A stretch of DNA of 64,000 bases from Crocinitomix algicola (GTDB lineage Bacteria; Bacteroidota; Bacteroidia; Flavobacteriales_D; Crocinitomicaceae): NCBI RefSeq assembly GCF_001661595.2, contig NZ_LYPF02000007.1:62001-126000 (forward strand). Reading direction: 5' to 3'. The position numbers and the translations under genes are program-made. Position 1 is the stretch's first letter, and each line of letters begins with the position of its first letter. The notes beneath the pieces were generated by a model, which saw nothing but the letters and a program-made list of their open reading frames with translations, searched no databases and was not told the DNA's origin. Positions 1 through 64,000 of the stretch are shown here, piece after piece.

Positions 1-1
1 T

Positions 2-883
2 ACAAATATTGCAGGTCTTGCTTTCACCGATAAAACACAAATTCGATTTGATCGTACAAATTGGTTAGGTGGTGCTGGAATAAATATTAATTCGGCCGGA
101 TTAGCTCAACGTGTATCAGAAAGTAGTGTTATTTCTGTAACAGTTATGGCAATGTCCTTTGGTGATATTGATATTACTACAGTTGATTTGCCTGAAGGTG
201 GTATTGGAACGTTTACACCGGTATACTCTAACTTTAATGTAGGATATGCTAGAGAATTTTCAAATTCGATTTATGGAGGTGTAAACTTTAAAGTTATTAA
301 CGAATCTATTGCGGATCTCCGAGGAACAAGCGTAGCAATTGATGCAGGAATTCGTTACGTTACAGGTGAAGAAGATCAAATGAAATTTGGTATCGCTTTA
401 AAGAATATAGGGCCAACGATGAGCTTTCAAGGTGATGGATTAGGAATTTCAGTGCTTTACCCTTCAACGGGTGATGAGGCTACTTTAGAGCAACGTTCTG
501 CTACTTTTGAAATGCCTTCTTTATTAGCAATTGGAGGATCATATGATTTTAACTTTTCGGAAACTAATAAATTAACAGCGGCTTTAGGATTTACCGCTAA
601 TTCATTTTCGAATGATAATTTTCGCTTAGGTTTAAATTATGGAATGGATTTAGATAAAGCAAACTTTAACTTAATGGCGGGATATGTTTACGAAAAAGGT
701 ATTTTTTCAAGTGAATTCGATTTTAATTCTCGCGTAACAGCATTGAGTGGATTAAGTGCTGGTGTTTCTGTTGATGCAGTAGTAGGAAAGAGCAAAAGTT
801 TGATAGGAATTCAATACGCATTTAGACAAACAAGATTGTTTAATAATGTTCACACTATTGGATTATCGATTGATTTATTATAA
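2..883 (+). CDS. PorV/PorQ-family outer-membrane protein, 5' truncated
   Basis: The reading frame is open from the window edge, so the true start lies upstream; 293 residues are visible. It begins with an N-terminal segment of the kind seen in the PorV/PorQ (FadL-fold) family: a 'TNIAGLAF' stretch followed by a 'TNWLGG' motif. Alternating beta-strand segments follow, ending in the aromatic/hydrophobic tail 'IGLSIDLL'. Family knowledge: PorV shuttles T9SS cargo at the outer membrane and PorQ helps attach it; other members have unknown roles. The many T9SS substrates in the window fit this setting. A terminator follows immediately. Which paralogue this is cannot be decided from the fragment. 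Confidence 0.75.
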   Translation, partial: TNIAGLAFTDKTQIRFDRTNWLGGAGININSAGLAQRVSESSVISVTVMAMSFGDIDITTVDLPEGGIGTFTPVYSNFNVGYAREFSNSIYGGVNFKVINESIADLRGTSVAIDAGIRYVTGEEDQMKFGIALKNIGPTMSFQGDGLGISVLYPSTGDEATLEQRSATFEMPSLLAIGGSYDFNFSETNKLTAALGFTANSFSNDNFRLGLNYGMDLDKANFNLMAGYVYEKGIFSSEFDFNSRVTALSGLSAGVSVDAVVGKSKSLIGIQYAFRQTRLFNNVHTIGLSIDLL

Positions 884-905
884 TACTTGAATTCAATAAA
901 ATTAC

Positions 906-936
906 AAAAGCCGATGTGTATGCATCGGCTTTTTTG
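906..936 (+). terminator. Rho-independent terminator after the PorV/PorQ-like gene
   Basis: An 11-bp perfect inverted repeat (AAAAGCCGATG, loop of 6, CATCGGCTTTT) runs into six to seven T residues 22 bases after the stop codon. Confidence 0.85.
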
Positions 937-1000
937 TTAAACGCTTATCATACTGTTGTTTAGAACTGAAGAATTAAATGTGTTTCTCAATTTAATTTTG

Positions 1001-1008
1001 TATATTTG
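1001..1008 (+). promoter_or_regulatory. Bacteroidota -7 box of greA
   Basis: TATATTTG matches the TAnnTTTG -7 consensus of the Bacteroidota primary sigma factor. Transcription would start near 1012-1015, so the transcript begins with the hairpin at 1014-1041. No clear -33 TTTG is seen. Confidence 0.6.
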
Positions 1009-1013
1009 TTATT

Positions 1014-1041
1014 CAAGAGAGTCCTATTAGGGGCTCTCTTG
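1014..1041 (+). promoter_or_regulatory. Stem-loop in the greA 5' leader
   Basis: Arms 1014-1024 and 1031-1041 pair over 11 bp with a single T-G wobble and a six-base loop. It would lie at the very 5' end of the greA mRNA. It is followed by a T-rich but not T-tract sequence, so it may be a stabilising 5' hairpin or a weak attenuator. Confidence 0.55.
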
Positions 1042-1062
1042 TTATGTTTAAAATATTGTGTT

Positions 1063-1536
1063 ATGTCAAATGTAAACTACTATACTAAAGAAGGATTAGA
1101 AAAGCTAAAAGCTGAGTTAAATCATATGAAGTCTGTTGAACGACCGAGTATTTCAGAGCAAATTGCAGAGGCGCGTGATAAAGGGGATTTATCTGAGAAC
1201 GCCGAATATGATGCAGCAAAAGAAGCGCAAGGTCTCTTAGAAGCAAAAATAAGCAAGTTAGAACAAGTGCTGTCAAATGCTCGTATTCTTGATGATTCAA
1301 ACTTAGACACTTCAAAAGTGCTTATCTTAAGTAAGGTTAAGATAAAAAATGTGGATAATGGAATGGAACTAGATTATACACTTGTTGCGGAGAATGAAGC
1401 AGATTTGAAAGCTAAAAAGATTTCGGTTGACTCGCCAATTGGAAAAGGACTTCTAGGTAAAGCAGTTGGCGATATTGCGGATATCCAAGTTCCAAACGGA
1501 ATAATGAAATTTGAAATAATAGAAATCTCACGTTAA
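1063..1536 (+). CDS. greA: Transcription elongation factor GreA
   Basis: 157 residues, the usual GreA length. GreA inserts its N-terminal coiled coil into the secondary channel of RNA polymerase and stimulates cleavage of backtracked transcripts. The N-terminal coiled coil carries the acidic tip motif 'GDLSENAEY' with Asp42 and Glu45. The C-terminal FKBP-like domain contains 'SPIGKGLLGKAVGD'. An in-frame start 19 codons upstream at 1006 exists but lies inside the leader hairpin and would add a non-family hydrophobic tail, so the ATG at 1063 is chosen. The HIT gene follows after one base, suggesting co-transcription. Confidence 0.96.
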   Translation: MSNVNYYTKEGLEKLKAELNHMKSVERPSISEQIAEARDKGDLSENAEYDAAKEAQGLLEAKISKLEQVLSNARILDDSNLDTSKVLILSKVKIKNVDNGMELDYTLVAENEADLKAKKISVDSPIGKGLLGKAVGDIADIQVPNGIMKFEIIEISR

Positions 1537-1537
1537 T

Positions 1538-1930
1538 ATGTCATCTATATTCTCAAAAATTATAAAAGGTGAAATTCCTTGTCATAAAGTTGCGGAAAAT
1601 GAGCAATTTCTTGCTTTTTTAGATATATCTCCACTCCAAAAAGGACACACCCTCGTGATTCCTAAAACTGAAGTAGATTATATTTTTGATATAGAGGATG
1701 ATTTGCTAGCAGAGATGATGTTGTTTGCAAAAAAGACCGCCAAAGGAATTAAAGCAGCCTTTGAGTGTAATAGAATTGGTGTAGCAGTTGTAGGTTTAGA
1801 AGTTCCTCATGCCCATATCCATCTCATTCCAATAAATTCAATTCAGGATATGAATTTTGCAAATCCAAAAATGAATCTCTCACAGGATGAATTGGTGAGC
1901 ATAGCTACTGCAATCAAGAATGAGCTTTAA
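1538..1930 (+). CDS. HIT (histidine triad) family nucleotide hydrolase
   Basis: 130 residues, typical for HINT-type proteins, which hydrolyse nucleoside phosphoramidates and aminoacyl-adenylates. The histidine triad is His91, His93 and His95 in 'VPHAHIHLIPI', where His93 is the expected catalytic residue. The N-terminal 'IFSKIIKGEIPCHKV' and 'SPLQKGHTLVIPK' are family signatures. It starts one base after greA, so it is probably the second gene of that operon, and a strong terminator follows. Confidence 0.95.
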   Translation: MSSIFSKIIKGEIPCHKVAENEQFLAFLDISPLQKGHTLVIPKTEVDYIFDIEDDLLAEMMLFAKKTAKGIKAAFECNRIGVAVVGLEVPHAHIHLIPINSIQDMNFANPKMNLSQDELVSIATAIKNEL

Positions 1931-1950
1931 AGTTACGTCTAGAGGTATTA

Positions 1951-1987
1951 AAAAAGGCTGCTATGATTTCATAGCAGCCTTTTTTAA
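1951..1987 (+). terminator. Bidirectional terminator between HIT gene and the 2004-3080 gene
   Basis: AAAAAGGCTGCTATGA and TCATAGCAGCCTTTTT form a long perfect stem with T/A runs on both sides, so it can serve the convergent genes on both strands. Confidence 0.9.
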
Positions 1988-2003
1988 TGATTTTTGATTG
2001 ACA

Positions 2004-3080
2004 CTATTTTTTATCGTTCTGTAAATTGGAGTCTCCTTTCTCAATTGTTTTAACCATTAGCTTATTTGTAGTGCCGTGAACATATGCTACATAAATAATA
2101 TTTTTATATTCACAAGAAGCTACTGCTTTTGCAGGTTTATTCGAAAGATTGGTTAGCTCGCCCCAAACCCCTTTTTTATTGTTTTTTAAATACTGTGGCA
2201 TACCCTCCTTGTTTAAAGAAGTATAAAAGAAATACTCAGAAATATTTAGATTATAATCGCGTGTGCCAATAGCAATAGGTTTATCACATTTTTCTACTAT
2301 CTCCCATTTTTTTGCTAAATCTTCAAGAGACATAATTAACGGTCCTTTTTCGTCTCTAAACGTGATGTAAGCTTTGTTTTGTATAAATTCAAAGTCATCA
2401 ATAGCTGGTATGTTTTCATCAACTTTAAGTCGTTTGGTTAAATCCTTCCAAGCATTAACATCTTCTTCTAGTTGATTGACTTCTTTAAATGAAATCCCTT
2501 CATTGTTGAGAACAGATAAGTATAAATCACCTCTATAATTCGCAGCTAATTTATAAGACTTCACTCCAATACTTGGCATTAAGTCAAAATCATACCAAGT
2601 GGATTCGTTTAATAAAGAGTACATTCTCAACATTTCATAGTCTTTGTCCTCATAAACGATATATGGAGTTTCTCCAATCACCGAGAATTCTGGATTGTGA
2701 ACACTACCTTCACCAAAACTTTCTTCTCCAACAAATTCCCATTTGTCTTCAATAGCTCTTATAACAGACATCTTATCATCATAATAGCAGAACACGTAAG
2801 GAACAGCTTTATATGCAAATAATTTTAACGCTTTAAGCTTGAATATACCCTTGATTGGAGTTACATCAAAATTTTCCCATTTATGTCTATAATACCTTCT
2901 GACAACTAGTTGTCCTTCCTCCACCGTTGCAACATGAATGGATCGACCAATTTCTTTAATGTCAATTTTGTCCATCACATGATTGTCCGAGACATAGCCA
3001 TCGCCATATTTTTCCACAATCTGCGAACTTACGTGAAGCGCTGTAAAACACAGTGCCAAAGCAAATAAAAACTTTTTCAT
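2004..3080 (-). CDS. Secreted protein of unknown function, probable beta-propeller
   Basis: 358 residues with an N-terminal signal peptide (about 1-19, 'FALALCFTALHVSSQ'). I do not recognise the family. The mature part is rich in short strands with repeating 'Y-I-V-Y / W-x-F-V' patterns and aromatic residues, compatible with a beta-propeller. No T9SS sorting tail is visible; the C-terminus is Lys/Asp-rich. It lies 120 bases downstream of the LytTR regulator on the same strand but has its own TAnnTTTG box (3128-3135), so it may be a separate unit. Confidence 0.6.
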   Translation of the reverse strand: MKKFLFALALCFTALHVSSQIVEKYGDGYVSDNHVMDKIDIKEIGRSIHVATVEEGQLVVRRYYRHKWENFDVTPIKGIFKLKALKLFAYKAVPYVFCYYDDKMSVIRAIEDKWEFVGEESFGEGSVHNPEFSVIGETPYIVYEDKDYEMLRMYSLLNESTWYDFDLMPSIGVKSYKLAANYRGDLYLSVLNNEGISFKEVNQLEEDVNAWKDLTKRLKVDENIPAIDDFEFIQNKAYITFRDEKGPLIMSLEDLAKKWEIVEKCDKPIAIGTRDYNLNISEYFFYTSLNKEGMPQYLKNNKKGVWGELTNLSNKPAKAVASCEYKNIIYVAYVHGTTNKLMVKTIEKGDSNLQNDKK

Positions 3081-3127
3081 TTTCTCAATTTTTTTCGAAT
3101 ATAATTAAAATCCTAAAACTTTATTAC

Positions 3128-3135
3128 CAAAACTA
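3128..3135 (-). promoter_or_regulatory. -7 box for the 2004-3080 gene
   Basis: On the minus strand this reads TAGTTTTG, a TAnnTTTG match 48 bases before the start codon. Confidence 0.45.
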
Positions 3136-3201
3136 GCTATTTAGAATTGCATTCTTTTCTCATTATACAATTGCTGTACCAAACTGATGGTATAGGGTGT
3201 G

Positions 3202-3948
3202 TTAAAATTTAAATTTTTCTTCAAAATCACTTTTTTTATACTTTGAAAGTTTTGCGGTTAAGTCATTTTCTAAAAGTACGGTTAGTTCGGATTTTGAATA
3301 TTTTTTGATTAATGGGATTTGTATAATCCATGATTTGTGTGAGCGGTAAAATTGTGACTCGCCCTCTAAAAGGTTTTCAAAGTGTTTTAAGTTTTTACTC
3401 ATCATAAATCGACCTTCATCAATAGTATGAATTGTGGTATAGGCTTCTTTCGCCTCAAAAGCAATAATGTTGTTTAACGGAATAACTTTTTGATCGCCAT
3501 GATTTGGTATGATTATTTTTTTGTGAGATTCTTTACTTAAATTATCTTTTAAAACTTGATAATTTGATTTGATGTGCTTTAACTTCACTTTTTCTTGCAG
3601 TCGTTTAACAGACTTTCTAAAACGATCTATATCAATCGGTTTTAATAAATAATCCACAGCAGATAATTCGAATGCTTTTACAGCGTATTGATCATAGGCC
3701 GTAACAAATATGATTTCAAATTCAATTTTATCAAAGTAATTCACAATTTCATATCCGGCATAATTCGGCATTTCAATGTCCAAGAAAACTACATCAGGTT
3801 GTTCTTTTCGTATTGCAATGATTCCTTGTTCTAAGTCTTCACATTTCGCTAGAACCTCTACATTGGGAAAATAGTTTTTTAACAATCCTTCAATTATGTC
3901 TCGAGCGCTTGACTCGTCATCGATAATTACGGCTTTTATAGTTTTCAT
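3202..3948 (-). CDS. LytTR-family response regulator
   Basis: 248 residues. The receiver domain (about 1-120) has the acidic pocket 'IIDDE' (Asp10, Asp11), the phospho-acceptor Asp57 in 'VVFLDIEMP', and 'LLKPI' with the conserved lysine. The C-terminal part (about 145-248) is a LytTR DNA-binding domain ('AFEAKEAYTTIHT', 'FYRSHKSWIIQI'). The frame is open further upstream into the kinase gene, but the ATG at 3948 directly precedes the receiver fold and lies one base after the kinase stop, so it is chosen. It is the partner of the LytS-type kinase in the same operon. Confidence 0.93.
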   Translation of the reverse strand: MKTIKAVIIDDESSARDIIEGLLKNYFPNVEVLAKCEDLEQGIIAIRKEQPDVVFLDIEMPNYAGYEIVNYFDKIEFEIIFVTAYDQYAVKAFELSAVDYLLKPIDIDRFRKSVKRLQEKVKLKHIKSNYQVLKDNLSKESHKKIIIPNHGDQKVIPLNNIIAFEAKEAYTTIHTIDEGRFMMSKNLKHFENLLEGESQFYRSHKSWIIQIPLIKKYSKSELTVLLENDLTAKLSKYKKSDFEEKFKF

Positions 3949-3949
3949 T

Positions 3950-5767
3950 TTAATAAATTTGTTGAAATGGTAGATTGATAATGACAATAGTTCCAGTAGC
4001 AATACCCTCGTTCTCAAGGTCTGTATAGGTAAAACCAACATGCGGTCCATAGATGTTTTTAAGAATATCAAAACGGCCACTTATTGCACTTGTTGCGAAT
4101 GATTCGTGTCCTTTTGCTCTTCTTTTATTTATTTCTCTAGAGGCCTTTCGTCCAATTCCATTGTCTTCAATAACACACCTTAATCGTTGTCCAAGGTCAA
4201 ATCGAATTGTGAGTTGTTTTGATCCTTTTTTATGAAGTAAGCCATGCTTGATCGAATTTTCTATAAATGGTTGAATTAATAATGGTGGAATTTTAATACC
4301 TGAAATGTTATTCGTAATAAAATTAATTTGTAAGTCTTCTTTAAAACGCAATCGTTCTAGCGCCAGATAAACTTCAATAGATGAAAATTCATCGTCAATA
4401 TCTATAAAGTTTTGGTTGGAATGATTTAGCGTTTTTCGAACCAGATCGGCAAACTTATTGATGTATCGATATGATTCTTCCGCTTGTCCTTTTAAAATTA
4501 AATCTTGAATCGAGTTTAAAGCGTTGAATATGAAGTGGGGGTTCATTTGGGATTTCAACGCTGTCATTTGGTAGTTCGCAATTGCTTTTTCCGTTTTTTC
4601 TGCAGCCAATTTTCGTTCTAATAAATTCTTATTGTAGATTAATAAAGTAATCAATATGAGAATGATGATTATTGTAATCGTTACAAAAATGGCTAGTTTA
4701 AAAAAATTGTTCTGCGCTTCTTTATTCTCTTTATCTAAGGCTAAGTTTGCGATCATAGCATTTCGCTCACTCATTTTAAATTTTACTTGTAACATTTCTA
4801 ATTGTTCAGCCTTTTCATTTTTTTTTTGTGTTTCGTAGGCTTTAATGTATTTTTCCTGATACTGAAATGATGCTTTTAAATTCCCTCTTTCTTTATAGAG
4901 CTTACTCAGTGATTTGTATATTGTCAAAAGACGATCACCCAAATCTTGCGTTAGCGCTAATTGTTCTGCTTGTAAATATTTAACAATCGCCGCTTCAGGT
5001 TTGCCTTCCGCTTCAAAATTTTGCGCAATTTTAATGTCTGTAATTGCTTCAAGATTGTATATTTTATTTGCCTTAGACAACTCTAAAGCAATGTCTAAAT
5101 TTTGATTCGCGCGTTCAAAATCTTTCTCTATTATCGCGAGTTTAGACAGGTTTAAGCGTGCATAGATTTCGGCAGTTGTTATGCCGTGCTGATTTGCAAT
5201 TTTAAGCGATTGTAAAATGTGTTGCTCACCCAAGGCCAAACTGCCAGATGACAAATAAATATTTCCCCACATTAAGTGATTGTTGCAACGAGACTCAAAA
5301 TAGTAAGGATGACCTCTAAATAAAGCGCAAATTTGGTCGGCTTTTCGCATATATTCCTTCGCAGCTTCCACATCACCAAAGTACGCTACCATTCCAGCAA
5401 TTGTGTTATAACAAGCGGAAGTTTCTATGGCGTTGTATTTTGATAAAATTTTTAAAGCATCTCTCGCATCGTTCATTCCTGGAGCAAAATTACCGCTCAA
5501 GGTTTCAATAATTGACTGACGAAGGAGGAATTTGCCTTCAATCAGTTCAAATTTTAAGTCCTGCGACCTTTTTAAAGCAACTTGTACCAGTTTTTTGACT
5601 TCTAACGAATTGTATGCAGCATTAGTAGCAGTGATGATTGAGTCAACGTATCGGAAATCATTCCTTTTTGTGGATGACTGCAATACGAGCCTCAAGCTGT
5701 CCGGATTCATACCACTGAACAAGACACCAATTTTAAATAAGAAGAGTAGACTTAAAATTTGACGCAT
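3950..5767 (-). CDS. LytS-type sensor histidine kinase with TPR sensor region
   Basis: 605 residues. Signal peptide at the N-terminus, then about 300 residues of helical TPR-like repeats predicted to be periplasmic, a coiled coil, and one membrane segment around 353-376 ('FVTITIIIILILITLLIY'). The cytoplasmic part has the His_kinase (PF06580) motif 'SQMNPHFIFNALNSI' with the phospho-accepting His near residue 410, then an HATPase domain ('IQPFIENSIKHGL', 'VIEDNGIGR'). The family pairs with LytTR regulators, and one follows after a single base. The start codon abuts the ruvC stop codon with no gap. Confidence 0.92.
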   Translation of the reverse strand: MRQILSLLFLFKIGVLFSGMNPDSLRLVLQSSTKRNDFRYVDSIITATNAAYNSLEVKKLVQVALKRSQDLKFELIEGKFLLRQSIIETLSGNFAPGMNDARDALKILSKYNAIETSACYNTIAGMVAYFGDVEAAKEYMRKADQICALFRGHPYYFESRCNNHLMWGNIYLSSGSLALGEQHILQSLKIANQHGITTAEIYARLNLSKLAIIEKDFERANQNLDIALELSKANKIYNLEAITDIKIAQNFEAEGKPEAAIVKYLQAEQLALTQDLGDRLLTIYKSLSKLYKERGNLKASFQYQEKYIKAYETQKKNEKAEQLEMLQVKFKMSERNAMIANLALDKENKEAQNNFFKLAIFVTITIIIILILITLLIYNKNLLERKLAAEKTEKAIANYQMTALKSQMNPHFIFNALNSIQDLILKGQAEESYRYINKFADLVRKTLNHSNQNFIDIDDEFSSIEVYLALERLRFKEDLQINFITNNISGIKIPPLLIQPFIENSIKHGLLHKKGSKQLTIRFDLGQRLRCVIEDNGIGRKASREINKRRAKGHESFATSAISGRFDILKNIYGPHVGFTYTDLENEGIATGTIVIINLPFQQIY

Positions 5768-6334
5768 TTACTTCTTTTTTAATCGCGCGGGATTGTCGGA
5801 TAAAAAGGCTTTCCATGAGCCAGATTTTGATTTATTATGTTCACCAACTCCACCCTGAAAATGATGACAAACAGCCGCAGCTAATCCATCAGTAGCGTCT
5901 AAATGTTTTGGCACTTCTTTCACTTTAAACATACGCATCAACATTGCTGCTACTTGCTCTTTTGAGGCATTACCACTTCCTGTAATACTTTGTTTGATTT
6001 TTTTTGGTGTATATTCTTCAAAAGGAATGTTTCGATGTAATGCAGCAGCAATAGAAACTCCTTGCGCCCGACCAAGCTTTAACATAGACTGAACATTTTT
6101 ACCGAAAAATGGAGCTTCTATAGCCATTTCATCTGGATGATACTCCAAAATAAGCTGGTCAACCCTTGTAAAAATTCGTTTTAGTTTATCGGGATGATTG
6201 GATAGTTTGTTTAGGTGTATGACCCCAAATGTCACCAAATCCATTTGTCCATTTTTAACATGAATTAAACCATACCCCATGATTGACGTACCAGGGTCGA
6301 TTCCAAGAATGATTTTGTCTGTTTGTTTTTTCAA
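5768..6334 (-). CDS. ruvC: Holliday junction endodeoxyribonuclease RuvC
   Basis: 188 residues. RuvC resolves Holliday junctions together with RuvAB. The RNase H-like catalytic acids are all present: Asp13 ('GIDPGTS'), Glu73 ('AIEAPFFGKN'), Asp146 and Asp149 ('HLDATDGLAAAVCHH'). The start is a TTG that overlaps the TGA stop of the phosphatase gene (TTGA); no ATG lies between it and the first catalytic motif. The C-terminus is basic. It is tightly packed between a SixA-like gene and a sensor kinase, an uncommon setting. Confidence 0.96.
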   Translation of the reverse strand: MKKQTDKIILGIDPGTSIMGYGLIHVKNGQMDLVTFGVIHLNKLSNHPDKLKRIFTRVDQLILEYHPDEMAIEAPFFGKNVQSMLKLGRAQGVSIAAALHRNIPFEEYTPKKIKQSITGSGNASKEQVAAMLMRMFKVKEVPKHLDATDGLAAAVCHHFQGGVGEHNKSKSGSWKAFLSDNPARLKKK

Positions 6335-6816
6335 AAGGTATGTACTTTAGGCTCTATTATTCGTGTAATTTCACCAGTATTCTTACTAACGTATTTCCAG
6401 TCGTCAAAGTTAAAATTAATTTGTACTAACATCGAAGTTGATAATAATAGGTTATCATTTGAAAGGTAGTTTACAGTGTCACTCAAACCGAAATTATGAC
6501 CTACAAGTAGAACGGCATCTCCTTTTGCTTTAACATTAATAAACTTGACAATTTGTGAACAATCAGCTAAATATAAATCATCAAAAAAATTAATTTGAGG
6601 TGAATTAAGGTGATATTTCATTATTTCCGCAGTTTGACTGGTCCTAGTTGCACTTGAACTTAAAATCGTATCAATTTTAACTTTTTCTTCGTGTAAAATA
6701 TAACCTACCTGATTGACTTGCGCGTTTCCTTTTCGATTTAATCGTCTGGAAAAATCTGGACTATCTCGTTCAGGTCGTGTAGCTTTGCCATGTCTTAATA
6801 CAAACAATTTCAACAT
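6331..6816 (-). CDS. sixA: SixA-like phosphohistidine phosphatase
   Basis: 161 residues of the histidine phosphatase superfamily. The catalytic 'LRHGKA' motif has His9, followed by 'SSSATRTSQTAEI' and the second catalytic histidine in 'LLVGHNFGL'. SixA of E. coli removes phosphate from histidine-phosphotransfer domains; the length and motif pattern agree. It is the first gene of a four-gene operon with ruvC, a histidine kinase and a LytTR regulator, overlapping ruvC by four bases. A role in damping phospho-signalling is an inference. Confidence 0.85.
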   Translation of the reverse strand: MLKLFVLRHGKATRPERDSPDFSRRLNRKGNAQVNQVGYILHEEKVKIDTILSSSATRTSQTAEIMKYHLNSPQINFFDDLYLADCSQIVKFINVKAKGDAVLLVGHNFGLSDTVNYLSNDNLLLSTSMLVQINFNFDDWKYVSKNTGEITRIIEPKVHTF

Positions 6817-6877
6817 AATTCTAAATAATTTAAAGAATAACCAACCCTAAATTAAGAATAACCGTTATATAAATTGA

Positions 6878-6885
6878 TAAGTTTG
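6878..6885 (+). promoter_or_regulatory. -7 box of the ECF sigma operon
   Basis: TAAGTTTG matches TAnnTTTG. It predicts a transcript start near 6890 and a leader of about 90 bases that contains the hairpin at 6933-6961. Confidence 0.5.
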
Positions 6886-6932
6886 TCATAGTTATGGGTT
6901 TACTATGATAAAGTGAATCAAACTACTTATTC

Positions 6933-6966
6933 GAACCAGTCGAGACTAATTCGACTGGTTCTTTTA
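6933..6966 (+). terminator. Terminator-like hairpin in the leader of the sigma factor operon
   Basis: GAACCAGTCGA and TCGACTGGTTC form an 11-bp perfect stem with a 7-base loop, followed by CTTTTAT. It sits between divergent genes and upstream of the sigma factor start, so it terminates neither neighbouring gene in the usual sense. An attenuator or processing site in the leader is likely. Confidence 0.55.
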
Positions 6967-6980
6967 TCCAAAAAGAGTGT

Positions 6981-7550
6981 ATGATTGATCACAGTATTAT
7001 TGAAGCTTGTCGTAAGAATGAGCGGCGTGCCCAGGAAAAATTATACGAATGGTGTTATGTAAAATTAATGCCTACCTGCATGCGTTATCACAAAAATGAA
7101 GAAGACGCACGCTCCATCTTAAACCTAAGTTTTGTGAAGATTTGTAAAAACCTTGATAAGTTAAAGGAAGGGACACCTTTTGAAGCATGGGTGAGAAGAA
7201 TTACAATGAACACCATAATTGATGAATTTCGTAAGCATAAAAATTATATTCAATTAGTTGATGCCAAAGAGACCGATCGAGAATTAGAAATTCATGTAAC
7301 TTCTGTTGAAAACGGAGTTTGGTCAAAATTAGAAATGGATGTTTTAATGGGATTGCTGAAACGATTACCTGATGTTTCCCGAAAAGTCTTTAACCTCTAT
7401 GTGATTGATGGATACACTCACAAGGAAATAGGTAATATGCTCGGAATTTCAGACGGTACTTCAAAATGGCATCTTTCGAATGCAAGAAAATTATTAAGAG
7501 AGATGGTCGCAAAACTAGGACGATCAGAAAATAGAGAAATGTGGGCGTAG
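6981..7550 (+). CDS. ECF RNA polymerase sigma factor
   Basis: 189 residues with sigma-70 region 2 (about 10-85; 'NEEDARSILNLSFVKICKNL', 'FEAWVRRITMNTIIDEFRKH') and region 4 (about 120-180; 'LPDVSRKVFNLYVIDGYTHK', 'IGNMLGISDGTSKWHLSNAR'). ECF sigma factors redirect RNA polymerase in response to envelope signals and are usually held by a co-encoded anti-sigma factor. The next gene starts three bases after the stop and encodes a membrane protein with an unusual N-terminal repeat that may be that partner. Confidence 0.93.
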   Translation: MIDHSIIEACRKNERRAQEKLYEWCYVKLMPTCMRYHKNEEDARSILNLSFVKICKNLDKLKEGTPFEAWVRRITMNTIIDEFRKHKNYIQLVDAKETDRELEIHVTSVENGVWSKLEMDVLMGLLKRLPDVSRKVFNLYVIDGYTHKEIGNMLGISDGTSKWHLSNARKLLREMVAKLGRSENREMWA

Positions 7551-7553
7551 GAG

Positions 7554-9224
7554 ATGAAGGAGGAAAATAAATACATGGACGAAAGCTTTAAAAGGTTAGA
7601 GAAGGAGTTTCAAGTTTCCTACCATAAGTCGTTTTGGGATGAAGCTAAAATTGCGTTGGAGAATGATGCTTTGGACAATGCTTTTCGTAGTGCAGCAACT
7701 TCTTCTACTAAAATAACAGTTCCTAACTGGGACAATCAGGGACTTGAAGAAGCTTTTATGGATGAGGCTTTTAGGGACGCTGTTCAAGCTTCTGAAACGA
7801 AATATCAAGCAAGTTTTTGGAATGATTTTGAAAATCAGCGTGAGGAACTTGAAGAAAAAGATGCTTTCCAAACAGCTGCGCAGCAAATTAAAGCAACTTA
7901 CAATCCAATATTTTGGGAAAACGCCAATACGGAACTTGAAAAAGAAGGATTACATTACGAATATCAATCCGCATATTGGAATGAGGCAAAAGAATTGTTA
8001 GACAAGTCGGATAGACGAAGATTTATTGGACGTTGGTCGGCGGTGGCAATTGCCCTCTTATTGATTTCCTTAGGCGGGTTCAATTTTGACGGAGTTGAAT
8101 CAAACCAAAGCCATGTTAGGTATGAGCGCGAGGCTAGTTTAGGTCAAAGATTAAAATCAATAAACGATAATTTTTTCAATATTGCTGAAAATCATCAGCC
8201 AACAAGAAATCAAAAATTTGATCTTGTAGGTTCTGTTAAAACGCCAATTAATAAAGGTATTGAATTACAGGATGAAGCGAACAATAACGAGATTTCAGCC
8301 GATGTTTTTGATCAAAATAAGCAAGCAGTGTTAAGTCATGGAGAAACGAATATAGTAGCTGAAAACCACTATCAAGAAGAGCAATTAAAATTTGCGAAAG
8401 AGGCTTCTTTAAGGACACATGATAAAAGAACACTCAATAATAAACGCGATTCGAGGTCTCGTATTTCGCATCTTCAACAAAATGAACGAATTCAAAATTA
8501 TGAGTACAGCTTGCTGACACCTATAGAACTAAAAAATAGGCCTAAATTAAACGTCCAAAATTTATCCGTTAATGCAGGATTCGGTTTTGGTAGAGGTTAC
8601 GGTATAAATCAAAATTTTAATCTTCCCAGGGCTTATTTGGGAGTAGATTATTCTCGGAAAGGTTCGAATAAATTTAATCGGTTTGAGTTTGGAGGAGGCA
8701 TAGGGGTAAAAGGGTTAAAAGAGGATGGAATTGTTCATGAAAAAAGAACGGTGCGATACATGGAAAACACGAATGCCTTGACAAGTTGGAGAAAACTGAA
8801 GATTAATGATTTAATTTATGGGAATTTAAATTTATTCCTCTCTTTTAATATTCGTTCAAAACATTGGACAACAGTGGGTGTAGGTCTTGATAAACTGTTA
8901 GCTGTAAGGTCAAATATGGCTTATTTCATCAATGATACCAAAACCAAAAATAAGGTGGGGGAAAATGCATTAGCATCTGATGATTTGACTGATATTAAAA
9001 CAGTAAACAATAACTGGGGAGTTCAAGAAGGTATTAGAAGAAATGACTTGAATTTCACGCTTGGATATGAGTATCGATTAAACTACAAACTCAGCCTTCA
9101 AACAAAATTTAACTTCGGCATATTTGACCGAACAGATGATGATTTTTACAACCAAGACCAAACTTTTAATAATGAAATGAATGCCACAGTTGGTATTCGA
9201 TATAGATTTTTTACGAAAATATGA
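7554..9224 (+). CDS. Membrane protein with N-terminal Trp repeats and C-terminal beta-barrel-like domain, candidate anti-sigma factor
   Basis: 556 residues. The N-terminal 150 residues hold about five degenerate units of roughly 31 residues, each ending in a Tyr-x3-Phe/Tyr-Trp motif. Trp residues fall at 28, 59, 89, 121 and 142, with AF(R/Q)xA motifs at 43, 72 and 104. One membrane segment follows (about 161-176, 'WSAVAIALLLISLGGF'). Then comes a low-complexity linker, and from about 333 onward Gly/aromatic beta-strands like an outer-membrane beta-barrel ('VNAGFGFGRGYGINQNF', ending in 'VGIRYRFFTKI'). No zinc-binding anti-sigma motif is seen. Position directly after the sigma gene suggests a regulator spanning from cytoplasm to envelope. 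Confidence 0.7.
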   Translation: MKEENKYMDESFKRLEKEFQVSYHKSFWDEAKIALENDALDNAFRSAATSSTKITVPNWDNQGLEEAFMDEAFRDAVQASETKYQASFWNDFENQREELEEKDAFQTAAQQIKATYNPIFWENANTELEKEGLHYEYQSAYWNEAKELLDKSDRRRFIGRWSAVAIALLLISLGGFNFDGVESNQSHVRYEREASLGQRLKSINDNFFNIAENHQPTRNQKFDLVGSVKTPINKGIELQDEANNNEISADVFDQNKQAVLSHGETNIVAENHYQEEQLKFAKEASLRTHDKRTLNNKRDSRSRISHLQQNERIQNYEYSLLTPIELKNRPKLNVQNLSVNAGFGFGRGYGINQNFNLPRAYLGVDYSRKGSNKFNRFEFGGGIGVKGLKEDGIVHEKRTVRYMENTNALTSWRKLKINDLIYGNLNLFLSFNIRSKHWTTVGVGLDKLLAVRSNMAYFINDTKTKNKVGENALASDDLTDIKTVNNNWGVQEGIRRNDLNFTLGYEYRLNYKLSLQTKFNFGIFDRTDDDFYNQDQTFNNEMNATVGIRYRFFTKI

Positions 9225-10285
9225 CAAACAAAACAATAGGTATTTGGGCACTGTGTACAATTGTATTTTTGTTAGGCTGCAAAAAAGAAACGCTCCCTGA
9301 TTTAGGAGAAAGTAATGCCCCAATCTATCATTTAAAAGGCAGTTTGAATGGAGATGACTTTGCATTTGATATGGAAAAGTCAGATATTTCTGTGAATTAT
9401 GGAGTAGAAGAAATAAATGGTATGACGGCTCATTTTGGGTCGATGGAGGCAACCAATTCGGGTGAAAAAATTAAAATTAGTGTTCTTGCGAATGAAAAAA
9501 GAGTTATCAATAATAACTTTAACGTTTTTCAAGATCAAAATATTCCGTTTTTAATCCATGAGAAAGGTCGTGTGCAGTTTGATTTTGGTGGGATTGGTAA
9601 TCAAAATAATTATCTGTACCTTCAAGATAAAAATGGAAATTTTGTAAAAACAGATATTCTTGAAATACCGCAATTTGGCAAAATAAATATTAACGCTGTA
9701 TTTTATGATTATGGAAATAATGCATTTGAATTCGCAATAAATCATGGTTTTCAACAAAATTTATTACTCGCTCAATTCCAAGTTTCTGGTGAAAGCGACA
9801 CGTTGAAACTTTCTCCAATTCAAGATAATTATATCGATGAATGGTATGTGGATGATATTCTAGTAAGCACCAAAGCACTTTACAAAGGACATATCGAAGA
9901 TGGAATTCACGTAATTAAGCATATTGTAATGGATAAAGACGGAAATTCTGCAGAAGCATATAACCTTGTTCGTTATAAAGGAGGGAAAAACTTTTGGACA
10001 ATGAAAATGAATTATCTTCCTAGTTATGAGTTTGAGCCATACAATTTCGGACGACCAATAGTTTCTGTCTATAAAAATAATGAATGGTATAGTACAGATT
10101 TATCAATCGCCAATAAGACTAATTCAATGTCGGTAACTAATATCAACGTAATTCCTAATGAAAATGAAAATAAACCACTCGTTGGTTTTGATTTGGAGTT
10201 TTCTGCTTATTTAGCAAACGCGAATGCAACAGATTCTATTTTTGTTGAAAATATGGAAGGCCGTTTTTACCTAGGTTTAAAATAA
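9221..10285 (+). CDS. Lipoprotein of unknown function in the sigma operon
   Basis: 354 residues. The N-terminus is a lipoprotein signal with the lipobox 'FLLGC' (Cys20) followed by KKE. The mature protein is predicted to be beta-rich and contains a PKD-like stretch around 190-245 ('WYVDDILVSTKAL', 'GIHVIKHIVMDKDGNS'). I do not recognise the family. It overlaps the preceding gene by four bases (ATGA), so the three genes are one operon. It is probably anchored in the envelope and possibly linked to whatever the sigma factor senses. Confidence 0.75.
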   Translation: MTNKTIGIWALCTIVFLLGCKKETLPDLGESNAPIYHLKGSLNGDDFAFDMEKSDISVNYGVEEINGMTAHFGSMEATNSGEKIKISVLANEKRVINNNFNVFQDQNIPFLIHEKGRVQFDFGGIGNQNNYLYLQDKNGNFVKTDILEIPQFGKININAVFYDYGNNAFEFAINHGFQQNLLLAQFQVSGESDTLKLSPIQDNYIDEWYVDDILVSTKALYKGHIEDGIHVIKHIVMDKDGNSAEAYNLVRYKGGKNFWTMKMNYLPSYEFEPYNFGRPIVSVYKNNEWYSTDLSIANKTNSMSVTNINVIPNENENKPLVGFDLEFSAYLANANATDSIFVENMEGRFYLGLK

Positions 10286-10317
10286 ACAAGAAAGTTTTCT
10301 ACATTCAATGCATTTCG

Positions 10318-10325
10318 TAAATTTG
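10318..10325 (+). promoter_or_regulatory. -7 box of rnpB
   Basis: TAAATTTG matches TAnnTTTG, with a T-rich element (GTTTT) about 19 bases upstream in the -33 position. The start is predicted at about 10330-10332, where the RNase P RNA begins. Confidence 0.65.
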
Positions 10326-10331
10326 CAGGGT

Positions 10332-10686
10332 AAATAATCTTGTCGCTCTGTGTTAGTATACAGAGAGGAAAGTCCGGGCAACAAAGAGTATCATACTTCT
10401 TAACGGGAAGGATTTCGGTTAACGAAATACAGATAGTGCCACAGAAAATAAACTACCTCGTTTTACGGGGAAAAGGTGAAAAGGTGGGGTAAGAGCTCAC
10501 CGCTCTCAAAGTGATTTGATGAGGCAAGGTAAACCTTATGAGTTGAAACATCATGTAAACCAAGGCTTGAAGCTTACTCGGCTAATCTTGGAGGGTAGAT
10601 GGATTGAGTCTCAAAGTGATTTGAGATCTAGATAAATGACAAGAATTTGGTTCGCTGAATACAGAACCCGGCTTATACATTTACAA
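10332..10686 (+). ncRNA. rnpB: RNase P RNA (class A)
   Basis: Catalytic RNA that trims the 5' leader of tRNA precursors. The 5' half has the conserved 'GAGGAAAGTCCGGGC' element (10364-10378), the first strand of the P4 core. The 3' half ends with the universal 'ACAGAACCCGGCTTAT' (10661-10676). In between are the 'GTGCCACAGAAA' and 'GGTAAACC' core elements and a duplicated 'TCTCAAAGTGATTTGA' motif. A -7 box lies just upstream and a UUCG-loop terminator just downstream. The exact ends are approximate. Confidence 0.95.
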
Positions 10687-10690
10687 TTTT

Positions 10691-10724
10691 AAAAAGGTAC
10701 TTTATTCGTAAAGTGCCTTTTTGT
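10691..10724 (+). terminator. Terminator of rnpB
   Basis: AAAAAGGTACTTTA, a TTCG tetraloop and TAAAGTGCCTTTTT form a 14-bp stem with one T-G wobble and a T run. Confidence 0.92.
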
Positions 10725-10782
10725 TGTTTTAAGGTTTTATACGCGAAGCTGTTTTATTCAAGTCCAAAGCCTTATCTTTGCA

Positions 10783-10790
10783 ATTTAAAT
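10783..10790 (+). promoter_or_regulatory. -7 box close to the HEAT-like gene start
   Basis: TATCTTTG matches TAnnTTTG and lies only nine bases before the GTG start, predicting a very short leader. Confidence 0.5.
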
Positions 10791-10799
10791 TTTGATTTT

Positions 10800-11345
10800 G
10801 TGAAAAAGGAAACGGCTCAGGATAAGAAAATTAAAGAATTGCTAAATGATTTAACCTCAAGTCAGGTGGAATATCAAGTTAAGGCGGTAAAAGGATTAAA
10901 ACAACATGGTAACGAATCAGTTATTGTACCATTATTAGATGCATTATTGGTTTCAGATTCGGATGAATTAAATGCCGAAATAATTGATTTGTTAAATACG
11001 ACTAAATCTACGAAGGTGCCCAATGAAGTAGCGAAAGCTTTAATGGACAATAAATATTTCCCTTTGAGGCATACTTTATTAACGACCATTTGGAATTCAG
11101 GATTGGATTATAAACCGTATTTGCGAGAAATTGTTACGGTTGGTACTGAAGGAGAAATGATGGAGGCGCTGGAATGTATCACCATAATTGAAAATTTGGA
11201 AGGAGAATTAACAGAGGATCAGTTATTCGAGCCATTATTGGTGTTAACAGAGTATATTGGTAAAAACCGGAAAGTGACTGGTCCAAAAATGGACATGATT
11301 AAAGAAATTACCGTTCTTTTACAAGAAATGAATAACCGATTATAG
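10800..11345 (+). CDS. HEAT-repeat-like protein of unknown function
   Basis: 181 residues, helical, with paired-helix repeats typical of HEAT/ARM folds ('VKGLKQHGNESVIVPLLDAL', 'DELNAEIIDLLNTT', 'RHTLLTTIWNSG'). The molecular role is unknown; such proteins usually bind other proteins. The frame is open back to an ATG at 10713, but that lies inside the rnpB terminator. The GTG at 10800, just after a TAnnTTTG box, is the best start. No in-frame ATG occurs before the middle of the protein. It is followed after seven bases by trmB, so the two may be co-transcribed. Confidence 0.8.
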   Translation: MKKETAQDKKIKELLNDLTSSQVEYQVKAVKGLKQHGNESVIVPLLDALLVSDSDELNAEIIDLLNTTKSTKVPNEVAKALMDNKYFPLRHTLLTTIWNSGLDYKPYLREIVTVGTEGEMMEALECITIIENLEGELTEDQLFEPLLVLTEYIGKNRKVTGPKMDMIKEITVLLQEMNNRL

Positions 11346-11352
11346 TTTAGGA

Positions 11353-12030
11353 ATGGCGAAAAATAAGTTAAAACGATTTGCCGATATGCAGACCATGGAC
11401 CGCGTCATTCAGCCAGAAATGGAGTCGGTTAAACGGGATAATTTTTTCCTAAAAGGTAAATGGGGTAAAGATTTTTTTAAAAATGATAATCCAATTGTTT
11501 TAGAACTGGGTTGCGGTAAAGGAGAATATTCGGTAGGTTTAGGTAAGCATTATCCCAACAAGAATTTTATCGGTGTAGATATAAAAGGTGCAAGAATTTG
11601 GGAAGGTGCAAACCAAGTGCGAGAAGAAGGGATGTTAAATGTTGGGTTTCTTCGAACAAGAATTGATTTTATAACCACTTTTTTTGACACCAATGAAATC
11701 GATGAAATTTGGTTGACTTTTTCTGACCCTCAACCGAAAAAGCCCAATAAACGATTAAGTGCAAAAATCTTTATTGATCGGTATCGTAAATTTTTAAAAA
11801 CAAATGGTATAATTCATTTGAAAACGGATAGTGACTTACTATTCGAGTCTACATTGGACGAAGTGGAAAAACATAATTATGAGCTTTTAGAGCACACATG
11901 GGATTTGTATGGAGAAATGATTGAAGATTTGGATCCATCAACGCAGGAAATTTTATCCATCCGCACGCATTATGAGAACTTGTTTTCGGCAAAAGGATTT
12001 AAAATTAAATATTGTAAGTTCAAAGTGTAA
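11353..12030 (+). CDS. trmB: tRNA (guanine-N7)-methyltransferase TrmB
   Basis: 225 residues. TrmB methylates G46 in the variable loop of tRNAs using S-adenosylmethionine. The SAM-binding loop is 'LELGCGKGEYSVGLG', followed by 'NFIGVDIKGARIW' and the family motif 'IWLTFSDPQPKKPNKRLSAK'. The length and the 'HLKTDSD' segment agree with the family. Confidence 0.95.
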   Translation: MAKNKLKRFADMQTMDRVIQPEMESVKRDNFFLKGKWGKDFFKNDNPIVLELGCGKGEYSVGLGKHYPNKNFIGVDIKGARIWEGANQVREEGMLNVGFLRTRIDFITTFFDTNEIDEIWLTFSDPQPKKPNKRLSAKIFIDRYRKFLKTNGIIHLKTDSDLLFESTLDEVEKHNYELLEHTWDLYGEMIEDLDPSTQEILSIRTHYENLFSAKGFKIKYCKFKV

Positions 12031-12104
12031 ATGATTGTTTTCAATAATTTCGGGCAACGCTTTTATTTGGCGAGCGTTTCTTAAGTAAGGAAATTGGGCA
12101 AAAT

Positions 12105-12641
12105 TTGAAAATTCAAAAATTTAATAGCGAGAACAAATTATCTTCCATTCGCATGTCTTGTGCAGATGAAGCTGTTTCAGAGGTGAAAAACTTGTTTTTT
12201 ACAGATCAGCTTATTGAGGAAAATATCCTGCTTGACATCTATACACCAAATTCAGATGGTGTCCAACAAATCGATTTAAAGCGACTGAATATTGATCGCG
12301 TTTTTTCAAAAAAACAGATAGCAAGTAAATTCCTATTCAAAAGAGTTCGTTTGGTTGATTCAGTTAAATATCAAGAAGACTATGCGATTAAAACAATTCT
12401 TGAAATAAAAAATGAACAAAAACGGCTCGGAAAAAATTTTAAGAATTATTACACATTAATTCCGTCTAGAAGTTTCATAAAAAGAAAAAAAGAGCCGCTT
12501 CTATTTGCTCAGGTAGATGAACATATTTTTTATTTAATTAATAGTTATTTACTGGAGGAGTTAGAGGATAAACCTTTCAGTTTTAATGCAATTTACAATT
12601 GGCTAATCAAGAAGATTTCTATCAAAACGTATACGAAGTAG
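12105..12641 (+). CDS. Conserved-looking protein of unknown function
   Basis: 178 residues, Lys/Ile/Phe-rich, no signal peptide and no membrane segment. I do not recognise it. No ATG occurs at the 5' end: the suggested start is a TTG at 12105, while the first in-frame ATG is at 12153. The frame is open upstream to a stop at 12045. Its 3' end overlaps the alkyltransferase-like gene by 43 bases in another frame. Base composition is like its neighbours. Existence as a gene rests mainly on the long open frame and filling an otherwise empty gap. Confidence 0.55.
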   Translation: MKIQKFNSENKLSSIRMSCADEAVSEVKNLFFTDQLIEENILLDIYTPNSDGVQQIDLKRLNIDRVFSKKQIASKFLFKRVRLVDSVKYQEDYAIKTILEIKNEQKRLGKNFKNYYTLIPSRSFIKRKKEPLLFAQVDEHIFYLINSYLLEELEDKPFSFNAIYNWLIKKISIKTYTK

Positions 12642-12937
12642 TAAAGTTAATTCCATTTGGAAGAGTAACATCCTATGGTGCTATTGCAAATTATTTAGGT
12701 GCCAAACGGTCCAGTCGTGTTGTAGGATGGGCGCTAAATTCTTCGCATAAAAATAGTATTGCTATACCGGCTCATCGCGTTGTTAATCGCCTAGGCCTTT
12801 TATCTGGGAAACATCATTTTCAAACACCAAATCTAATGGAAGAACGATTACTGTCGGAAGGTCATGTGATTGTAAATGATCAAATTCAAAATTTTGATGC
12901 CGTGTTCTGGGATCCTGCCTCAGCGCTTTCACTTTAA
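12599..12937 (+). CDS. Alkyltransferase-like (ATL) protein, MGMT family without the catalytic cysteine
   Basis: 112 residues covering only the C-terminal DNA-binding domain of O6-alkylguanine-DNA alkyltransferase. 'IPFGRVTSYGAIANYLG' is the helix-turn-helix and 'RSSRVVGWAL' contains the arginine finger region. The active-site motif, PCHRV in true alkyltransferases, reads 'IPAHRVVNR' here. The alkyl-accepting cysteine is therefore alanine. Family knowledge: ATL proteins bind and flip alkylguanines and hand them to nucleotide excision repair. The start is a TTG at 12599 with no alternative ATG before the HTH. Confidence 0.88.
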   Translation: MANQEDFYQNVYEVVKLIPFGRVTSYGAIANYLGAKRSSRVVGWALNSSHKNSIAIPAHRVVNRLGLLSGKHHFQTPNLMEERLLSEGHVIVNDQIQNFDAVFWDPASALSL

Positions 12938-12967
12938 GTGAATTATACGTCAACTGAAAAATTACAC

Positions 12968-12975
12968 TATCTTTG
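12968..12975 (+). promoter_or_regulatory. -7 box of the cobalamin operon
   Basis: TATCTTTG matches TAnnTTTG and lies just upstream of the riboswitch, giving a predicted start near 12980. Confidence 0.6.
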
Positions 12976-12984
12976 CGCCAAGTT

Positions 12985-13200
12985 TTGGTTTTCGTTTCGG
13001 CGAAATTAAAAGGGAATCAAGTGCTGTCCTTTGACAAATTCTTGAACTGTTCCCGCAGCTGTAAGCTTCAAAACTTTTGAGTAATACCACTGTCTTTTTT
13101 TGATGGGAAGGTTCAAAAGCAAGGAGTAAGTCAGAAGACCTGCCAGAATTTATAAACAGCACAGTATGTGCAAGCTTTCGGGATAAAAGCAAAGTTTAGG
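12985..13200 (+). promoter_or_regulatory. Cobalamin (B12) riboswitch
   Basis: The conserved core elements are present in order. They are 'AAGGGAATCAAGTG' (13010-13023), 'TTCCCGCAGCTGTAA' (13050-13064), the 'CCACTG ... TGGGAAGG' stem (13088-13111), and the B12 box 'AGTCAGAAGACCTGCC' (13129-13144). An inverted repeat just after it (GGTCT/AGACC, 13203-13215) may belong to the expression platform. The riboswitch lowers expression when cobalamin is bound, so the four downstream genes are predicted to be induced by B12 scarcity. A short minus-strand open frame across this region is not a gene. Confidence 0.95.
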
Positions 13201-13288
13201 AGGTCTGTTCTAGACCCCTTACACCTTGTTGGTATTCCTTTTTATTAATTCGCTCTAATGATTTAACACGAGCACAAAATTTAAAAGG

Positions 13289-14824
13289 ATGAAAAAAACA
13301 TTACTTTTTGGAATTTCATTATTCCTTACCGTATTGGGGAAAGCCCAATTCACACAAAACGACTTGCTTTATTATGTTGGCGAAGGTCCTGATACAGCAG
13401 TTCTGGTTATTGATTTTTTAGATGAAACAGATCCTTATGCATGGGGGTATTTGTTTGATGCAACAGAATCGGTAACTGCAGAAGCAATGTTGGCAGATAT
13501 TTCTGATGATGAGGCTTTTTTGACAGTTGAACTTGCAGGAGGTTTTTTAAATAATATCTACTATAACCAGAAAGAAGGCATTGCTGGAGATCCTAATTAT
13601 TGGGGCACGTGGAGTAAAGATGAAGAAGGTGCCTGGTATACAAATGGCGGTGTAAGTGAAGTACTTGAAAATGGAGAATGGTTTGGTTGTTCTTATACCG
13701 ACTTTGATCCGGCATTGGAACCTAATAATCCAATTGCGGCGTACGCTTCAAAATGGTTTAGTAAAGATGAAATCGTATATACGGTTGGAGAAGGAGATGA
13801 TACTGCTATTTTTGTAATTGATTTTGTGACAGCTGGTTATAGTGAAGCAGTTTCTTATGCTTGGGCTTATGCTTTTGATGGCGTAACCACTGGAGGAGAA
13901 ATTTTAGCTGACTTAGCTGCTGATGACATCAACCTTGATGTTGATGCGGGCGCTTTTCTAAACGATATTATTTATAATCAATTAGAAGGAATAGGTGGAG
14001 ATCCTCATTATTGGGGAACTTGGAGTGGGACCAATTTGTCTGATTGGGAAATGAATGCAGGTTTATCAACTGAAGTAAATGACGGTGATTGGTTTGGTTG
14101 TTCTTATGCAGAATGGGCTCCACGTAGACCATGGACACCGATACCTTCCATTTCTGCTGATACTTTAATTGCTTCTGATCTTGACTTTGTAATTGGTGAA
14201 GGTGAAAATCAAGTGGTAATTGTTATCGACTTTAATGAGCGTGTAGCAGGTGGTTCTTACGCTTATGGATATAATTTTGATACAGAAACAATCTTGGCGA
14301 GTGAAGTACTTGAGGCGCTACACGAAGCTGATTATGGTTTGTCCATTGACCTGACAGGTGGATTTTTAAATAGTATTTCAAGCAGTGCTTATGGTGAAGA
14401 AGGTATTGGAGGCTCTCCATATTATTGGAGCACATGGAATGCTACAAATGCCGGTGGTTGGTACTTAAATTCAGGAATAGGAGAAGAGTTGTCAGATGAC
14501 GACTGGTTTGGTTGCTCATACACATCTTGGTCTCCGGCAACACCACCAAGTGTTCCTGTGCCAGGTTTATATTTATTAAGTGTCGAACAGGAGGATGAAA
14601 TAATAGGAGCTTATCCAAATCCAACAGCTGGAACGCTAACTGTACCGGCGAATGATTATGATTATCTAAATGTCTATGATGCTCAGGGAAGAGTGGTTTT
14701 TTCAACTCAAGAAACTACAAATAATGTAATAATCGATTTAAATGAGTTTGAAAATGGTGTTTATATCCTAGAGGCAACAATTGGAAATCAAACTTCTCGA
14801 GAAAAAATTATTTTAAATAAATAA
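13289..14824 (+). CDS. T9SS-exported protein with three tandem domains, first gene of the B12 operon
   Basis: 511 residues. Signal peptide about 1-19. Three tandem repeats of about 115-135 residues (near 25-145, 156-283 and 290-425) share a 'GEG' start, an aromatic 'YAW(A/G)Y.FD' strand, a 'GGFLN.I' or 'GAFLNDI' segment, 'YWGTW/YWSTW' and a final 'WFGCSY'. A type A T9SS sorting domain follows (about 435-511, 'AYPNPTAGTLTVP' to 'REKIILNK'). I infer that the repeats resemble the DUF4430 beta-domain of transcobalamin and intrinsic factor. That and the riboswitch suggest surface cobalamin binding; it has not been verified. The TonB receptor gene follows after 15 bases. Confidence 0.8.
   Translation: MKKTLLFGISLFLTVLGKAQFTQNDLLYYVGEGPDTAVLVIDFLDETDPYAWGYLFDATESVTAEAMLADISDDEAFLTVELAGGFLNNIYYNQKEGIAGDPNYWGTWSKDEEGAWYTNGGVSEVLENGEWFGCSYTDFDPALEPNNPIAAYASKWFSKDEIVYTVGEGDDTAIFVIDFVTAGYSEAVSYAWAYAFDGVTTGGEILADLAADDINLDVDAGAFLNDIIYNQLEGIGGDPHYWGTWSGTNLSDWEMNAGLSTEVNDGDWFGCSYAEWAPRRPWTPIPSISADTLIASDLDFVIGEGENQVVIVIDFNERVAGGSYAYGYNFDTETILASEVLEALHEADYGLSIDLTGGFLNSISSSAYGEEGIGGSPYYWSTWNATNAGGWYLNSGIGEELSDDDWFGCSYTSWSPATPPSVPVPGLYLLSVEQEDEIIGAYPNPTAGTLTVPANDYDYLNVYDAQGRVVFSTQETTNNVIIDLNEFENGVYILEATIGNQTSREKIILNK
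13361..14550 (+). repeat. Coding region of three tandem protein repeats
   Basis: The three units are diverged at DNA level and recognised from the protein motifs GEG, YWGTW and WFGCSY, each repeated at an interval of about 130-140 codons. Confidence 0.85.
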
Positions 14825-14839
14825 GTTGAATCATTTCGA

Positions 14840-16831
14840 ATGAACAAGTGTATTTATACCATTTTCATTTTATGCTTGCCGTTCGGAACAAAGTTAATGG
14901 GGCAGGATACAACGAGACAGTTGGATCCTGTTCCCGTTTTTGCAAAAAATGATTCAATTACAAGATTGACCAATATTCAGGCAAGTATCCCACATTATAT
15001 CTTAAATGAAGAAAAAATAGATGCCTTGGGTGCCCTTGATGCTGGAGATGCTTTAAAAGTAGTGCCAGGTGCATTAGTGAAAGATTATGGCGGAATAGGT
15101 GGGATTAAAACAATTGCTTACCGCGGATTGGGGGCTGGACACACAAATGTTCAAGTAGATGGGCAACAAATACCTAATCTCCAAAGTGGTGTGGTTAATC
15201 TTTCTAATTTTGAACTCTTTGGGGTTGAACAGGTTGACTTTTCTACTGGGCAAACAATGAGTGATCAGGCAGTAGCTTCGTCCTTTGTTCAGGCAAATTC
15301 CATTGCTATTCAATCTGTTTTAAATAGTACTCCCAATAAAAGGCGTCTCGGTATTTATTTTAATTCAAACACAATTCGTGCTTTCGAAAAAGGGCTATAT
15401 TATCAGGAAAAATTAGGGAGAAATTTTTTTATAGGTGGTCAAGGAATGATGCGTTTCGGTGAAGGGACTTATTATTTTAAACACCCCGAAATAAAAAAAG
15501 ATACGTTATTAAAAAGAGAGAATACGGCCTTAAAGGATTATCGAATTCGTGGAGTCTTTGGTTATGAAACCAAGCTGATGAAAATATTGGTTGGTGGATA
15601 TTATCGTAATAGTGAACAAGAGTTGCCAGGAGCAGCTGTATTGTTTAATCCTTCTAACGATCAAAACTTATGGAATGTTGATTGGCGCACAAATACCGAA
15701 ATCAATGTAAGAAAGGGAAAATGGGCAGGAAAAGTACATGGGAACTATCAATCAAATTATACTCGCTATTATGATCCTTTTTACTTAAATCTAGATGGAT
15801 TTATTGATGCGCGGTATCAACAAGAAAATGCAACTACTGGCCTATTGTTGTCTAGAAGGTTTCGATTTCCCAATGAACGAATTTTTGTAGCAACCGATTT
15901 TACGAACGCTAAACTTTTTGGAAATGGGATTACCAATTCACCAAAACGTTTGCAGATGGTAAATGTGATTGGAGGTTCGACTTTGTTTAATAAACTCAAG
16001 TTAGACGGTAATCTTACACAACAGATAATAAGGGATGATTTTTTAGTTGACGATCAACTGGAGGAAAGATCCTTTTTACGATTTTCGCCTTTTGTTTCTT
16101 TGGCCTACAGGCCGTTTTCGAAGCAAAGATTAAGGTTAAGAATGTTTTATAAAAATACATTCCGCATGCCAACTTTTAATGATCTTTATTACAATTTTAT
16201 AGGGAACATAGATTTAAAACCGGAGGACGCCCAGTTGTTTAATATTGGGATTACTTATTCAAAAGCGTTCAATAATTGGGGTGTTGAATCGAGTATAGAC
16301 GGTTATTTTAACGCGGTGAAAAATAAGATTGTTGCCATTCCTACAAAGGATTTGTTTAATTGGAGTATGCAAAATATTGGAGCTGCTGAAATTAAAGGAA
16401 TTGATTTGAATATGCTGGTGTATTATGAATCGAATAACTGGAAGTTAAACATCTCAACAAATCATAATTTTAATTCTTCCGTTGATATAACTAACGAAAA
16501 TTCGATAACCTATTTAGATCAAATTCCTTACACTCCTTTCTATACATCATCTTCCAGTACATCAGTCGATTATAAATCGTATAGTTTAAGTGTAAATGTT
16601 TTATACACTGGATATCGGTATTCCTTGAATGAAAATATTTATGCCAATTATCTTGAGCCGTTTACTGCAATGAATATTGGTGTTGCTAAAGGATTTACTT
16701 TTGAAAAATCCAAGCTGAAAGCCAGTCTAAGGGTCATGAATCTTTTTAATGTCAACTACCAAGTTGTAAGAAGTTTTCCAATGCCGGGAAGATATTGGCA
16801 ATTTAAAATCCATTACAAATTAAATCAATGA
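14840..16831 (+). CDS. btuB: TonB-dependent receptor, BtuB-type cobalamin transporter
   Basis: 663 residues. Signal peptide about 1-21. The plug domain (about 45-160) has 'ALKVVPGALVKDYGGIGGIK', 'AYRGLGAGHTNVQVDGQ' and 'FSTGQT'. The rest is a 22-strand beta-barrel, with the barrel signature 'NTFRMPTFNDLYYNFIGN' and 'LKPEDAQLFNIGI' and a C-terminal aromatic strand. No carboxypeptidase-like N-terminal extension is present, in contrast to many SusC-type receptors and consistent with BtuB. Substrate assignment to B12 comes from the riboswitch and from the BtuG-like gene that overlaps its 3' end by four bases. Confidence 0.88.
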   Translation: MNKCIYTIFILCLPFGTKLMGQDTTRQLDPVPVFAKNDSITRLTNIQASIPHYILNEEKIDALGALDAGDALKVVPGALVKDYGGIGGIKTIAYRGLGAGHTNVQVDGQQIPNLQSGVVNLSNFELFGVEQVDFSTGQTMSDQAVASSFVQANSIAIQSVLNSTPNKRRLGIYFNSNTIRAFEKGLYYQEKLGRNFFIGGQGMMRFGEGTYYFKHPEIKKDTLLKRENTALKDYRIRGVFGYETKLMKILVGGYYRNSEQELPGAAVLFNPSNDQNLWNVDWRTNTEINVRKGKWAGKVHGNYQSNYTRYYDPFYLNLDGFIDARYQQENATTGLLLSRRFRFPNERIFVATDFTNAKLFGNGITNSPKRLQMVNVIGGSTLFNKLKLDGNLTQQIIRDDFLVDDQLEERSFLRFSPFVSLAYRPFSKQRLRLRMFYKNTFRMPTFNDLYYNFIGNIDLKPEDAQLFNIGITYSKAFNNWGVESSIDGYFNAVKNKIVAIPTKDLFNWSMQNIGAAEIKGIDLNMLVYYESNNWKLNISTNHNFNSSVDITNENSITYLDQIPYTPFYTSSSSTSVDYKSYSLSVNVLYTGYRYSLNENIYANYLEPFTAMNIGVAKGFTFEKSKLKASLRVMNLFNVNYQVVRSFPMPGRYWQFKIHYKLNQ

Positions 16832-17877
16832 AAAAATTAATTATCATTCTAATAACTATTGGATTGGCTGCGTGTAAAAAAGATAAACCAATCGAACCTG
16901 TTGCACTTGGCACTTATGAAAAGGGTATTCTTGTTTTAAACGAAGGGCTTTTTGAACAAAATAATTCGTCTTTAACATTTTATGATTATAATGCGTCTTT
17001 TCAGCAAGTTTTTAAAGTTGAAAATGACCGAGGATTAGGGGATACTGCAAACGATTTTAAAGGAGTTGCGTTTGGTAATAAAAATTATATCATCATTGCG
17101 GTTGATGTTTCTAGTCAAATTGAAATCATTGATCGATTTACTTTAAAGTCTGTTAAGCAAATTCCACAATTTGAAGGTATAAATGCAAGGGAGCCGAGAC
17201 GTGTTGTTTTTGCAGCGAATAAGGCTTTTATATGCAATTTTGACGGAACTGTTGTAGTTGTTAACATGGCATCTCTAAATCAAGAAGCGCTGATAGAGGT
17301 TGGAGCTAATCCAGATGGTATGGTCGTTGTCGATGATCGTTTATATGTATCCAATTCTGGAGGTTTAAATTATCCGGTGTATGATTCAACCATTACAGTT
17401 ATAGATATTCACAATAATCTTGTTCTTGAGACTTTTGAAACACGCATAAATTCATCTCAAATGGTGGTTGATCAAGAGGATGATATTTACCTTACTTCAA
17501 CAGGGAATTATGATGATGTTGCTCCCGCATTTTTAAGAATTAACACCGAATTGAATGAAGTAGAGGCAGTAATGGATAAAAAAGTGTCATCTATGCAAAT
17601 GGTGGGAGATTGGCTTTATTTTTATAATGGGGAATCGAAGGCAATAGAACGTTACCATACCATTACAGAAACCTTCGAGAATAATCCAATAATTGATGTG
17701 AGTGGGTATGAAACATTTTATGGTATGGAAATAAATCCCGTTAATCAAGAGATTGTATGTCTAGACGCAAACGGTTATGTTGTTTCATCTACAGTGAGAG
17801 TTTATGATTTCGGCGGAAATTTTTTATATGAATTTAATGGTGGTTTAAATGCTACCGGTGTACTCTTTAATAATTAA
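16828..17877 (+). CDS. BtuG-like beta-propeller lipoprotein (YncE/DUF5074 type)
   Basis: 349 residues. Lipoprotein signal with 'LAAC' (Cys16) and a following KKDK. The rest shows repeated beta-propeller blades ('RVVFAANKAFICNFDGTVVV', 'GANPDGMVVVDDRLYVSNSG', 'MVVDQEDDIYLTSTGNYDD') of the YncE/DUF5074 type. BtuG of Bacteroides is a surface-exposed propeller lipoprotein that binds cobalamin tightly and caps BtuB. The four-base overlap with the receptor gene and the riboswitch upstream support the same role here. The function is inferred from family and context. Confidence 0.85.
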   Translation: MKKLIIILITIGLAACKKDKPIEPVALGTYEKGILVLNEGLFEQNNSSLTFYDYNASFQQVFKVENDRGLGDTANDFKGVAFGNKNYIIIAVDVSSQIEIIDRFTLKSVKQIPQFEGINAREPRRVVFAANKAFICNFDGTVVVVNMASLNQEALIEVGANPDGMVVVDDRLYVSNSGGLNYPVYDSTITVIDIHNNLVLETFETRINSSQMVVDQEDDIYLTSTGNYDDVAPAFLRINTELNEVEAVMDKKVSSMQMVGDWLYFYNGESKAIERYHTITETFENNPIIDVSGYETFYGMEINPVNQEIVCLDANGYVVSSTVRVYDFGGNFLYEFNGGLNATGVLFNN

Positions 17878-17879
17878 TT

Positions 17880-18860
17880 ATGAGAATTATAATAACAAGT
17901 TTTGTATTAATGTCAACCTTTCAATTGTATAGTCAATTTGCTCCGCCAGTTGGTGAAGAGGGGTCTACGGCTATAAGTAAAGATTCTTCTGCAATTATTG
18001 CTTGGGCAACTGAGGTAATCACTTTTGAAAGAGGGTTAGAGGATATCACCAACCCTGAAGGACCATTGGCGAGTTTTGGAGAAGCAGAGGCAGCCTTGTT
18101 CGAAGCTGAAGGGACGAGTGTTAATGTTGTAAGCCTTGGAGATGCAGGGCGCATTACACTGGGTTTTGATTATAGTATTAAAAATCAAGAGGGTCCTGAT
18201 TTTGCCGTTTTTGAAAATAGCTTTTCGGATGATTACCTTGAATTTGCACATGTTGAAGTAAGTTCTGATGGTGAAAGATTTGTTCGCCTGCCATCGATTT
18301 GTAATATTAATTCGGAAGAGCAGTTAGGAACCTATGAAACATGTGACGGGAGTTTGGTGCATAATTTAGCAGGTAAATACCGACAAGGATTTGGTACCCC
18401 TTTCGATTTAGAGGATATAAAAGACTCAATTGGGATAGATATTATGGATGTGGGTTTTGTCAGAATAGTGGATGTTGTAGGAAGTATTAATCCTGATTAT
18501 GGTAGTTTTGACAGTGAAGGGAATATTATTAATGATCCTTTTAAAACTGATTTTGAGAGTGGAGGATTTGATTTAGATGCAGTTGGGGTAATTCATAATA
18601 ATGATCCTTCAGTAAGCATCAAAGAAGAAGTAGCTATTACAGCATCATTTTACCCTAATCCATCGAATGGTGTTATTTATATGAAATCGAAAAATGTGGA
18701 AAAGGTAGTAGTCCTTAATTTAGAAGGAAAGGAAGTGTTTAGGGCGAATAATGCGGATGTTATTCAACTTCCAAATAATCTAAATAACGGAATCTATATC
18801 GTTTGTTTCGAATTCACTACCGGTCAATTAAAGCAAGAAAAATTACATTTAAATCGATAG
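17880..18860 (+). CDS. T9SS-exported protein of the B12 operon
   Basis: 326 residues. Signal peptide about 1-19. The main domain (about 20-240) has conserved-looking segments 'GRITLGFDYSIKNQEGPDFA', 'VFENSFSDDYLEFAHVEVSS' and 'FDLDAVGVIHNND', which look like a beta-sandwich. A type A T9SS sorting domain follows (about 250-326, 'ASFYPNPSNGVIYM' to 'KQEKLHLNR'). It starts two bases after the BtuG-like gene and is the last gene of the riboswitch operon. I do not know its function; an accessory role at the cell surface in B12 capture is inferred from position only. Confidence 0.75.
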   Translation: MRIIITSFVLMSTFQLYSQFAPPVGEEGSTAISKDSSAIIAWATEVITFERGLEDITNPEGPLASFGEAEAALFEAEGTSVNVVSLGDAGRITLGFDYSIKNQEGPDFAVFENSFSDDYLEFAHVEVSSDGERFVRLPSICNINSEEQLGTYETCDGSLVHNLAGKYRQGFGTPFDLEDIKDSIGIDIMDVGFVRIVDVVGSINPDYGSFDSEGNIINDPFKTDFESGGFDLDAVGVIHNNDPSVSIKEEVAITASFYPNPSNGVIYMKSKNVEKVVVLNLEGKEVFRANNADVIQLPNNLNNGIYIVCFEFTTGQLKQEKLHLNR

Positions 18861-18909
18861 TGTTAAAACCAATAAATCATAACCAAAATGACGGTTTTAT
18901 CGGATGTTG

Positions 18910-21432
18910 TCAAAAATTAAACTTGAGGTCACGCTCATTCATGATGTCGAATGATATTTTGAACTGCGCGTTTTTCGGTTGATCTATTTTTGGTAATTCA
19001 AATTGATTGTTGGCAACACTAAAAACCATGTAAGCTCCTAGCCTTAATCTCCTTCGTGCGAATTTAAAAATTCGTTCTGCACCAAAAAACAGTTCGGTAT
19101 AAAAATAATCATTATGTTCAGGTAGGTAAATAAAGCCCCCTCCAAGAATAGCTTTTATACCTGTACGTTTCATGAATGGTATTTTATTTATGAGAGCACC
19201 GTTGAAATGATGAATATAATGTGCTTCTATGTAAAATTTTTGCGTTTCATAAGAAGAATCTAAATTTTGAAAGGAGTACAGCGGTTGACTGAAAAGGTAC
19301 CGGAAGATTGCATCCTGATCCGATTGTCTAAAAAATTTACGATCAATGTGTAAAATACTATCTTGATTTACATAGGTTCCTGTTCGAATGCGGTAATTCG
19401 ATTCTCCAATCGTTCCTATTTGTAAACGCTGTTCGATACCCAAACTTATATAATCAAAATCTACGATTGATTCAAAAGGACCATCCCAACCTTTCTCCCA
19501 ATAAAAGGTAAAGGTGGGCCATCTACTGCCAAGTATTACTTTTCGATAAGGTTCGGACATGTATTTTTGGGCAGGGGTATAGGATAAAGAAATATTTGTT
19601 CGAAATGCTGTATAAGGGTTAAATTGAATGGGAGGAACATTATCTAATTCTTCATCTAACCACGTTACAAACTTATAATCTAATGAAAAAGGTGAACGGT
19701 ACTCTAAACGCGCTCCAGTAGCTAAAAATAAACCGTTAACTATCTCAAATCGATGCCAAATCCCACCTTGCGTATTTTGATAAATATTATTTCGTGTAAG
19801 TAATTTAAACCAAGCGTCATAAGAGTTGATAAAAGAAGCTCCTTTGTTGAACCAGACAGAATAAGTGGCAAACTTTTTAGGGTTGTAGCGATGATAAATT
19901 CTACTGCTGCCTCTAAAATCTGCGTTATTAAATCCAATTGTTATATCCCCATCCACATCAACCCATTGCTCGTTTTTCCATTTTTTAAAATAACTTAACC
20001 CAGGCCCAAATCGAATTCCACCAATCGCAAATGGTTCAACTACATCAACCACCGAAGACAAGTACCATTGTTCTTTCTTTTTACGATCCCGATGTTCTAT
20101 GCCAAACCAAAGCACTTTTAGGGCGGTGATTTTATTGAATTCCGCATCAACAGAATCTAAATAGCTCTCAGAAGTATAAATGGCTTTTAGGCTGTCTTGA
20201 ACAAATTTTTTTCTTTGCTCTTCTTTTGTTAAAGGGATGGGTCTAATTTTCCCCCAATAAGTGGTGTCTCGCTCATAGGCTTCTTTTGTTGTTATTCCTA
20301 CCTCATTTGAGAAATACTTTGGAGGGAAGTTTGGATTTATTTTATAATCTGAATAAACAACTTGTGTTATGCCTTCGACTGTTTCTTTGCCATACTTGGT
20401 TTTATATTCAAACAATTGCTTTTTCATGAGCCATAATGAATCATTTTTCTCAAATTCTTGAACAATTCTAAAGTCATCATATTTTTTAAGGTTACCCTTA
20501 TGCATTGCGACATCAACTTTAACTAATACCCATTCGTTTTTCAAAATATAAAGTTTACCCTTCATGGTCGATGTTCCTACACTTCTTGGTGAAATTTCAA
20601 CCGTGTACACCGTATCGTTATCTTCGTTAGTGTTAATTTCTGTCAATTTGTATTTGTAAGATAGAATTCCCGCAGGGTGCAGTGGTGATACTATCGGCGT
20701 AAGGTGCAAATCATCTTTGCGAATGAGGCTCTCATAGAAATTAAAATCACCAGATGTAGTGCTTTGAAAATAAATTTGATCAGGTCGACCGACCTTATCG
20801 TAACCTGTTCTAATCTCCTTAATTTTATTGGGTTGTTGGAAATGTTTGGTCAGATTGATCTCTACAATATTCAAACGGTCATCACCTTCGATTTTTTTTC
20901 GTATTTCTTCTTTTTGTTCTTCGAATATATCTGAAGGCTCTGTATCTTCTGCTTGCTTCTTTTCCTTTTCTTTTCTGTCAAAAGTTTCAACTCCTTTTAT
21001 GTAAATTTCGCAACTGTATCCATCAAATTGTTGAAGCATTTTATCTTTGTGCTGTATTACATTTTGAGCGATTTGCCAACCCACATTTTTCTTTTTATCC
21101 TTAATTTCTATTGTATTTAGCTCATTATTTGATTGTTTGAGAAAAACATTTTGAACCGTTGGCTCAAATTGATTATCTACAGTGACTTGAACGGTTAAAT
21201 CATCAAAGCCAACACAACGGTAAATAACCTCATATGTGCCTATTTCACAAGCGAAAGAGTATAATCCGTCATGGTTAGTTATGGAACCAACATTGGTGAA
21301 ATTTTTGGCGTAAACTTTAACGTATGGAATCGGTTGATTATTCTCATCCATAACATAACCAGTAATACTTTGCGAAAAAGCAATGGCCTGCACAAAAAAT
21401 GTAACTAGATATGTCCAAAATTTGGTTTGCAT
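18910..21432 (-). CDS. DUF5686-family outer-membrane protein with carboxypeptidase-like regulatory domain
   Basis: 840 residues. Signal peptide about 1-20, then a CarboxypepD_reg-like domain (about 21-105, 'ITGYVMDENNQPIPYVKVYA', 'YRCVGFDDLTVQV'). A charged Lys/Glu segment follows near 155-180, and a large DUF5686-type region ending in beta-barrel strands with the C-terminal 'FDIMNERDLKFNF'. Members are common outer-membrane proteins in Bacteroidota; their function is not established. It is convergent with the B12 operon, with only 49 bases between the stop codons. Confidence 0.85.
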   Translation of the reverse strand: MQTKFWTYLVTFFVQAIAFSQSITGYVMDENNQPIPYVKVYAKNFTNVGSITNHDGLYSFACEIGTYEVIYRCVGFDDLTVQVTVDNQFEPTVQNVFLKQSNNELNTIEIKDKKKNVGWQIAQNVIQHKDKMLQQFDGYSCEIYIKGVETFDRKEKEKKQAEDTEPSDIFEEQKEEIRKKIEGDDRLNIVEINLTKHFQQPNKIKEIRTGYDKVGRPDQIYFQSTTSGDFNFYESLIRKDDLHLTPIVSPLHPAGILSYKYKLTEINTNEDNDTVYTVEISPRSVGTSTMKGKLYILKNEWVLVKVDVAMHKGNLKKYDDFRIVQEFEKNDSLWLMKKQLFEYKTKYGKETVEGITQVVYSDYKINPNFPPKYFSNEVGITTKEAYERDTTYWGKIRPIPLTKEEQRKKFVQDSLKAIYTSESYLDSVDAEFNKITALKVLWFGIEHRDRKKKEQWYLSSVVDVVEPFAIGGIRFGPGLSYFKKWKNEQWVDVDGDITIGFNNADFRGSSRIYHRYNPKKFATYSVWFNKGASFINSYDAWFKLLTRNNIYQNTQGGIWHRFEIVNGLFLATGARLEYRSPFSLDYKFVTWLDEELDNVPPIQFNPYTAFRTNISLSYTPAQKYMSEPYRKVILGSRWPTFTFYWEKGWDGPFESIVDFDYISLGIEQRLQIGTIGESNYRIRTGTYVNQDSILHIDRKFFRQSDQDAIFRYLFSQPLYSFQNLDSSYETQKFYIEAHYIHHFNGALINKIPFMKRTGIKAILGGGFIYLPEHNDYFYTELFFGAERIFKFARRRLRLGAYMVFSVANNQFELPKIDQPKNAQFKISFDIMNERDLKFNF

Positions 21433-21462
21433 TTATAGGGTAACTGGTCTCTTGTAGTAAGA

Positions 21463-21470
21463 CAAAAATA
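21463..21470 (-). promoter_or_regulatory. -7 box of the DUF5686 gene
   Basis: Read on the minus strand this is TATTTTTG, a TAnnTTTG match 31 bases before the start codon. Confidence 0.5.
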
Positions 21471-21675
21471 GAAGATAAAGGTTACATTTAGAACGTTTTA
21501 TTTGTTAATGACTAAAATTGACTTCATCTATACAATTACTTTCTACTAAAAAGTAACAGAAAATATCGACACTTTTATAAAAGATTTTTGATGAGGAAAT
21601 GAATTGAATGGGCAGGATATTTCTACTTTCTGCTTTTTTGAGGAGGAAAGAGTTTTATTTCATGCTAATTAATAT

Positions 21676-21683
21676 TAACTTTG
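21676..21683 (+). promoter_or_regulatory. -7 box of queA
   Basis: TAACTTTG matches TAnnTTTG. GTTTT lies about 19 bases upstream in the -33 position. The rest of the gap 21433-21712 shows no gene. Confidence 0.6.
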
Positions 21684-21712
21684 TGCTCTTTTAAAAAAAA
21701 TTAAAAATCTTT

Positions 21713-22768
21713 ATGAAGTTATCTGCTTTCAATTTTGAACTCCCGGAAGAATTAATTGCAAAACATCCTAATCAAAATAGAGACGAATCTCGTTTGATGG
21801 TGTTAGATCGTGAAAAAAGAACAATCGAACATAAGCTTTTTAAAGATGTGTTAGATTATTTTGACGAAGGCGATGTGTTGATTATGAACAACACAAAAGT
21901 ATTTCCTGCTCGTTTATATGGGAATAAAGAAAAGACTGGAGCTCGAATTGAAGTTTTCTTATTAAGAGAATTAAACAGAGAGAGTTTGTTGTGGGATGTT
22001 CTAGTTGATCCTGCTCGTAAAATTAGAATAGGGAATAAGCTTTATTTTACAGAAGATGATTCATTGGTTGCTGAGGTAATTGATAATACAACTTCTCGTG
22101 GTAGAACAATTCGATTTTTATTCGATGGTTCTTATGAAGAATTTAAAGCAAAGATTACCGAATTAGGCGAAACTCCAATTCCTCCTTATATAAAAAGTTT
22201 AAGAGACGTTGTTCCTGAAGATGAGGAAAGATACCAAACAATCTACGCTAAGAAAGAAGGTGCAGTTGCGGCTCCAACGGCAGGTTTACACTTTAGTAGA
22301 GAGTTATTGAAGCGTTTTGAAATCAAAGGAATCGATTTTGCTGAATTAACCTTACACGTAGGTCTAGGTACTTTCAGATCTGTGGATGTTGAGGATTTGA
22401 CGAAACACAAAATGGATTCGGAGCAAGCTGAGATTACGCAAGAGGTAGCCGATATGGTGAATAAGGCTAAAAAGAACAAAAAACGTGTTTGTGCAGTTGG
22501 TACTACCAGTATGCGCGCTATCGAGTCGAGCGTATCTACGGACGGATTGCTTAAACCATTTAATGGGTGGACGAATAAATTTATTTTCCCTCCATATGAT
22601 TTTTCAATTGCTAATGCGATGATTACTAACTTTCATACGCCGCAATCGACATTGCTTATGATGGTAGCAGCATTTTCTGATCTTGATTTTGTAAAAGAAG
22701 CATACGAAGAAGCCGTTAAAGAGAAGTATAAATTTTACTCGTACGGAGACGCAATGTTGATTATTTAA
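21713..22768 (+). CDS. queA: tRNA preQ1(34) S-adenosylmethionine ribosyltransferase-isomerase
   Basis: 351 residues, normal for the family. QueA transfers and isomerises the ribose of S-adenosylmethionine onto preQ1 at tRNA position 34, giving epoxyqueuosine. Family motifs: '[20 protein letters not shown]' near the start, '[20 protein letters not shown]', 'PTAGLHFS', 'LHVGLGTF' and '[18 protein letters not shown]'. A terminator follows within about 25 bases. Confidence 0.96.
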
Positions 22769-22788
22769 ATACGATATTCTTTATATTT

Positions 22789-22823
22789 AAACCGTCTTGA
22801 ATTTTCAAGGCGGTTTTTTTTTA
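22789..22823 (+). terminator. Terminator of queA
   Basis: AAACCGTCTTG and CAAGGCGGTTT pair with one T-G wobble and are followed by a run of T residues. Confidence 0.9.
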
Positions 22824-22836
22824 GTGAATAACGAAT

Positions 22837-23508
22837 ATGGAACAAACCGTAATTATTACAGCTGGGGGAATTGGTAAGCGGATGGGCTATGATATTCCAA
22901 AACAATTTATTCCGATAAATGGACGTCCAATATTAATGCACACCATTAAAAAGTTTTATCAGTTTAATGAAAAAATTCAAATTATTGTAGTGTTGCCAAA
23001 GGATCAGATAGCGATTTGGGAAAACCTATGCCAAGAGTATGAATTCGACCTTAAACATGAGGTGGCCGCAGGAGGAAAAGAACGTTTTCATTCGGTTAAA
23101 AGTGGATTAAATTTAGCTAAAGGAGATCTTATAGCTGTGCATGATGCTGTAAGGCCTTTTGTAAGTTCTTCAGTAATAAATACTTGCTTTGAGTCCGCAA
23201 AAAAAGATGGAGCAGCTATTCCTGTTGTGCCCGTTACGGAATCTTTGCGACAACTAGTAGAGGATGATGTTTCTTTAGCTCTTGACCGTTCGAAATTCCG
23301 GTTAGTTCAGACCCCTCAATGTTTTAAACGTTCGGTTTTATTCTCGGCTTATGAAACGCCTTATAAATCGCAATTTACGGATGATGCAAGCGTAGTAGAG
23401 GCGAGTAATTATAAAGTACAGCTGATAGAAGGGAATCCTGAAAACATAAAAATTACACGTCCTATGGATTTAAAGTTGGCCGAATTATTTTTAAATGCAA
23501 ATGAATAA
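22837..23508 (+). CDS. ispD: 2-C-methyl-D-erythritol 4-phosphate cytidylyltransferase
   Basis: 223 residues. IspD couples CTP to MEP in the non-mevalonate isoprenoid pathway. The CTP-binding loop is 'ITAGGIGKRMGYDIPKQFIP'. Further motifs are 'VHDAVRPFVS', 'RSKFRLVQTPQCF' and 'TDDASVVE'. The 3' end overlaps the thioredoxin-like gene by 14 bases. Confidence 0.95.
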   Translation: MEQTVIITAGGIGKRMGYDIPKQFIPINGRPILMHTIKKFYQFNEKIQIIVVLPKDQIAIWENLCQEYEFDLKHEVAAGGKERFHSVKSGLNLAKGDLIAVHDAVRPFVSSSVINTCFESAKKDGAAIPVVPVTESLRQLVEDDVSLALDRSKFRLVQTPQCFKRSVLFSAYETPYKSQFTDDASVVEASNYKVQLIEGNPENIKITRPMDLKLAELFLNANE

Positions 23509-23779
23509 AGCGTATTATTTTAAAAGTCCAAATTGCGTTGTTTGTGAATCCCTTTTGCCTAAAATCGAAGCGCATATTAAGTCTCAATACCCTTTATTAG
23601 AATGGGAAGTTATTGAGGTTGATAGGTATCCTGATACGGCTGCTCAATTTCATGTTTTTACCGCTCCTACTCTGCTGGTATTTTTTGAGGGGAAGGAATA
23701 TTTTCGTTGGGTACGTAATTTTTCAGTAGGTGAAATTGATCATCGTTTAAAACGAGTTTATGATTTGATGTTTGATTAA
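23495..23779 (+). CDS. Small thioredoxin-like protein
   Basis: 94 residues. A thioredoxin-fold protein with the redox motif 'SPNCVVCESL' (CVVC) and 'FHVFTAPTLLVFF', which contains the cis-proline position. Such small thioredoxins act in thiol transfer in the cytoplasm. A second in-frame ATG at 23501 is equally possible. The gene overlaps the end of ispD, so it is probably translationally linked. The stop codon overlaps the -7 box of the next gene. Confidence 0.85.
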   Translation: MQMNKAYYFKSPNCVVCESLLPKIEAHIKSQYPLLEWEVIEVDRYPDTAAQFHVFTAPTLLVFFEGKEYFRWVRNFSVGEIDHRLKRVYDLMFD

Positions 23780-23784
23780 ATTTG
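23777..23784 (+). promoter_or_regulatory. -7 box of the 23798 gene
   Basis: TAAATTTG, a TAnnTTTG match, overlaps the stop codon of the preceding gene and leaves a leader of only about 10 bases. Confidence 0.5.
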
Positions 23785-23797
23785 TATCTTTTGCTTC

Positions 23798-24565
23798 ATG
23801 ATTAGCTTAAGAAATATTCTCTTTTTTATTGGGGTTCTTAACTTGAATATTTCTTTTTGTCAGTTTACTTATGGTTTCGGTCTTGAAAACTCATTTCTAA
23901 AGGTAAATGGTGAATATCATCCATGGGTAAGTGTATACAATGAAAATGAAACAGTTGACCTATATCGGTTGCGTAATCAAATTGGAGTAAGTAGTCAGGG
24001 GTTTTCATTGCGAAATTTTGGTGGGCAATTTTTAAATACGAAAGATTTTTCATTTGGATATTCCTTAGAACTGGGTTATCATTTTTTTAAATCACAAAGT
24101 CAATTTGTTTATATTGGTAGTTCTACTTCAGATCGTGATTCAATTGTTAATTTGTACGATGATTTTAAGTTTCATACCCGCTATCATAATGTTTATGTTC
24201 GTAATTTTCTTGACGCGCATTGGAATTTATCGGAAACTATAAAATGGAGTAATTCTATTGGAGTGGGGCTGCATGCGTTAGTGAAGTATCACGCCGTAAA
24301 TTATGGGTACGATGGATCTGTTTTTAATACCAATCATCCAATTATAAAACTCATTTATCAAACACAAATCACGGAGCAATACGAGGACTTTTCAATAAGT
24401 TATTTCGCAAATATTGATTTGTATTCATTCGCAATCTTTACCAAAAATTATAATTATTCCATCCCCGATTTTCGTATCGGTTACAATAAAATTCATTTCA
24501 ATTCGATAGGATTAAGATTTATACCGCACTTCAATAAATCGGATGATCAAAGGATTATTTATTAG
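23798..24565 (+). CDS. Secreted protein of unknown function, possible outer-membrane beta-barrel
   Basis: 255 residues with a signal peptide (about 1-21, 'NILFFIGVLNLNISFCQ'). Alternating aromatic strands ('FSFGYSLELGYHFF', 'FVYIGSS', 'FSISYFANIDLYSFAIF', 'IGLRFIPHF') suggest a small beta-barrel of about 10-12 strands. No close family recognised. Confidence 0.65.
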   Translation: MISLRNILFFIGVLNLNISFCQFTYGFGLENSFLKVNGEYHPWVSVYNENETVDLYRLRNQIGVSSQGFSLRNFGGQFLNTKDFSFGYSLELGYHFFKSQSQFVYIGSSTSDRDSIVNLYDDFKFHTRYHNVYVRNFLDAHWNLSETIKWSNSIGVGLHALVKYHAVNYGYDGSVFNTNHPIIKLIYQTQITEQYEDFSISYFANIDLYSFAIFTKNYNYSIPDFRIGYNKIHFNSIGLRFIPHFNKSDDQRIIY

Positions 24566-24655
24566 AAGTTTTGATCCCAACGCTTTTAAATCTAGATACT
24601 TTTTACAATTTCTGAGAATTTTTAGCGATTCCAAGAATAATTCCTTGCAAATGTA

Positions 24656-24663
24656 TAAATTTG
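24656..24663 (+). promoter_or_regulatory. -7 box of icd
   Basis: TAAATTTG matches TAnnTTTG and gives a leader of about 45-50 bases before the ATG at 24716. Confidence 0.6.
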
Positions 24664-24682
24664 TTATCCTAATTACTTCTAA

Positions 24683-26944
<2,262 letters not shown>

Positions 26945-26966
26945 CGCAATTTAAAATAATGATATC

Positions 26967-26999
26967 AAGCTCGATTCTTAGTGAATCGGGCTTTTTTTA
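26967..26999 (+). terminator. Terminator of icd
   Basis: AAGCTCGATTC and GAATCGGGCTT pair with one T-G wobble and a five-base loop, followed by a T run. Confidence 0.88.
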
Positions 27000-27000
27000 G

Positions 27001-27378
27001 TTAAGAATTAACCATGTGTTGCGCAACTTGTGGGAAACAATTGTAAAGGGCTGTTTTTAGCTCTTCATTCATATCCTTTACCTCCCAAATGGATTCTTTC
27101 ATCAGTTTTAACCATTCCTCTTTTGCTTCTTGCGTAATTTTGTGGGGCATATGTCTCATTCGCATTCTTGGATGCCCATATTTGTTGTTGTATCGTGGAG
27201 GTCCCCCAAGAAACTGTGTTAAAAATCGATATTGTTTATCGATAATTTCATTTGCGTTTGTTTGATTAAAAAGTGGTCCAATGATTTCACTTTTAAATAC
27301 GCGAGCATAAAAAGCCTGAAGTATTTTTAAAAGCCGCTCATCGCCTACTAATTCGTATAAAGTTTTTGTTTCTTCCAT
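27001..27378 (-). CDS. Truncated hemoglobin (group II, 2/2 globin)
   Basis: 125 residues from the ATG at 27378 (a TTG nine bases upstream is possible). Globin helices are short, as in trHbO-type proteins. 'AFYARVF' contains the B10 tyrosine region. 'FLGGPPRYNNKYGHPRMRMR' precedes the proximal histidine in 'RHMPHKIT', and the G-helix Trp is in 'EEWLKLM'. These proteins bind O2 or NO, and detoxification or redox sensing is typical. Stops two bases from the icd terminator; convergent with icd. Confidence 0.9.
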   Translation of the reverse strand: MEETKTLYELVGDERLLKILQAFYARVFKSEIIGPLFNQTNANEIIDKQYRFLTQFLGGPPRYNNKYGHPRMRMRHMPHKITQEAKEEWLKLMKESIWEVKDMNEELKTALYNCFPQVAQHMVNS

Positions 27379-27444
27379 GTTAAGCAAACAAAGTTCGGTA
27401 AGATTTTTGATTATTTAAAGTATCTTTATAATATTATCTCAACT

Positions 27445-28620
27445 ATGAGGCTTTTGATTGGCATATTCATTTTTATAACCTGCGCTAATTTGTTTGGGCA
27501 AGGCTTTAATATGCATTACTCAAATTCATTTGCTGATTGTTTTGGAGCCGTTGAGGTTACCGATTATGATTCTCCTTCTTATGTGCAATTTCCGGGTAAT
27601 TTTGGTCAACGAGACGATTTTATTGAAATCGATCCAGACTTTCATGAAGTGAATTCAGTTTGGTTAAGACTTGAACCAAATGTGAATGGAACATTTGAAT
27701 TTGAGATTTCTACTGAAAATAATGTTGATTTTAGTTATTTTTTGTTTAAAGCTCCGGATAATATGTTTTGCGAAAAGTTAGAGGCCGATCGTGTAAATGC
27801 TATGGTTTATCAATCTACTTCATATAGAAATAAAGGAGCAAAAGATGAAGGCGGTCCAGAGTTTTCACATTCAATAGAGGCAAAATCGGATGATATTTAT
27901 TATCTGATGATTCATACCAACTCTACTTACAAAGGGAAAATTACAGTGAAGTATAACCGGATAGGTGAAATAGCAGCAGAAAAATCAGTTTTACAGGATT
28001 TTCGAGATGAAAAGGGATCAAAATACATTCGTATTCGCATTCGAGATAAGGCTACAGGACAACCAGTGGAAGCAAATATGATTATTTCTGGTGTAGGAAA
28101 AGACAATTATTTATTCCTTGGAACTGATTTTTATTTTGACGCAAGTACTCACCGAACAATGCATATTGAAACCAATACACAAGGTTACTTTTTATTTGTA
28201 AAAGATTTTAAGAATATGGGGCCAGCGAATAATATGGAAATATTAATCGAGTTGGAAAGATTAGCGCCAGGGAAAAGTCTTGCCATGGAAAATATTAAAT
28301 TTAGACAAGATTCTGATCAGTTTGTTCAAATTTCATATCCAGCCTTAAAACGTTTGTTGGATTTTATGGCTGTTAATTTAGAGGTTAGAATTCAAATTCT
28401 AGGTCATGTTAATGCTCCAGGTTATCGGAACAATATGAAGATTAAAAAACTATCCGAAGATCGTGCAGAAGCCGTTAAATCATATTTGGTTAAGGGTGGT
28501 ATTGATGAGTCTAGAATAGAAATACTGGGATTAGGCAATACACAAATGTTGTATGAAGAGCCACTAGATGAAGCGCAAGAAGAGGCGAATCGAAGAGTAG
28601 AAATAAAGATTTTAGAATAA
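27445..28620 (+). CDS. OmpA-family protein
   Basis: 391 residues. Signal peptide about 1-19. The N-terminal half is a beta-sandwich-like domain of unknown type. A short carboxypeptidase-regulatory-like stretch ('IRIRIRDKATGQPVEANMII') follows, and the C-terminal 105 residues form an OmpA-like peptidoglycan-binding domain ('LDFMAVNLEVRIQILGHVN', 'LSEDRAEAVKSYLVKGGID', 'ANRRVEIKIL'). It is probably an envelope protein tethered to peptidoglycan. tsaB starts two bases after its stop. Confidence 0.85.
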   Translation: MRLLIGIFIFITCANLFGQGFNMHYSNSFADCFGAVEVTDYDSPSYVQFPGNFGQRDDFIEIDPDFHEVNSVWLRLEPNVNGTFEFEISTENNVDFSYFLFKAPDNMFCEKLEADRVNAMVYQSTSYRNKGAKDEGGPEFSHSIEAKSDDIYYLMIHTNSTYKGKITVKYNRIGEIAAEKSVLQDFRDEKGSKYIRIRIRDKATGQPVEANMIISGVGKDNYLFLGTDFYFDASTHRTMHIETNTQGYFLFVKDFKNMGPANNMEILIELERLAPGKSLAMENIKFRQDSDQFVQISYPALKRLLDFMAVNLEVRIQILGHVNAPGYRNNMKIKKLSEDRAEAVKSYLVKGGIDESRIEILGLGNTQMLYEEPLDEAQEEANRRVEIKILE

Positions 28621-28622
28621 AA

Positions 28623-29300
28623 ATGGCAAGAATACTTTGTATTGAAACGGCGACGAAAGTTTGTTCTGTTTGTTTAGCTGAAGATGGAGTGTCAATTGGG
28701 AGTCGATGGTTTGAGTCAGAAAAATATTCACATGCGGAAAAGTTAAACTTGTTAATCCAAGAGCTCTTCCAAGAATTGGATTTAGCGTTATCGGATATTG
28801 ATGCTGTGGCAGTGAGTGAAGGACCGGGTTCATATACCGGACTGAGAATTGGTACATCTACAGCAAAAGGGATTTGTTATGCGTTGGACAAACCGCTTAT
28901 TGCAATTAATTCATTAAAATCGTTAGCGGCATTGTCTCAAATAGAAAGTGGTTTGGTTTGTCCATTGTTTGATGCCAGAAGAATGGAAGTTTATGCCGCA
29001 GTATTTTCTTCTAATCTCGATCTTCTAATGGAAACTCAACCCGTTATTGTGGATGAATCTTCTTTTAAGTCTTTCCTGGCTAAAGAAAAAGTTTTATTTA
29101 TCGGTCCAGGAGCTGAAAAATGTTCCGATATTATTCAACATCAAAATGCCTTATTTAACATTGATTTAAAGGTTAGGGCAGAAGGTATGACTGGTTTAGC
29201 TCACGAAGCTTTTCAAAAAAAAACGTTTGTTAACTTAGCTTATTTTGAACCTTTTTATTTAAAAGATTTTATAGCAGGAACACCTAAAAAAATTTTTTAA
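28623..29300 (+). CDS. tsaB: tRNA threonylcarbamoyladenosine biosynthesis protein TsaB
   Basis: 225 residues, the usual length. TsaB is the scaffold partner of TsaD in making t6A37 on tRNAs. The ASKHA-fold motif 'CIETATKVCSVCLAEDG' and 'VSEGPGSYTGLRIGTSTAKG' are diagnostic. The convergent T9SS gene ends only three bases away. A perfect AAAAAATTTTTT stretch at the junction is the only candidate transcription stop. Confidence 0.94.
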   Translation: MARILCIETATKVCSVCLAEDGVSIGSRWFESEKYSHAEKLNLLIQELFQELDLALSDIDAVAVSEGPGSYTGLRIGTSTAKGICYALDKPLIAINSLKSLAALSQIESGLVCPLFDARRMEVYAAVFSSNLDLLMETQPVIVDESSFKSFLAKEKVLFIGPGAEKCSDIIQHQNALFNIDLKVRAEGMTGLAHEAFQKKTFVNLAYFEPFYLKDFIAGTPKKIF

Positions 29301-29303
29301 CGA

Positions 29304-31160
29304 CTATTTGATCACAGATAAACGAACGATTTCATTTTTTGAGCCTGTCTCGATTCGAATGAAATATATCCCCGATTCATAGTAGCCAAAATTAAATACA
29401 ATTTCCGCTTTGGCTTTAGCGATGACTTGTGGGTGAATTATACGGCCAAGTTCATCCAATACCGTAATTTTCGAAATGTCAAGATTTTCACCGTGTAAAG
29501 TAACTATGTTATCAGTAGGGTTTGGATAAAGATAAGTATCTGAACCGAATACAAATACACTTTCAACATTAGAGTAGGAGAAAGCCCCATTAAAATCGAC
29601 CTGTTTTAGTCGATAATAATTGAAATTTTCTTCAGGATAGAGGTGAGTATATTCATAGTTTATAACTGATACGCTGTTGCCTGCGCCATCTACGTTATCA
29701 AAAGCAGTCCAATCAACACCGTTTACTGAATGTTCCAATGTGAAATAGTCATTATTTCGTTCCGATTTTGTTGTCCAACTAAGTTGTACCTGCGAATTGC
29801 TTGTTAGGCTTGCTTCAAATTCTATTAATTCAATGGGTAATGGTCCTGTAAGAATATCAAGAATTCCGGTATTGTCAGGGCCTACGCCATTGGCGGCTTG
29901 AGAATTACACGGACTAGAATTATTGTTGCATCCACCATCACCTGTAAGTGTTTCAACTGTAACGTTAGCGGTTGGCTCAATTGTAGAGAAATATATGACG
30001 CCTTGACCACCACCACCTCCGCCGCCATGTGTTCCAGAATTACCAACTGAGCCACCATCGCCACCATTCGAAGAAATGGTAAGCGGGCAATCAGAATCTA
30101 TATTCCACGTGTCCACTTCAAAAACGATTGTTCCACCAGCGCCACCGCCTCCGCCACCATCGTTACCAGGAGCAATTAAAATAGAGGCCCCGTCCGCAGA
30201 AATATTAACTCCAGCACAAGAAATTGTTCGAATTTCTTCGGCTTTTACTAACACAATTCCACCTCCATCGGCACCCTCTGTTGCGTAATTATTATTTCCT
30301 TCTCCAGCACCTCCACCGCCACCCATAAAAATGCGGTCAACTGAAGCTTCTCCTGATAAAGATAATCCTCCAAGTCCACCAGCACTAGGACTGCAATTAT
30401 TCCAACCTGGACCACCTAAACCACCAGCAGAATAGTTGCCCCCGCCACCTCCACCTGCATTGTGGCTGTTTCCACCACCTCCACCATTCAATATACGACC
30501 TCTTCCAGCTACTTGATTTGCAGTAGTATTTCTATAAATTCCTTCTCCCTTATTAGCATGATTATCTTGTTCAATTACTCGGTAGGCTCCTGTTGGAGTG
30601 CAACCTGTGGAACCTCCTAAATTTGTGGCTCCTCCTCTAAAACCTGCGTTATCAGCTGTTAGGTCATGTTCAAGTGTCAGAATTCCTGGTACATAAATAG
30701 CTAAAACACCACCGATATTTCCATCCCAAGGCAAAGCTTCCATATCCGAAGTTGTTGTATAGTCAGGACTACCAAATTCTCTTAATGTAACAATTTGTAC
30801 GCTTGAGTTTGTTCCGGTGTTAAATGTATTTGTTGTAGCATTTTTAATCGTAATACTGGTAGGTACTCCGGCGGTTTCGGTATGCGAGTCTATTTGTCTA
30901 ATTTCATATAGTCCGGCAGACTCAATATCTCCCAAACTACCGAAAGACGCATTATTATCTATTCCATCTATTACATTATCTTGAATTTGAATAATTACAA
31001 TCCATTCTTCGTCTTCAAAAGTGTCGGCCGATTCGTCTACAAAATCTATTGAATAAACTAGTCCAGTAATGTTAGTGACACGTGCATAGCCGTTTACAAT
31101 TTGAGCATAAATTGTAAACTTGGCCATTAGTCCAAATAGAAGTAGGGCGAAATTTTTCAT
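29304..31160 (-). CDS. Glycine-rich T9SS-exported surface protein
   Basis: 618 residues from the ATG at 31160. Signal peptide about 1-20. Residues about 200-410 are a Gly-rich region with runs such as 'GGGGGNSHNAGGGGGGNYS' and 'GGDGGSVGNSGTHGGGGGGG', interleaved with Ser/Asn. This is followed by a fibronectin-like domain of the 'PLPIELIEFEA...W' type (about 445-540) and a type A T9SS sorting domain ('YLYPNPTDNIVTLHG' to 'EIVRLSVIK'). It is likely a secreted surface or matrix protein; its ligand is unknown. Confidence 0.88.
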   Translation of the reverse strand: MKNFALLLFGLMAKFTIYAQIVNGYARVTNITGLVYSIDFVDESADTFEDEEWIVIIQIQDNVIDGIDNNASFGSLGDIESAGLYEIRQIDSHTETAGVPTSITIKNATTNTFNTGTNSSVQIVTLREFGSPDYTTTSDMEALPWDGNIGGVLAIYVPGILTLEHDLTADNAGFRGGATNLGGSTGCTPTGAYRVIEQDNHANKGEGIYRNTTANQVAGRGRILNGGGGGNSHNAGGGGGGNYSAGGLGGPGWNNCSPSAGGLGGLSLSGEASVDRIFMGGGGGAGEGNNNYATEGADGGGIVLVKAEEIRTISCAGVNISADGASILIAPGNDGGGGGGAGGTIVFEVDTWNIDSDCPLTISSNGGDGGSVGNSGTHGGGGGGGQGVIYFSTIEPTANVTVETLTGDGGCNNNSSPCNSQAANGVGPDNTGILDILTGPLPIELIEFEASLTSNSQVQLSWTTKSERNNDYFTLEHSVNGVDWTAFDNVDGAGNSVSVINYEYTHLYPEENFNYYRLKQVDFNGAFSYSNVESVFVFGSDTYLYPNPTDNIVTLHGENLDISKITVLDELGRIIHPQVIAKAKAEIVFNFGYYESGIYFIRIETGSKNEIVRLSVIK

Positions 31161-31226
31161 TATTTTGTTCAATTGTTCGATGCTGAACGAATTTAAACAA
31201 ATGAATAATGTAAATGTTTAACTAAT

Positions 31227-32732
31227 TCATGTAGTTATTAACGATTCGCCCGTCATATCTTCTGGTTGATCAACTCCCATGAGGGATAGAATAGTAGGAG
31301 CTACGTCTTTTAAAGCACCATTTTTAACAGCCTTAACTTTGTCGTTTAAAACGATGATCGGAACTGGATTTTTAGAATGCGCTGTGTTTGGAGTACCGTC
31401 CTCATTTATCGCATAATCCGAGTTTCCGTGATCAGCGATTATGACAAAAGTATAGCCTAGCGTCGTACCAACTTTTATTAAATCGTCCACACATTGATCA
31501 ACAGTTTCAGCTGCTTTAACTATGGCGTCATAGACACCGGTATGTCCTACCATATCGGTGTTTGCAAAATTCAAACAGATGAAATCAGGTTGGTTTTCTT
31601 GCATTTCAGAGATAATTGCAGCCTTAATTTCTAATGCACTCATTTCGGGTTGTAAATCATATGTTGCAACCGAAGGGCTTGGGATCATAATTCTTTTCTC
31701 GCCAGAAAATTCTTTTTCTCTTCCTCCTGAAAAAAAGAAACTAACATGAGGATATTTTTCAGTTTCGGCTATTCTAATTTGACTTTTACCGGCATTAGAT
31801 AGAACTTCTCCCAATGTGTTTTTTAAATTGTCTTTTTCGAAAATAACATCAATTCCTCTGAAAGATTTATCATAATTGGTCATTGTTAAATATTTCAAGT
31901 CAATTATTTCCATTTGTTGATCCGGAAAATTTTTCTGCGTTAACGCGGTTGTGATTTCTCTGCAACGATCCGTTCTAAAATTAAAACAAATTACAACATC
32001 ACCTTTTTTGACTTTATGGTCGGTTATTCGTTTTGGAGTAATAAATTCATCCGTAATATTGTTTTGATAGGATGAATCAATAGCATCAGCTACAGAATCA
32101 AATTTTTCTCCAGTCCCGTGCACCAAACAATTGTATGCTTCTTTAATTCTTTCCCAACGATTGTCTCGATCCATAGCGTAATATCGACCAATGATGGATG
32201 CGATTTTTGCCTTCGAATTTTCTAAGTAGTATTCTAGGTTTGCTAAGTGCTTTTTACCAGTAGTTGGATTGCAGTCTCTTCCGTCAGTAAAAGCGTGAAT
32301 AAAAACGTTCTCAAGTTTGTGCTGATCTGCCATATCGCATAAGGCATATAAATGCTCTATTGAAGAATGGACGCCACCATCAGAAACAAGTCCAATGAAG
32401 TGGACTGATTTATTGTTGGATTTTGCATAATTAAAAGCGTTAAGAATGGTTTGATTATTCTGGAATTCTCCTTCTCTTATTGCTTTATTAATTCTAGTAA
32501 GCTCTTGGTAAACTATTCGACCGGCCCCAATATTTAAATGTCCCACTTCTGAATTTCCCATTTGGCCTTCAGGCAGACCAACTACCTCGCCGTGTGTAAT
32601 TAATTCTGCGTTAGGTGCAGTTTTTTCTAATCGATCTATATTTGGAGTGTTTGCATTGAAAATTGCATCCGACTTGGAATGATCGCCATGGCCCCATCCA
32701 TCTAATATAAGTAGTGCTACTTTTTGATTCAT
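31227..32732 (-). CDS. gpmI: 2,3-bisphosphoglycerate-independent phosphoglycerate mutase
   Basis: 501 residues, within the family range. The enzyme interconverts 3- and 2-phosphoglycerate in glycolysis using two metal ions. The catalytic serine is Ser61 in 'QMGNSEVGHLNIGAG'. Metal-binding motifs include 'LILDGWG', 'DGRDCNPTTG', 'NFANTDMVGHTG' and 'IIADHGNSDYA'. The start overlaps the kinase gene's stop by four bases, so it is co-transcribed with it. Confidence 0.97.
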   Translation of the reverse strand: MNQKVALLILDGWGHGDHSKSDAIFNANTPNIDRLEKTAPNAELITHGEVVGLPEGQMGNSEVGHLNIGAGRIVYQELTRINKAIREGEFQNNQTILNAFNYAKSNNKSVHFIGLVSDGGVHSSIEHLYALCDMADQHKLENVFIHAFTDGRDCNPTTGKKHLANLEYYLENSKAKIASIIGRYYAMDRDNRWERIKEAYNCLVHGTGEKFDSVADAIDSSYQNNITDEFITPKRITDHKVKKGDVVICFNFRTDRCREITTALTQKNFPDQQMEIIDLKYLTMTNYDKSFRGIDVIFEKDNLKNTLGEVLSNAGKSQIRIAETEKYPHVSFFFSGGREKEFSGEKRIMIPSPSVATYDLQPEMSALEIKAAIISEMQENQPDFICLNFANTDMVGHTGVYDAIVKAAETVDQCVDDLIKVGTTLGYTFVIIADHGNSDYAINEDGTPNTAHSKNPVPIIVLNDKVKAVKNGALKDVAPTILSLMGVDQPEDMTGESLITT

Positions 32733-33637
32733 TTTCTTAATTGTATTTTTACTTTTAGCCCATTAGGCGAGTTGTCTTCTAAAGTGATTATACCATTGTG
32801 TTGATACACTAAATATCTTGTTATGTAAAGCCCTAATCCAGTCCCTTTAGATTTTCGTGTCATTTCGTTTTCATCTCGATAGAATTTCCGAAATACGATT
32901 GGTTTAATTTCTTTTTTAATGCCAATTCCTTCATCAAGTACTTCAATAATAATATGCTCTGGATTATTAATGAGGTTAACGGTAATTTCCGTGTCTTGTG
33001 GACTATATTTAGTTGCGTTTTCAATTAAATTGGCCAGTATACTCTGAAAGGCTATTTTGTCGATTTTATAGTTAACATCTGCTAACTGAAGTGTTATTTT
33101 ATGGTTTTTGAGAAATGTGTTCTGAAAGTTTGGGATGAGCTGTTCGATAAAGATTTTAAGGTTGACTTCCTTTTTTTCAAGGTAATAGTTCTTGTTTTCA
33201 ATACTTCTTGTTAAAAGCAAGTTATTGACTAGACCATTTAATCGATTGATTTCTTGAAGGGATTGCTCGTACATTTTATCTGTTTGCGTTTGACTGAGCT
33301 TTCTTTTCATTAAAGTTTGCAGCGCAAGTTTCACAGATGAAATGGGTGTTTTTAATTCGTGGGTAATTGAAAGGATAAAATTTTCTTGTTGTTTGATTAA
33401 TTTTCGTTCGTATCGAAATGCCCTTAGAATGGTCAAAATTCCGAAGACCATGATTAGGAAAAATACGATTCCTTCACCCAATAGCATCCACACCTTATTC
33501 GATAAGGTTTCAGGGTTGCTATACATTTGATTGTATAACCTAAAAATCAAATACAACCACCAACAAAACTGAACCGTCACGTAACCGACCAGTACGTAGA
33601 TTAAGAAAATTGGATTTTTAAACCGCTTTTTAAGCAT
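32729..33637 (-). CDS. Membrane sensor histidine kinase
   Basis: 302 residues from the ATG at 33637. The frame is open further up, but that start would lie inside a terminator. Two membrane segments (about 10-32 and 55-75) flank a short extracytoplasmic loop. HisKA has the phospho-accepting His in 'SITHELKTPISSVKLALQTL', and HATPase has 'ANLIENATKYSP', 'VLDEGIGI' and 'KGTGLGLYITRYLV'. No response regulator gene is adjacent. It is co-transcribed with gpmI, an unusual partner. Confidence 0.9.
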   Translation of the reverse strand: MLKKRFKNPIFLIYVLVGYVTVQFCWWLYLIFRLYNQMYSNPETLSNKVWMLLGEGIVFFLIMVFGILTILRAFRYERKLIKQQENFILSITHELKTPISSVKLALQTLMKRKLSQTQTDKMYEQSLQEINRLNGLVNNLLLTRSIENKNYYLEKKEVNLKIFIEQLIPNFQNTFLKNHKITLQLADVNYKIDKIAFQSILANLIENATKYSPQDTEITVNLINNPEHIIIEVLDEGIGIKKEIKPIVFRKFYRDENEMTRKSKGTGLGLYITRYLVYQHNGIITLEDNSPNGLKVKIQLRK

Positions 33638-33662
33638 AATACAAATGTGCGGATTTTTTACC

Positions 33663-33701
33663 AAAAAAAACACCACCACAAGATTCTTGCGGTGGTGTTT
33701 A
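33663..33701 (-). terminator. Terminator of the 33722-35212 gene
   Basis: AACACCACC and GGTGGTGTT flank a CAAG/CTTG inner stem. On the minus strand it ends in a T run (the A run at 33663-33670). Confidence 0.9.
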
Positions 33702-33721
33702 AGGTGATTTATATCAATTTA

Positions 33722-35212
33722 TTAATGAATTATAAGTTTTTTGGTGATTGATTCTGTACCATTTTTAAGTTGCACGAAGTACGTGCCTTTTGCAAATTGT
33801 GAAACATTGATGTTTACGGTACTCGACTGTGCAGTAGACTGATAAACTTTTTCTCCTAAAATGGTGTGTATTTGAATAATTGTTCCACTTGAAATTCCCG
33901 AAATATTGAAATTGTCGGCTGTTGGATTAGGGTACATTTTAATTTGTGCTTTAGTTTCAGCAGCAATACTGACATCATCCGTCGTTACAGTTACCAAAAT
34001 TGAGTCTGTATTACATGGTCCAAATACATAAAACCAAGCTTCAAATGTTCCAATTTCACTATAAGTATAGGTCGGATCTTCTAGTGAAGACGAGTTTCCA
34101 TCTCCAAAGTCCCAAAATACGGAATCGGCTAAAAATGGTTCGCCGTCAAAATACACTGTTGAACCACTGTGGGTGAAAGATGCATTTGCAGATGCTGAGT
34201 CTAATACTTCGATAGTTTGACTTAGTTCAACCACGCAATAACTCGGAGCGTATTCAAACCTACGAATTGTGTCAGTCATAGAAATCGTGTAGGTTCCACT
34301 TTCGCTATAGGTATGACAAAGTTCGGTTAAGTCCTCATTTTGAAGTCCATCACCCCAGTACCAACGAATTTTACTCTCAGGTTCATCAGCATGGCGATTG
34401 TAATGAGGATCAGAAAATATTTCAAATTGATTATATTCGACACAAGCTGCACTCACCACCAGTGGACAGATAGAGTCGGAATTTAGAATGAAATCGTTAC
34501 TCATTTTATACTTTACTCTAGGATTAATCAAATAATCAATGTCATATCCTGGACCAAAAGTTGCTAATGTATTGTACCAGCCGGTGTAACTTGGTGCAGC
34601 GGGATTATCATAATAAGCAAAGGAAACACCTTCAGCTTCTCCATCTCCAGATGGGTCATTCGTTATAATTTTCAACGAATCATCTAGCGAGGTATATAAA
34701 GCGACAATGTAGTCTTCTTCAACAAGAACTGGTGAGTCAAAATAACTATTAACTTCAATTTCTGGTAAATCAGCCGTAAATGCATCATGTTTTACCCAAA
34801 CAGTGTCGCGAGCGAGTTCTGCTCCAGCTGAATCAATATCTTGGTCGTAATCATAAAGTAAGGTGACCACCATTAAAGAATCCTCGTCTGGATTTGTATG
34901 GAAAGCGTAGAATTGTACACCGCTTACTTCTATTGGTTGATAGGCATGAAATCGTTGCCCTCGACCTGCATAGGGGTCAAAGTCGGATACACTTCCCGTT
35001 CTCAAACCTTCAAAATAAAGATCTGTTGTTTTTTCCAGTCCAATATAATTATTGAAATATGCTCCACATGAATCTTCCGCAGCACGCGTTTCTATACTGC
35101 TCCAGTCTGGGCTCGTATTTAACTCATGACTCACAGGTTGAGTTAAAAAGTCAGATTGACTAAATGCTGATGTTGCAGCTAGTAATCCTAATAAAAGGTA
35201 TGTTTTTCTCAT
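33722..35212 (-). CDS. T9SS-exported protein with PKD-like domains
   Basis: 496 residues from the ATG at 35212. Signal peptide about 1-19 ('LLLGLLAATSAFSQ'). An N-terminal beta-rich domain of about 215 residues has an unknown fold. Two PKD-like domains follow ('WYWGDGLQNEDLTELCHTYS' and 'VFWDFGDGNSSSLEDPTYTY'). The C-terminus is a type A T9SS sorting domain ('KMYPNPTADNFNISG' to 'KKLIIH'). It is probably an extracellular protein with adhesion or binding functions; a specific role is unknown. A TAnnnTTTG variant box lies near 35243-35251. Confidence 0.88.
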   Translation of the reverse strand: MRKTYLLLGLLAATSAFSQSDFLTQPVSHELNTSPDWSSIETRAAEDSCGAYFNNYIGLEKTTDLYFEGLRTGSVSDFDPYAGRGQRFHAYQPIEVSGVQFYAFHTNPDEDSLMVVTLLYDYDQDIDSAGAELARDTVWVKHDAFTADLPEIEVNSYFDSPVLVEEDYIVALYTSLDDSLKIITNDPSGDGEAEGVSFAYYDNPAAPSYTGWYNTLATFGPGYDIDYLINPRVKYKMSNDFILNSDSICPLVVSAACVEYNQFEIFSDPHYNRHADEPESKIRWYWGDGLQNEDLTELCHTYSESGTYTISMTDTIRRFEYAPSYCVVELSQTIEVLDSASANASFTHSGSTVYFDGEPFLADSVFWDFGDGNSSSLEDPTYTYSEIGTFEAWFYVFGPCNTDSILVTVTTDDVSIAAETKAQIKMYPNPTADNFNISGISSGTIIQIHTILGEKVYQSTAQSSTVNINVSQFAKGTYFVQLKNGTESITKKLIIH

Positions 35213-35261
35213 ATTTTTTTGAATAGTACACAGGTATATACGCAAAAATTAGGCCAACGGT

Positions 35262-38200
35262 TTATTTTATGATGGTTACATTTCCATCTAAATAAAATTC
35301 CTCACCTAAGACGTTTTCTCCAGAGATTCGATACACAAACGTTTGGGGTGCTAATAATTCATTTTTAAACGTTCCGTCCCAGCCTTCTTTCTGATCATCA
35401 GATCTATAGACTCGTTTACCCCATCGATCATAAATTTCAAAATTAAAATTAGTTAAAGCTGGGCCATAAACAAAGAGTTTATCATTGGAGCCATCATTGT
35501 TTGGTGAGAAGATGTTCGGAACAAAAATTTCCATAATTCCATTTAAGTCGACAAAAACCGTATCCGAGTTTAAGCAGTTATTATCGTCTCTAACCGTTAC
35601 AATATACAAAGTTGCGGATTCCGGAATCGCGGTGATTTCAGAGCAATCCTCCGTAATACAGTTAACTTCCGGTGACCATTCATAAAAAGTACTTCCTTCG
35701 CTATACGCCCATAAGTTAACTTCACCACCTAGACCAATAACTGTGTCGTTGCTTACTTCAATATGAGGTGGATTATAAACTGTTATGGTAAATACATCTT
35801 CACTTGAGCCACAAGCAGGATTTGTAGCCGTTACTGTATAAGTACTGGTTGTTTCCGGTTTAAACCAAACACTTGGACCAGACTGACCATCACTCCATGT
35901 GATTTCATAACCATTATGATCAGCATTGATTTGAATTGAATCGCCTCTACAAAGGGTAAAATTTTCGAGAACGTCGATATAAGGTGCGGCTTGAACCAAA
36001 ATGGTAACTTCAGTCGGGTCGCTTTGACATCCGCCTAATACTTCATATACAAGAATTGTGGACTCACCTGGTGTAAGAGCTGGGATGTACGTTGTTCCAG
36101 TTGCCAATAGGGTACCTCCTTCAGAGTACCATTCGATTGTTCCTTCAGAAGCAATTGTGGCTGTTAACTCGCTGGCAGGGTCGCCTTCGCAATACTCCGT
36201 AATTCCATCGACTACAGGCGGTTCAGGAGTGGGACTTACACTAATTTCAATTTCAGTTGCTTCACTTTCACACCCATCGGCCGTTTCAGTAATATATAGA
36301 GTTGTACCAGGTACGGCCAAGATTGGAGTATAAGTTGACCCTATTGAAAGGATGTCTCCCGTGGGTGGCGCATCATCATACCATGTTATCGTTCCGTCTA
36401 AGGAGGGTATTCCAATCAATTCTTCGGCAACGTCACTTTCGCAGTACTCTGTTTCACCAGTGTATGTTGGAGCAGGTGGCACGGGGTTTATTGTGATGGT
36501 CACCGCATCCCCTTCACCCTGACAGCCTAAAATATCTTCAGTTTCAGCAGCATAATAGGTTGTCGTTCCAACCCCAGGAAATGGTGTAAAAGTAAGTCCT
36601 GTGCCGATTGCAGGAGGAATAAGACCAGGGTTATCATACCAATTTACTTCACCTCCGTCCGTACTAACGACTTCTAAATCTTCAATAGACTCTCCTTCGC
36701 AATATGTTGCACTGGATTCAATGTCTACATTAAAAGGAACGATAACAGAGATACTACCAGTCCCGGTAAATGTGCCTTCACAACCATCACCCGAAACAAA
36801 TGATATTGAATAACCTCCGTCCTCATCAACCAATACTAAATACGGACTTGACATGATGTCTGTTATTAATGGCAAAGTACCACTCGGTCCTGTAATTTCT
36901 ACGGTATATGGTGCAGGTCCTGTAAATTCAATGATTAACTCTCCTTCATCCCCAGCGCAAATTGTTTCATCCCCAGATATGGTAGCAGTTACGGGAGGGT
37001 GAACGTCAATCTCAATAGAGTCTATAATTGTACATCCTGTTTCAGGGTCAGTTATCTCAACATGAAACCAAGTGGCATCAGTAATTGTTGCAGTTGGATT
37101 AGGATCTGTATCATCTGAAAGTAGTAACGGATTGTCCCATTGGTATACATAGGATGGCGGGTCAATTCCACAATCGACAGTATGTGTTTCAGTAAGCCCA
37201 TCTTCCCATTCTCCTGAGCCACCATCAACAGCTATTAGTTCAGTTAGATCGGCATCCAAAAAAATATATTCACATTCAAAAGGACTGTCTTCGCCATGGA
37301 TAATGAGCTCTAACTCCGTTCCCTGATCAAAGCATAGATCGATAGTGTCACTGGTTGGTGTTCCTGGGGAATATGAAGTTGGTGTATATGTTCCAAAAGT
37401 AACGCCGTCAGCAATTATTTCAATTTCGTTTGCAATACCGCTACCCCAATAATCGCCCCATGCGTCATTTAACACAAGTTTGAAACAACATTCTGTAGCT
37501 TCAAAAGGAAGTCCTTGCGCATGTAGAATGGTGCTTTCCCCTATACAAACAACATCGTCATCAGCAATCACTTCAGTGTCAAATCCAACTGGTACTGGAA
37601 TGGTAATTGAGTTTTCACATCCTTCATCGTCTGTTATTGTCAATACTACCTCATATTCACCAGATTCATCAAATGTAAATGAAGGGTTTTCAATGGCTGA
37701 GCTACCTATACCACCGAAGTCCCAGCTCCAATCTGTTATCGAATTGAAGGCAAAAGAATTATCAGAAAATGAAATTTCTTCGCCTGGACAATTAGTTGGT
37801 GTATAAGAGAAATCTGGTTCTAAAGCTAGGCAAACTGTTTGAATATTTGACAAAACGCCGGTGCTACCAGTCCATCCCCATAATACGTTTGGATTTCCGC
37901 CAAATTGCTCGTCAATCATGTCTCCAATATATGTCAATGAGGTTATTCCATCTACAATAATTTCAATGGTTTGATTCGCTCCTGGCGTCCAATTAATTTC
38001 AATTAAATGATCTTCGCAATCTTCCATCTCAGGGAATCCTGGTTTAATTTCATGAGGTGTTGGTGTTTCTCCGCTATTTAGACCAGTAGGTGTACCCAAA
38101 AGATTGTTGGGATTGTCCGCTTCGTGAAAGGTATCACCATTATCCTGAAGAGAAATATGATCACTTGCAATGTCTAAATTTTCCACTTCTCCCGCGGCAT

Positions 38201-38549
38201 CATTGTTTCTTGTGTCAAATTCAACACTTAGGACGTTGCCTGCAATGTCTTCATAACCAATACCTGCACCATCGTTTCCAGTATTCCAACCTGCGTTCTG
38301 TAACACAAATGCCATTCCTTCACCACCTGTTGATTCGCAACCAAAATTGACGGTGAATTTAAAGTTAAAGGCCGTATTCAAGTTGATTGCTGCGTCCTTA
38401 TGGAATGAACCGTTCTCATTGACTTCATCAGCAGTGATTTCAAAACAATTACAAGAAATGGCAGTCGCATCACCGGTTGTTGTGTACTGCGCATGCAGTT
38501 TCGAGAGTCCGAAAATGAATAATAATAGAAGACCGTTTTTATAATGCAT
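35262..38549 (-). CDS. Large T9SS type B surface protein with lectin-like, PKD and Ig-like domains
   Basis: 1095 residues. Signal peptide about 1-20. The N-terminal domain (about 21-245) resembles an L-type lectin ('FTVNFGCESTGGEGMAFVLQ', 'DIAGNVLSVEFDTRNND', 'HLIEINWTPGANQTIEIIVD'). A PKD domain follows ('SFSDNSFAFNSITDWSWDFG'). Then come Ig-like repeats starting 'PPAPTYTGETEYCESD' and 'PPVVDGITEYCEGDPASEL'. The C-terminus is the gliding-motility-associated type B sorting domain ('VPNIFSPNNDGSNDKLFVYG', 'GWDGTFKNELLAPQTFVYRI'). Probable carbohydrate-binding adhesin, inferred from domains. Confidence 0.9.
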   Translation of the reverse strand: MHYKNGLLLLFIFGLSKLHAQYTTTGDATAISCNCFEITADEVNENGSFHKDAAINLNTAFNFKFTVNFGCESTGGEGMAFVLQNAGWNTGNDGAGIGYEDIAGNVLSVEFDTRNNDAAGEVENLDIASDHISLQDNGDTFHEADNPNNLLGTPTGLNSGETPTPHEIKPGFPEMEDCEDHLIEINWTPGANQTIEIIVDGITSLTYIGDMIDEQFGGNPNVLWGWTGSTGVLSNIQTVCLALEPDFSYTPTNCPGEEISFSDNSFAFNSITDWSWDFGGIGSSAIENPSFTFDESGEYEVVLTITDDEGCENSITIPVPVGFDTEVIADDDVVCIGESTILHAQGLPFEATECCFKLVLNDAWGDYWGSGIANEIEIIADGVTFGTYTPTSYSPGTPTSDTIDLCFDQGTELELIIHGEDSPFECEYIFLDADLTELIAVDGGSGEWEDGLTETHTVDCGIDPPSYVYQWDNPLLLSDDTDPNPTATITDATWFHVEITDPETGCTIIDSIEIDVHPPVTATISGDETICAGDEGELIIEFTGPAPYTVEITGPSGTLPLITDIMSSPYLVLVDEDGGYSISFVSGDGCEGTFTGTGSISVIVPFNVDIESSATYCEGESIEDLEVVSTDGGEVNWYDNPGLIPPAIGTGLTFTPFPGVGTTTYYAAETEDILGCQGEGDAVTITINPVPPAPTYTGETEYCESDVAEELIGIPSLDGTITWYDDAPPTGDILSIGSTYTPILAVPGTTLYITETADGCESEATEIEISVSPTPEPPVVDGITEYCEGDPASELTATIASEGTIEWYSEGGTLLATGTTYIPALTPGESTILVYEVLGGCQSDPTEVTILVQAAPYIDVLENFTLCRGDSIQINADHNGYEITWSDGQSGPSVWFKPETTSTYTVTATNPACGSSEDVFTITVYNPPHIEVSNDTVIGLGGEVNLWAYSEGSTFYEWSPEVNCITEDCSEITAIPESATLYIVTVRDDNNCLNSDTVFVDLNGIMEIFVPNIFSPNNDGSNDKLFVYGPALTNFNFEIYDRWGKRVYRSDDQKEGWDGTFKNELLAPQTFVYRISGENVLGEEFYLDGNVTIIK

Positions 38550-38657
38550 AGCGAAATTTGTACGAACGAAATATGTCGTTTTTTCTAGTATTTATACGAG
38601 ATAAAGTTAAAGAAAGTTGTCTTTTATCCCTAACATTGTAAGGTAAAGTTAATCGTT

Positions 38658-38999
38658 ATGAAAATATTACATAATAATAGATGTTCAAAAAGTAGAACAG
38701 GTTTAAAAATTTTAGAGGAAAGCGGACTGGATTATGAGGTTGTTCATTATTTGGAAACTCCCTTGAATGCAGATGAAATCAGAGATTTATTAATAAAGCT
38801 AGGTGTGTCTGCAGAATCAATAATTCGAAAAGGAGAAAAAGATTTTAAGGAAAACTTTAAAGGTAAGACAATGTCAGAGGAAGATTGGATTAATGCAATG
38901 GTTGAGTTTCCTAAGTTAATTGAGCGTCCAATTGTTGTAAAAGGTGATAAAGCGGTTATCGGACGTCCACCTGAAAATATTTTAAATTTACTTCAATAA
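38658..38999 (+). CDS. ArsC/Spx-family (arsenate reductase-like) protein
   Basis: 113 residues. Thioredoxin-fold ArsC family: 'ILHNNRCSKSRTGLKILEES' places the single N-terminal Cys in the ArsC position, and the RP motif is in 'ERPIVVKGDKAVIGRPPENI'. True arsenate reductase activity uses glutathione or glutaredoxin; many relatives are redox proteins or YffB-like. No ars operon is nearby, so a role in arsenate resistance is not established. Confidence 0.88.
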   Translation: MKILHNNRCSKSRTGLKILEESGLDYEVVHYLETPLNADEIRDLLIKLGVSAESIIRKGEKDFKENFKGKTMSEEDWINAMVEFPKLIERPIVVKGDKAVIGRPPENILNLLQ

Positions 39000-39000
39000 T

Positions 39001-39033
39001 AAAAAAAGGGAGCCTACTTGGTTCCCTTTTTTT
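39001..39033 (+). terminator. Terminator of the ArsC-like gene
   Basis: AAAAAAAGGGAGCC and GGTTCCCTTTTTTT pair with one G-T wobble. Flanking A and T runs make it usable in both directions, so it also serves the small minus-strand gene at 39063. Confidence 0.92.
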
Positions 39034-39062
39034 GTAAAATTTATTTTCAAATGACGTAAGAA

Positions 39063-39215
39063 TTATTCTTCGTCTTCAGTTAATCTTTTTGGTCTTAACA
39101 TTTCAACAGCACCAATTGTAAGCCACATAGGAACAGCGACTCCTAAAACAAATGCCAATAGCCAAAATGCCATCAAACCAACTAAAAGAAATAAAGCAAA
39201 TCCTAATGCGTACAT
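39063..39215 (-). CDS. Small hydrophobic membrane protein, 50 residues
   Basis: A short frame from an ATG at 39215 to a stop at 39063. It contains two hydrophobic stretches (about 3-27 'ALGFALFLLVGLMAFWLL' and on to 30-40) and a charged C-terminus 'RPKRLTEDEE'. Its codon use is like that of its neighbours, the stop lies next to a bidirectional terminator, and it fills an otherwise empty 250-base gap. It looks like a genuine small membrane protein of unknown function; homologues would settle it. Confidence 0.68.
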   Translation of the reverse strand: MYALGFALFLLVGLMAFWLLAFVLGVAVPMWLTIGAVEMLRPKRLTEDEE

Positions 39216-39287
39216 GATTTTAAGTATTATTTTTGTGTCAAAATTGTGCGGTAAAGTTAATATTAATTCTTAGAAAAAGAAATAAAA

Positions 39288-40685
39288 ATGAGCTATAGAA
39301 TAGAAAAAGATACAATTGGAGAGGTGAAAGTACCATCTGATAAATACTGGGGGGCTCAAACAGAGCGTTCTAGAAATAATTTCAAAATTGGTCCGGCTGG
39401 TTCGATGCCTCTAGAAGTGGTTTACGGTTTTGCCTACTTGAAAAAGGCGGCAGCATTTGCGAATTGTGAATTAGGAGTTTTGCCTGCGGAAAAAAGAGAT
39501 TTAATTGGACAGGTTTGTGATGAAATTTTAGCAGGAAAATTGGATGATCAATTCCCTTTAGTTATATGGCAAACCGGATCTGGTACACAATCGAATATGA
39601 ATGTTAATGAGGTAATAGCTCATCGCGCTCATGAATTAGCGGGAAATACGATTGGAGAAGGAGAGAAAACTCTACTGCCGAATGATGATGTTAATAAATC
39701 ACAGTCCTCTAATGATACTTTTCCAACGGGAATGCATATCGCCTCCTATAAAATGATTGTAGAAAAAACAATTCCTGGAGTGGAAGCACTTTTGGAAACA
39801 CTTGAGGCTAAATCGAAAGAATTTTCCGATGTTGTGAAGATCGGAAGGACGCATTTAATGGATGCAACTCCTTTAACCCTAGGACAGGAGTTTTCAGGAT
39901 ATGCCTCGCAATTAAAACATGGTCTAAAAGCACTAAAAAATACGTTAGCTCATCTTGCTGAGTTAGCTTTAGGAGGTACTGCAGTCGGTACAGGACTCAA
40001 TACACCTAAGGGTTATGACGTGTTGGTAGCAGAATATATTGCAGAGTTTACAGGACTTCCTTTTGTAACAGCTGAAAATAAATTTGAAGCCTTGGCAGCC
40101 CATGATGCAATCGTTGAATCGCATGGTGCTTTAAAACAGTTAGCTGTTTCGCTCAATAAAATTGCTAATGATATTCGATTAATGGCTTCAGGTCCTCGCT
40201 CAGGTATCGGCGAAATTATTATTCCTGCAAATGAACCAGGATCTTCAATTATGCCAGGAAAAGTAAATCCTACGCAAGCAGAAGCGATTACAATGGTGTG
40301 TGCGCAAGTTATGGGTAATGATGTGGCTGTATCTGTTGGAGGAGCTCAAGGACATTATGAATTGAATGTGTTTAAGCCGATGATGGCGTATAATCTATTA
40401 CAATCAGCTGAGTTAATTGGTGATGCATGCCTTTCTTTTAATGAAAATTGTGCAAAAGGAATTGAACCTAACGAAGGTCGTATAAAAGAACTGCTCAATA
40501 ACTCATTAATGCTGGTAACGGCGTTAAATACGAAAATTGGGTATTACAAAGCAGCGGAAATTGCTAATACAGCTCATGAGAATGGAACAACATTGCGAGA
40601 AGAGGCTGTTCGATTAGGTTATGTGCCCGAAGAAAAATATGATGAATGGGTTGATCCAAAGAAAATGATCGGTTCATTAGACTAA
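39288..40685 (+). CDS. fumC: Class II fumarate hydratase
   Basis: 465 residues. FumC interconverts fumarate and malate in the TCA cycle. The signature '[13 protein letters not shown]' is the fumarase/aspartase motif. '[18 protein letters not shown]' and '[20 protein letters not shown]' contain active-site residues, and '[15 protein letters not shown]' binds substrate. A strong terminator follows 18 bases after the stop. Confidence 0.97.
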
Positions 40686-40701
40686 TTAGTAATTTTAAAT
40701 G

Positions 40702-40735
40702 TGAGCGTCCTGGCGTACAGCTAGGGCGCTTTTTT
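40702..40735 (+). terminator. Terminator of fumC
   Basis: AGCGTCCT (40704-40711) and AGGGCGCT (40723-40730) pair with one wobble and are followed by a T run. Confidence 0.82.
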
Positions 40736-40747
40736 AATCAATAAATT

Positions 40748-41782
40748 ATGGATAAACGAACAGAGTTGGAGCAACTAGGCGAATTTGGATTAATTGATCG
40801 TTTGACAGAAAAGTTCACTATAGAACAAAGCTCTACAGTAAAAGGTATAGGTGACGATGCAGCTGTGTTAAATGGAGGTGAAAAGTTAAAGGTTGTGTCA
40901 ACTGATATGTTGGTTGAAGGTGTCCACTTTGACCTCTCTTATGTTCCTTTAAAGCATTTAGGGTATAAAGCGGTGATCGTTAATTTATCTGATATCTATG
41001 CGATGAATGCAGAAGCAACGCAAATTACTGTTTCAATTGCCGTTTCGAATAGATTTTCACTTGAGGCTTTAGAAGAAGTTTACGAAGGAATTCGTACTGC
41101 TTGTGATTTATATAAGGTTGATTTAATAGGTGGAGATACGACTTCTTCGTTGAGCGGATTGGTGATTTCGGTTACGGCAATTGGAGAAGTTGATAAGGAT
41201 AAAATTGTATACCGATCAGGGGCACAAGAAAATGATTTGATGGTGGTGACAGGAAATTTGGGTGGAGCCTATATGGGGCTTCAGGTACTGGAACGTGAAA
41301 AGATGATTTTTAAAGAAAATCCTGATATTCAGCCGGATTTGGCGGGTGTAGATTATATATTGGAACGTCAGTTAAAGCCCGAAGCGCGCAAAGACGTAAT
41401 ACATTATTTAAATGATTTGGGCGTAGTACCTACCGCTATGATTGATATATCCGATGGTTTAGTTTCAGAGGCCATGCACCTCTGTTCAAATAGTAATTTA
41501 GGATGTAATATTTATGATGAAAAACTACCAATCGATCATGAAACTTATCGGGTTGCACGTGATTTCGATTTAGATGCAAGCACTTGTGCTTTGAATGGTG
41601 GAGAGGATTACGAATTACTTTTTTCTATCAGCCAAACCGACTATGAAAAAATAAAAGGAAGTGAGCATTTGACAGTTATTGGACATTTTACTGAAAAGAA
41701 TAGTGGAATGAATGTAGTTCAGCGTGATGGCTCTCTTGTGCCTATGAAAGCACAAGGTTGGAATCATTTTTCGGAAGAATAA
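40748..41782 (+). CDS. thiL: Thiamine-monophosphate kinase
   Basis: 344 residues. ThiL phosphorylates thiamine monophosphate to the active diphosphate. AIR synthase-type motifs: 'VKGIGDDAAVL', 'STDMLVEGVHFDLSYVPLKH', 'NLSDIYAMNA', 'LIGGDTTSS', 'MIDISDGL' and 'CALNGGEDYELLF'. Family length and motif order are normal. No TPP riboswitch or other thi gene is adjacent. Confidence 0.95.
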   Translation: MDKRTELEQLGEFGLIDRLTEKFTIEQSSTVKGIGDDAAVLNGGEKLKVVSTDMLVEGVHFDLSYVPLKHLGYKAVIVNLSDIYAMNAEATQITVSIAVSNRFSLEALEEVYEGIRTACDLYKVDLIGGDTTSSLSGLVISVTAIGEVDKDKIVYRSGAQENDLMVVTGNLGGAYMGLQVLEREKMIFKENPDIQPDLAGVDYILERQLKPEARKDVIHYLNDLGVVPTAMIDISDGLVSEAMHLCSNSNLGCNIYDEKLPIDHETYRVARDFDLDASTCALNGGEDYELLFSISQTDYEKIKGSEHLTVIGHFTEKNSGMNVVQRDGSLVPMKAQGWNHFSEE

Positions 41783-41800
41783 AATTCAGTAGTGAAGATA

Positions 41801-41834
41801 AAAAAAGGGAGGCTAATTAGCTTCCCTTTTTTTT
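41801..41834 (+). terminator. Bidirectional terminator between thiL and the 41839-45351 gene
   Basis: A nearly perfect palindrome with an AAAAAAGGGA arm and a TCCCTTTTTT arm, an inner GCTAATTAGC stem, and A/T runs on both sides. Confidence 0.93.
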
Positions 41835-41838
41835 TAAT

Positions 41839-44800
41839 CTATTTTTTGGTCAGGATGTACAAGTTTCCTTGTCCTTCCAATTTGGTTCCGTCATCGGATA
41901 TTGCTGTGTAGTTGTAAAAGTACGTACCATCTTTACATGGGCTACCACTTTTGTCAGTGCCATCCCATCCATTTCCTATGTCATTAATTTCACCAACCAC
42001 AACGCCCCAACGATTTACAATTACGCAATTAAATTCAGAGATTGAGGCTGACGAAAATTGGAAAGTGAAAATATCATTGATCCCATCGCCATCAGGGCTA
42101 AAAACATTGACAGGTGTGATTTTAATTGGTTCAAAAATTTCAATAGTCTTACAAGTTGTATCAGCACAGCCATTTTTGTTTTGAGCAATTAGACAAACAT
42201 CAACTAAATAAGATTCACCCCTTGCTTCGTAAGTAGTGTCAAAAGTTTCGAAGTAGTCATACGAGAAAAACCAATCATTAAAAGGAGAGTCTAAATTCCA
42301 TTGGAATGTTGTGTCAGCTAATGGGTTTTTCGGATTAGCAAAGTATAACGATGTGTTGGTGAAAGTTACGTCCACTGGAGCTGTTCCTTTTAGATCATTA
42401 TTCAGTTGATCAGAATTAATCGTAAAATCTGCGATAGGGTTTAACGAGTCGACCTTTACAGTGTCTGTTAAAATACAGCCGTTGCCATCTTCGATTACAA
42501 CTACGTAATCTCCTGGGTTTCTTCCTCCCCATGTTCCTTGTTCAACAGTTGTTCCATCTTCAAGGTAAGTCCATTTTGGAGTGGTATAATCAGGTGTTCC
42601 TCCTGTAGCAGCTGCAAACACCTCTCCGTTTCCGCTTTGGTAACCATAAACACGGCAATAAGCAGGGAAATGGCCTATTTCGGAGAACTTAAGTTCGGGT
42701 GGTGATTGGATCGTAAAATCAAATGTTTTCGAACATCCATTTTCATCATTAATGGTTAACGTATAATCACCATCACCTAAATGATTAGTGAAATAAGCTC
42801 CAATTCCATTAAATCCACTTGGGTTAGGAGCCCAATAATAACCAATTTGATCATACGCACCTGTATAATTGAATACTGTGTCGACTTCTACATACCCCGT
42901 TTCGATACCGTAACAAAGCGGTTGGTTAACGGTGAATTCAATGTCTAACTCGTCAGGTTGACCAAGCGTGAATGATTCGGAAATCGTACATCCGTTTTTA
43001 TCTGTTACGGTAATAAAGTACGTTCCTGCTTTTAACGTATTAATCGTGTTTGAATTTTCAACGTTTAATTGTACGCCGTCCGCGTCTGTCATTACATAGG
43101 TTTCTCCGCCATTACCGCCTTCTGTATTCACAGTAATCGAACCGTCTGAAAACCCAAAACATGTTGGTTCATTGTGGATTAATTCCATGGTTAGTTCCTC
43201 AGGTTCGAATATTTCAAAAGAATGGGACCAAGCACAGCCTTCTTGATCAATCACCGTAACTGTCCAGGTTCCACCATTTAAGTTGTCAATTTCACTATCG
43301 CCATCTACAGGGACATCTGTATCTGTGTCATAAACACCTCCAATATTTGTCCAAATAACATCGTATGGAGGTTCAATTCCTCCATTAATATCAAAGATAT
43401 AAGCTCCTCCATCCATGTCACCAAAACAAGTTACGTCTCTCAGGCTGTCAACCTCCCAAGTGGCAAGAACAGCGTTTTCTCCTAGTCCAACAGGAACTAT
43501 AGTGTCCATCGTACAACCGTCTTCGTCTGTAATTACTAAAATATAGTCAATTCCTCCAGCAAGGTCATCAAAAACACCACTCGGAACCGGTCCTTCGTAG
43601 CCAACAAGTTCGTAGCTCCAAGTCGGGTCATCAGGAGCAACGATAATTGATCCAAGTGTAGGATCGGCAATACCGGGACAATCAACGGCGTCAATAACTG
43701 TTATTCCTTCCAAATCAACTTCACCAAATTCAATTTTTACAGAATCCTTAACTGTAAAACAGCCGTCATATACCGAAAGATAATACCAGCCTTCGGCTAT
43801 AGCCTCTGTGGTGATGTCTTCTGTCTCATCTCCAGTAGGATCCCATTCAAAAGTTAATTCGTCCTCATCATACGGGTCATGCACTGTAGCGTCAATAAAA
43901 ATCTCTTCTTCAGGGCAAATCACAAATAAGTCTTGGTTGAAGGTGAGATACATATCTGATGCTGGATCGAGTGTGACCTCTATTTCACCAGTGGCTGTCT
44001 CGCCGCATACATCTGTAACCTCAACTGTATAAATTGTGGTGCCAATAATATCACCAGGTACCCATTCTTCTATTTCAGTTCCACCTGAACTCCATTCTAT
44101 TTCCAATTCAGGTACACCATCCGTTTCAAAAGTAAGCATGAGTGAATCTTCCGCACACTCAATAAAAATATCATCAGTAAATACAGAAATGTCGTATGGG
44201 TCTATAATTTCTATCGTGGCTTCGGTTAAAATTGTATCACCACACTCATTAATGATTTCTACGGTAATTGTAACGGTTTCAGGTCCCTCAATTACTCCAT
44301 CATCTTCGGGTACTATCCAAACGGTTACTGTATCTTCGCCTTCCGGGAAAAAAACAAAATCATCCAATTCACCATAATCAACTCCATTAGTCGCTGTTCC
44401 TCCTATCTCAAAATCAACAGTTAGATCTACTGTATCCGACCCTACAGGACGAATGAAAGTAACAAGTGCAGAGTCACATCCCTCAATTAATGCATCTTCA
44501 CCTAAAACGGAAGCAATTTCAACCTCTACACCATTAGAGGAGAAAGAACTAGCTTCAAGAAAAACACCAGAATCATAGGACATATCTCCAGCATCACCTA
44601 TCGCCATTTTGATATGATACGTTTCTCCACATTCAACTGATGCTCGTGCATACATAACAACGGTGTGCGCATCGTATTGAATTTCTGTTCCTCCAGTATT
44701 ATCAACTAAAAATTCACAATTAACACATGGGCCAGTATTAGAAGAGCCGTTATTTAAGTTGTTCATTGATACAGGAAGGGCTGTTCCAGGAATAATAGCA

Positions 44801-45351
44801 ATGTTCTCAGCTCCATCCTCATATGGTCCAGCAAAACCTGGTCCGGAAATGAAAAAACCAAATACATCGTTAAAGGAAGAAGTTGAAAACTCATGGTATT
44901 CCTCGGAAGCAAAAACATATTTAAACACGACGGAGTCACCAGAGGGTACAAAGTCAAATTCAAGAACTGCTTCATTGTTAATAGTCGTGGTTCCAATAGC
45001 GTCGAGATCCGCATCATTTGGGTCTACGGCAACTCCTTCGTTATCAGTAGCAGACCCTGAATCGTTCGGTCCTTCTGCGAGTCTTACATTTCCTGTTGCT
45101 AAAATTACTCCTGATGGTATTGGGAAATCCATTCCGCTAGCATCAAAAAAACCAGCTTGCGCTTGTACAACACCAGCTAGGGGTATGGAGTGGTTAAATT
45201 CAACATTTGATATTTCTACTCCAGCACCTACTAGGACATCACTTACAAGTTCTTCCGGTGTTTGGGTATTTGTAACTGTGATTTGACTATATCCTATTCC
45301 TCCTATCAAGAAAAAAGAAAGAATGAACATTGAGCGTATTGCGTTATCCAT
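41839..45351 (-). CDS. Large T9SS type B surface protein with choice-of-anchor L, Calx-beta and SprB-like repeats
   Basis: 1170 residues. Signal peptide about 1-22. A choice-of-anchor L domain (about 30-270) includes 'FVFKYVFAS' type strands, seen as 'GDSVVFKYVFASEEYHEF'. A Calx-beta-like domain (about 285-370) has 'EGPETVTITVEI'. Several beta-sandwich repeats follow, then SprB-type repeats ('PTCFGFSDGSITVNTEGGNG', 'KAGTYFITVTDKNGCTISES', 'GDYTLTINDENGCSKTFDF'). The C-terminus is the gliding-motility-associated type B sorting domain ('VNVFSPDGDGINDIFTFQF' to 'GQGNLYILTKK'). A cell-surface adhesin or gliding-type role is inferred. Confidence 0.9.
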   Translation of the reverse strand: MDNAIRSMFILSFFLIGGIGYSQITVTNTQTPEELVSDVLVGAGVEISNVEFNHSIPLAGVVQAQAGFFDASGMDFPIPSGVILATGNVRLAEGPNDSGSATDNEGVAVDPNDADLDAIGTTTINNEAVLEFDFVPSGDSVVFKYVFASEEYHEFSTSSFNDVFGFFISGPGFAGPYEDGAENIAIIPGTALPVSMNNLNNGSSNTGPCVNCEFLVDNTGGTEIQYDAHTVVMYARASVECGETYHIKMAIGDAGDMSYDSGVFLEASSFSSNGVEVEIASVLGEDALIEGCDSALVTFIRPVGSDTVDLTVDFEIGGTATNGVDYGELDDFVFFPEGEDTVTVWIVPEDDGVIEGPETVTITVEIINECGDTILTEATIEIIDPYDISVFTDDIFIECAEDSLMLTFETDGVPELEIEWSSGGTEIEEWVPGDIIGTTIYTVEVTDVCGETATGEIEVTLDPASDMYLTFNQDLFVICPEEEIFIDATVHDPYDEDELTFEWDPTGDETEDITTEAIAEGWYYLSVYDGCFTVKDSVKIEFGEVDLEGITVIDAVDCPGIADPTLGSIIVAPDDPTWSYELVGYEGPVPSGVFDDLAGGIDYILVITDEDGCTMDTIVPVGLGENAVLATWEVDSLRDVTCFGDMDGGAYIFDINGGIEPPYDVIWTNIGGVYDTDTDVPVDGDSEIDNLNGGTWTVTVIDQEGCAWSHSFEIFEPEELTMELIHNEPTCFGFSDGSITVNTEGGNGGETYVMTDADGVQLNVENSNTINTLKAGTYFITVTDKNGCTISESFTLGQPDELDIEFTVNQPLCYGIETGYVEVDTVFNYTGAYDQIGYYWAPNPSGFNGIGAYFTNHLGDGDYTLTINDENGCSKTFDFTIQSPPELKFSEIGHFPAYCRVYGYQSGNGEVFAAATGGTPDYTTPKWTYLEDGTTVEQGTWGGRNPGDYVVVIEDGNGCILTDTVKVDSLNPIADFTINSDQLNNDLKGTAPVDVTFTNTSLYFANPKNPLADTTFQWNLDSPFNDWFFSYDYFETFDTTYEARGESYLVDVCLIAQNKNGCADTTCKTIEIFEPIKITPVNVFSPDGDGINDIFTFQFSSASISEFNCVIVNRWGVVVGEINDIGNGWDGTDKSGSPCKDGTYFYNYTAISDDGTKLEGQGNLYILTKK

Positions 45352-45460
45352 GATTTTAAGGCATTAATTTCAAATAATAGACTTTGTGATTGACTTTTTC
45401 GTTGCATAAAGTTGTAGAAATTTTTATTAATTCCTAATCTTTACAGTCGGAAAGTATTGG

Positions 45461-45468
45461 TAAATTTG
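45461..45468 (+). promoter_or_regulatory. -7 box of the M20 dipeptidase gene
   Basis: TAAATTTG matches TAnnTTTG, with CTTTA about 17 bases upstream. It gives a leader of about 20 bases. Confidence 0.6.
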
Positions 45469-45491
45469 TAACGCTAACAAACAAAAACACT

Positions 45492-46874
45492 ATGTATAAA
45501 CAATATATTGAGGAAAATAAGGATCGGTTTTTAAATGAGCTTATAGACTTGTTAAAGATTCCGTCAATCAGCGCAGATTCTAGTTATGATGATGATGTCA
45601 AGAAAACTGCTGAGTTTTTGAAGACAAAATTCGAAGAATTAAATATGGATCGCGTCGAAATTATTCCTACAGATGGACATCCTGTTGTTTATGCTGAGAA
45701 GATTATTGATGACAAGCTACCTACTGTTTTAGTGTACGGTCATTATGATGTTCAGCCTGCAGATCCTCTGGAATTGTGGGATTCTGGGCCGTTTGAGCCA
45801 GTGATCAAAAAAACAGACATACATCCAGAAGGAGCCATTTTTGCACGTGGAGCTTGCGATGATAAAGGACAGATGTATATGCACATTAAGGCATTTGAAG
45901 CTATGATTAAAACTAATAGCTTAAATTGTAATGCTAAATTCATAATTGAAGGTGAAGAAGAGGTCGGTTCAGCCAACTTAGAGACTTTTATATCAACGTA
46001 TAAAGAGATGCTAAAGGCAGATGTTATTCTTGTATCCGATACAGGTATGTTGGCAAAAGATGTTCCTTCAATAACAACAGGTTTAAGAGGATTGAGTTAT
46101 GTAGAGGTTGAAGTAGTTGGTCCTAACAGAGATTTGCATTCAGGTTTGTATGGAGGTGCAGTCGCTAATCCAATAAATATTTTAGCTGATATGATAGCTT
46201 CTTTGCAGGATGAAAATAAACATATTACTATCCCTGGTTTTTACGATGATGTAATAGAAAGTACGGATGAAGAACGTGCTGAAATGGCAAAAGCACCATT
46301 TTCTGAGGAAAGTTATTGTGAAGCGATTGACATCAAGTCAACAGATGGAGAGAAAGGGTTTTCGACAATGGAAAGAGCTACAATTCGTCCTACATTGGAT
46401 GTGAATGGAATTTGGGGTGGTTATATCGGTGAAGGTGCAAAAACTGTTCTGCCTTCTAAGGCTAATGCTAAAATTTCGATGCGTTTAGTTCCTAATCAGG
46501 ATCCGAATAAAATTACAGACTTATTTAAGCAGCATTTTGAAGCAATTGCGCCGGATAGTGTTCGGGTGACAGTTACACCTCACCACGGTGGTGAACCTGC
46601 ATTAACACCAATTGATTCATTAGAATATAAGGCCGCAAGTCTAGCGGTTGAAGAAAGTTTTGGGAAGAAACCAATTCCAGTTAGAAGCGGTGGATCAATT
46701 CCTATAATATCAATGTTTGAAAAAGTGCTGGGTTTAAAAACAATTTTACTTGGTTTTGGTTTGGATTCAGATGCAATTCATTCACCTAACGAACATTACG
46801 GGTTGTTTAATTATTTTAAAGGAATTGAAACGATACCACTTTTTTACAAGCATTATGCTCAAATAAAGAAATAA
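45492..46874 (+). CDS. M20-family dipeptidase
   Basis: 460 residues, cytosolic, no signal peptide. A two-zinc exopeptidase fold. Metal ligands are in 'LVYGHYDVQPADP' and 'FARGACDDKGQMYM', the catalytic Glu pair is in 'IIEGEEEVGSANL', and 'VSDTGM' and 'LDSDAIHSPNEHYGL' are further ligands. Family members hydrolyse dipeptides or act as M20/M25/M40 aminoacyl-hydrolases. The stop overlaps the start of the next gene by one base. Confidence 0.94.
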   Translation: MYKQYIEENKDRFLNELIDLLKIPSISADSSYDDDVKKTAEFLKTKFEELNMDRVEIIPTDGHPVVYAEKIIDDKLPTVLVYGHYDVQPADPLELWDSGPFEPVIKKTDIHPEGAIFARGACDDKGQMYMHIKAFEAMIKTNSLNCNAKFIIEGEEEVGSANLETFISTYKEMLKADVILVSDTGMLAKDVPSITTGLRGLSYVEVEVVGPNRDLHSGLYGGAVANPINILADMIASLQDENKHITIPGFYDDVIESTDEERAEMAKAPFSEESYCEAIDIKSTDGEKGFSTMERATIRPTLDVNGIWGGYIGEGAKTVLPSKANAKISMRLVPNQDPNKITDLFKQHFEAIAPDSVRVTVTPHHGGEPALTPIDSLEYKAASLAVEESFGKKPIPVRSGGSIPIISMFEKVLGLKTILLGFGLDSDAIHSPNEHYGLFNYFKGIETIPLFYKHYAQIKK

Positions 46875-47347
46875 TGAAAAAGATATTCTTCTTGTTTTTA
46901 CTTGCGTTTAATTTAAATGCGAATGCAGGTTTTTTTTACCGTGATCTTGAGTTCATTGGGATGGAAAATTTTACGGTTGAAAAAAAAGGGGATAGAATTT
47001 ATGTTGGTTTCGATTATGTGATCAATAACCCAAATTGGTATGGTGTGGTGATTAAGCCATCACACCTTAATTTAACCATTGCTGGCGTAGATTGCGGTTC
47101 GGTTAAAATAGCTGAAAAGATTAAGATTAAACGAAAACGAGAAGGAAATTATCCCTTTGTTTTAATTGGGGATGCCTCTCGTTTTGTGAAAAGTGGTTTT
47201 TCTTCAATTTGGTCCTTAATGACGGGGCAAGGTGTTGATTTTACGCTAAAAGGAAAAATTAATGCTGGCGTTGCGGTTTACAAAAGAAAATGGCCGCTTG
47301 ATTATACGTATAAGATGTCTTTCGAAGAGTTCTTGTCTTTTTTCTAG
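46874..47347 (+). CDS. LEA type 2-like secreted protein
   Basis: 157 residues with a signal peptide (about 1-19, 'FLFLLAFNLNANA'). The remainder resembles the LEA_2/WHy beta-sandwich ('VGFDYVINNPNWYGVVIKPS', 'HLNLTIAGVDCGSVKIAEK', 'FTLKGKINAG'). In bacteria such proteins are small envelope or periplasmic proteins of unclear function. Translationally coupled to the M20 gene. Confidence 0.75.
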   Translation: MKKIFFLFLLAFNLNANAGFFYRDLEFIGMENFTVEKKGDRIYVGFDYVINNPNWYGVVIKPSHLNLTIAGVDCGSVKIAEKIKIKRKREGNYPFVLIGDASRFVKSGFSSIWSLMTGQGVDFTLKGKINAGVAVYKRKWPLDYTYKMSFEEFLSFF

Positions 47348-47424
47348 TTTTGGTGTTAATATCTTTCGAACGACCCTATTTTTTTCAATCTTTAAATCCT
47401 TAATTTTAGAAATATGTTCCCATT

Positions 47425-47451
47425 GTGGCAAAATCAAAATAATTCTGCCAC
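47425..47451. promoter_or_regulatory. Imperfect palindrome upstream of ddl, candidate operator
   Basis: GTGGCAAAATC (47425-47435) and AATTCTGCCAC (47441-47451) match in 9 of 11 positions around a five-base centre. It ends five bases before the -7 box, where a repressor or activator could act. Confidence 0.4.
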
Positions 47452-47456
47452 GAAAT

Positions 47457-47464
47457 TAATTTTG
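47457..47464 (+). promoter_or_regulatory. -7 box of ddl, near-leaderless
   Basis: TAATTTTG, a TAnnTTTG match, ends only four bases before the ATG at 47469, so the mRNA may begin at or next to the start codon. Confidence 0.55.
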
Positions 47465-47468
47465 AGAA

Positions 47469-48455
47469 ATGAAAAAGAGAATTGCAATAGTTTACGGAGG
47501 GTATTCATCTGAGTATCAAATATCTGAAAAGAGTGCTCGAATGATTTATGAACATGTGAATCGTAAAATGTATGAGCCTCTATTGGTTGAGATTTCTAAG
47601 AAAAGCTGGCACGTTAACCTGAAAGGAGGCGGTGTAGCACCGATTGATAAAAACACTTTTTCATATATTGTAGATGATCAAATTCTTGGTTTTGATATCG
47701 CTTTTATAACCATACATGGAACGCCAGGCGAAGATGGAAAACTGCAGTCTTATTTTGATATGATTGGTTTGAAATATATTAATTCAGACTCATTTGGCTC
47801 TGCCTTAACCTTTAATAAATGGGCATGCAATAGCTTCTTGAGAGCCTTTGGAATAGCGACGGCGAAAGCAATTTTAATTCGGGAAGGAAATAATCCTAAT
47901 ACTATTGAAATAGCGGATGAAATTGGTTTTCCTTGTTTTGTTAAACCAAATGGAGCGGGCTCAAGTTTTGGAATTTCCAAAGTGAATACACTAATGGAAA
48001 TGCCAGCTGCGATAGCAAAAGCTTTCGAAGAAGATAAAGAAGTGGTTATTGAGTCGTTTGTTAAAGGGCGTGAGATTACATGTGGGATTTATAAGAACAA
48101 AGCTGAAATTATACCGTTACCACCAACTGAAATTATTAGTAATAATGAATACTTTGATTTTGGAGCTAAATACAACGGTGAGTCACAGGAAATCACACCG
48201 GCAAATATTGACGCAGCTTTAATGACAGAAGTTCAAAATACGACAAAAGCAATCTTCAGACGGTTGGGACTAAAAGGAATCGCACGTATCGATTTTATAG
48301 TTTCCGAAGATAATATTCCTTTTTTAATTGAAGTGAATACAACACCGGGAATGTCCGAACAGAGTATAGTCCCCCAACAAGTTAGGGCAATGGGCAAAAC
48401 CTTGGAGCAAGTTTTTGATGAGGTGATTGAAGCTGCAATTAGCGAGTCAAATTAA
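47469..48455 (+). CDS. ddl: D-alanine--D-alanine ligase
   Basis: 328 residues. Ddl joins two D-alanines for the peptidoglycan peptide. ATP-grasp fold: N-terminal 'VYGGYSSEYQISEKSARMIY', central 'ITIHGTPGEDGKLQSYFDM', ATP-binding 'FVKPNGAGSSFGISKV' and 'VVIESFVKGREITCGIY', and C-terminal 'FLIEVNTTPGMSEQSIVPQQ'. The start is supported by the family alignment and by the closely placed promoter. Confidence 0.95.
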   Translation: MKKRIAIVYGGYSSEYQISEKSARMIYEHVNRKMYEPLLVEISKKSWHVNLKGGGVAPIDKNTFSYIVDDQILGFDIAFITIHGTPGEDGKLQSYFDMIGLKYINSDSFGSALTFNKWACNSFLRAFGIATAKAILIREGNNPNTIEIADEIGFPCFVKPNGAGSSFGISKVNTLMEMPAAIAKAFEEDKEVVIESFVKGREITCGIYKNKAEIIPLPPTEIISNNEYFDFGAKYNGESQEITPANIDAALMTEVQNTTKAIFRRLGLKGIARIDFIVSEDNIPFLIEVNTTPGMSEQSIVPQQVRAMGKTLEQVFDEVIEAAISESN

Positions 48456-48566
48456 GATTTAGAGACTTTATTCGGGAATCAACTGTTTTCATAAATGCCG
48501 ATTTTACTTCAAAATTAATACCTAACTTTAAGGCTCTTAAATTAGATTTTAATAAAGAAAATAAGC

Positions 48567-50615
48567 ATGAAATCATATCAAAATTATGTTTTAGGAGAAT
48601 GGGTGAGTGGTGAAGGTGTTGAAACGGAATTGTTTAACGCTATTTCAGGTGAGCAGATTGGAACCTGTTCTTCTGTTGGATTGAATTATGAGGAGATGAT
48701 GCATTACGCCAAGGAAAAAGGCGGAAAAGCACTCCGAAAAATGACTTTTCAACAACGGGGGTTGATGTTAAAAGAATTGGCTTTATTCCTACTTAAAAAT
48801 AAAAGAAAATACTATGAATTGAGTGCGGCAACCGGAGCAACAAGGGTAGATTCTTGGATAGATATTGAAGGGGGTATTGGGAATTTGTTTGCAAATGCTT
48901 CGTTAAGACGACAATTTCCTGATTTGCCTTATCATATAGATGGCGACGCAGTGCCACTTTCTAAAGGTGGCTCTTTTATTGGGCATCATATTATGGTTCC
49001 TAAAGATGGTGTTGCTATTCATATTAATGCTTTTAACTTCCCAATTTGGGGAATGCTAGAGAAAATTGCTGTGAATTTTTTGGCGGGTGTACCGGCAATC
49101 GTTAAGCCGTCTGAGTACACCTGTTACTTAACAGAATTGATGGTACGTGATATTATCGCGTCAAAAATACTTCCCGAAGGGGCTTTACAGCTTGTAGTAG
49201 GGTTAGGTCGTGGAATTATTGATTTTGTTGATAGTTCGGATGTCGTTACATTCACAGGGTCTGCTGCGACGGGTAAAATATTAAAATCTCTACCGCATAT
49301 CGTTGAACGCTCGGTATCTTTTAATTTGGAAGCCGATTCATTAAACGCTGCAATTTTAGGTAAAGATGCCATTCCAGGAACGGCAGAGTTTGATATCTTT
49401 ATAAAAGAGGTGCAAAAGGAGATTACGGTAAAAGCTGGACAGAAATGTACCTCTGTAAGACGAATAATCGTTCCGGAAGAACTTATCGATGACGTGCAAA
49501 ACGCACTTTCAAAACGACTGGCTAAAACCACAATTGGGGATCCTTCAGATAGGAGTGTAAGAATGGGGTCTCTAGCTACAAAATTGCAGGTTGAACGTGT
49601 AAGAGCCAATGTTGAATTATTGCAAAAGGAACAAGATATTGTTATTGGTGACCTGGATAATTTTAACGTTATCGGTGCCGATAAAGAGGCAGGTGCATTT
49701 TTCTCACCGATAGTATTTAGAAATGATGATCCTCACAATAAACAAGGTGTTCATAATATTGAGTGCTTTGGTCCTGTGTCAACAATTATGCCTTATAAAG
49801 ACTTAGATGATGCAATCGAAATCGCGAAGCTTGGTAAAGGGTCGTTGGTGTCTTCAATTGTTACAGCTGACGACAAAATAGCTACTGACTATGTGGTAAA
49901 TGCAGCAACAATGCACGGAAGAATTCTAGTGTTGAATGAAAGATGTGCAAAAGAAAGTACGGGACATGGTTCTCCAATGCCAATGCTAACCCATGGTGGT
50001 CCAGGGCGTGCTGGTGGAGGTGAAGAAATGGGAGGTAAACGAGGGGTCTTACATTATATGCAAAGAACTGCTGTTCAAGGGCATCCACAAACCATTACGG
50101 CAATAACTAAACAGTTCCAAGTTGGAGCGGATCAACCTGAAGCAAATCCACACGTTTTTAGACAATATTTTGAAGATTTAAATATAGGAGATACTGTATT
50201 TACACATAAGCACACGGTAACGGAGTCTGATATTACGAATTTTGCAAATGTAAGTGGAGATAATTTTTATGCACATGTAGATGATACTTCTTTAGAAGGT
50301 ACCATTTTTGAAAAGAGAGTCGCACACGGGTATTTTATTCTCTCAAAAGCGGCGGGTTTATTTGTTGAACCTCGCAAAGGACCTGTTTTGTTAAATTATG
50401 GGATAGATGAATGCAGATTTACTAAACCCGTCTATATTGGCACAACGATTGGCGTTCGTTTTACTGTGAAAGATAAAACGGATCAGGAAAAAAGAAATGA
50501 CTCGGATATTGCTAAAGGTATCGTTAGGTTTTTAGTAGATATATATGATGAAACTGGTGAAACTGTTGGAATAGCGACCATATTAACAATGGTTAAAAAA
50601 CGAAATCAAGAATAA
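48567..50615 (+). CDS. paaZ: PaaZ: oxepin-CoA hydrolase / 3-oxo-5,6-dehydrosuberyl-CoA semialdehyde dehydrogenase
   Basis: 682 residues. Bifunctional ring-opening enzyme of aerobic phenylacetyl-CoA breakdown. Residues about 1-520 are an aldehyde dehydrogenase domain: '[13 protein letters not shown]' contains the catalytic Glu and '[15 protein letters not shown]' the nucleophilic Cys. About 530-682 is a MaoC-like hydratase ('[20 protein letters not shown]', '[17 protein letters not shown]'). The length equals that of E. coli PaaZ (681). An enoyl-CoA hydratase gene follows after 15 bases; other paa genes are not in the window. Confidence 0.95.
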
Positions 50616-50630
50616 TAGAAAATAAGTATT

Positions 50631-51401
50631 ATGAGTGCAATTAATCAAGGACACGTTAAGTCAGAAATTAATGATAAAGGAATCGCAACGATAGAGTTTG
50701 GACATCCGTTGAGTAATTCCTTGCCTGGTAAAATATTAAATTTATTGGCAAAAACGATTACGGAAATGGCCGCTAAGAACGATGTAAAAGTTATCGTTTT
50801 AAAGTCGTCTGGAGATCGTGCTTTTTGTGCTGGTGCTAGTTTTGATGAGTTGATTTCAATTAAGGATCTTGAAACCGGTAAACAGTTTTTTTCTGGATTT
50901 GCAAATGTTATTAATGCTTGTCGTAAATCATCAAAATTAATTATAGGTCGTGTGCAAGGAAAAGCTGTAGGAGGTGGAGTTGGACTTGCCTCTGCTGTTG
51001 ACTATTGTTTAGCAACTAAGCATGCGGCAGTTAAATTATCTGAGTTGGCAATTGGTATTGGTCCTTTTGTAGTTGGACCTGCTGTTGAACGTAAGATCGG
51101 AATGTCTGCAATGTCGCAATTAACTATAAATGCAACCGAATGGAAATCTGCTGAGTGGGCGAGAGAAAAAGGGTTGTATGCGGATGTTTATGATTCAGTA
51201 GAGGAATTAGATGATGCTGTAAACATACTTGCGAATAAATTGGCAGAATCGAACCCTGAATCAATGAAATTGTTGAAGGGAATTTTCTGGGAAGGAACTG
51301 AAAAATGGGATAATCTTTTGAAAGTAAGGGCTGCAATGAGCGGTGAACTGGTTTTATCCGATTTTACAGTGAATGCCATTAATGCATTCAAAAAAAAGTA
51401 A
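50631..51401 (+). CDS. Enoyl-CoA hydratase/isomerase family protein
   Basis: 256 residues of the crotonase fold. The oxyanion-hole segments are 'GDRAFCAGASFDEL' and 'RVQGKAVGGGVGLASAVDYC'. The position after paaZ suggests a PaaF/PaaG-like step of phenylacetate degradation, though the exact reaction (hydratase or isomerase) cannot be told from the sequence. A terminator follows. Confidence 0.9.
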   Translation: MSAINQGHVKSEINDKGIATIEFGHPLSNSLPGKILNLLAKTITEMAAKNDVKVIVLKSSGDRAFCAGASFDELISIKDLETGKQFFSGFANVINACRKSSKLIIGRVQGKAVGGGVGLASAVDYCLATKHAAVKLSELAIGIGPFVVGPAVERKIGMSAMSQLTINATEWKSAEWAREKGLYADVYDSVEELDDAVNILANKLAESNPESMKLLKGIFWEGTEKWDNLLKVRAAMSGELVLSDFTVNAINAFKKK

Positions 51402-51422
51402 AAAAATAAACTTTTAATATAG

Positions 51423-51457
51423 TAGCCATCCAATAATTATGGGTGGCTATTTTTTTG
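51423..51457 (+). terminator. Terminator of the paaZ operon
   Basis: TAGCCATCC and GGGTGGCTA pair with one wobble around a nine-base loop and are followed by seven T residues. Confidence 0.88.
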
Positions 51458-51584
51458 TTTCATTTTGAGAAAAAATTCCCTAATTGGGACAACTATTTCT
51501 TTTTTAATTTTTGCTTAACTCCCAAGAAATAAGCGTTTTTATGGTTTGGTATGGTTTTAACATTTGAAAATCAAAACTAGACCT

Positions 51585-54500
51585 ATGATTAAATATATTT
51601 ACGCACTTTTAGCATTGCTATTATCTTTTTCCTCATTTTCTCAAGATGTAACAGCTTCTTATGAACTGACAGACGAAATTACAGTTTGTCAAGAAGAAGG
51701 TGTATTTCAAACTACGTTAATCAATTACACCGGGGGAGTCCTGGAAAATCCAATCATTCAAGTTGTTCTTCCTGAGGGCATTCTATACATACCCGAGAGT
51801 ATGTTTGAATTGACATCAAAAGGAGTAAGCCCTTTGGATGTTGCATCTAGCGAAAATTTGCAGTTTAGTTTAGATGATATTCCAGTTGGTGATAGCGTTA
51901 CTTTTAGGATAAAATATACAGCTAAAATCCCGGCTGTAAATTTCCAAAAATCAGGTGGCGTATTCAGAAATCAAGTCAATCTAATTCATGATGCCGGTGT
52001 AGAATTTAATGAGTCTGACAGCTATAATATTCTATTTCCAGCTTTAAACATAATTAATTTATCACCAACTAGTCAAACGGTCGTTAGCGGTGATACTACA
52101 ACGAGGTCTTATGAAGTCCTAAATGCTGGATTTGGCCGAACTGATGAGGTTTATATAGTCGACGTTTTCTCAGCAGGTGCTAGTTTGCTTGAGGTCAATG
52201 CAGGAACGTTAAGCGGTGATACCTTGTACCTCAATAGCGATGATTTTTTATCTGTGGGTAACGGGGATGGTTTTTTAGATCATACTGAATCAATAGTACT
52301 TACAGAAAAAATAGTGACTTCAAGCTGTGTTGATATTACTTCATCTTCGACGCTCAAAACATTCTGGGGTTGTGAAGATGAGTGGGATATATCTTCTAAT
52401 GTATACGCACATGTGAGTGTTGACTTTCAAAGTCCGAGTTTAACACTGACGGCTCTTAATCAAGCGGACGGTTGTTTTGGAGCTGATCTCGGCGATGAAC
52501 AAACATTAGTGATTGTGAATACTGGTGATGGTTATGCTTCAAATATAAGTTTAGATGTTTTTAAATCAAGCGGGGATGGAATGGATGAGACAATATATGC
52601 TAGGATAGAAGAAGCTTCTTTTAAAATTCGTGAGGGGTGGTTAAATAGTCCAGAGGAAATTACACCAGAATTAATTTATCCAACAACCGCCGATGATAGT
52701 TACGCTTGTTTGGGTGTAAGTCCAACAGGTAGAGTGATTTTAAATTTACCAAATATAGCTCCCGGCGATTCCTTGATAGTGACATGGGAAATGTTTTCGT
52801 GTTGTATTGACGTTTGTGAAAATTGGAAAATACAGGGTTGGAAAGCAATAGTTGATTACTCTGATATTTGTGAGTTTACTGATTATAATGGGAATGTTTT
52901 AGGTCAAGAAATTAATGAGCAATACATGACTGTTTTTACAGAGACTCCTACGGAAATTTCAAATGAATCTTTAGAAACTTATAATTTTACAATATCCTCT
53001 TTTAAAAACACCTTACCAAGCACCGGTAATTCAAGGTATATTGTAAGTTTTGAATTAGAAAATGGCTTAGTTTATGAATCCCTAGCGTTTACGAGTAATG
53101 GAGCTTTATGGGAACCAGAATCTATAACTTATACTGAAGAGGTAAATTTGGTTGAAGCTGTTTTCAATATTCCTGAGCCATTTATTCTTCCTAAAAGTGA
53201 AATTAATTTAACCTTGTCGGGTTTATGTGGTACACCTGGTTGGAAGGAAATTTCAATGTCTGTGGCATACGATGCCGACTATTCATGCGAATCAGATTGT
53301 TTAGTTCCTCTCATTTGTGATGAAGTGGTAACTACGCGTTTACATTGTCCATTGGTTGCATGTGAAGGGCTTTATTTTCATGATTTTGATGTGGAAAGAA
53401 TTAGTCTTGGATCTCCAGATAATGATGCCAATGGCATTGCTGATTTGACAGGTGAGATGGATCCAACTAAAATAAAATTAAATAGAGCAATGGTGGGTGA
53501 CACAATTCAAACGATTGCAACTGGTGTTGTGATGTCTGAATTGTTTGATACATGGGAGTTTGGTAGTCTAATGACAACCAATTCCCATGGTAATCATCTT
53601 GAGTATATTCAAACTACCGTGAAAGTCTATGATCAGAGTGAAGGAATTATTCATATAATTGATTTTACAGATGTGGAAACGACAATTTCCGGAGAATCTC
53701 AAACATTCAAATTCAATTTGTCAATAGACTATTTGAGTGCCATAAATCCCGATTTAAGTGCTTTGCTTTTTTCAAATGGAGATTCAATTATTGTAGTAAA
53801 TCAATATCAATTAATATCTTCAGTTGAAGATTTAATAGCAGAAACGCTTTGGGAGAATGATTTTTATTTGAGTGATGTTCCAGAGCCATCTGCAGAGGAT
53901 AAATTTCAATGTGATAACAAAGCTGCTCGTTCAACTTTTATTGGATACAGCTTTTTGAATGACTTTCCAAGTAATCATACCGTGCGTTCTTGCTCAAACA
54001 ATATCGTTCAAAATTTTGGAATGAGTATTGGTGACTGTTGTAACAATTATGCCGGAGGAAATTTGTTTCCATATGAATATAGATCATGGGGGAATTTAAA
54101 AGAAGTTAAAGTTGTTATTCCTGAAAACTATACCGTAGTTAATTCCTTTATTCGTCAATTCAGAACAAGAAAAACGAATTCTTCTGCAACTGAAACATTA
54201 TCATCGATTATACCTGATGCAATAAATGGCGACACGCTTTATTATAATATCGAAAATTATTATGCCGGAGGGGAGTTTTCTTATAGTGATGACGGGTTTT
54301 ATGGTTTAATTCGAATAGAACTAGCGCCGTCATGTGATGTGCCGCAAGATGTATTTCAACCTGTGAAATGGTATTTCAATTATCAAAAATCGAATGCAAT
54401 TGATGGAGAGGAAACGGATTATATAGATGCGTTAGACGATCAAATTCGATATTTGCCATCTGATTTAGAGTTGAGTTCAGCAAGTCCATGGGTGGATGCT

Positions 54501-57500
54501 AATCAAAAACGGGTTGAATGGAACGTTAAGGTGAAAAACGTGGCCAATGCTGATGCTGATTATACTTGGTTATTTGTAGACGCTCCAGAAAATATAACCA
54601 TCGTTGATGTTTATAATGAAAATTCGGGTGAATATCTTGATAAAGTTAATGGTTTATTTCTAGTAGGAACCGTTGAAGATTATAGTACAACAAACCTCAC
54701 GCTTTCGGCAGATATTGAGTCTTGCGATACTTTACTTTTTCAGGTATATACTGGTTCTGAATGTACAGGTTATCCTAGCTCTTTTGAAAGCTTCAATTGT
54801 AATATTACAGAATTAGATCTTTACGTCGAACCAAAACAAAGTGCATTTCAAGTTCGGTTGTTTTCAGACTTATTAGATGACGATGTCTGCAGTCCCCTTG
54901 TTCAAGTTGGTTTGGATATTACAAGTGTGAACATCGCGCATATGTATAACATGAATATTGCGGTTGCAGTTCCAGATACCAACAAAATTAAAGTTTTATC
55001 GGATAGCAGTTATTTTCAGTATAATATTTCCAATCCTTATTCAAGTATAGATGATCCAATTTACGATGAATTCAAGTATCAATATAATATTAATGATTAC
55101 GAGGCTTCTTTTGAAGAAGATGGAATTCCAGGTGCTTTAGATCTTGATAATAATCGATTCCGTTGGCGCACGACTGTGAGCTTAGAAGAAACATTTGTGA
55201 ATGGAGATTTTATTGAATTGGAAATTGGAGGTGAAAATGCTTGTGGTATTGAATTACCAGTAATTGAGTTAAACTATGATCCCAATACAAAATTCTTGAA
55301 AGATAATACAGCTGGACTACATGCCTTTGCTTCTAATACTTGGAGTTCGAGTTGGGGTGATTATGATGGCGATGGTTTTGATGATTTGTTTGTACCAAAT
55401 AAAGATGCTGACGCTCCTTCAGCTCTTTATCATAATAATGGAGATGGAACCATGACAAAAGTAGAAACCGGACCTATTGCTTCAGACTTAGGAGAGTCAG
55501 TTTCTGGAACTTGGGGTGATTATGATAATGATGGAGATTTAGATCTATTTGTGGCAAATAATACTTATGCTAAAAATAAACTTTATCAAAATCAAGGGGA
55601 TGGTACGTTTGTTTCAATTTCTGATGATCCAATCGTAGATTTAGGAGTTTACTCTCATTCTGCTAGTTGGGCAGATTATGATAGAGATGGTTACCTCGAT
55701 ATGGTTATTTCAGACATTCATCCAACACATTTTAATTTTTTATTTCGAAATAAAGGGGATGGATCTTTTGAACCTGTAACAGGGAGTGTGATTAACGAAA
55801 CAGCAAGCTCCGCTGTTGGTGTGAGTTGGGCAGATTATGACAACGATAATGATCCTGATTTATTTATCGCGAACACAAATGGGGAAAACAATAATTTGTA
55901 CAGAAATGACGGTGGTGTTTTTACTCAAATTACTGAAGGTGATGTGGTGAACGATGGTGGACATTCTATTGGCGGTACATGGGGTGACTATGACAATGAT
56001 GGAGATTTGGATTTGTTTGTGACAAATGCGAGAGATGTTGAACCCAATTATTTCTATGAAAATGATGGCGACGGAACTTTTACTAAAATTACAAGTGGAG
56101 TAGTCCTGGTGAATGTAGGGAATTCGCACGGAGCCTCATGGATTGATTATGATAATGATGGAGACCTTGATTTAATTGTCGCAAATGATCAAGGAAATAA
56201 AAACTTCTTATTTGCAAATAATGGAGATAAATCCTTTACAAAAATTGTAAATGCTATTTCTGAAGATGAATCTGATTCTTATGGTGCTTCATGGGCAGAT
56301 TATGATAATGATGGTGACTATGATTTACATATCTCTAATCACACTGAGGGTACAAATGATTTCTTTGTCAACGAAAAAGGGGCATGTAATAATTATTTTG
56401 CCGTAGAATTAAAAGGATGTAATTCTAACTTTACAGGTATTGGAGCCAAAGTTTCACTTAAAGCCACCATACTTGGTAAAGAAACTTGGCAGTTGCGAGA
56501 AATTAGTGCTCAAACCGGTGCAATTGGTGGGCAAAATTCTCTTAAAACTATCTTCGGTATTAACGATGCAAGTATTATCGATAGTGTTGTGGTTCAATGG
56601 CCTTCTGGTATGATTCAGGTAATGACCCTACAAACAGCTAATCAAACCATTGTAATAAATGAAGAATGTGGAGTTAAAGTTTGTGGGCAAGTTTTTTATG
56701 ATGAAAATGAAAATGGCGTTTTTGATGAGGAGGAGAAGGGTATAGCTTCTCAAACGATTAGTTTTAATGATGAAGATATCCTTGTTTATACGAATAGTGA
56801 TGGATATTATCAGACATACGTTAATTATGGAGATTATTTGATTGGTTGGGAAGAAGATGAGAGTTGGGTTCAAGAGACTCCTGCAGATGGTGGTAAACAT
56901 CTGGCGGCAATTTTGCCCGGGGAGTCTGAATATTGTGGATTTGACTTTGCTTTAAAACCAACCTGTTTTTCACCCGATTTAACATTGTCAGTTGGAACAA
57001 CAGCTTTTAGAAGAGGCTTGACGAATGATTTGACCGTAACTGTTTCAAATCATGGTGTAGCTGAAACTACTGTAAATCCAACGCTAGAATTGAGGTTTAC
57101 TGATAATGTTTACTTGTATGGAGACGATTGGTTGTCAATAACCGAAGAGGATGGGTACAGAACTTATACTCGATTAATTGAAAATTTAAATGGATTGTCT
57201 GATTCTACCTATGAATTCATCGATTCAGTTTCCGTTGATGCAACTTTAGACGAGGTTGTGGAATTTGAAGCTACAATAAGTACTGAGGAATTAGAATGTG
57301 ATGAAACAAACAATAACCGATCGGTTTTTGATGTTGTTGTCGGATCTGTTGACCCAAATGATAAATTAGTTTTGGTTAAAAATAAAGGTGTACGTCACCA
57401 AATGAGCTTGACGGATACCCTTCAATATACGATCCGTTTTCAAAATGTAGGTAACTATGCGGCCCGCCGTGTGTTCATTGTTGATACCTTATCGCAATGG

Positions 57501-58031
57501 TTAGATTGGTCTACTTTTAAAGTGTTAGAGTCGTCACATAGCTTTTCCGTATCTGTAGTTGACGGAGTAGTTACTTGGGTAAATAACCAAATTGAATTAC
57601 CAGATTCAGCTTCAAATCCTGAAGGTAGTAATGGGCAGGTAACGTTTAGTATCGTAACGAAACAAAATGTTCCGGCTTACGAGCAAATTTTGAATAAGGC
57701 AGGCATCCAATTTGATTACAACGATTTTATCATTACGAATACAACTAAAATTATTTTAGTTCCAAACGGAGGTGATCAGCAGCAAGGGGTGTTTATTTAT
57801 CCTAATCCCGCTACAACTAACGCGCAAATTATGCTAACTAATGCATTGCAAGAACGAATTGAAATTGATTATCTAGAAGTGTATAATAATGAAGGTAGAT
57901 TTATGGATAATTATCAAGTTAAACTTGACCAATTCATATTGCCTGTTCATCGCTACTCAAGCGGAACATATCGTCTAGTGGCTTATGATTTAAAAGGTGA
58001 TAAATATTCAGGAACGCTAATCGTACGTTAA
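51585..58031 (+). CDS. Giant T9SS type A surface protein with FG-GAP and ASPIC/UnbV domains
   Basis: 2148 residues from the ATG at 51585; a TTG seven codons upstream is less likely. Signal peptide about 1-19. The first ~1250 residues are beta-rich DUF11/adhesin-like domains. About 1255-1592 are seven FG-GAP (VCBS) repeats, each with a 'DYDNDGDLDLFV'-type calcium-binding loop, as in a seven-bladed propeller. An ASPIC/UnbV domain ('GIGAKVSLKATILGKETWQL', 'SVVVQWPSGMIQ') follows, then an SdrD-B-like domain ('VFYDENENGVFDEEEKGIA'), a CARDB-like domain, a DUF7619-like domain ('SVDPNDKLVLVKNKG') and a type A sorting domain from about 2068. Likely a secreted adhesin. Confidence 0.9.
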   Translation: MIKYIYALLALLLSFSSFSQDVTASYELTDEITVCQEEGVFQTTLINYTGGVLENPIIQVVLPEGILYIPESMFELTSKGVSPLDVASSENLQFSLDDIPVGDSVTFRIKYTAKIPAVNFQKSGGVFRNQVNLIHDAGVEFNESDSYNILFPALNIINLSPTSQTVVSGDTTTRSYEVLNAGFGRTDEVYIVDVFSAGASLLEVNAGTLSGDTLYLNSDDFLSVGNGDGFLDHTESIVLTEKIVTSSCVDITSSSTLKTFWGCEDEWDISSNVYAHVSVDFQSPSLTLTALNQADGCFGADLGDEQTLVIVNTGDGYASNISLDVFKSSGDGMDETIYARIEEASFKIREGWLNSPEEITPELIYPTTADDSYACLGVSPTGRVILNLPNIAPGDSLIVTWEMFSCCIDVCENWKIQGWKAIVDYSDICEFTDYNGNVLGQEINEQYMTVFTETPTEISNESLETYNFTISSFKNTLPSTGNSRYIVSFELENGLVYESLAFTSNGALWEPESITYTEEVNLVEAVFNIPEPFILPKSEINLTLSGLCGTPGWKEISMSVAYDADYSCESDCLVPLICDEVVTTRLHCPLVACEGLYFHDFDVERISLGSPDNDANGIADLTGEMDPTKIKLNRAMVGDTIQTIATGVVMSELFDTWEFGSLMTTNSHGNHLEYIQTTVKVYDQSEGIIHIIDFTDVETTISGESQTFKFNLSIDYLSAINPDLSALLFSNGDSIIVVNQYQLISSVEDLIAETLWENDFYLSDVPEPSAEDKFQCDNKAARSTFIGYSFLNDFPSNHTVRSCSNNIVQNFGMSIGDCCNNYAGGNLFPYEYRSWGNLKEVKVVIPENYTVVNSFIRQFRTRKTNSSATETLSSIIPDAINGDTLYYNIENYYAGGEFSYSDDGFYGLIRIELAPSCDVPQDVFQPVKWYFNYQKSNAIDGEETDYIDALDDQIRYLPSDLELSSASPWVDANQKRVEWNVKVKNVANADADYTWLFVDAPENITIVDVYNENSGEYLDKVNGLFLVGTVEDYSTTNLTLSADIESCDTLLFQVYTGSECTGYPSSFESFNCNITELDLYVEPKQSAFQVRLFSDLLDDDVCSPLVQVGLDITSVNIAHMYNMNIAVAVPDTNKIKVLSDSSYFQYNISNPYSSIDDPIYDEFKYQYNINDYEASFEEDGIPGALDLDNNRFRWRTTVSLEETFVNGDFIELEIGGENACGIELPVIELNYDPNTKFLKDNTAGLHAFASNTWSSSWGDYDGDGFDDLFVPNKDADAPSALYHNNGDGTMTKVETGPIASDLGESVSGTWGDYDNDGDLDLFVANNTYAKNKLYQNQGDGTFVSISDDPIVDLGVYSHSASWADYDRDGYLDMVISDIHPTHFNFLFRNKGDGSFEPVTGSVINETASSAVGVSWADYDNDNDPDLFIANTNGENNNLYRNDGGVFTQITEGDVVNDGGHSIGGTWGDYDNDGDLDLFVTNARDVEPNYFYENDGDGTFTKITSGVVLVNVGNSHGASWIDYDNDGDLDLIVANDQGNKNFLFANNGDKSFTKIVNAISEDESDSYGASWADYDNDGDYDLHISNHTEGTNDFFVNEKGACNNYFAVELKGCNSNFTGIGAKVSLKATILGKETWQLREISAQTGAIGGQNSLKTIFGINDASIIDSVVVQWPSGMIQVMTLQTANQTIVINEECGVKVCGQVFYDENENGVFDEEEKGIASQTISFNDEDILVYTNSDGYYQTYVNYGDYLIGWEEDESWVQETPADGGKHLAAILPGESEYCGFDFALKPTCFSPDLTLSVGTTAFRRGLTNDLTVTVSNHGVAETTVNPTLELRFTDNVYLYGDDWLSITEEDGYRTYTRLIENLNGLSDSTYEFIDSVSVDATLDEVVEFEATISTEELECDETNNNRSVFDVVVGSVDPNDKLVLVKNKGVRHQMSLTDTLQYTIRFQNVGNYAARRVFIVDTLSQWLDWSTFKVLESSHSFSVSVVDGVVTWVNNQIELPDSASNPEGSNGQVTFSIVTKQNVPAYEQILNKAGIQFDYNDFIITNTTKIILVPNGGDQQQGVFIYPNPATTNAQIMLTNALQERIEIDYLEVYNNEGRFMDNYQVKLDQFILPVHRYSSGTYRLVAYDLKGDKYSGTLIVR
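55350..56345 (+). repeat. Seven tandem FG-GAP/VCBS coding repeats
   Basis: Each unit (about 135-165 bases) contains a variant of 'SWGDYDNDGDLDLFVAN'. At DNA level, GATTATGATAATGATGGAGA-like stretches recur near 55519, 55987, 56148 and 56305. Confidence 0.85.
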
Positions 58032-58192
58032 CCAATACCGCAAAAAGGTCATTTTAAACATTTCTTAAAGTAGGTAATGTCTATTTAAAAGCTAGAATTA
58101 TAAGAGGTTAAGGGTATTGAACAGTTTTTACGTTGATTAAATTATTTTTATTTAGTCTAAATAAGAATTAATTTTATCCAAAAAAACTTCAA

Positions 58193-59623
58193 ATGAAAAT
58201 TAAATTATTTAGTGTGTCAATCGTCCTTTTACCATTGACACTCAGTGCTCAATCGTTTATTGAAAAAACGGTAGAGAATTATCGTTCGGTCATTTATGGA
58301 GAAGTGATTTGGTTAGATAAGGACAATGATGGACGCTCTGAAATGTTCTCAACTGGGGCAGCAGATGATTATGATCACAGTGCTCAATTTTTTAATAATG
58401 TTGGCACCAATGATTTAGAAGAAGACTATTTTTTAGAATCAATTGGGTTTTCGCTCTCGTCAGCAACCACTGCTGATATGAATAATGACGGTTATGATGA
58501 TTTTCTAGTCTCTGGCTATAACGGAGAGTCGAATCAAACAAGATTATTTTTAAATAATGGAGCAGGAAGTTTTACCAATGAGTTATTGGAAATCACGGGC
58601 GTTACGAATGGGAAAATAAGAACTGCAGACTTTAATGGGGATGATTTAATTGATGTCATTATCACTGGAGTTAGTCCAGAAAGTACTTATATATCCGAAT
58701 TGTATTTCCAAAATGAAGCAGGGGAATTTGAACTACAAGATCAAGTTTTAATGCCAAATTATTTTGGAGATGTCACAATTTTCGATGCGGATGAAGACGG
58801 GAGTCCAGATATTTTATTGACGGGGTTTGATTTATCATATACACCTAATACCAAACTTTTTATAAATGACGGAGAAGGAAACTTTGAAGAGAAGGTGGAA
58901 TCAGGTTTACCCCGAGTATATTTCTCAGGAACTAGTGCTGGTGATTATGATAATGACGGAGATTTAGACGTATTGATATCAGGGATGACAAATAGCTATA
59001 CGCCTGCTAGCAATATATACATCAATGACGGAGAAGGTAATTTTGTAGTGGATGAAACGACTTCTTTTATAGAGATGTACTTTGGTACAGCTGATTTTGT
59101 TGATGTAAATAATGACGATAAATTAGATGTTTTCTTTTCTGGATCAACTAGCGACGGCGTGCCGCATACCGTACTTTATTCATTGACTGAAGAAGGATAT
59201 GTTTTAGATGAGTCTTTCTCTGAGTTGACTGTTGATGTTAACATTTCGAGTGTCGCTTGGAAAGATTATGATAACGACGGAGATTTAGATGTTTTCATTA
59301 CCGGTTTTACAAGTGAAGGCGATCGAGCTTCTGGCTTTTATGTCAATCAAATGAATAGCCCAACCTACGCAAATTTTGATCAAGAAGAGAAACCGCAATT
59401 AACGGTTTTCCCTAATCCAAATAATGGGACTTTTAGTCTTAATTTCGAAAATGCAGAAGCAAGAATAATCTCCATTAGAAATTTACAAGGTCAAATCGTT
59501 TATGAATTAAATGTTCATGCTTCAATTGTTCAATTGAATTTGACAAACCTGCCTTCAGGAGTTTATATGCTTACAGATAAATCAAAAAATAGCCAACAAT
59601 CAACTTTAATTACAATTGAATAG
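58193..59623 (+). CDS. T9SS type A protein with seven FG-GAP repeats
   Basis: 476 residues. Signal peptide about 1-19. Seven FG-GAP repeats carry Asp-rich calcium loops ('WLDKDNDGRSEMF', 'ADMNNDGYDDFLVSGY', 'ADFNGDDLIDVIITGV', 'DADEDGSPDILLTGF', 'DYDNDGDLDVLISGM', 'DVNNDDKLDVFFSGS', 'DYDNDGDLDVFITGF'), one per blade of a propeller. The type A sorting domain ('LTVFPNPNNGTFSLNF' to 'QSTLITIE') follows. A small relative of the preceding giant protein, 160 bases after it on the same strand. Confidence 0.9.
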   Translation: MKIKLFSVSIVLLPLTLSAQSFIEKTVENYRSVIYGEVIWLDKDNDGRSEMFSTGAADDYDHSAQFFNNVGTNDLEEDYFLESIGFSLSSATTADMNNDGYDDFLVSGYNGESNQTRLFLNNGAGSFTNELLEITGVTNGKIRTADFNGDDLIDVIITGVSPESTYISELYFQNEAGEFELQDQVLMPNYFGDVTIFDADEDGSPDILLTGFDLSYTPNTKLFINDGEGNFEEKVESGLPRVYFSGTSAGDYDNDGDLDVLISGMTNSYTPASNIYINDGEGNFVVDETTSFIEMYFGTADFVDVNNDDKLDVFFSGSTSDGVPHTVLYSLTEEGYVLDESFSELTVDVNISSVAWKDYDNDGDLDVFITGFTSEGDRASGFYVNQMNSPTYANFDQEEKPQLTVFPNPNNGTFSLNFENAEARIISIRNLQGQIVYELNVHASIVQLNLTNLPSGVYMLTDKSKNSQQSTLITIE

Positions 59624-59725
59624 TGACTTATTATTGCAGTTCCCCACAAAATTAATAGCAACCTTTTATTACGAGGGCTTTTTAAAAAGACAATAAATTA
59701 AGAAGTCAGCTCAAATAAACTCAGT

Positions 59726-59733
59726 ACTTTTGT
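59726..59733 (+). promoter_or_regulatory. -7 box of the mrp operon
   Basis: TACTTTTG matches TAnnTTTG and lies 15 bases before the ATG. Confidence 0.55.
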
Positions 59734-59748
59734 ACAAAGTTTGAAAGC

Positions 59749-60807
59749 ATGGAAATTACAATTGAAAATTTAAAAGAAGCGCTTAAAAAGGTCATTGAGC
59801 CCGATTTAAAGAAAGATATTATCACTTTAGATTTGGTTTCAGATATTAAAATTGAGGACCAAAAAATAAGTTTTCAAGTTAAAATATATAACCCTGCAAT
59901 GCATGCGAAAAAACGCATGCAAGAAGCATTAGAATTTGCACTAGAAAGAGCTTTTGGAAAAGATGTGGATGCAGACATTTCTCTTGTACCTTTGCCGAAA
60001 GATAAAGAGCCTGAAGTTAGGGCAATCCTATCCAATGTAAAACATATTATTGCTGTAGCAAGTGGTAAAGGTGGCGTTGGTAAGTCAACTGTGACAGCTA
60101 ACCTCGCAGCAGGTTTGGCTAAGCAAGGCTATAAAGTAGGATTGGTTGATGCCGATATTTATGGTCCTTCTGTTCCAACCATGTTTGATGTCGTAGGTGC
60201 TAGACCAACAGGTGTTGAAAAAGATGGTAAAACACTGATTCAGCCGATTGAATCTTACGGTGTTAAGTTGTTGTCAATTGGTTTTTTTTCTGATCCAGAC
60301 CAGGCTGTAGTTTGGAGGGGACCAATGGCTACAAAAGCACTGAACCAAATGTTTAAAGATGCGGATTGGGGTGAATTAGATTTTATGATTGTTGATTTAC
60401 CTCCAGGAACTGGCGATGTCCATTTAACTCTTGTACAAAATGTTCCCCTCACCGGAGTTATAGTTGTCAGTACACCTCAAGAAGTTGCGCTTGCAGATGC
60501 ACGTAAAGGTGTAAATATGTTTAGAATGGATTCCCTGAAGGTACCAGTTTTGGGAATTGTAGAAAATATGGCTTGGTTTACTCCTGCAGAATTACCAGAG
60601 AATAAGTATTATATTTTTGGTGAGAATGGGGCAACCAACTTGGCAGAACAAATGGGGGTGCCTGTATTGGCTCAATTGCCACTAATTCAAAGTGTAAGAG
60701 AAGCTGGGGATGTCGGTCGACCGGCTGTGCTACAAGATAATACAACTTCTTCAAAATATTTTGATGAATTTGTTCGTAAATTTGTACAAATCGTTGAAGA
60801 CGAATAA
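59749..60807 (+). CDS. mrp: Mrp/ApbC-type Fe-S cluster carrier ATPase
   Basis: 352 residues. Binds and transfers Fe-S clusters in an ATP-dependent manner. N-terminal MIP18 (DUF59)-like domain (about 1-90), then a deviant Walker A 'ASGKGGVGKSTVTANLA' and Walker B-like 'LVDADIYGPSVPTMFD' in a P-loop fold, and 'FMIVDLPPGTGD'. The CxxC typical of some ApbC proteins is not seen, so cluster transfer may rely on other residues. A NifU-like gene follows one base after the stop. Confidence 0.92.
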   Translation: MEITIENLKEALKKVIEPDLKKDIITLDLVSDIKIEDQKISFQVKIYNPAMHAKKRMQEALEFALERAFGKDVDADISLVPLPKDKEPEVRAILSNVKHIIAVASGKGGVGKSTVTANLAAGLAKQGYKVGLVDADIYGPSVPTMFDVVGARPTGVEKDGKTLIQPIESYGVKLLSIGFFSDPDQAVVWRGPMATKALNQMFKDADWGELDFMIVDLPPGTGDVHLTLVQNVPLTGVIVVSTPQEVALADARKGVNMFRMDSLKVPVLGIVENMAWFTPAELPENKYYIFGENGATNLAEQMGVPVLAQLPLIQSVREAGDVGRPAVLQDNTTSSKYFDEFVRKFVQIVEDE

Positions 60808-60808
60808 T

Positions 60809-61036
60809 ATGGAACAAAAGGAAAAAATTGAAATAGCTTTAGATTCAATCCGACCGTTTTTGCAAAAAGATGGAGGTGATGTCGAATTTGTTGAATTGAC
60901 GGATGATAAGGTGGTGAAAGTCAAGTTGCTTGGTGCCTGTGAGTCATGCTCTATGAGCGCAATGACACTAAAAGCCGGTATTGAAGAATCTATAAAAAAT
61001 GCTATACCAGAAATAATTCGGGTTGATGCCGTTTAA
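60809..61036 (+). CDS. NifU C-terminal-domain protein (Nfu-type)
   Basis: 75 residues. Small Nfu-like protein with the cluster-binding Cys pair in 'LGACESCSMSAMTLKAGIEE' (CESC) and the 'FLQKDGGDVEFVEL' signature. The ATG at 60809 starts the family domain and follows the mrp stop at once. A longer in-frame extension upstream would overlap mrp by 98 bases and is rejected. It forms an Fe-S assembly pair with Mrp. Confidence 0.93.
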   Translation: MEQKEKIEIALDSIRPFLQKDGGDVEFVELTDDKVVKVKLLGACESCSMSAMTLKAGIEESIKNAIPEIIRVDAV

Positions 61037-61086
61037 AAATCATACCGACAAAAACATTTTTGATTTAACAGCTGTTATTAATTCAC

Positions 61087-61094
61087 TAATTTTG
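61087..61094 (+). promoter_or_regulatory. -7 box of the ferredoxin-NADP reductase gene
   Basis: TAATTTTG matches TAnnTTTG and gives a leader of about 50 bases, in which the hairpin 61108-61132 lies. Confidence 0.55.
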
Positions 61095-61107
61095 CAAAAC
61101 AATCAAT

Positions 61108-61132
61108 GGGAAATCGTCACAACGATTCTCCC
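61108..61132 (+). promoter_or_regulatory. Stem-loop in the leader of the reductase gene
   Basis: GGGA/TCCC outer and ATCGT/ACGAT inner stems are separated by a small bulge, with a CACA loop. It lies between the predicted transcript start and the ATG at 61150; function unknown. Confidence 0.35.
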
Positions 61133-61149
61133 TAAATAGAAAATTAAAC

Positions 61150-62160
61150 ATGATCGAAACAGATATAATAATTATTGGAGCTGGTCCAGTAGGACTTTTT
61201 ACAGTTTTTGAGGCTGGTTTGTTAAAATTACGTTGTCATTTAATTGACTCACTTCCTCAACCGGGTGGACAATTAACTGAAATTTACCCAAAAAAACCAA
61301 TTTACGACATTCCAGGTTACCCAACCGTTGATGCTGGTGAGCTCATCGATAATCTTATGAAGCAAATCGAGCCGTTTAAGCCTGAATTTACTTTAGGAGA
61401 ATCAGCGGTTACAATCGATGAGGTAGAGGATAATAAATTTGTCGTAACAACAAACAAAGGAACCAAGCATATCGCACCAGTTGTAATGATTGCTGGAGGA
61501 TTAGGTGTATTCGAACCGAGAAAACCACCAGTTGATAATCTCGAGCAATTTGAAGATAACGGAGTTGAATATATTATTAAGGACCCTAAATTTTATCAAG
61601 ATAAAAAAGTAGTTGTCGCAGGAGGTGGTGATTCTGCTTTGGATTGGTCAATCTATTTGGTGAAAAATAATATTGCTTCTGAATTAAGTTTAGTGCATAG
61701 AAGAAGTTCTTTTAGAGGTCACCTCGATTCTGTTCAGCAGGTTATGGATCTGGCTGATGAAGGTAAGTTGAACCTAATTACTGAGGCAGAAGTTGTTGGA
61801 ATTGAAGGAAACGGTTCGTTGAAATCAGTTACAATTAAGCATAAAAAGGAGGGTGAATTTACTAAGGAGGCCGATCATTTTGTGCCATTATTTGGTCTTA
61901 AACCAAGTTTAGGTCCTATAGCAGATTGGGGACTTGAAATTGAGAAGAATGCCATTAAAGTAGATACGCGTGATTACTCAACAAATCGACCAGGTATCTA
62001 TGCTATTGGGGATGTTAATCAGTATGAAGGGAAGTTAAAACTAATACTTTGCGGATTCCATGAGGGAACAATCGCAGTGCAGTCAGCTTTTGCACGTATA
62101 CATCCGGATAAAAAGAATGTACTAAAGTATACAACAGTTAACGGTGTAAATGGCTTTTAA
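61150..62160 (+). CDS. Ferredoxin--NADP(+) reductase, thioredoxin-reductase-like type
   Basis: 336 residues. FAD-binding 'IIIGAGPVGLFTVFEAGLL', 'PGGQLTEIYPKKPIYDIPG', NADP-binding 'KKVVVAGGGDSALDWSIYL', and FAD-binding 'IYAIGDVNQYEGKLKLILCG'. The redox CxxC of thioredoxin reductase is absent, as in YumC-type ferredoxin reductases. It transfers electrons between NADPH and ferredoxin, and a ferredoxin gene lies 450 bases downstream. The exact electron acceptor is inferred. Confidence 0.9.
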   Translation: MIETDIIIIGAGPVGLFTVFEAGLLKLRCHLIDSLPQPGGQLTEIYPKKPIYDIPGYPTVDAGELIDNLMKQIEPFKPEFTLGESAVTIDEVEDNKFVVTTNKGTKHIAPVVMIAGGLGVFEPRKPPVDNLEQFEDNGVEYIIKDPKFYQDKKVVVAGGGDSALDWSIYLVKNNIASELSLVHRRSSFRGHLDSVQQVMDLADEGKLNLITEAEVVGIEGNGSLKSVTIKHKKEGEFTKEADHFVPLFGLKPSLGPIADWGLEIEKNAIKVDTRDYSTNRPGIYAIGDVNQYEGKLKLILCGFHEGTIAVQSAFARIHPDKKNVLKYTTVNGVNGF

Positions 62161-62183
62161 TTGATTTTTAATAAATTGGAATT

Positions 62184-62217
62184 AAAAAAGGACCTTCAAA
62201 TCGAAGGTCCTTTTTAG
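62184..62217 (+). terminator. Bidirectional terminator downstream of the reductase gene
   Basis: AAAAAGGACCTTC and GAAGGTCCTTTTT form a perfect 13-bp stem with A and T runs. On the minus strand it lies just after the decayed lipoprotein gene. Confidence 0.93.
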
Positions 62218-62235
62218 TTTTCTTTCGTTAATTTA

Positions 62236-62502
62236 TTACTTTAACGTACAAGAATAATCTGTGGTAACGGTAAAGTCACCTGAAGTCATTGTAGTAGATG
62301 TCTCATCTAATCCATCACACCATTCTTCTGCATCTTTTTTCTTAAGGTTTTGGGTTGTAGATGTTTCACTCGTAACGGTTGAGCTTTCATCCTATCCAGT
62401 GGATTTTTGTGTGATTTCACAGTCACAAGTGTAATCTTTTTTACAAGATGTGAAAGATACCATAGCTCCCAAAACCAATGCTGGCAAAATTAATTTTTTA
62501 AT
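62236..62502 (-). pseudogene. Decayed small lipoprotein gene (start codon ATT, internal TAG stop)
   Basis: The minus strand encodes a typical Bacteroidota lipoprotein frame of 88 codons. The signal 'KKLILPALVLGAMVSFTSC' (Cys20) is followed by KKDYTCDC. The 37th codon is TAG (plus 62392-62394). The frame then continues as 'DESSTVTSETSTT' and ends 'TDYSCTLK'. The initiator position is ATT (plus 62500-62502), preceded in-frame by TAA. Both the start and the stop defects point to a pseudogene, or to two base-call errors. The intact product would be a small Cys-containing lipoprotein of unknown function. Confidence 0.72.
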
Positions 62503-62583
62503 TTAGTTAATTATTGAATATGTCCTATTAAGAACTTTAGTGTAAAAATACGGGTAGATTCTTATAAGGTTATAAAAATCATG

Positions 62584-62591
62584 TAAATTTG
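62584..62591 (+). promoter_or_regulatory. -7 box of the ferredoxin gene
   Basis: TAAATTTG matches TAnnTTTG, 15 bases before the ATG at 62607. Confidence 0.6.
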
Positions 62592-62606
62592 TGAAAATTA
62601 ATTTCC

Positions 62607-62936
62607 ATGGCAGAAAACATGATCACAGTTCATATTATTGATAGAGAGGGAGTAAAGCATGATTTGGAGGCTCCTACAGATATGAATATGAATATAATGG
62701 AGGTGTGTCGTTCTTATGAATTGCCCGTAGAAGGTAGATGTGGAGGAATGGCAATGTGCGCAACTTGTCAATGTTATTTAGAGTCTGAAACAGAATTGCC
62801 TGAACAGTCAGATAGTGAAATGGATATGCTCGATGAAGCTTTCTTTGTTGAAGATAATAGCAGGTTAGGTTGTCAAATTCAAATTACAGAAGAGATTGAT
62901 GGCATCGTACTTCGATTAGCTCCAGAAGGAAATTAG
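62607..62936 (+). CDS. Adrenodoxin-type [2Fe-2S] ferredoxin
   Basis: 109 residues. Cluster ligands are in 'RCGGMAMCATCQCY' (C-x5-C-x2-C) plus the distal Cys in 'RLGCQIQIT'. It matches the bacterial adrenodoxin-like/ISC ferredoxin class, which acts in Fe-S cluster assembly and electron transfer. It is placed with an FNR and Fe-S assembly genes, so it could be their electron carrier. Confidence 0.94.
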   Translation: MAENMITVHIIDREGVKHDLEAPTDMNMNIMEVCRSYELPVEGRCGGMAMCATCQCYLESETELPEQSDSEMDMLDEAFFVEDNSRLGCQIQITEEIDGIVLRLAPEGN

Positions 62937-63167
62937 ACATGTGAATGGCGCTATTGCTGTGTAGATTTGATTTTTTGTCATGTTTCATTGAGTATTCCGT
63001 TAGATAATAGGCTGTTATTTTATAAGTTGATTAAGCTATTTATTAAATTTAGTTCCGAATTTCGAAAAATTTGAATTAAATATTTTTTATTTCCATCGTT
63101 GTGAAATAACGGGCAACGCAAGGGTTATTCTTATCGTCTTTCAAGAGCTTATATTAAATAGTCTTTC

Positions 63168-64000
63168 ATGAAAAAATGGATTAAAACCCTGCTTTTGATT
63201 TTTGCTGTATCCTCAATACATGCTCAAATTGAAAGCAATCTTTTCCACTCAATTAGTGGGGTTAGTTACGAAGAGTATGATTTGGACTCTATTGCCAATC
63301 ACACAATTTTAAAACTTGATATCCCTGAATGGTATCATTTATTAGATCATCACCCCGCTCACATCAGTCTTGAAATTCCTTATAAAGATTATGACTTGAA
63401 AGCTGTTCTGCGAGTTTCAAATGTTTATGGTCATGATTTTAAAGTAAAAACGGCCTCAGGAGAATCTATTAATTTAAATGCTGTTTCTAAAAGTGTTTAT
63501 TATCAGGGGTATTTTGAAGGGTTTACAAATTCCCATTTTGCGTTTAGTGTTTTAAATAACGAAATTATTGGTGTAGGTTCGATTCCTGGAATTGGAGATG
63601 TAAATCTTGGAAAATTAGAGGGACTCAATTATATATTTTATAGCGAAAAAGATTTAAATGGACATAATCAATTTTTATGCGAGACACGAGGTGATCCTGG
63701 TACGCAGCAAGGTTACAGAGAAATCGAGAGCGATGAACGTGAACTTGTGGACGATTGTTCGGGAATTTATGTTGAAGCTGACTACGATCTTTTTCTCAAT
63801 AAAGGTGGTGTATTAGAAACAGTAGACTACATCACAGCTCTTTTTAATGAAATTCAATTGCTTTACGAGATTGATGAAATGACCATTTTCATGTCCGAAC
63901 TGATGGTTTGGGATGTTGAAAGTCCTTATTTTGGAATAACTGATACCGGTATTTTATTGGATTTATTTGGTACAACAACCGTTGATTGGGAGGGAGATTT
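63168..64000 (+). CDS. Secreted zinc metalloprotease-like protein, 3' truncated
   Basis: 277 codons are visible and the frame runs off the window edge. Signal peptide about 1-20 ('LLLIFAVSSIHAQ'), then a propeptide-like region ('GFTNSHFAFSVL', 'GLNYIFYSEKDLNG'). The beginning of a catalytic domain resembling reprolysin-like (M12-type) T9SS proteases follows ('EADYDLFLNKGGVLETVDYI', 'FNEIQLLYEIDEMTIFMSEL'). The HExxHxxGxxH zinc motif would lie beyond the window, so protease assignment is by resemblance. Confidence 0.75.
   Translation, partial: MKKWIKTLLLIFAVSSIHAQIESNLFHSISGVSYEEYDLDSIANHTILKLDIPEWYHLLDHHPAHISLEIPYKDYDLKAVLRVSNVYGHDFKVKTASGESINLNAVSKSVYYQGYFEGFTNSHFAFSVLNNEIIGVGSIPGIGDVNLGKLEGLNYIFYSEKDLNGHNQFLCETRGDPGTQQGYREIESDERELVDDCSGIYVEADYDLFLNKGGVLETVDYITALFNEIQLLYEIDEMTIFMSELMVWDVESPYFGITDTGILLDLFGTTTVDWEGD

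Follow-up and report, generated by a model that had tools for sequence, protein, structure and literature searches.

A riboswitch-preceded operon of Crocinitomix algicola with a predicted tandem transcobalamin-like surface protein beside BtuB-, BtuG- and BtuH-like proteins

We analyzed a 64,000-nucleotide stretch of the Crocinitomix algicola genome (the window) and found four genes behind a cobalamin riboswitch that probably (roughly 0.8 by our own estimate) form a riboswitch-controlled, outer-surface system for scavenging cobamides, in which the three repeats of the gene 1 product would bind cobalamin. Transcobalamin-like proteins of bacteria are already known, and what appears to be new is a predicted transcobalamin-like binder that is tandem, carries a T9SS tail and is encoded beside BtuB-, BtuG- and BtuH-like proteins. 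This reading is favored by the fold matches, the linkage to riboswitches, the kept gene order, the BtuH-like gene 4, the BtuH gene of one distant locus and the B12-dependent enzymes of the genome. Against it we counted the modest Foldseek E-values, the lack of a link by sequence, the lack of a toroid, the dispersed conservation, the precedent of BtuL and BtuK2, which do not bind cobalamin, and, in the distant fusion proteins, a propeller nearer to 9s6c than to BtuG and a half-domain that could not be aligned beyond shuffles.

A cobalamin riboswitch and four tightly packed genes

The initial annotation had described a cobalamin riboswitch ahead of four tightly packed genes, and both parts of this description held. 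The aptamer scored far above the RF00174 gathering score of 31.5 bits (Table 1), and the four genes behind it are all on the forward strand, with gaps of 15, -4 and 2 nt. The copy in the window was the only cobalamin riboswitch found in the 3.7 Mb genome. Downstream of the aptamer there is a long stem (13180-13238) followed by UUUUUAUU, a terminator-like arrangement that is likely to be the expression platform. The RNA from 13150 to 13290 folded with -32.3 kcal/mol (z -2.73), and 0 of 200 shuffles reached so low a value. Genes for the B12-dependent enzymes MetH and methylmalonyl-CoA mutase are present in the genome, and a search of the genome for CbiC gave no match.

Table 1. Features of the operon, in positions of the window.
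Feature	Positions	Strand	Evidence and remarks
Cobalamin riboswitch aptamer (RF00174)	12969..13161	+	cmscan 113.5 bits, E 1.1e-27, full model 1-189
Terminator-like hairpin and U5 run, likely expression platform	13180..13243	+	RNA fold; presumed termination
Gene 1, three predicted transcobalamin-like beta-grasp domains and T9SS tail	13289..14824	+	511 aa, pI 4.05
Likely signal peptide of gene 1	13289..13345	+	translation, by eye
Gene 1 repeat 1	13346..13714	+	repeat HMM, E 2.5e-53
Gene 1 repeat 2 (AlphaFold-modelled, m2fcca9ef7baf)	13754..14125	+	repeat HMM, E <1e-48
Gene 1 repeat 3	14162..14539	+	repeat HMM, E 3.5e-49
T9SS type A C-terminal sorting domain of gene 1	14612..14812	+	PF18962 residues 442-508, E 7.2e-13; TIGR04183 E 9.4e-15
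Gene 2, BtuB-type TonB-dependent receptor	14840..16831	+	663 aa; 8blw_A E 3.6e-89; Pfam TonB_dep_Rec, Plug
Gene 3, BtuG-like propeller	16828..17877	+	349 aa; 8blw_B E 3.1e-46; 8ptf_A E 6.2e-46; DUF5074 E 8e-13
Gene 4, predicted BtuH-like domain and T9SS tail	17880..18860	+	326 aa; domain modelled 17934-18629; tail 18651-18833

Gene 1 encodes three repeats and a T9SS tail

We found that the gene 1 product has, as initially annotated, three tandem domains of about 130 residues and a type A T9SS tail. Repeat starts are spaced 408 nt (136 aa) apart, and all three copies were detected at E <1e-48 by a repeat HMM that was trained partly on the window's own repeats and that also found 34 further copies at 12 other loci. 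The tail scored 49.1 bits against Por_Secre_tail and 54.4 bits against TIGR04183, above the cut-offs of 27 and 23. Repeats 1 and 3 each cluster with their counterparts (R1 and R3, respectively) in 11 other arrays. No alpha/alpha toroid domain was seen in gene 1, which consists of a signal-like start, the three repeats, a short linker and the tail, nor elsewhere in the operon. Kinship of the operon to DUF4465 was considered and dropped as unsupported, as a Pfam scan listed to E 1 showed no match to that family in any of the four genes.

The predicted fold of the repeats is that of the transcobalamin beta-domain

Repeat 2 was modelled by AlphaFold with a pLDDT of 88.8 and a pTM of 0.85, and the layout of the model, as assigned by DSSP, is that of the transcobalamin beta-domain. 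Its elements come in the order b1'-b2'-a1'-hairpin b3'/b4'-b5'-b6'-b8', in agreement with the published description of rat transcobalamin and like the beta-domains of transcobalamin, intrinsic factor and haptocorrin, to which it aligned over 92-101 residues at Z 10.2-11.7. When the model was searched against 350,542 PDB chains with Foldseek, the first rank was taken by 3u7z, and ranks 2-16 and 20 were transcobalamin or intrinsic factor. The E-values of the transcobalamin-type matches were modest (0.006-0.06, with a best value of 6e-3 and none at or below 1e-3). The entry 3u7z (RUMGNA_00854 of Ruminococcus gnavus, a "putative metal-binding protein") resembles the repeat over 85 residues (rmsd 1.9 A, 21% identity) and, unlike gene 1, is a single domain and from another phylum. 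CATH superfamily 2.170.130.30 is reported to hold both 3u7z and the animal carriers, and a beta-hairpin shared in the carriers' superfamily is described as providing the cobalamin-coordinating surface (PMC13385337).

One alternative is that this likeness reflects only the common ubiquitin-like beta-grasp, with no kinship to transcobalamin and with a role unrelated to holding B12. The superfold is widespread, the Foldseek alignments show 8-14% identity between the repeat and the B12 carriers, the sequence methods that we used did not link the families, and staphylococcal SSL7 appeared at Foldseek ranks 17-19. However, in VIA-align all fifteen transcobalamin-type entries (B12 carriers and 3u7z) gave Z 9.6-11.7 (rmsd 1.9-2.8 A, 85-101 residues), whereas other beta-grasp proteins (MoaD, SAMP1, Urm1 and Raf RBD) reached at most 6.8, which leaves the next fold 2.8 Z units behind. 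The model also has an extra beta-hairpin directly after the helix (helix 47-57; strands 61-65 and 69-74), which corresponds to b3'/b4' of rat transcobalamin and is described as the mark of the transcobalamin-like clade within the SLBB beta-grasp superfamily (PMC1796856, section 6), and the genes lie behind B12 riboswitches. We consider a generic beta-grasp highly improbable and, judging from the model, regard the transcobalamin-like fold of the repeats as almost certain.

The initial annotation had read the repeats as resembling DUF4430 and the beta-domain of transcobalamin. The fold part of this reading is supported by Foldseek, VIA-align and the order of elements, with no prediction of an unrelated domain; Pfam membership in DUF4430 was not recovered by sequence. 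There was no DUF4430 in the Pfam scan of gene 1, and DUF4430 (PF14478) was found in 0 of 24 repeats in a scan listed to E 10, in which the HMMER filters remove most matches weaker than about 0.1. An hhalign comparison of the repeats with two Bacteroidota DUF4430 proteins gave E 0.092, which we take as a weak negative because two sequences make a thin profile. A tblastn search of plasmids with one DUF4430 protein found no further DUF4430 proteins, and phmmer with the two proteins against the PDB retrieved no transcobalamin. The repeat profile, searched against the PDB with HMMER, found no animal carrier, its best hit being a chance match to Kirola (E 0.21).

Conservation within the repeats and the question of the ligand

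We examined conservation in an alignment of 37 repeats. Rat transcobalamin anchors its ligand through b3'-b7' and the loop between b7' and b8', and several near-invariant aromatic residues of the repeats lie in the matching elements. Conservation is not focused in the hairpin: mean entropy is 1.99 both in its first strand and in the helix. The transcobalamin-like clade has two strongly conserved glycines, one after strand 2 and one before the third strand; in the repeats, position 43, after strand 2, is G in 18/37 and A in 12/37, and glycines are frequent in later turns (G79 36/37, G82 30/37, G66 29/37), any of which may correspond to the published one. Strands b1' and b2' likewise show good conservation, and the near-invariant aromatics are also compatible with a role in the core.

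A second alternative grants the transcobalamin-like fold and gives the repeats another ligand in the pathway, such as BtuG, BtuB or the BtuH-like protein, with the repeats serving as an assembly scaffold, or a surface glycan that holds the system in place. SLBB domains are described as binding varied ligands, some of them thought to be polysaccharides (PMC1796856, section 7), and BtuL and BtuK2, accessory proteins of B12 operons, bound no cobalamin (PMC12751083, section 6), BtuL being reported in the same source to affect vesicle release. The three repeats have also been kept distinct and are not interchangeable. Against another ligand stand the closest solved structures, which are B12 carriers, and the aromatics in the ligand-anchoring elements, with the reservation that a core role would fit them too. 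Another ligand seems to us quite unlikely, and we prefer the reading in which the repeats bind cobalamin.

Homologous genes are linked to cobalamin riboswitches

That homologues lie at B12 riboswitch loci, a point on which the initial annotation had staked its reading, was found in 23 of 23 assessable loci. The riboswitch was directly upstream of the array or single-domain gene in all 16 loci with upstream DNA (the window, L026, L034-L045, L091 and L079), and in the same locus in all seven assessable loci of distant relatives. The seven include G245 (L100), in which 31 residues match (E 3.8e-5) and the riboswitch is about 2 kb away. The counts leave out L078, where the match is at the very end of its contig, and L097, whose contig stops 1.3 kb upstream. 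Of 13 loci whose layouts were compared, 8 retain the order riboswitch, gene 1, btuB, btuG, gene 4. A further candidate, G452 (L099; E 0.0067), was rejected as false and is uncounted; it sits in a 1565-aa glycosyltransferase-like frame on a 5.3 kb contig with no riboswitch.

Genes 2, 3 and 4 resemble BtuB, BtuG and BtuH

The identification of gene 2 as a BtuB-type receptor and of gene 3 as a BtuG-like propeller was confirmed. The closest PDB relative of gene 2 is BtuB1 of Bacteroides theta (8blw_A, over residues 25-654), and its score against the NCBIfam TonB-B12 equivalog, 70.4 bits, is far under the cut-off of 599.7. Gene 3, which adjoins gene 2, is a YncE-type propeller with the BtuG1 chain 8blw_B as its closest PDB relative, and it has a lipobox-like LAAC, seen by eye.

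Gene 4 is an operon member that had been left undescribed. Its tail (PF18962 E 9.2e-7, 29.5 bits; TIGR04183 30.8 bits; cut-offs 27 and 23) makes it the second T9SS-tailed protein of the operon. The top three Foldseek matches of its model were BtuG1 (BtuH-fused) and two BtuH2 chains (E 1.3e-4 to 1.1e-3). VIA-align gave Z 13.1 (7biz_A 318-592, rmsd 3.1 A, 160 residues) and 11.5, with the alignment on the BtuH part in both cases; the lead over PAPP-A, the next family at Z 10.0, is modest. The model has a pLDDT of 76.9 with loops below 50, and the five models span 47.6-76.9. In a profile search against the PDB there were only T9SS tails and chance matches, with no BtuH by sequence. Pfam matched no PKD domain in gene 4, and no lipobox was seen by eye. 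From structural comparison, gene 4 is predicted to have the fold of the B12-binding C-terminal domain of BtuH.

A proposed route for cobalamin and its relation to known systems

When B12 is scarce, the riboswitch, if it acts as its family does, would permit expression of the four genes. The gene 1 product would be exported by the type IX system and display its three transcobalamin-like domains, each of which most likely binds the lower (nucleotide) face of cobalamin, as the transcobalamin beta-domain does. Captured B12 would next reach BtuG, seated on BtuB, either directly or with the BtuH-like product of gene 4 as an intermediary, and be imported, although we infer both the hand-off and its order.

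The operon is like the BtuB-BtuG-BtuH surface system of Bacteroides in having a riboswitch and BtuB-, BtuG- and BtuH-like parts. B. theta has a lipoprotein BtuH with PKD domains together with BtuJ, BtuK and BtuL, whereas here the BtuH-like protein has a T9SS tail and is accompanied by a transcobalamin-like array. BtuK1 of B. theta is described as binding B12. DUF4465/BtuJ proteins are extracellular B12 binders, as is predicted for gene 1, and 229 of 824 of them are listed with IPR026444, which we take to be the T9SS sorting domain. They are described as having an augmented beta-jelly-roll (PMC13398666, section 15), whereas the gene 1 repeats have a predicted beta-grasp.

Animal carriers combine an N-terminal alpha/alpha toroid with a C-terminal beta-grasp, an architecture that gene 1 does not have. 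They are described as holding B12 between the two domains, with sub-picomolar affinity when both are present and less when they are separated (PMC5599065). Unlike them, gene 1 has three tandem copies, no toroid partner and a T9SS tail; no sequence similarity to them was detected, and its predicted site is the bacterial surface and not a body fluid. Burroughs et al. (2007, PMC1796856) described secreted bacterial transcobalamin-like SLBB proteins, one of them fused to a beta-propeller, and predicted that they scavenge B12 or its precursors; their account of the clade names low-GC Gram-positives, planctomycetes and euryarchaea, and not Bacteroidota with BtuB/BtuG.

Our models suggest a device for catching B12 that is common to animals and these bacteria. 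If so, the animal B12-carrying fold would also be in use in Bacteroidota, displayed in tandem on the surface as a binder that works with BtuB/BtuG, a further fold would join the propeller BtuG, the BtuH domain and the jelly-roll BtuJ among the B12 binders of the phylum, and an unannotated T9SS-tailed family would gain a function. It would also bear on the origin of the animal transcobalamin beta-domain, for which Burroughs et al. (PMC1796856) proposed low-GC Gram-positives.

Distant relatives fused to a propeller

In distant relatives, a domain related to gene 1 is fused to a propeller in one chain. About 58 residues of the fused N-terminal domain match the repeat (E 3.5e-16). We make no claim for its second half because its hhalign score of 13.7 lies within those of 60 column shuffles (mean 11.2, maximum 20.6). 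The propeller belongs to Pfam DUF5074 (E about 1e-120), the same family as gene 3, and a PDB search listed to E 1 gave it no relatives other than chains of 9s6c (E 3.2e-15), titled "quinoprotein amine dehydrogenase-like protein". An assignment of this propeller as BtuG-type was dropped, as it is nearer 9s6c than BtuG.

A more speculative reading is a two-faced clamp, with the beta-grasp on the lower (nucleotide) face of B12 and a propeller, here BtuG, on the upper face. The propeller would stand where animal transcobalamin has its alpha/alpha toroid. The two halves would be distinct proteins in Crocinitomix, docking to hand B12 over; in the distant relatives a single chain joins a related domain to a propeller. 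Were this so, animal transcobalamin and the bacterial system would share one half and differ in what serves as the other. We regard the clamp as rather doubtful, having lowered an already low estimate because the fused propeller is nearer 9s6c than BtuG. The fusion was not used as evidence for pairing with BtuG for the same reason and because its locus also has a separate BtuG-like gene. In L095, sequence comparison identifies the gene that precedes the fusion protein as BtuH (8blw_B 393-661, E 1.5e-69; 7biz_A, E 2.2e-44).

Organization of the operon and its control element

A single transcription-unit-like block on the + strand contains a cobalamin riboswitch, a hairpin and four genes separated by 15, -4 and 2 nt (Table). 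The riboswitch is full-length, and the 3.7 Mb genome yielded no second one of the cobalamin class. Gene 1 has a signal-peptide-like N-terminus, three repeats (R1, R2 and R3) with starts spaced 408 nt apart, and a T9SS type A tail; its product has a computed pI of 4.05 and a net charge of about -69 at pH 7. Gene 2 matches B. thetaiotaomicron BtuB1 (8blw_A, E 3.6e-89), and gene 3 matches BtuG1, chain 8blw_B of the same complex (E 3.1e-46). In the window, as in four other loci (L034, L035, L042 and L043), the B12 operon is preceded at a distance of 2-6 kb by RNase P RNA, which suggests that the operon's chromosomal position is conserved.

Table. Features in the window and in other loci
Feature	Location	Position	Strand	Remarks
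RNase P RNA	window	10327-10691	+	
Whole block	window	12969-18860	+	riboswitch, hairpin, four genes
Cobalamin riboswitch	window	12969-13161	+	113.5 bits, E 1.1e-27
Stable hairpin, then U run	window	13180-13243	+	RNA fold z -2.73
Gene 1	window	13289-14824	+	three repeats, T9SS tail
Gene 2	window	14840-16831	+	BtuB-type
Gene 3	window	16828-17877	+	BtuG-like
Gene 4	window	17880-18860	+	BtuH-like
Gene 4-like stretch	window	59258-59575	+	29% over 108 aa, E 1.3e-5
DUF4430 protein	L025	4449-4826	-	31.5 bits
Cobalamin riboswitch	L025	8704-8896	-	
DUF4430 protein	L077	6878-7231	+	
Riboswitch locus	L098	960-7158	+	BtuB-like, BtuG-like, 685-aa lipoprotein-like frame

The gene 1 repeats share the predicted fold of the transcobalamin beta-domain

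The initial annotation had likened the repeats to the DUF4430 beta-domain of transcobalamin and intrinsic factor. The AlphaFold model of repeat 2 (pLDDT 88.8, pTM 0.85) has strands at 16-24 and 33-41, a helix at 47-57, a hairpin at 61-65/69-74, and strands at 77-80, 88-92 and 113-117. This order is the same as that described for rat transcobalamin, in which a b1'/b2' hairpin is followed by a1', a b3'/b4' hairpin and b6'/b8' (PMC11107200). We compared the model with 350,542 PDB chains using Foldseek. The first match was 3u7z, a Ruminococcus protein, and ranks 2-16 were transcobalamin (14 rows) and intrinsic factor (one row), with E values of 6e-3 to 6e-2; staphylococcal SSL7 chains took ranks 17-19 and intrinsic factor rank 20 (E 9e-2). 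Probabilities were 0.89-1.00, and no chain in this search reached E <= 1e-3. VIA-align, which covered 834 of the 838 top Foldseek chains, gave Z scores of 9.6-11.7 for 15 entries, comprising intrinsic factor, haptocorrin, transcobalamin and 3u7z. The runners-up were molybdopterin synthase and SAMP1 (Z 6.8), and the gap between 9.6 and 6.8 serves as a control, within the same run, against a generic beta-grasp match. The animal carriers and 3u7z are placed in one superfamily, CATH 2.170.130.30, whose hairpin is described as providing the cobalamin-coordinating surface (PMC13385337).

None of the sequence methods used found the kinship of the repeats to transcobalamin. Our claim, based on the model, is therefore that the repeats share the fold of the transcobalamin beta-domain together with its clade-specific hairpin, and not that they are members of Pfam DUF4430.

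Conservation was assessed in all 37 copies found by HMM in the window and 12 named loci (alignment A3), which span Crocinitomix, Crocinitomicaceae, other Flavobacteriales and Bacteroidota, one being labelled Bacteroidales. The conserved aromatics include F68, Y86, W87, W90, W98, W113, F114 and Y118. Rat transcobalamin is described as anchoring its ligand through b3'-b7' and the b7'-b8' loop (PMC11107200), and several of these aromatics fall in the matching elements, where they may belong to either the B12 site or the core. b1' and b2' are also well conserved; the first hairpin strand is not.

Gene 4 resembles BtuH in predicted fold

The model of the gene 4 domain is weaker than that of repeat 2, with a pLDDT of 76.9 (47.6-76.9 over five models) and loops below 50. 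Alignment A5 of this domain holds 11 sequences and excludes a partial first copy (L039) and a truncated copy (L044). Sequence comparison alone matched gene 4 to no BtuH chain. The top three Foldseek matches were 8blw_B and two chains of 7biz (BtuH2), with E values of 1.3e-4 to 1.1e-3; BtuG1 (8blw_B) is reported to carry a fused BtuH domain (PMC10404256). VIA aligned gene 4 to the BtuH regions of 7biz_A (318-592) and 8blw_B (392-660), with Z scores of 13.1 and 11.5 at 19-21% identity. The margin was modest, the next matches being PAPP-A (Z 10.0) and then CBM32-type modules among others. From these fold matches, the operon most likely holds transcobalamin-like, BtuG-like and BtuH-like proteins beside BtuB. 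A second stretch of the window resembling the C-terminal part of gene 4 (Table) is perhaps another T9SS tail.

A possible hand-off of cobamides

Most likely, the T9SS-displayed beta-grasp domains of gene 1 would catch cobamides and hand them on to BtuG/BtuB. The upper-face ligand is described as sitting between cobalamin and the alpha-domain of transcobalamin (PMC11107200), so the beta-domain would cover the lower face, and in the transcobalamin-like clade a hydrophobic hairpin residue is said to stack on the base (PMC1796856). BtuG and BtuJ are reported to leave the lower ligand exposed, for BtuG also in PMC10404256, and BtuH to face it (PMC12751083). A beta-grasp domain on the lower face would thus leave BtuG's face free. 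From this published geometry we infer that the two may bind B12 in a complementary manner, which predicts a direct ternary hand-off.

The genome encodes a MetH activation domain (E 1.4e-124) and methylmalonyl-CoA mutase (E 8.5e-239). No CbiC was detected in it at E 1e-3, and 7 of 14 control genomes have one; this one missing enzyme suggests that B12 must be taken up.

Burroughs et al. (2007) predicted that bacterial transcobalamin-like SLBB proteins, from Gram-positives and others, are B12 scavengers (PMC1796856). B12 binders of a different fold with sorting tails (DUF4465) have already been reported, and BtuK1 of B. thetaiotaomicron is described as binding cobalamin (PMC12751083). Titles and abstract openings among the matches listed in our literature search, which did not reach bioRxiv preprints or most subscription papers, mentioned no transcobalamin-like domain from Bacteroidota or from an operon with BtuB/BtuG.

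Riboswitch linkage, gene order and age of the triplication

A cobalamin riboswitch was directly upstream in all 16 loci with upstream sequence (the window, L026, all 12 of L034-L045, L091 and L079). The distance from aptamer to the nearest in-frame ATG before the first repeat was 83-170 nt in the 14 loci measured, five of which have alternative ATGs. All 7 of the distant loci that could be assessed (L092-L096, L098 and L100) also contain such a riboswitch; L078 and L097, cut by contig ends, are left out of the count. L099 was judged a false match to the repeats.

The gene order 1-2-3-4 was found in 8 of the 13 compared loci (L034, L036, L037, L038 and L040-L043), and L035 agrees with it as far as the contig end. 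Gene 4 is closer to gene 1 in L039, L044 and L045. L026 has the order 1-2-3, with gene 4 absent within the 12.5 kb examined.

When only rows within arrays are counted, R1, R2 and R3 from 12 three-repeat arrays each formed one group in a tree of the repeats (supports 80/91, 85/83 and 96/89), and a single change accounts for the grouping in 95, 100 and 98% of bootstrap trees, respectively. Rows from L026 and L091, whose proteins are not of the three-repeat type, adjoin R1 with weak support. Because each unit groups across arrays, the triplication looks older than the sampled lineages, with each unit kept distinct.

Distribution and distant relatives

Counting the window's own genome, gene 1 homologues were found by protein search in 13 of 149 genomes, and the repeats by profile in 14 of 399 genomes of the order sample (one, G245, a fragment) and 9 of 395 of the phylum sample, one of the nine being rejected. 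Outside the order, six genomes (G611, G615, G650, G670, G721 and G736) encode frames of 748-804 aa that match the repeats over about 58 residues close to the N-terminus (profile-profile E 3.5e-16); the second half of this fused N-terminal domain aligned to the repeats no better than shuffles. In the two frames scanned with Pfam, DUF5074 (E about 1e-120) and a T9SS tail follow. The nearest solved relative of the one middle part tested was 9s6c, not BtuG, which points to a distinct kind of propeller-like domain. Separate BtuB and BtuG-like genes are present in the four of six fusion loci that are uncut (L092, L094, L095 and L096). The fusion is preceded in L095, the only locus tested for this, by a gene identified as BtuH from its sequence (E 1.5e-69 and 2.2e-44). 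Of the six fusion loci, L092-L096 have a cobalamin riboswitch and L097 is truncated by a contig end. G670 has two B12-riboswitch loci, one (L091) with a two-repeat T9SS-tailed protein and the other (L092) with the fusion.

Genome G635 has a stand-alone lipoprotein-like copy in the riboswitch locus L098, a 262-aa lipoprotein candidate that matches the repeats in its N-terminal half.

A Pfam DUF4430 protein is present in G156, a genome of the window's own family, downstream of a cobalamin riboswitch, a metE-like gene and a T9SS-like-tailed protein (L025). DUF4430 is rare in the sampled Bacteroidota, with 1 of 395 genomes above the cut-off (G580, locus L077); this copy is 48% identical to that in L025, and its neighbours are unrelated by eye.
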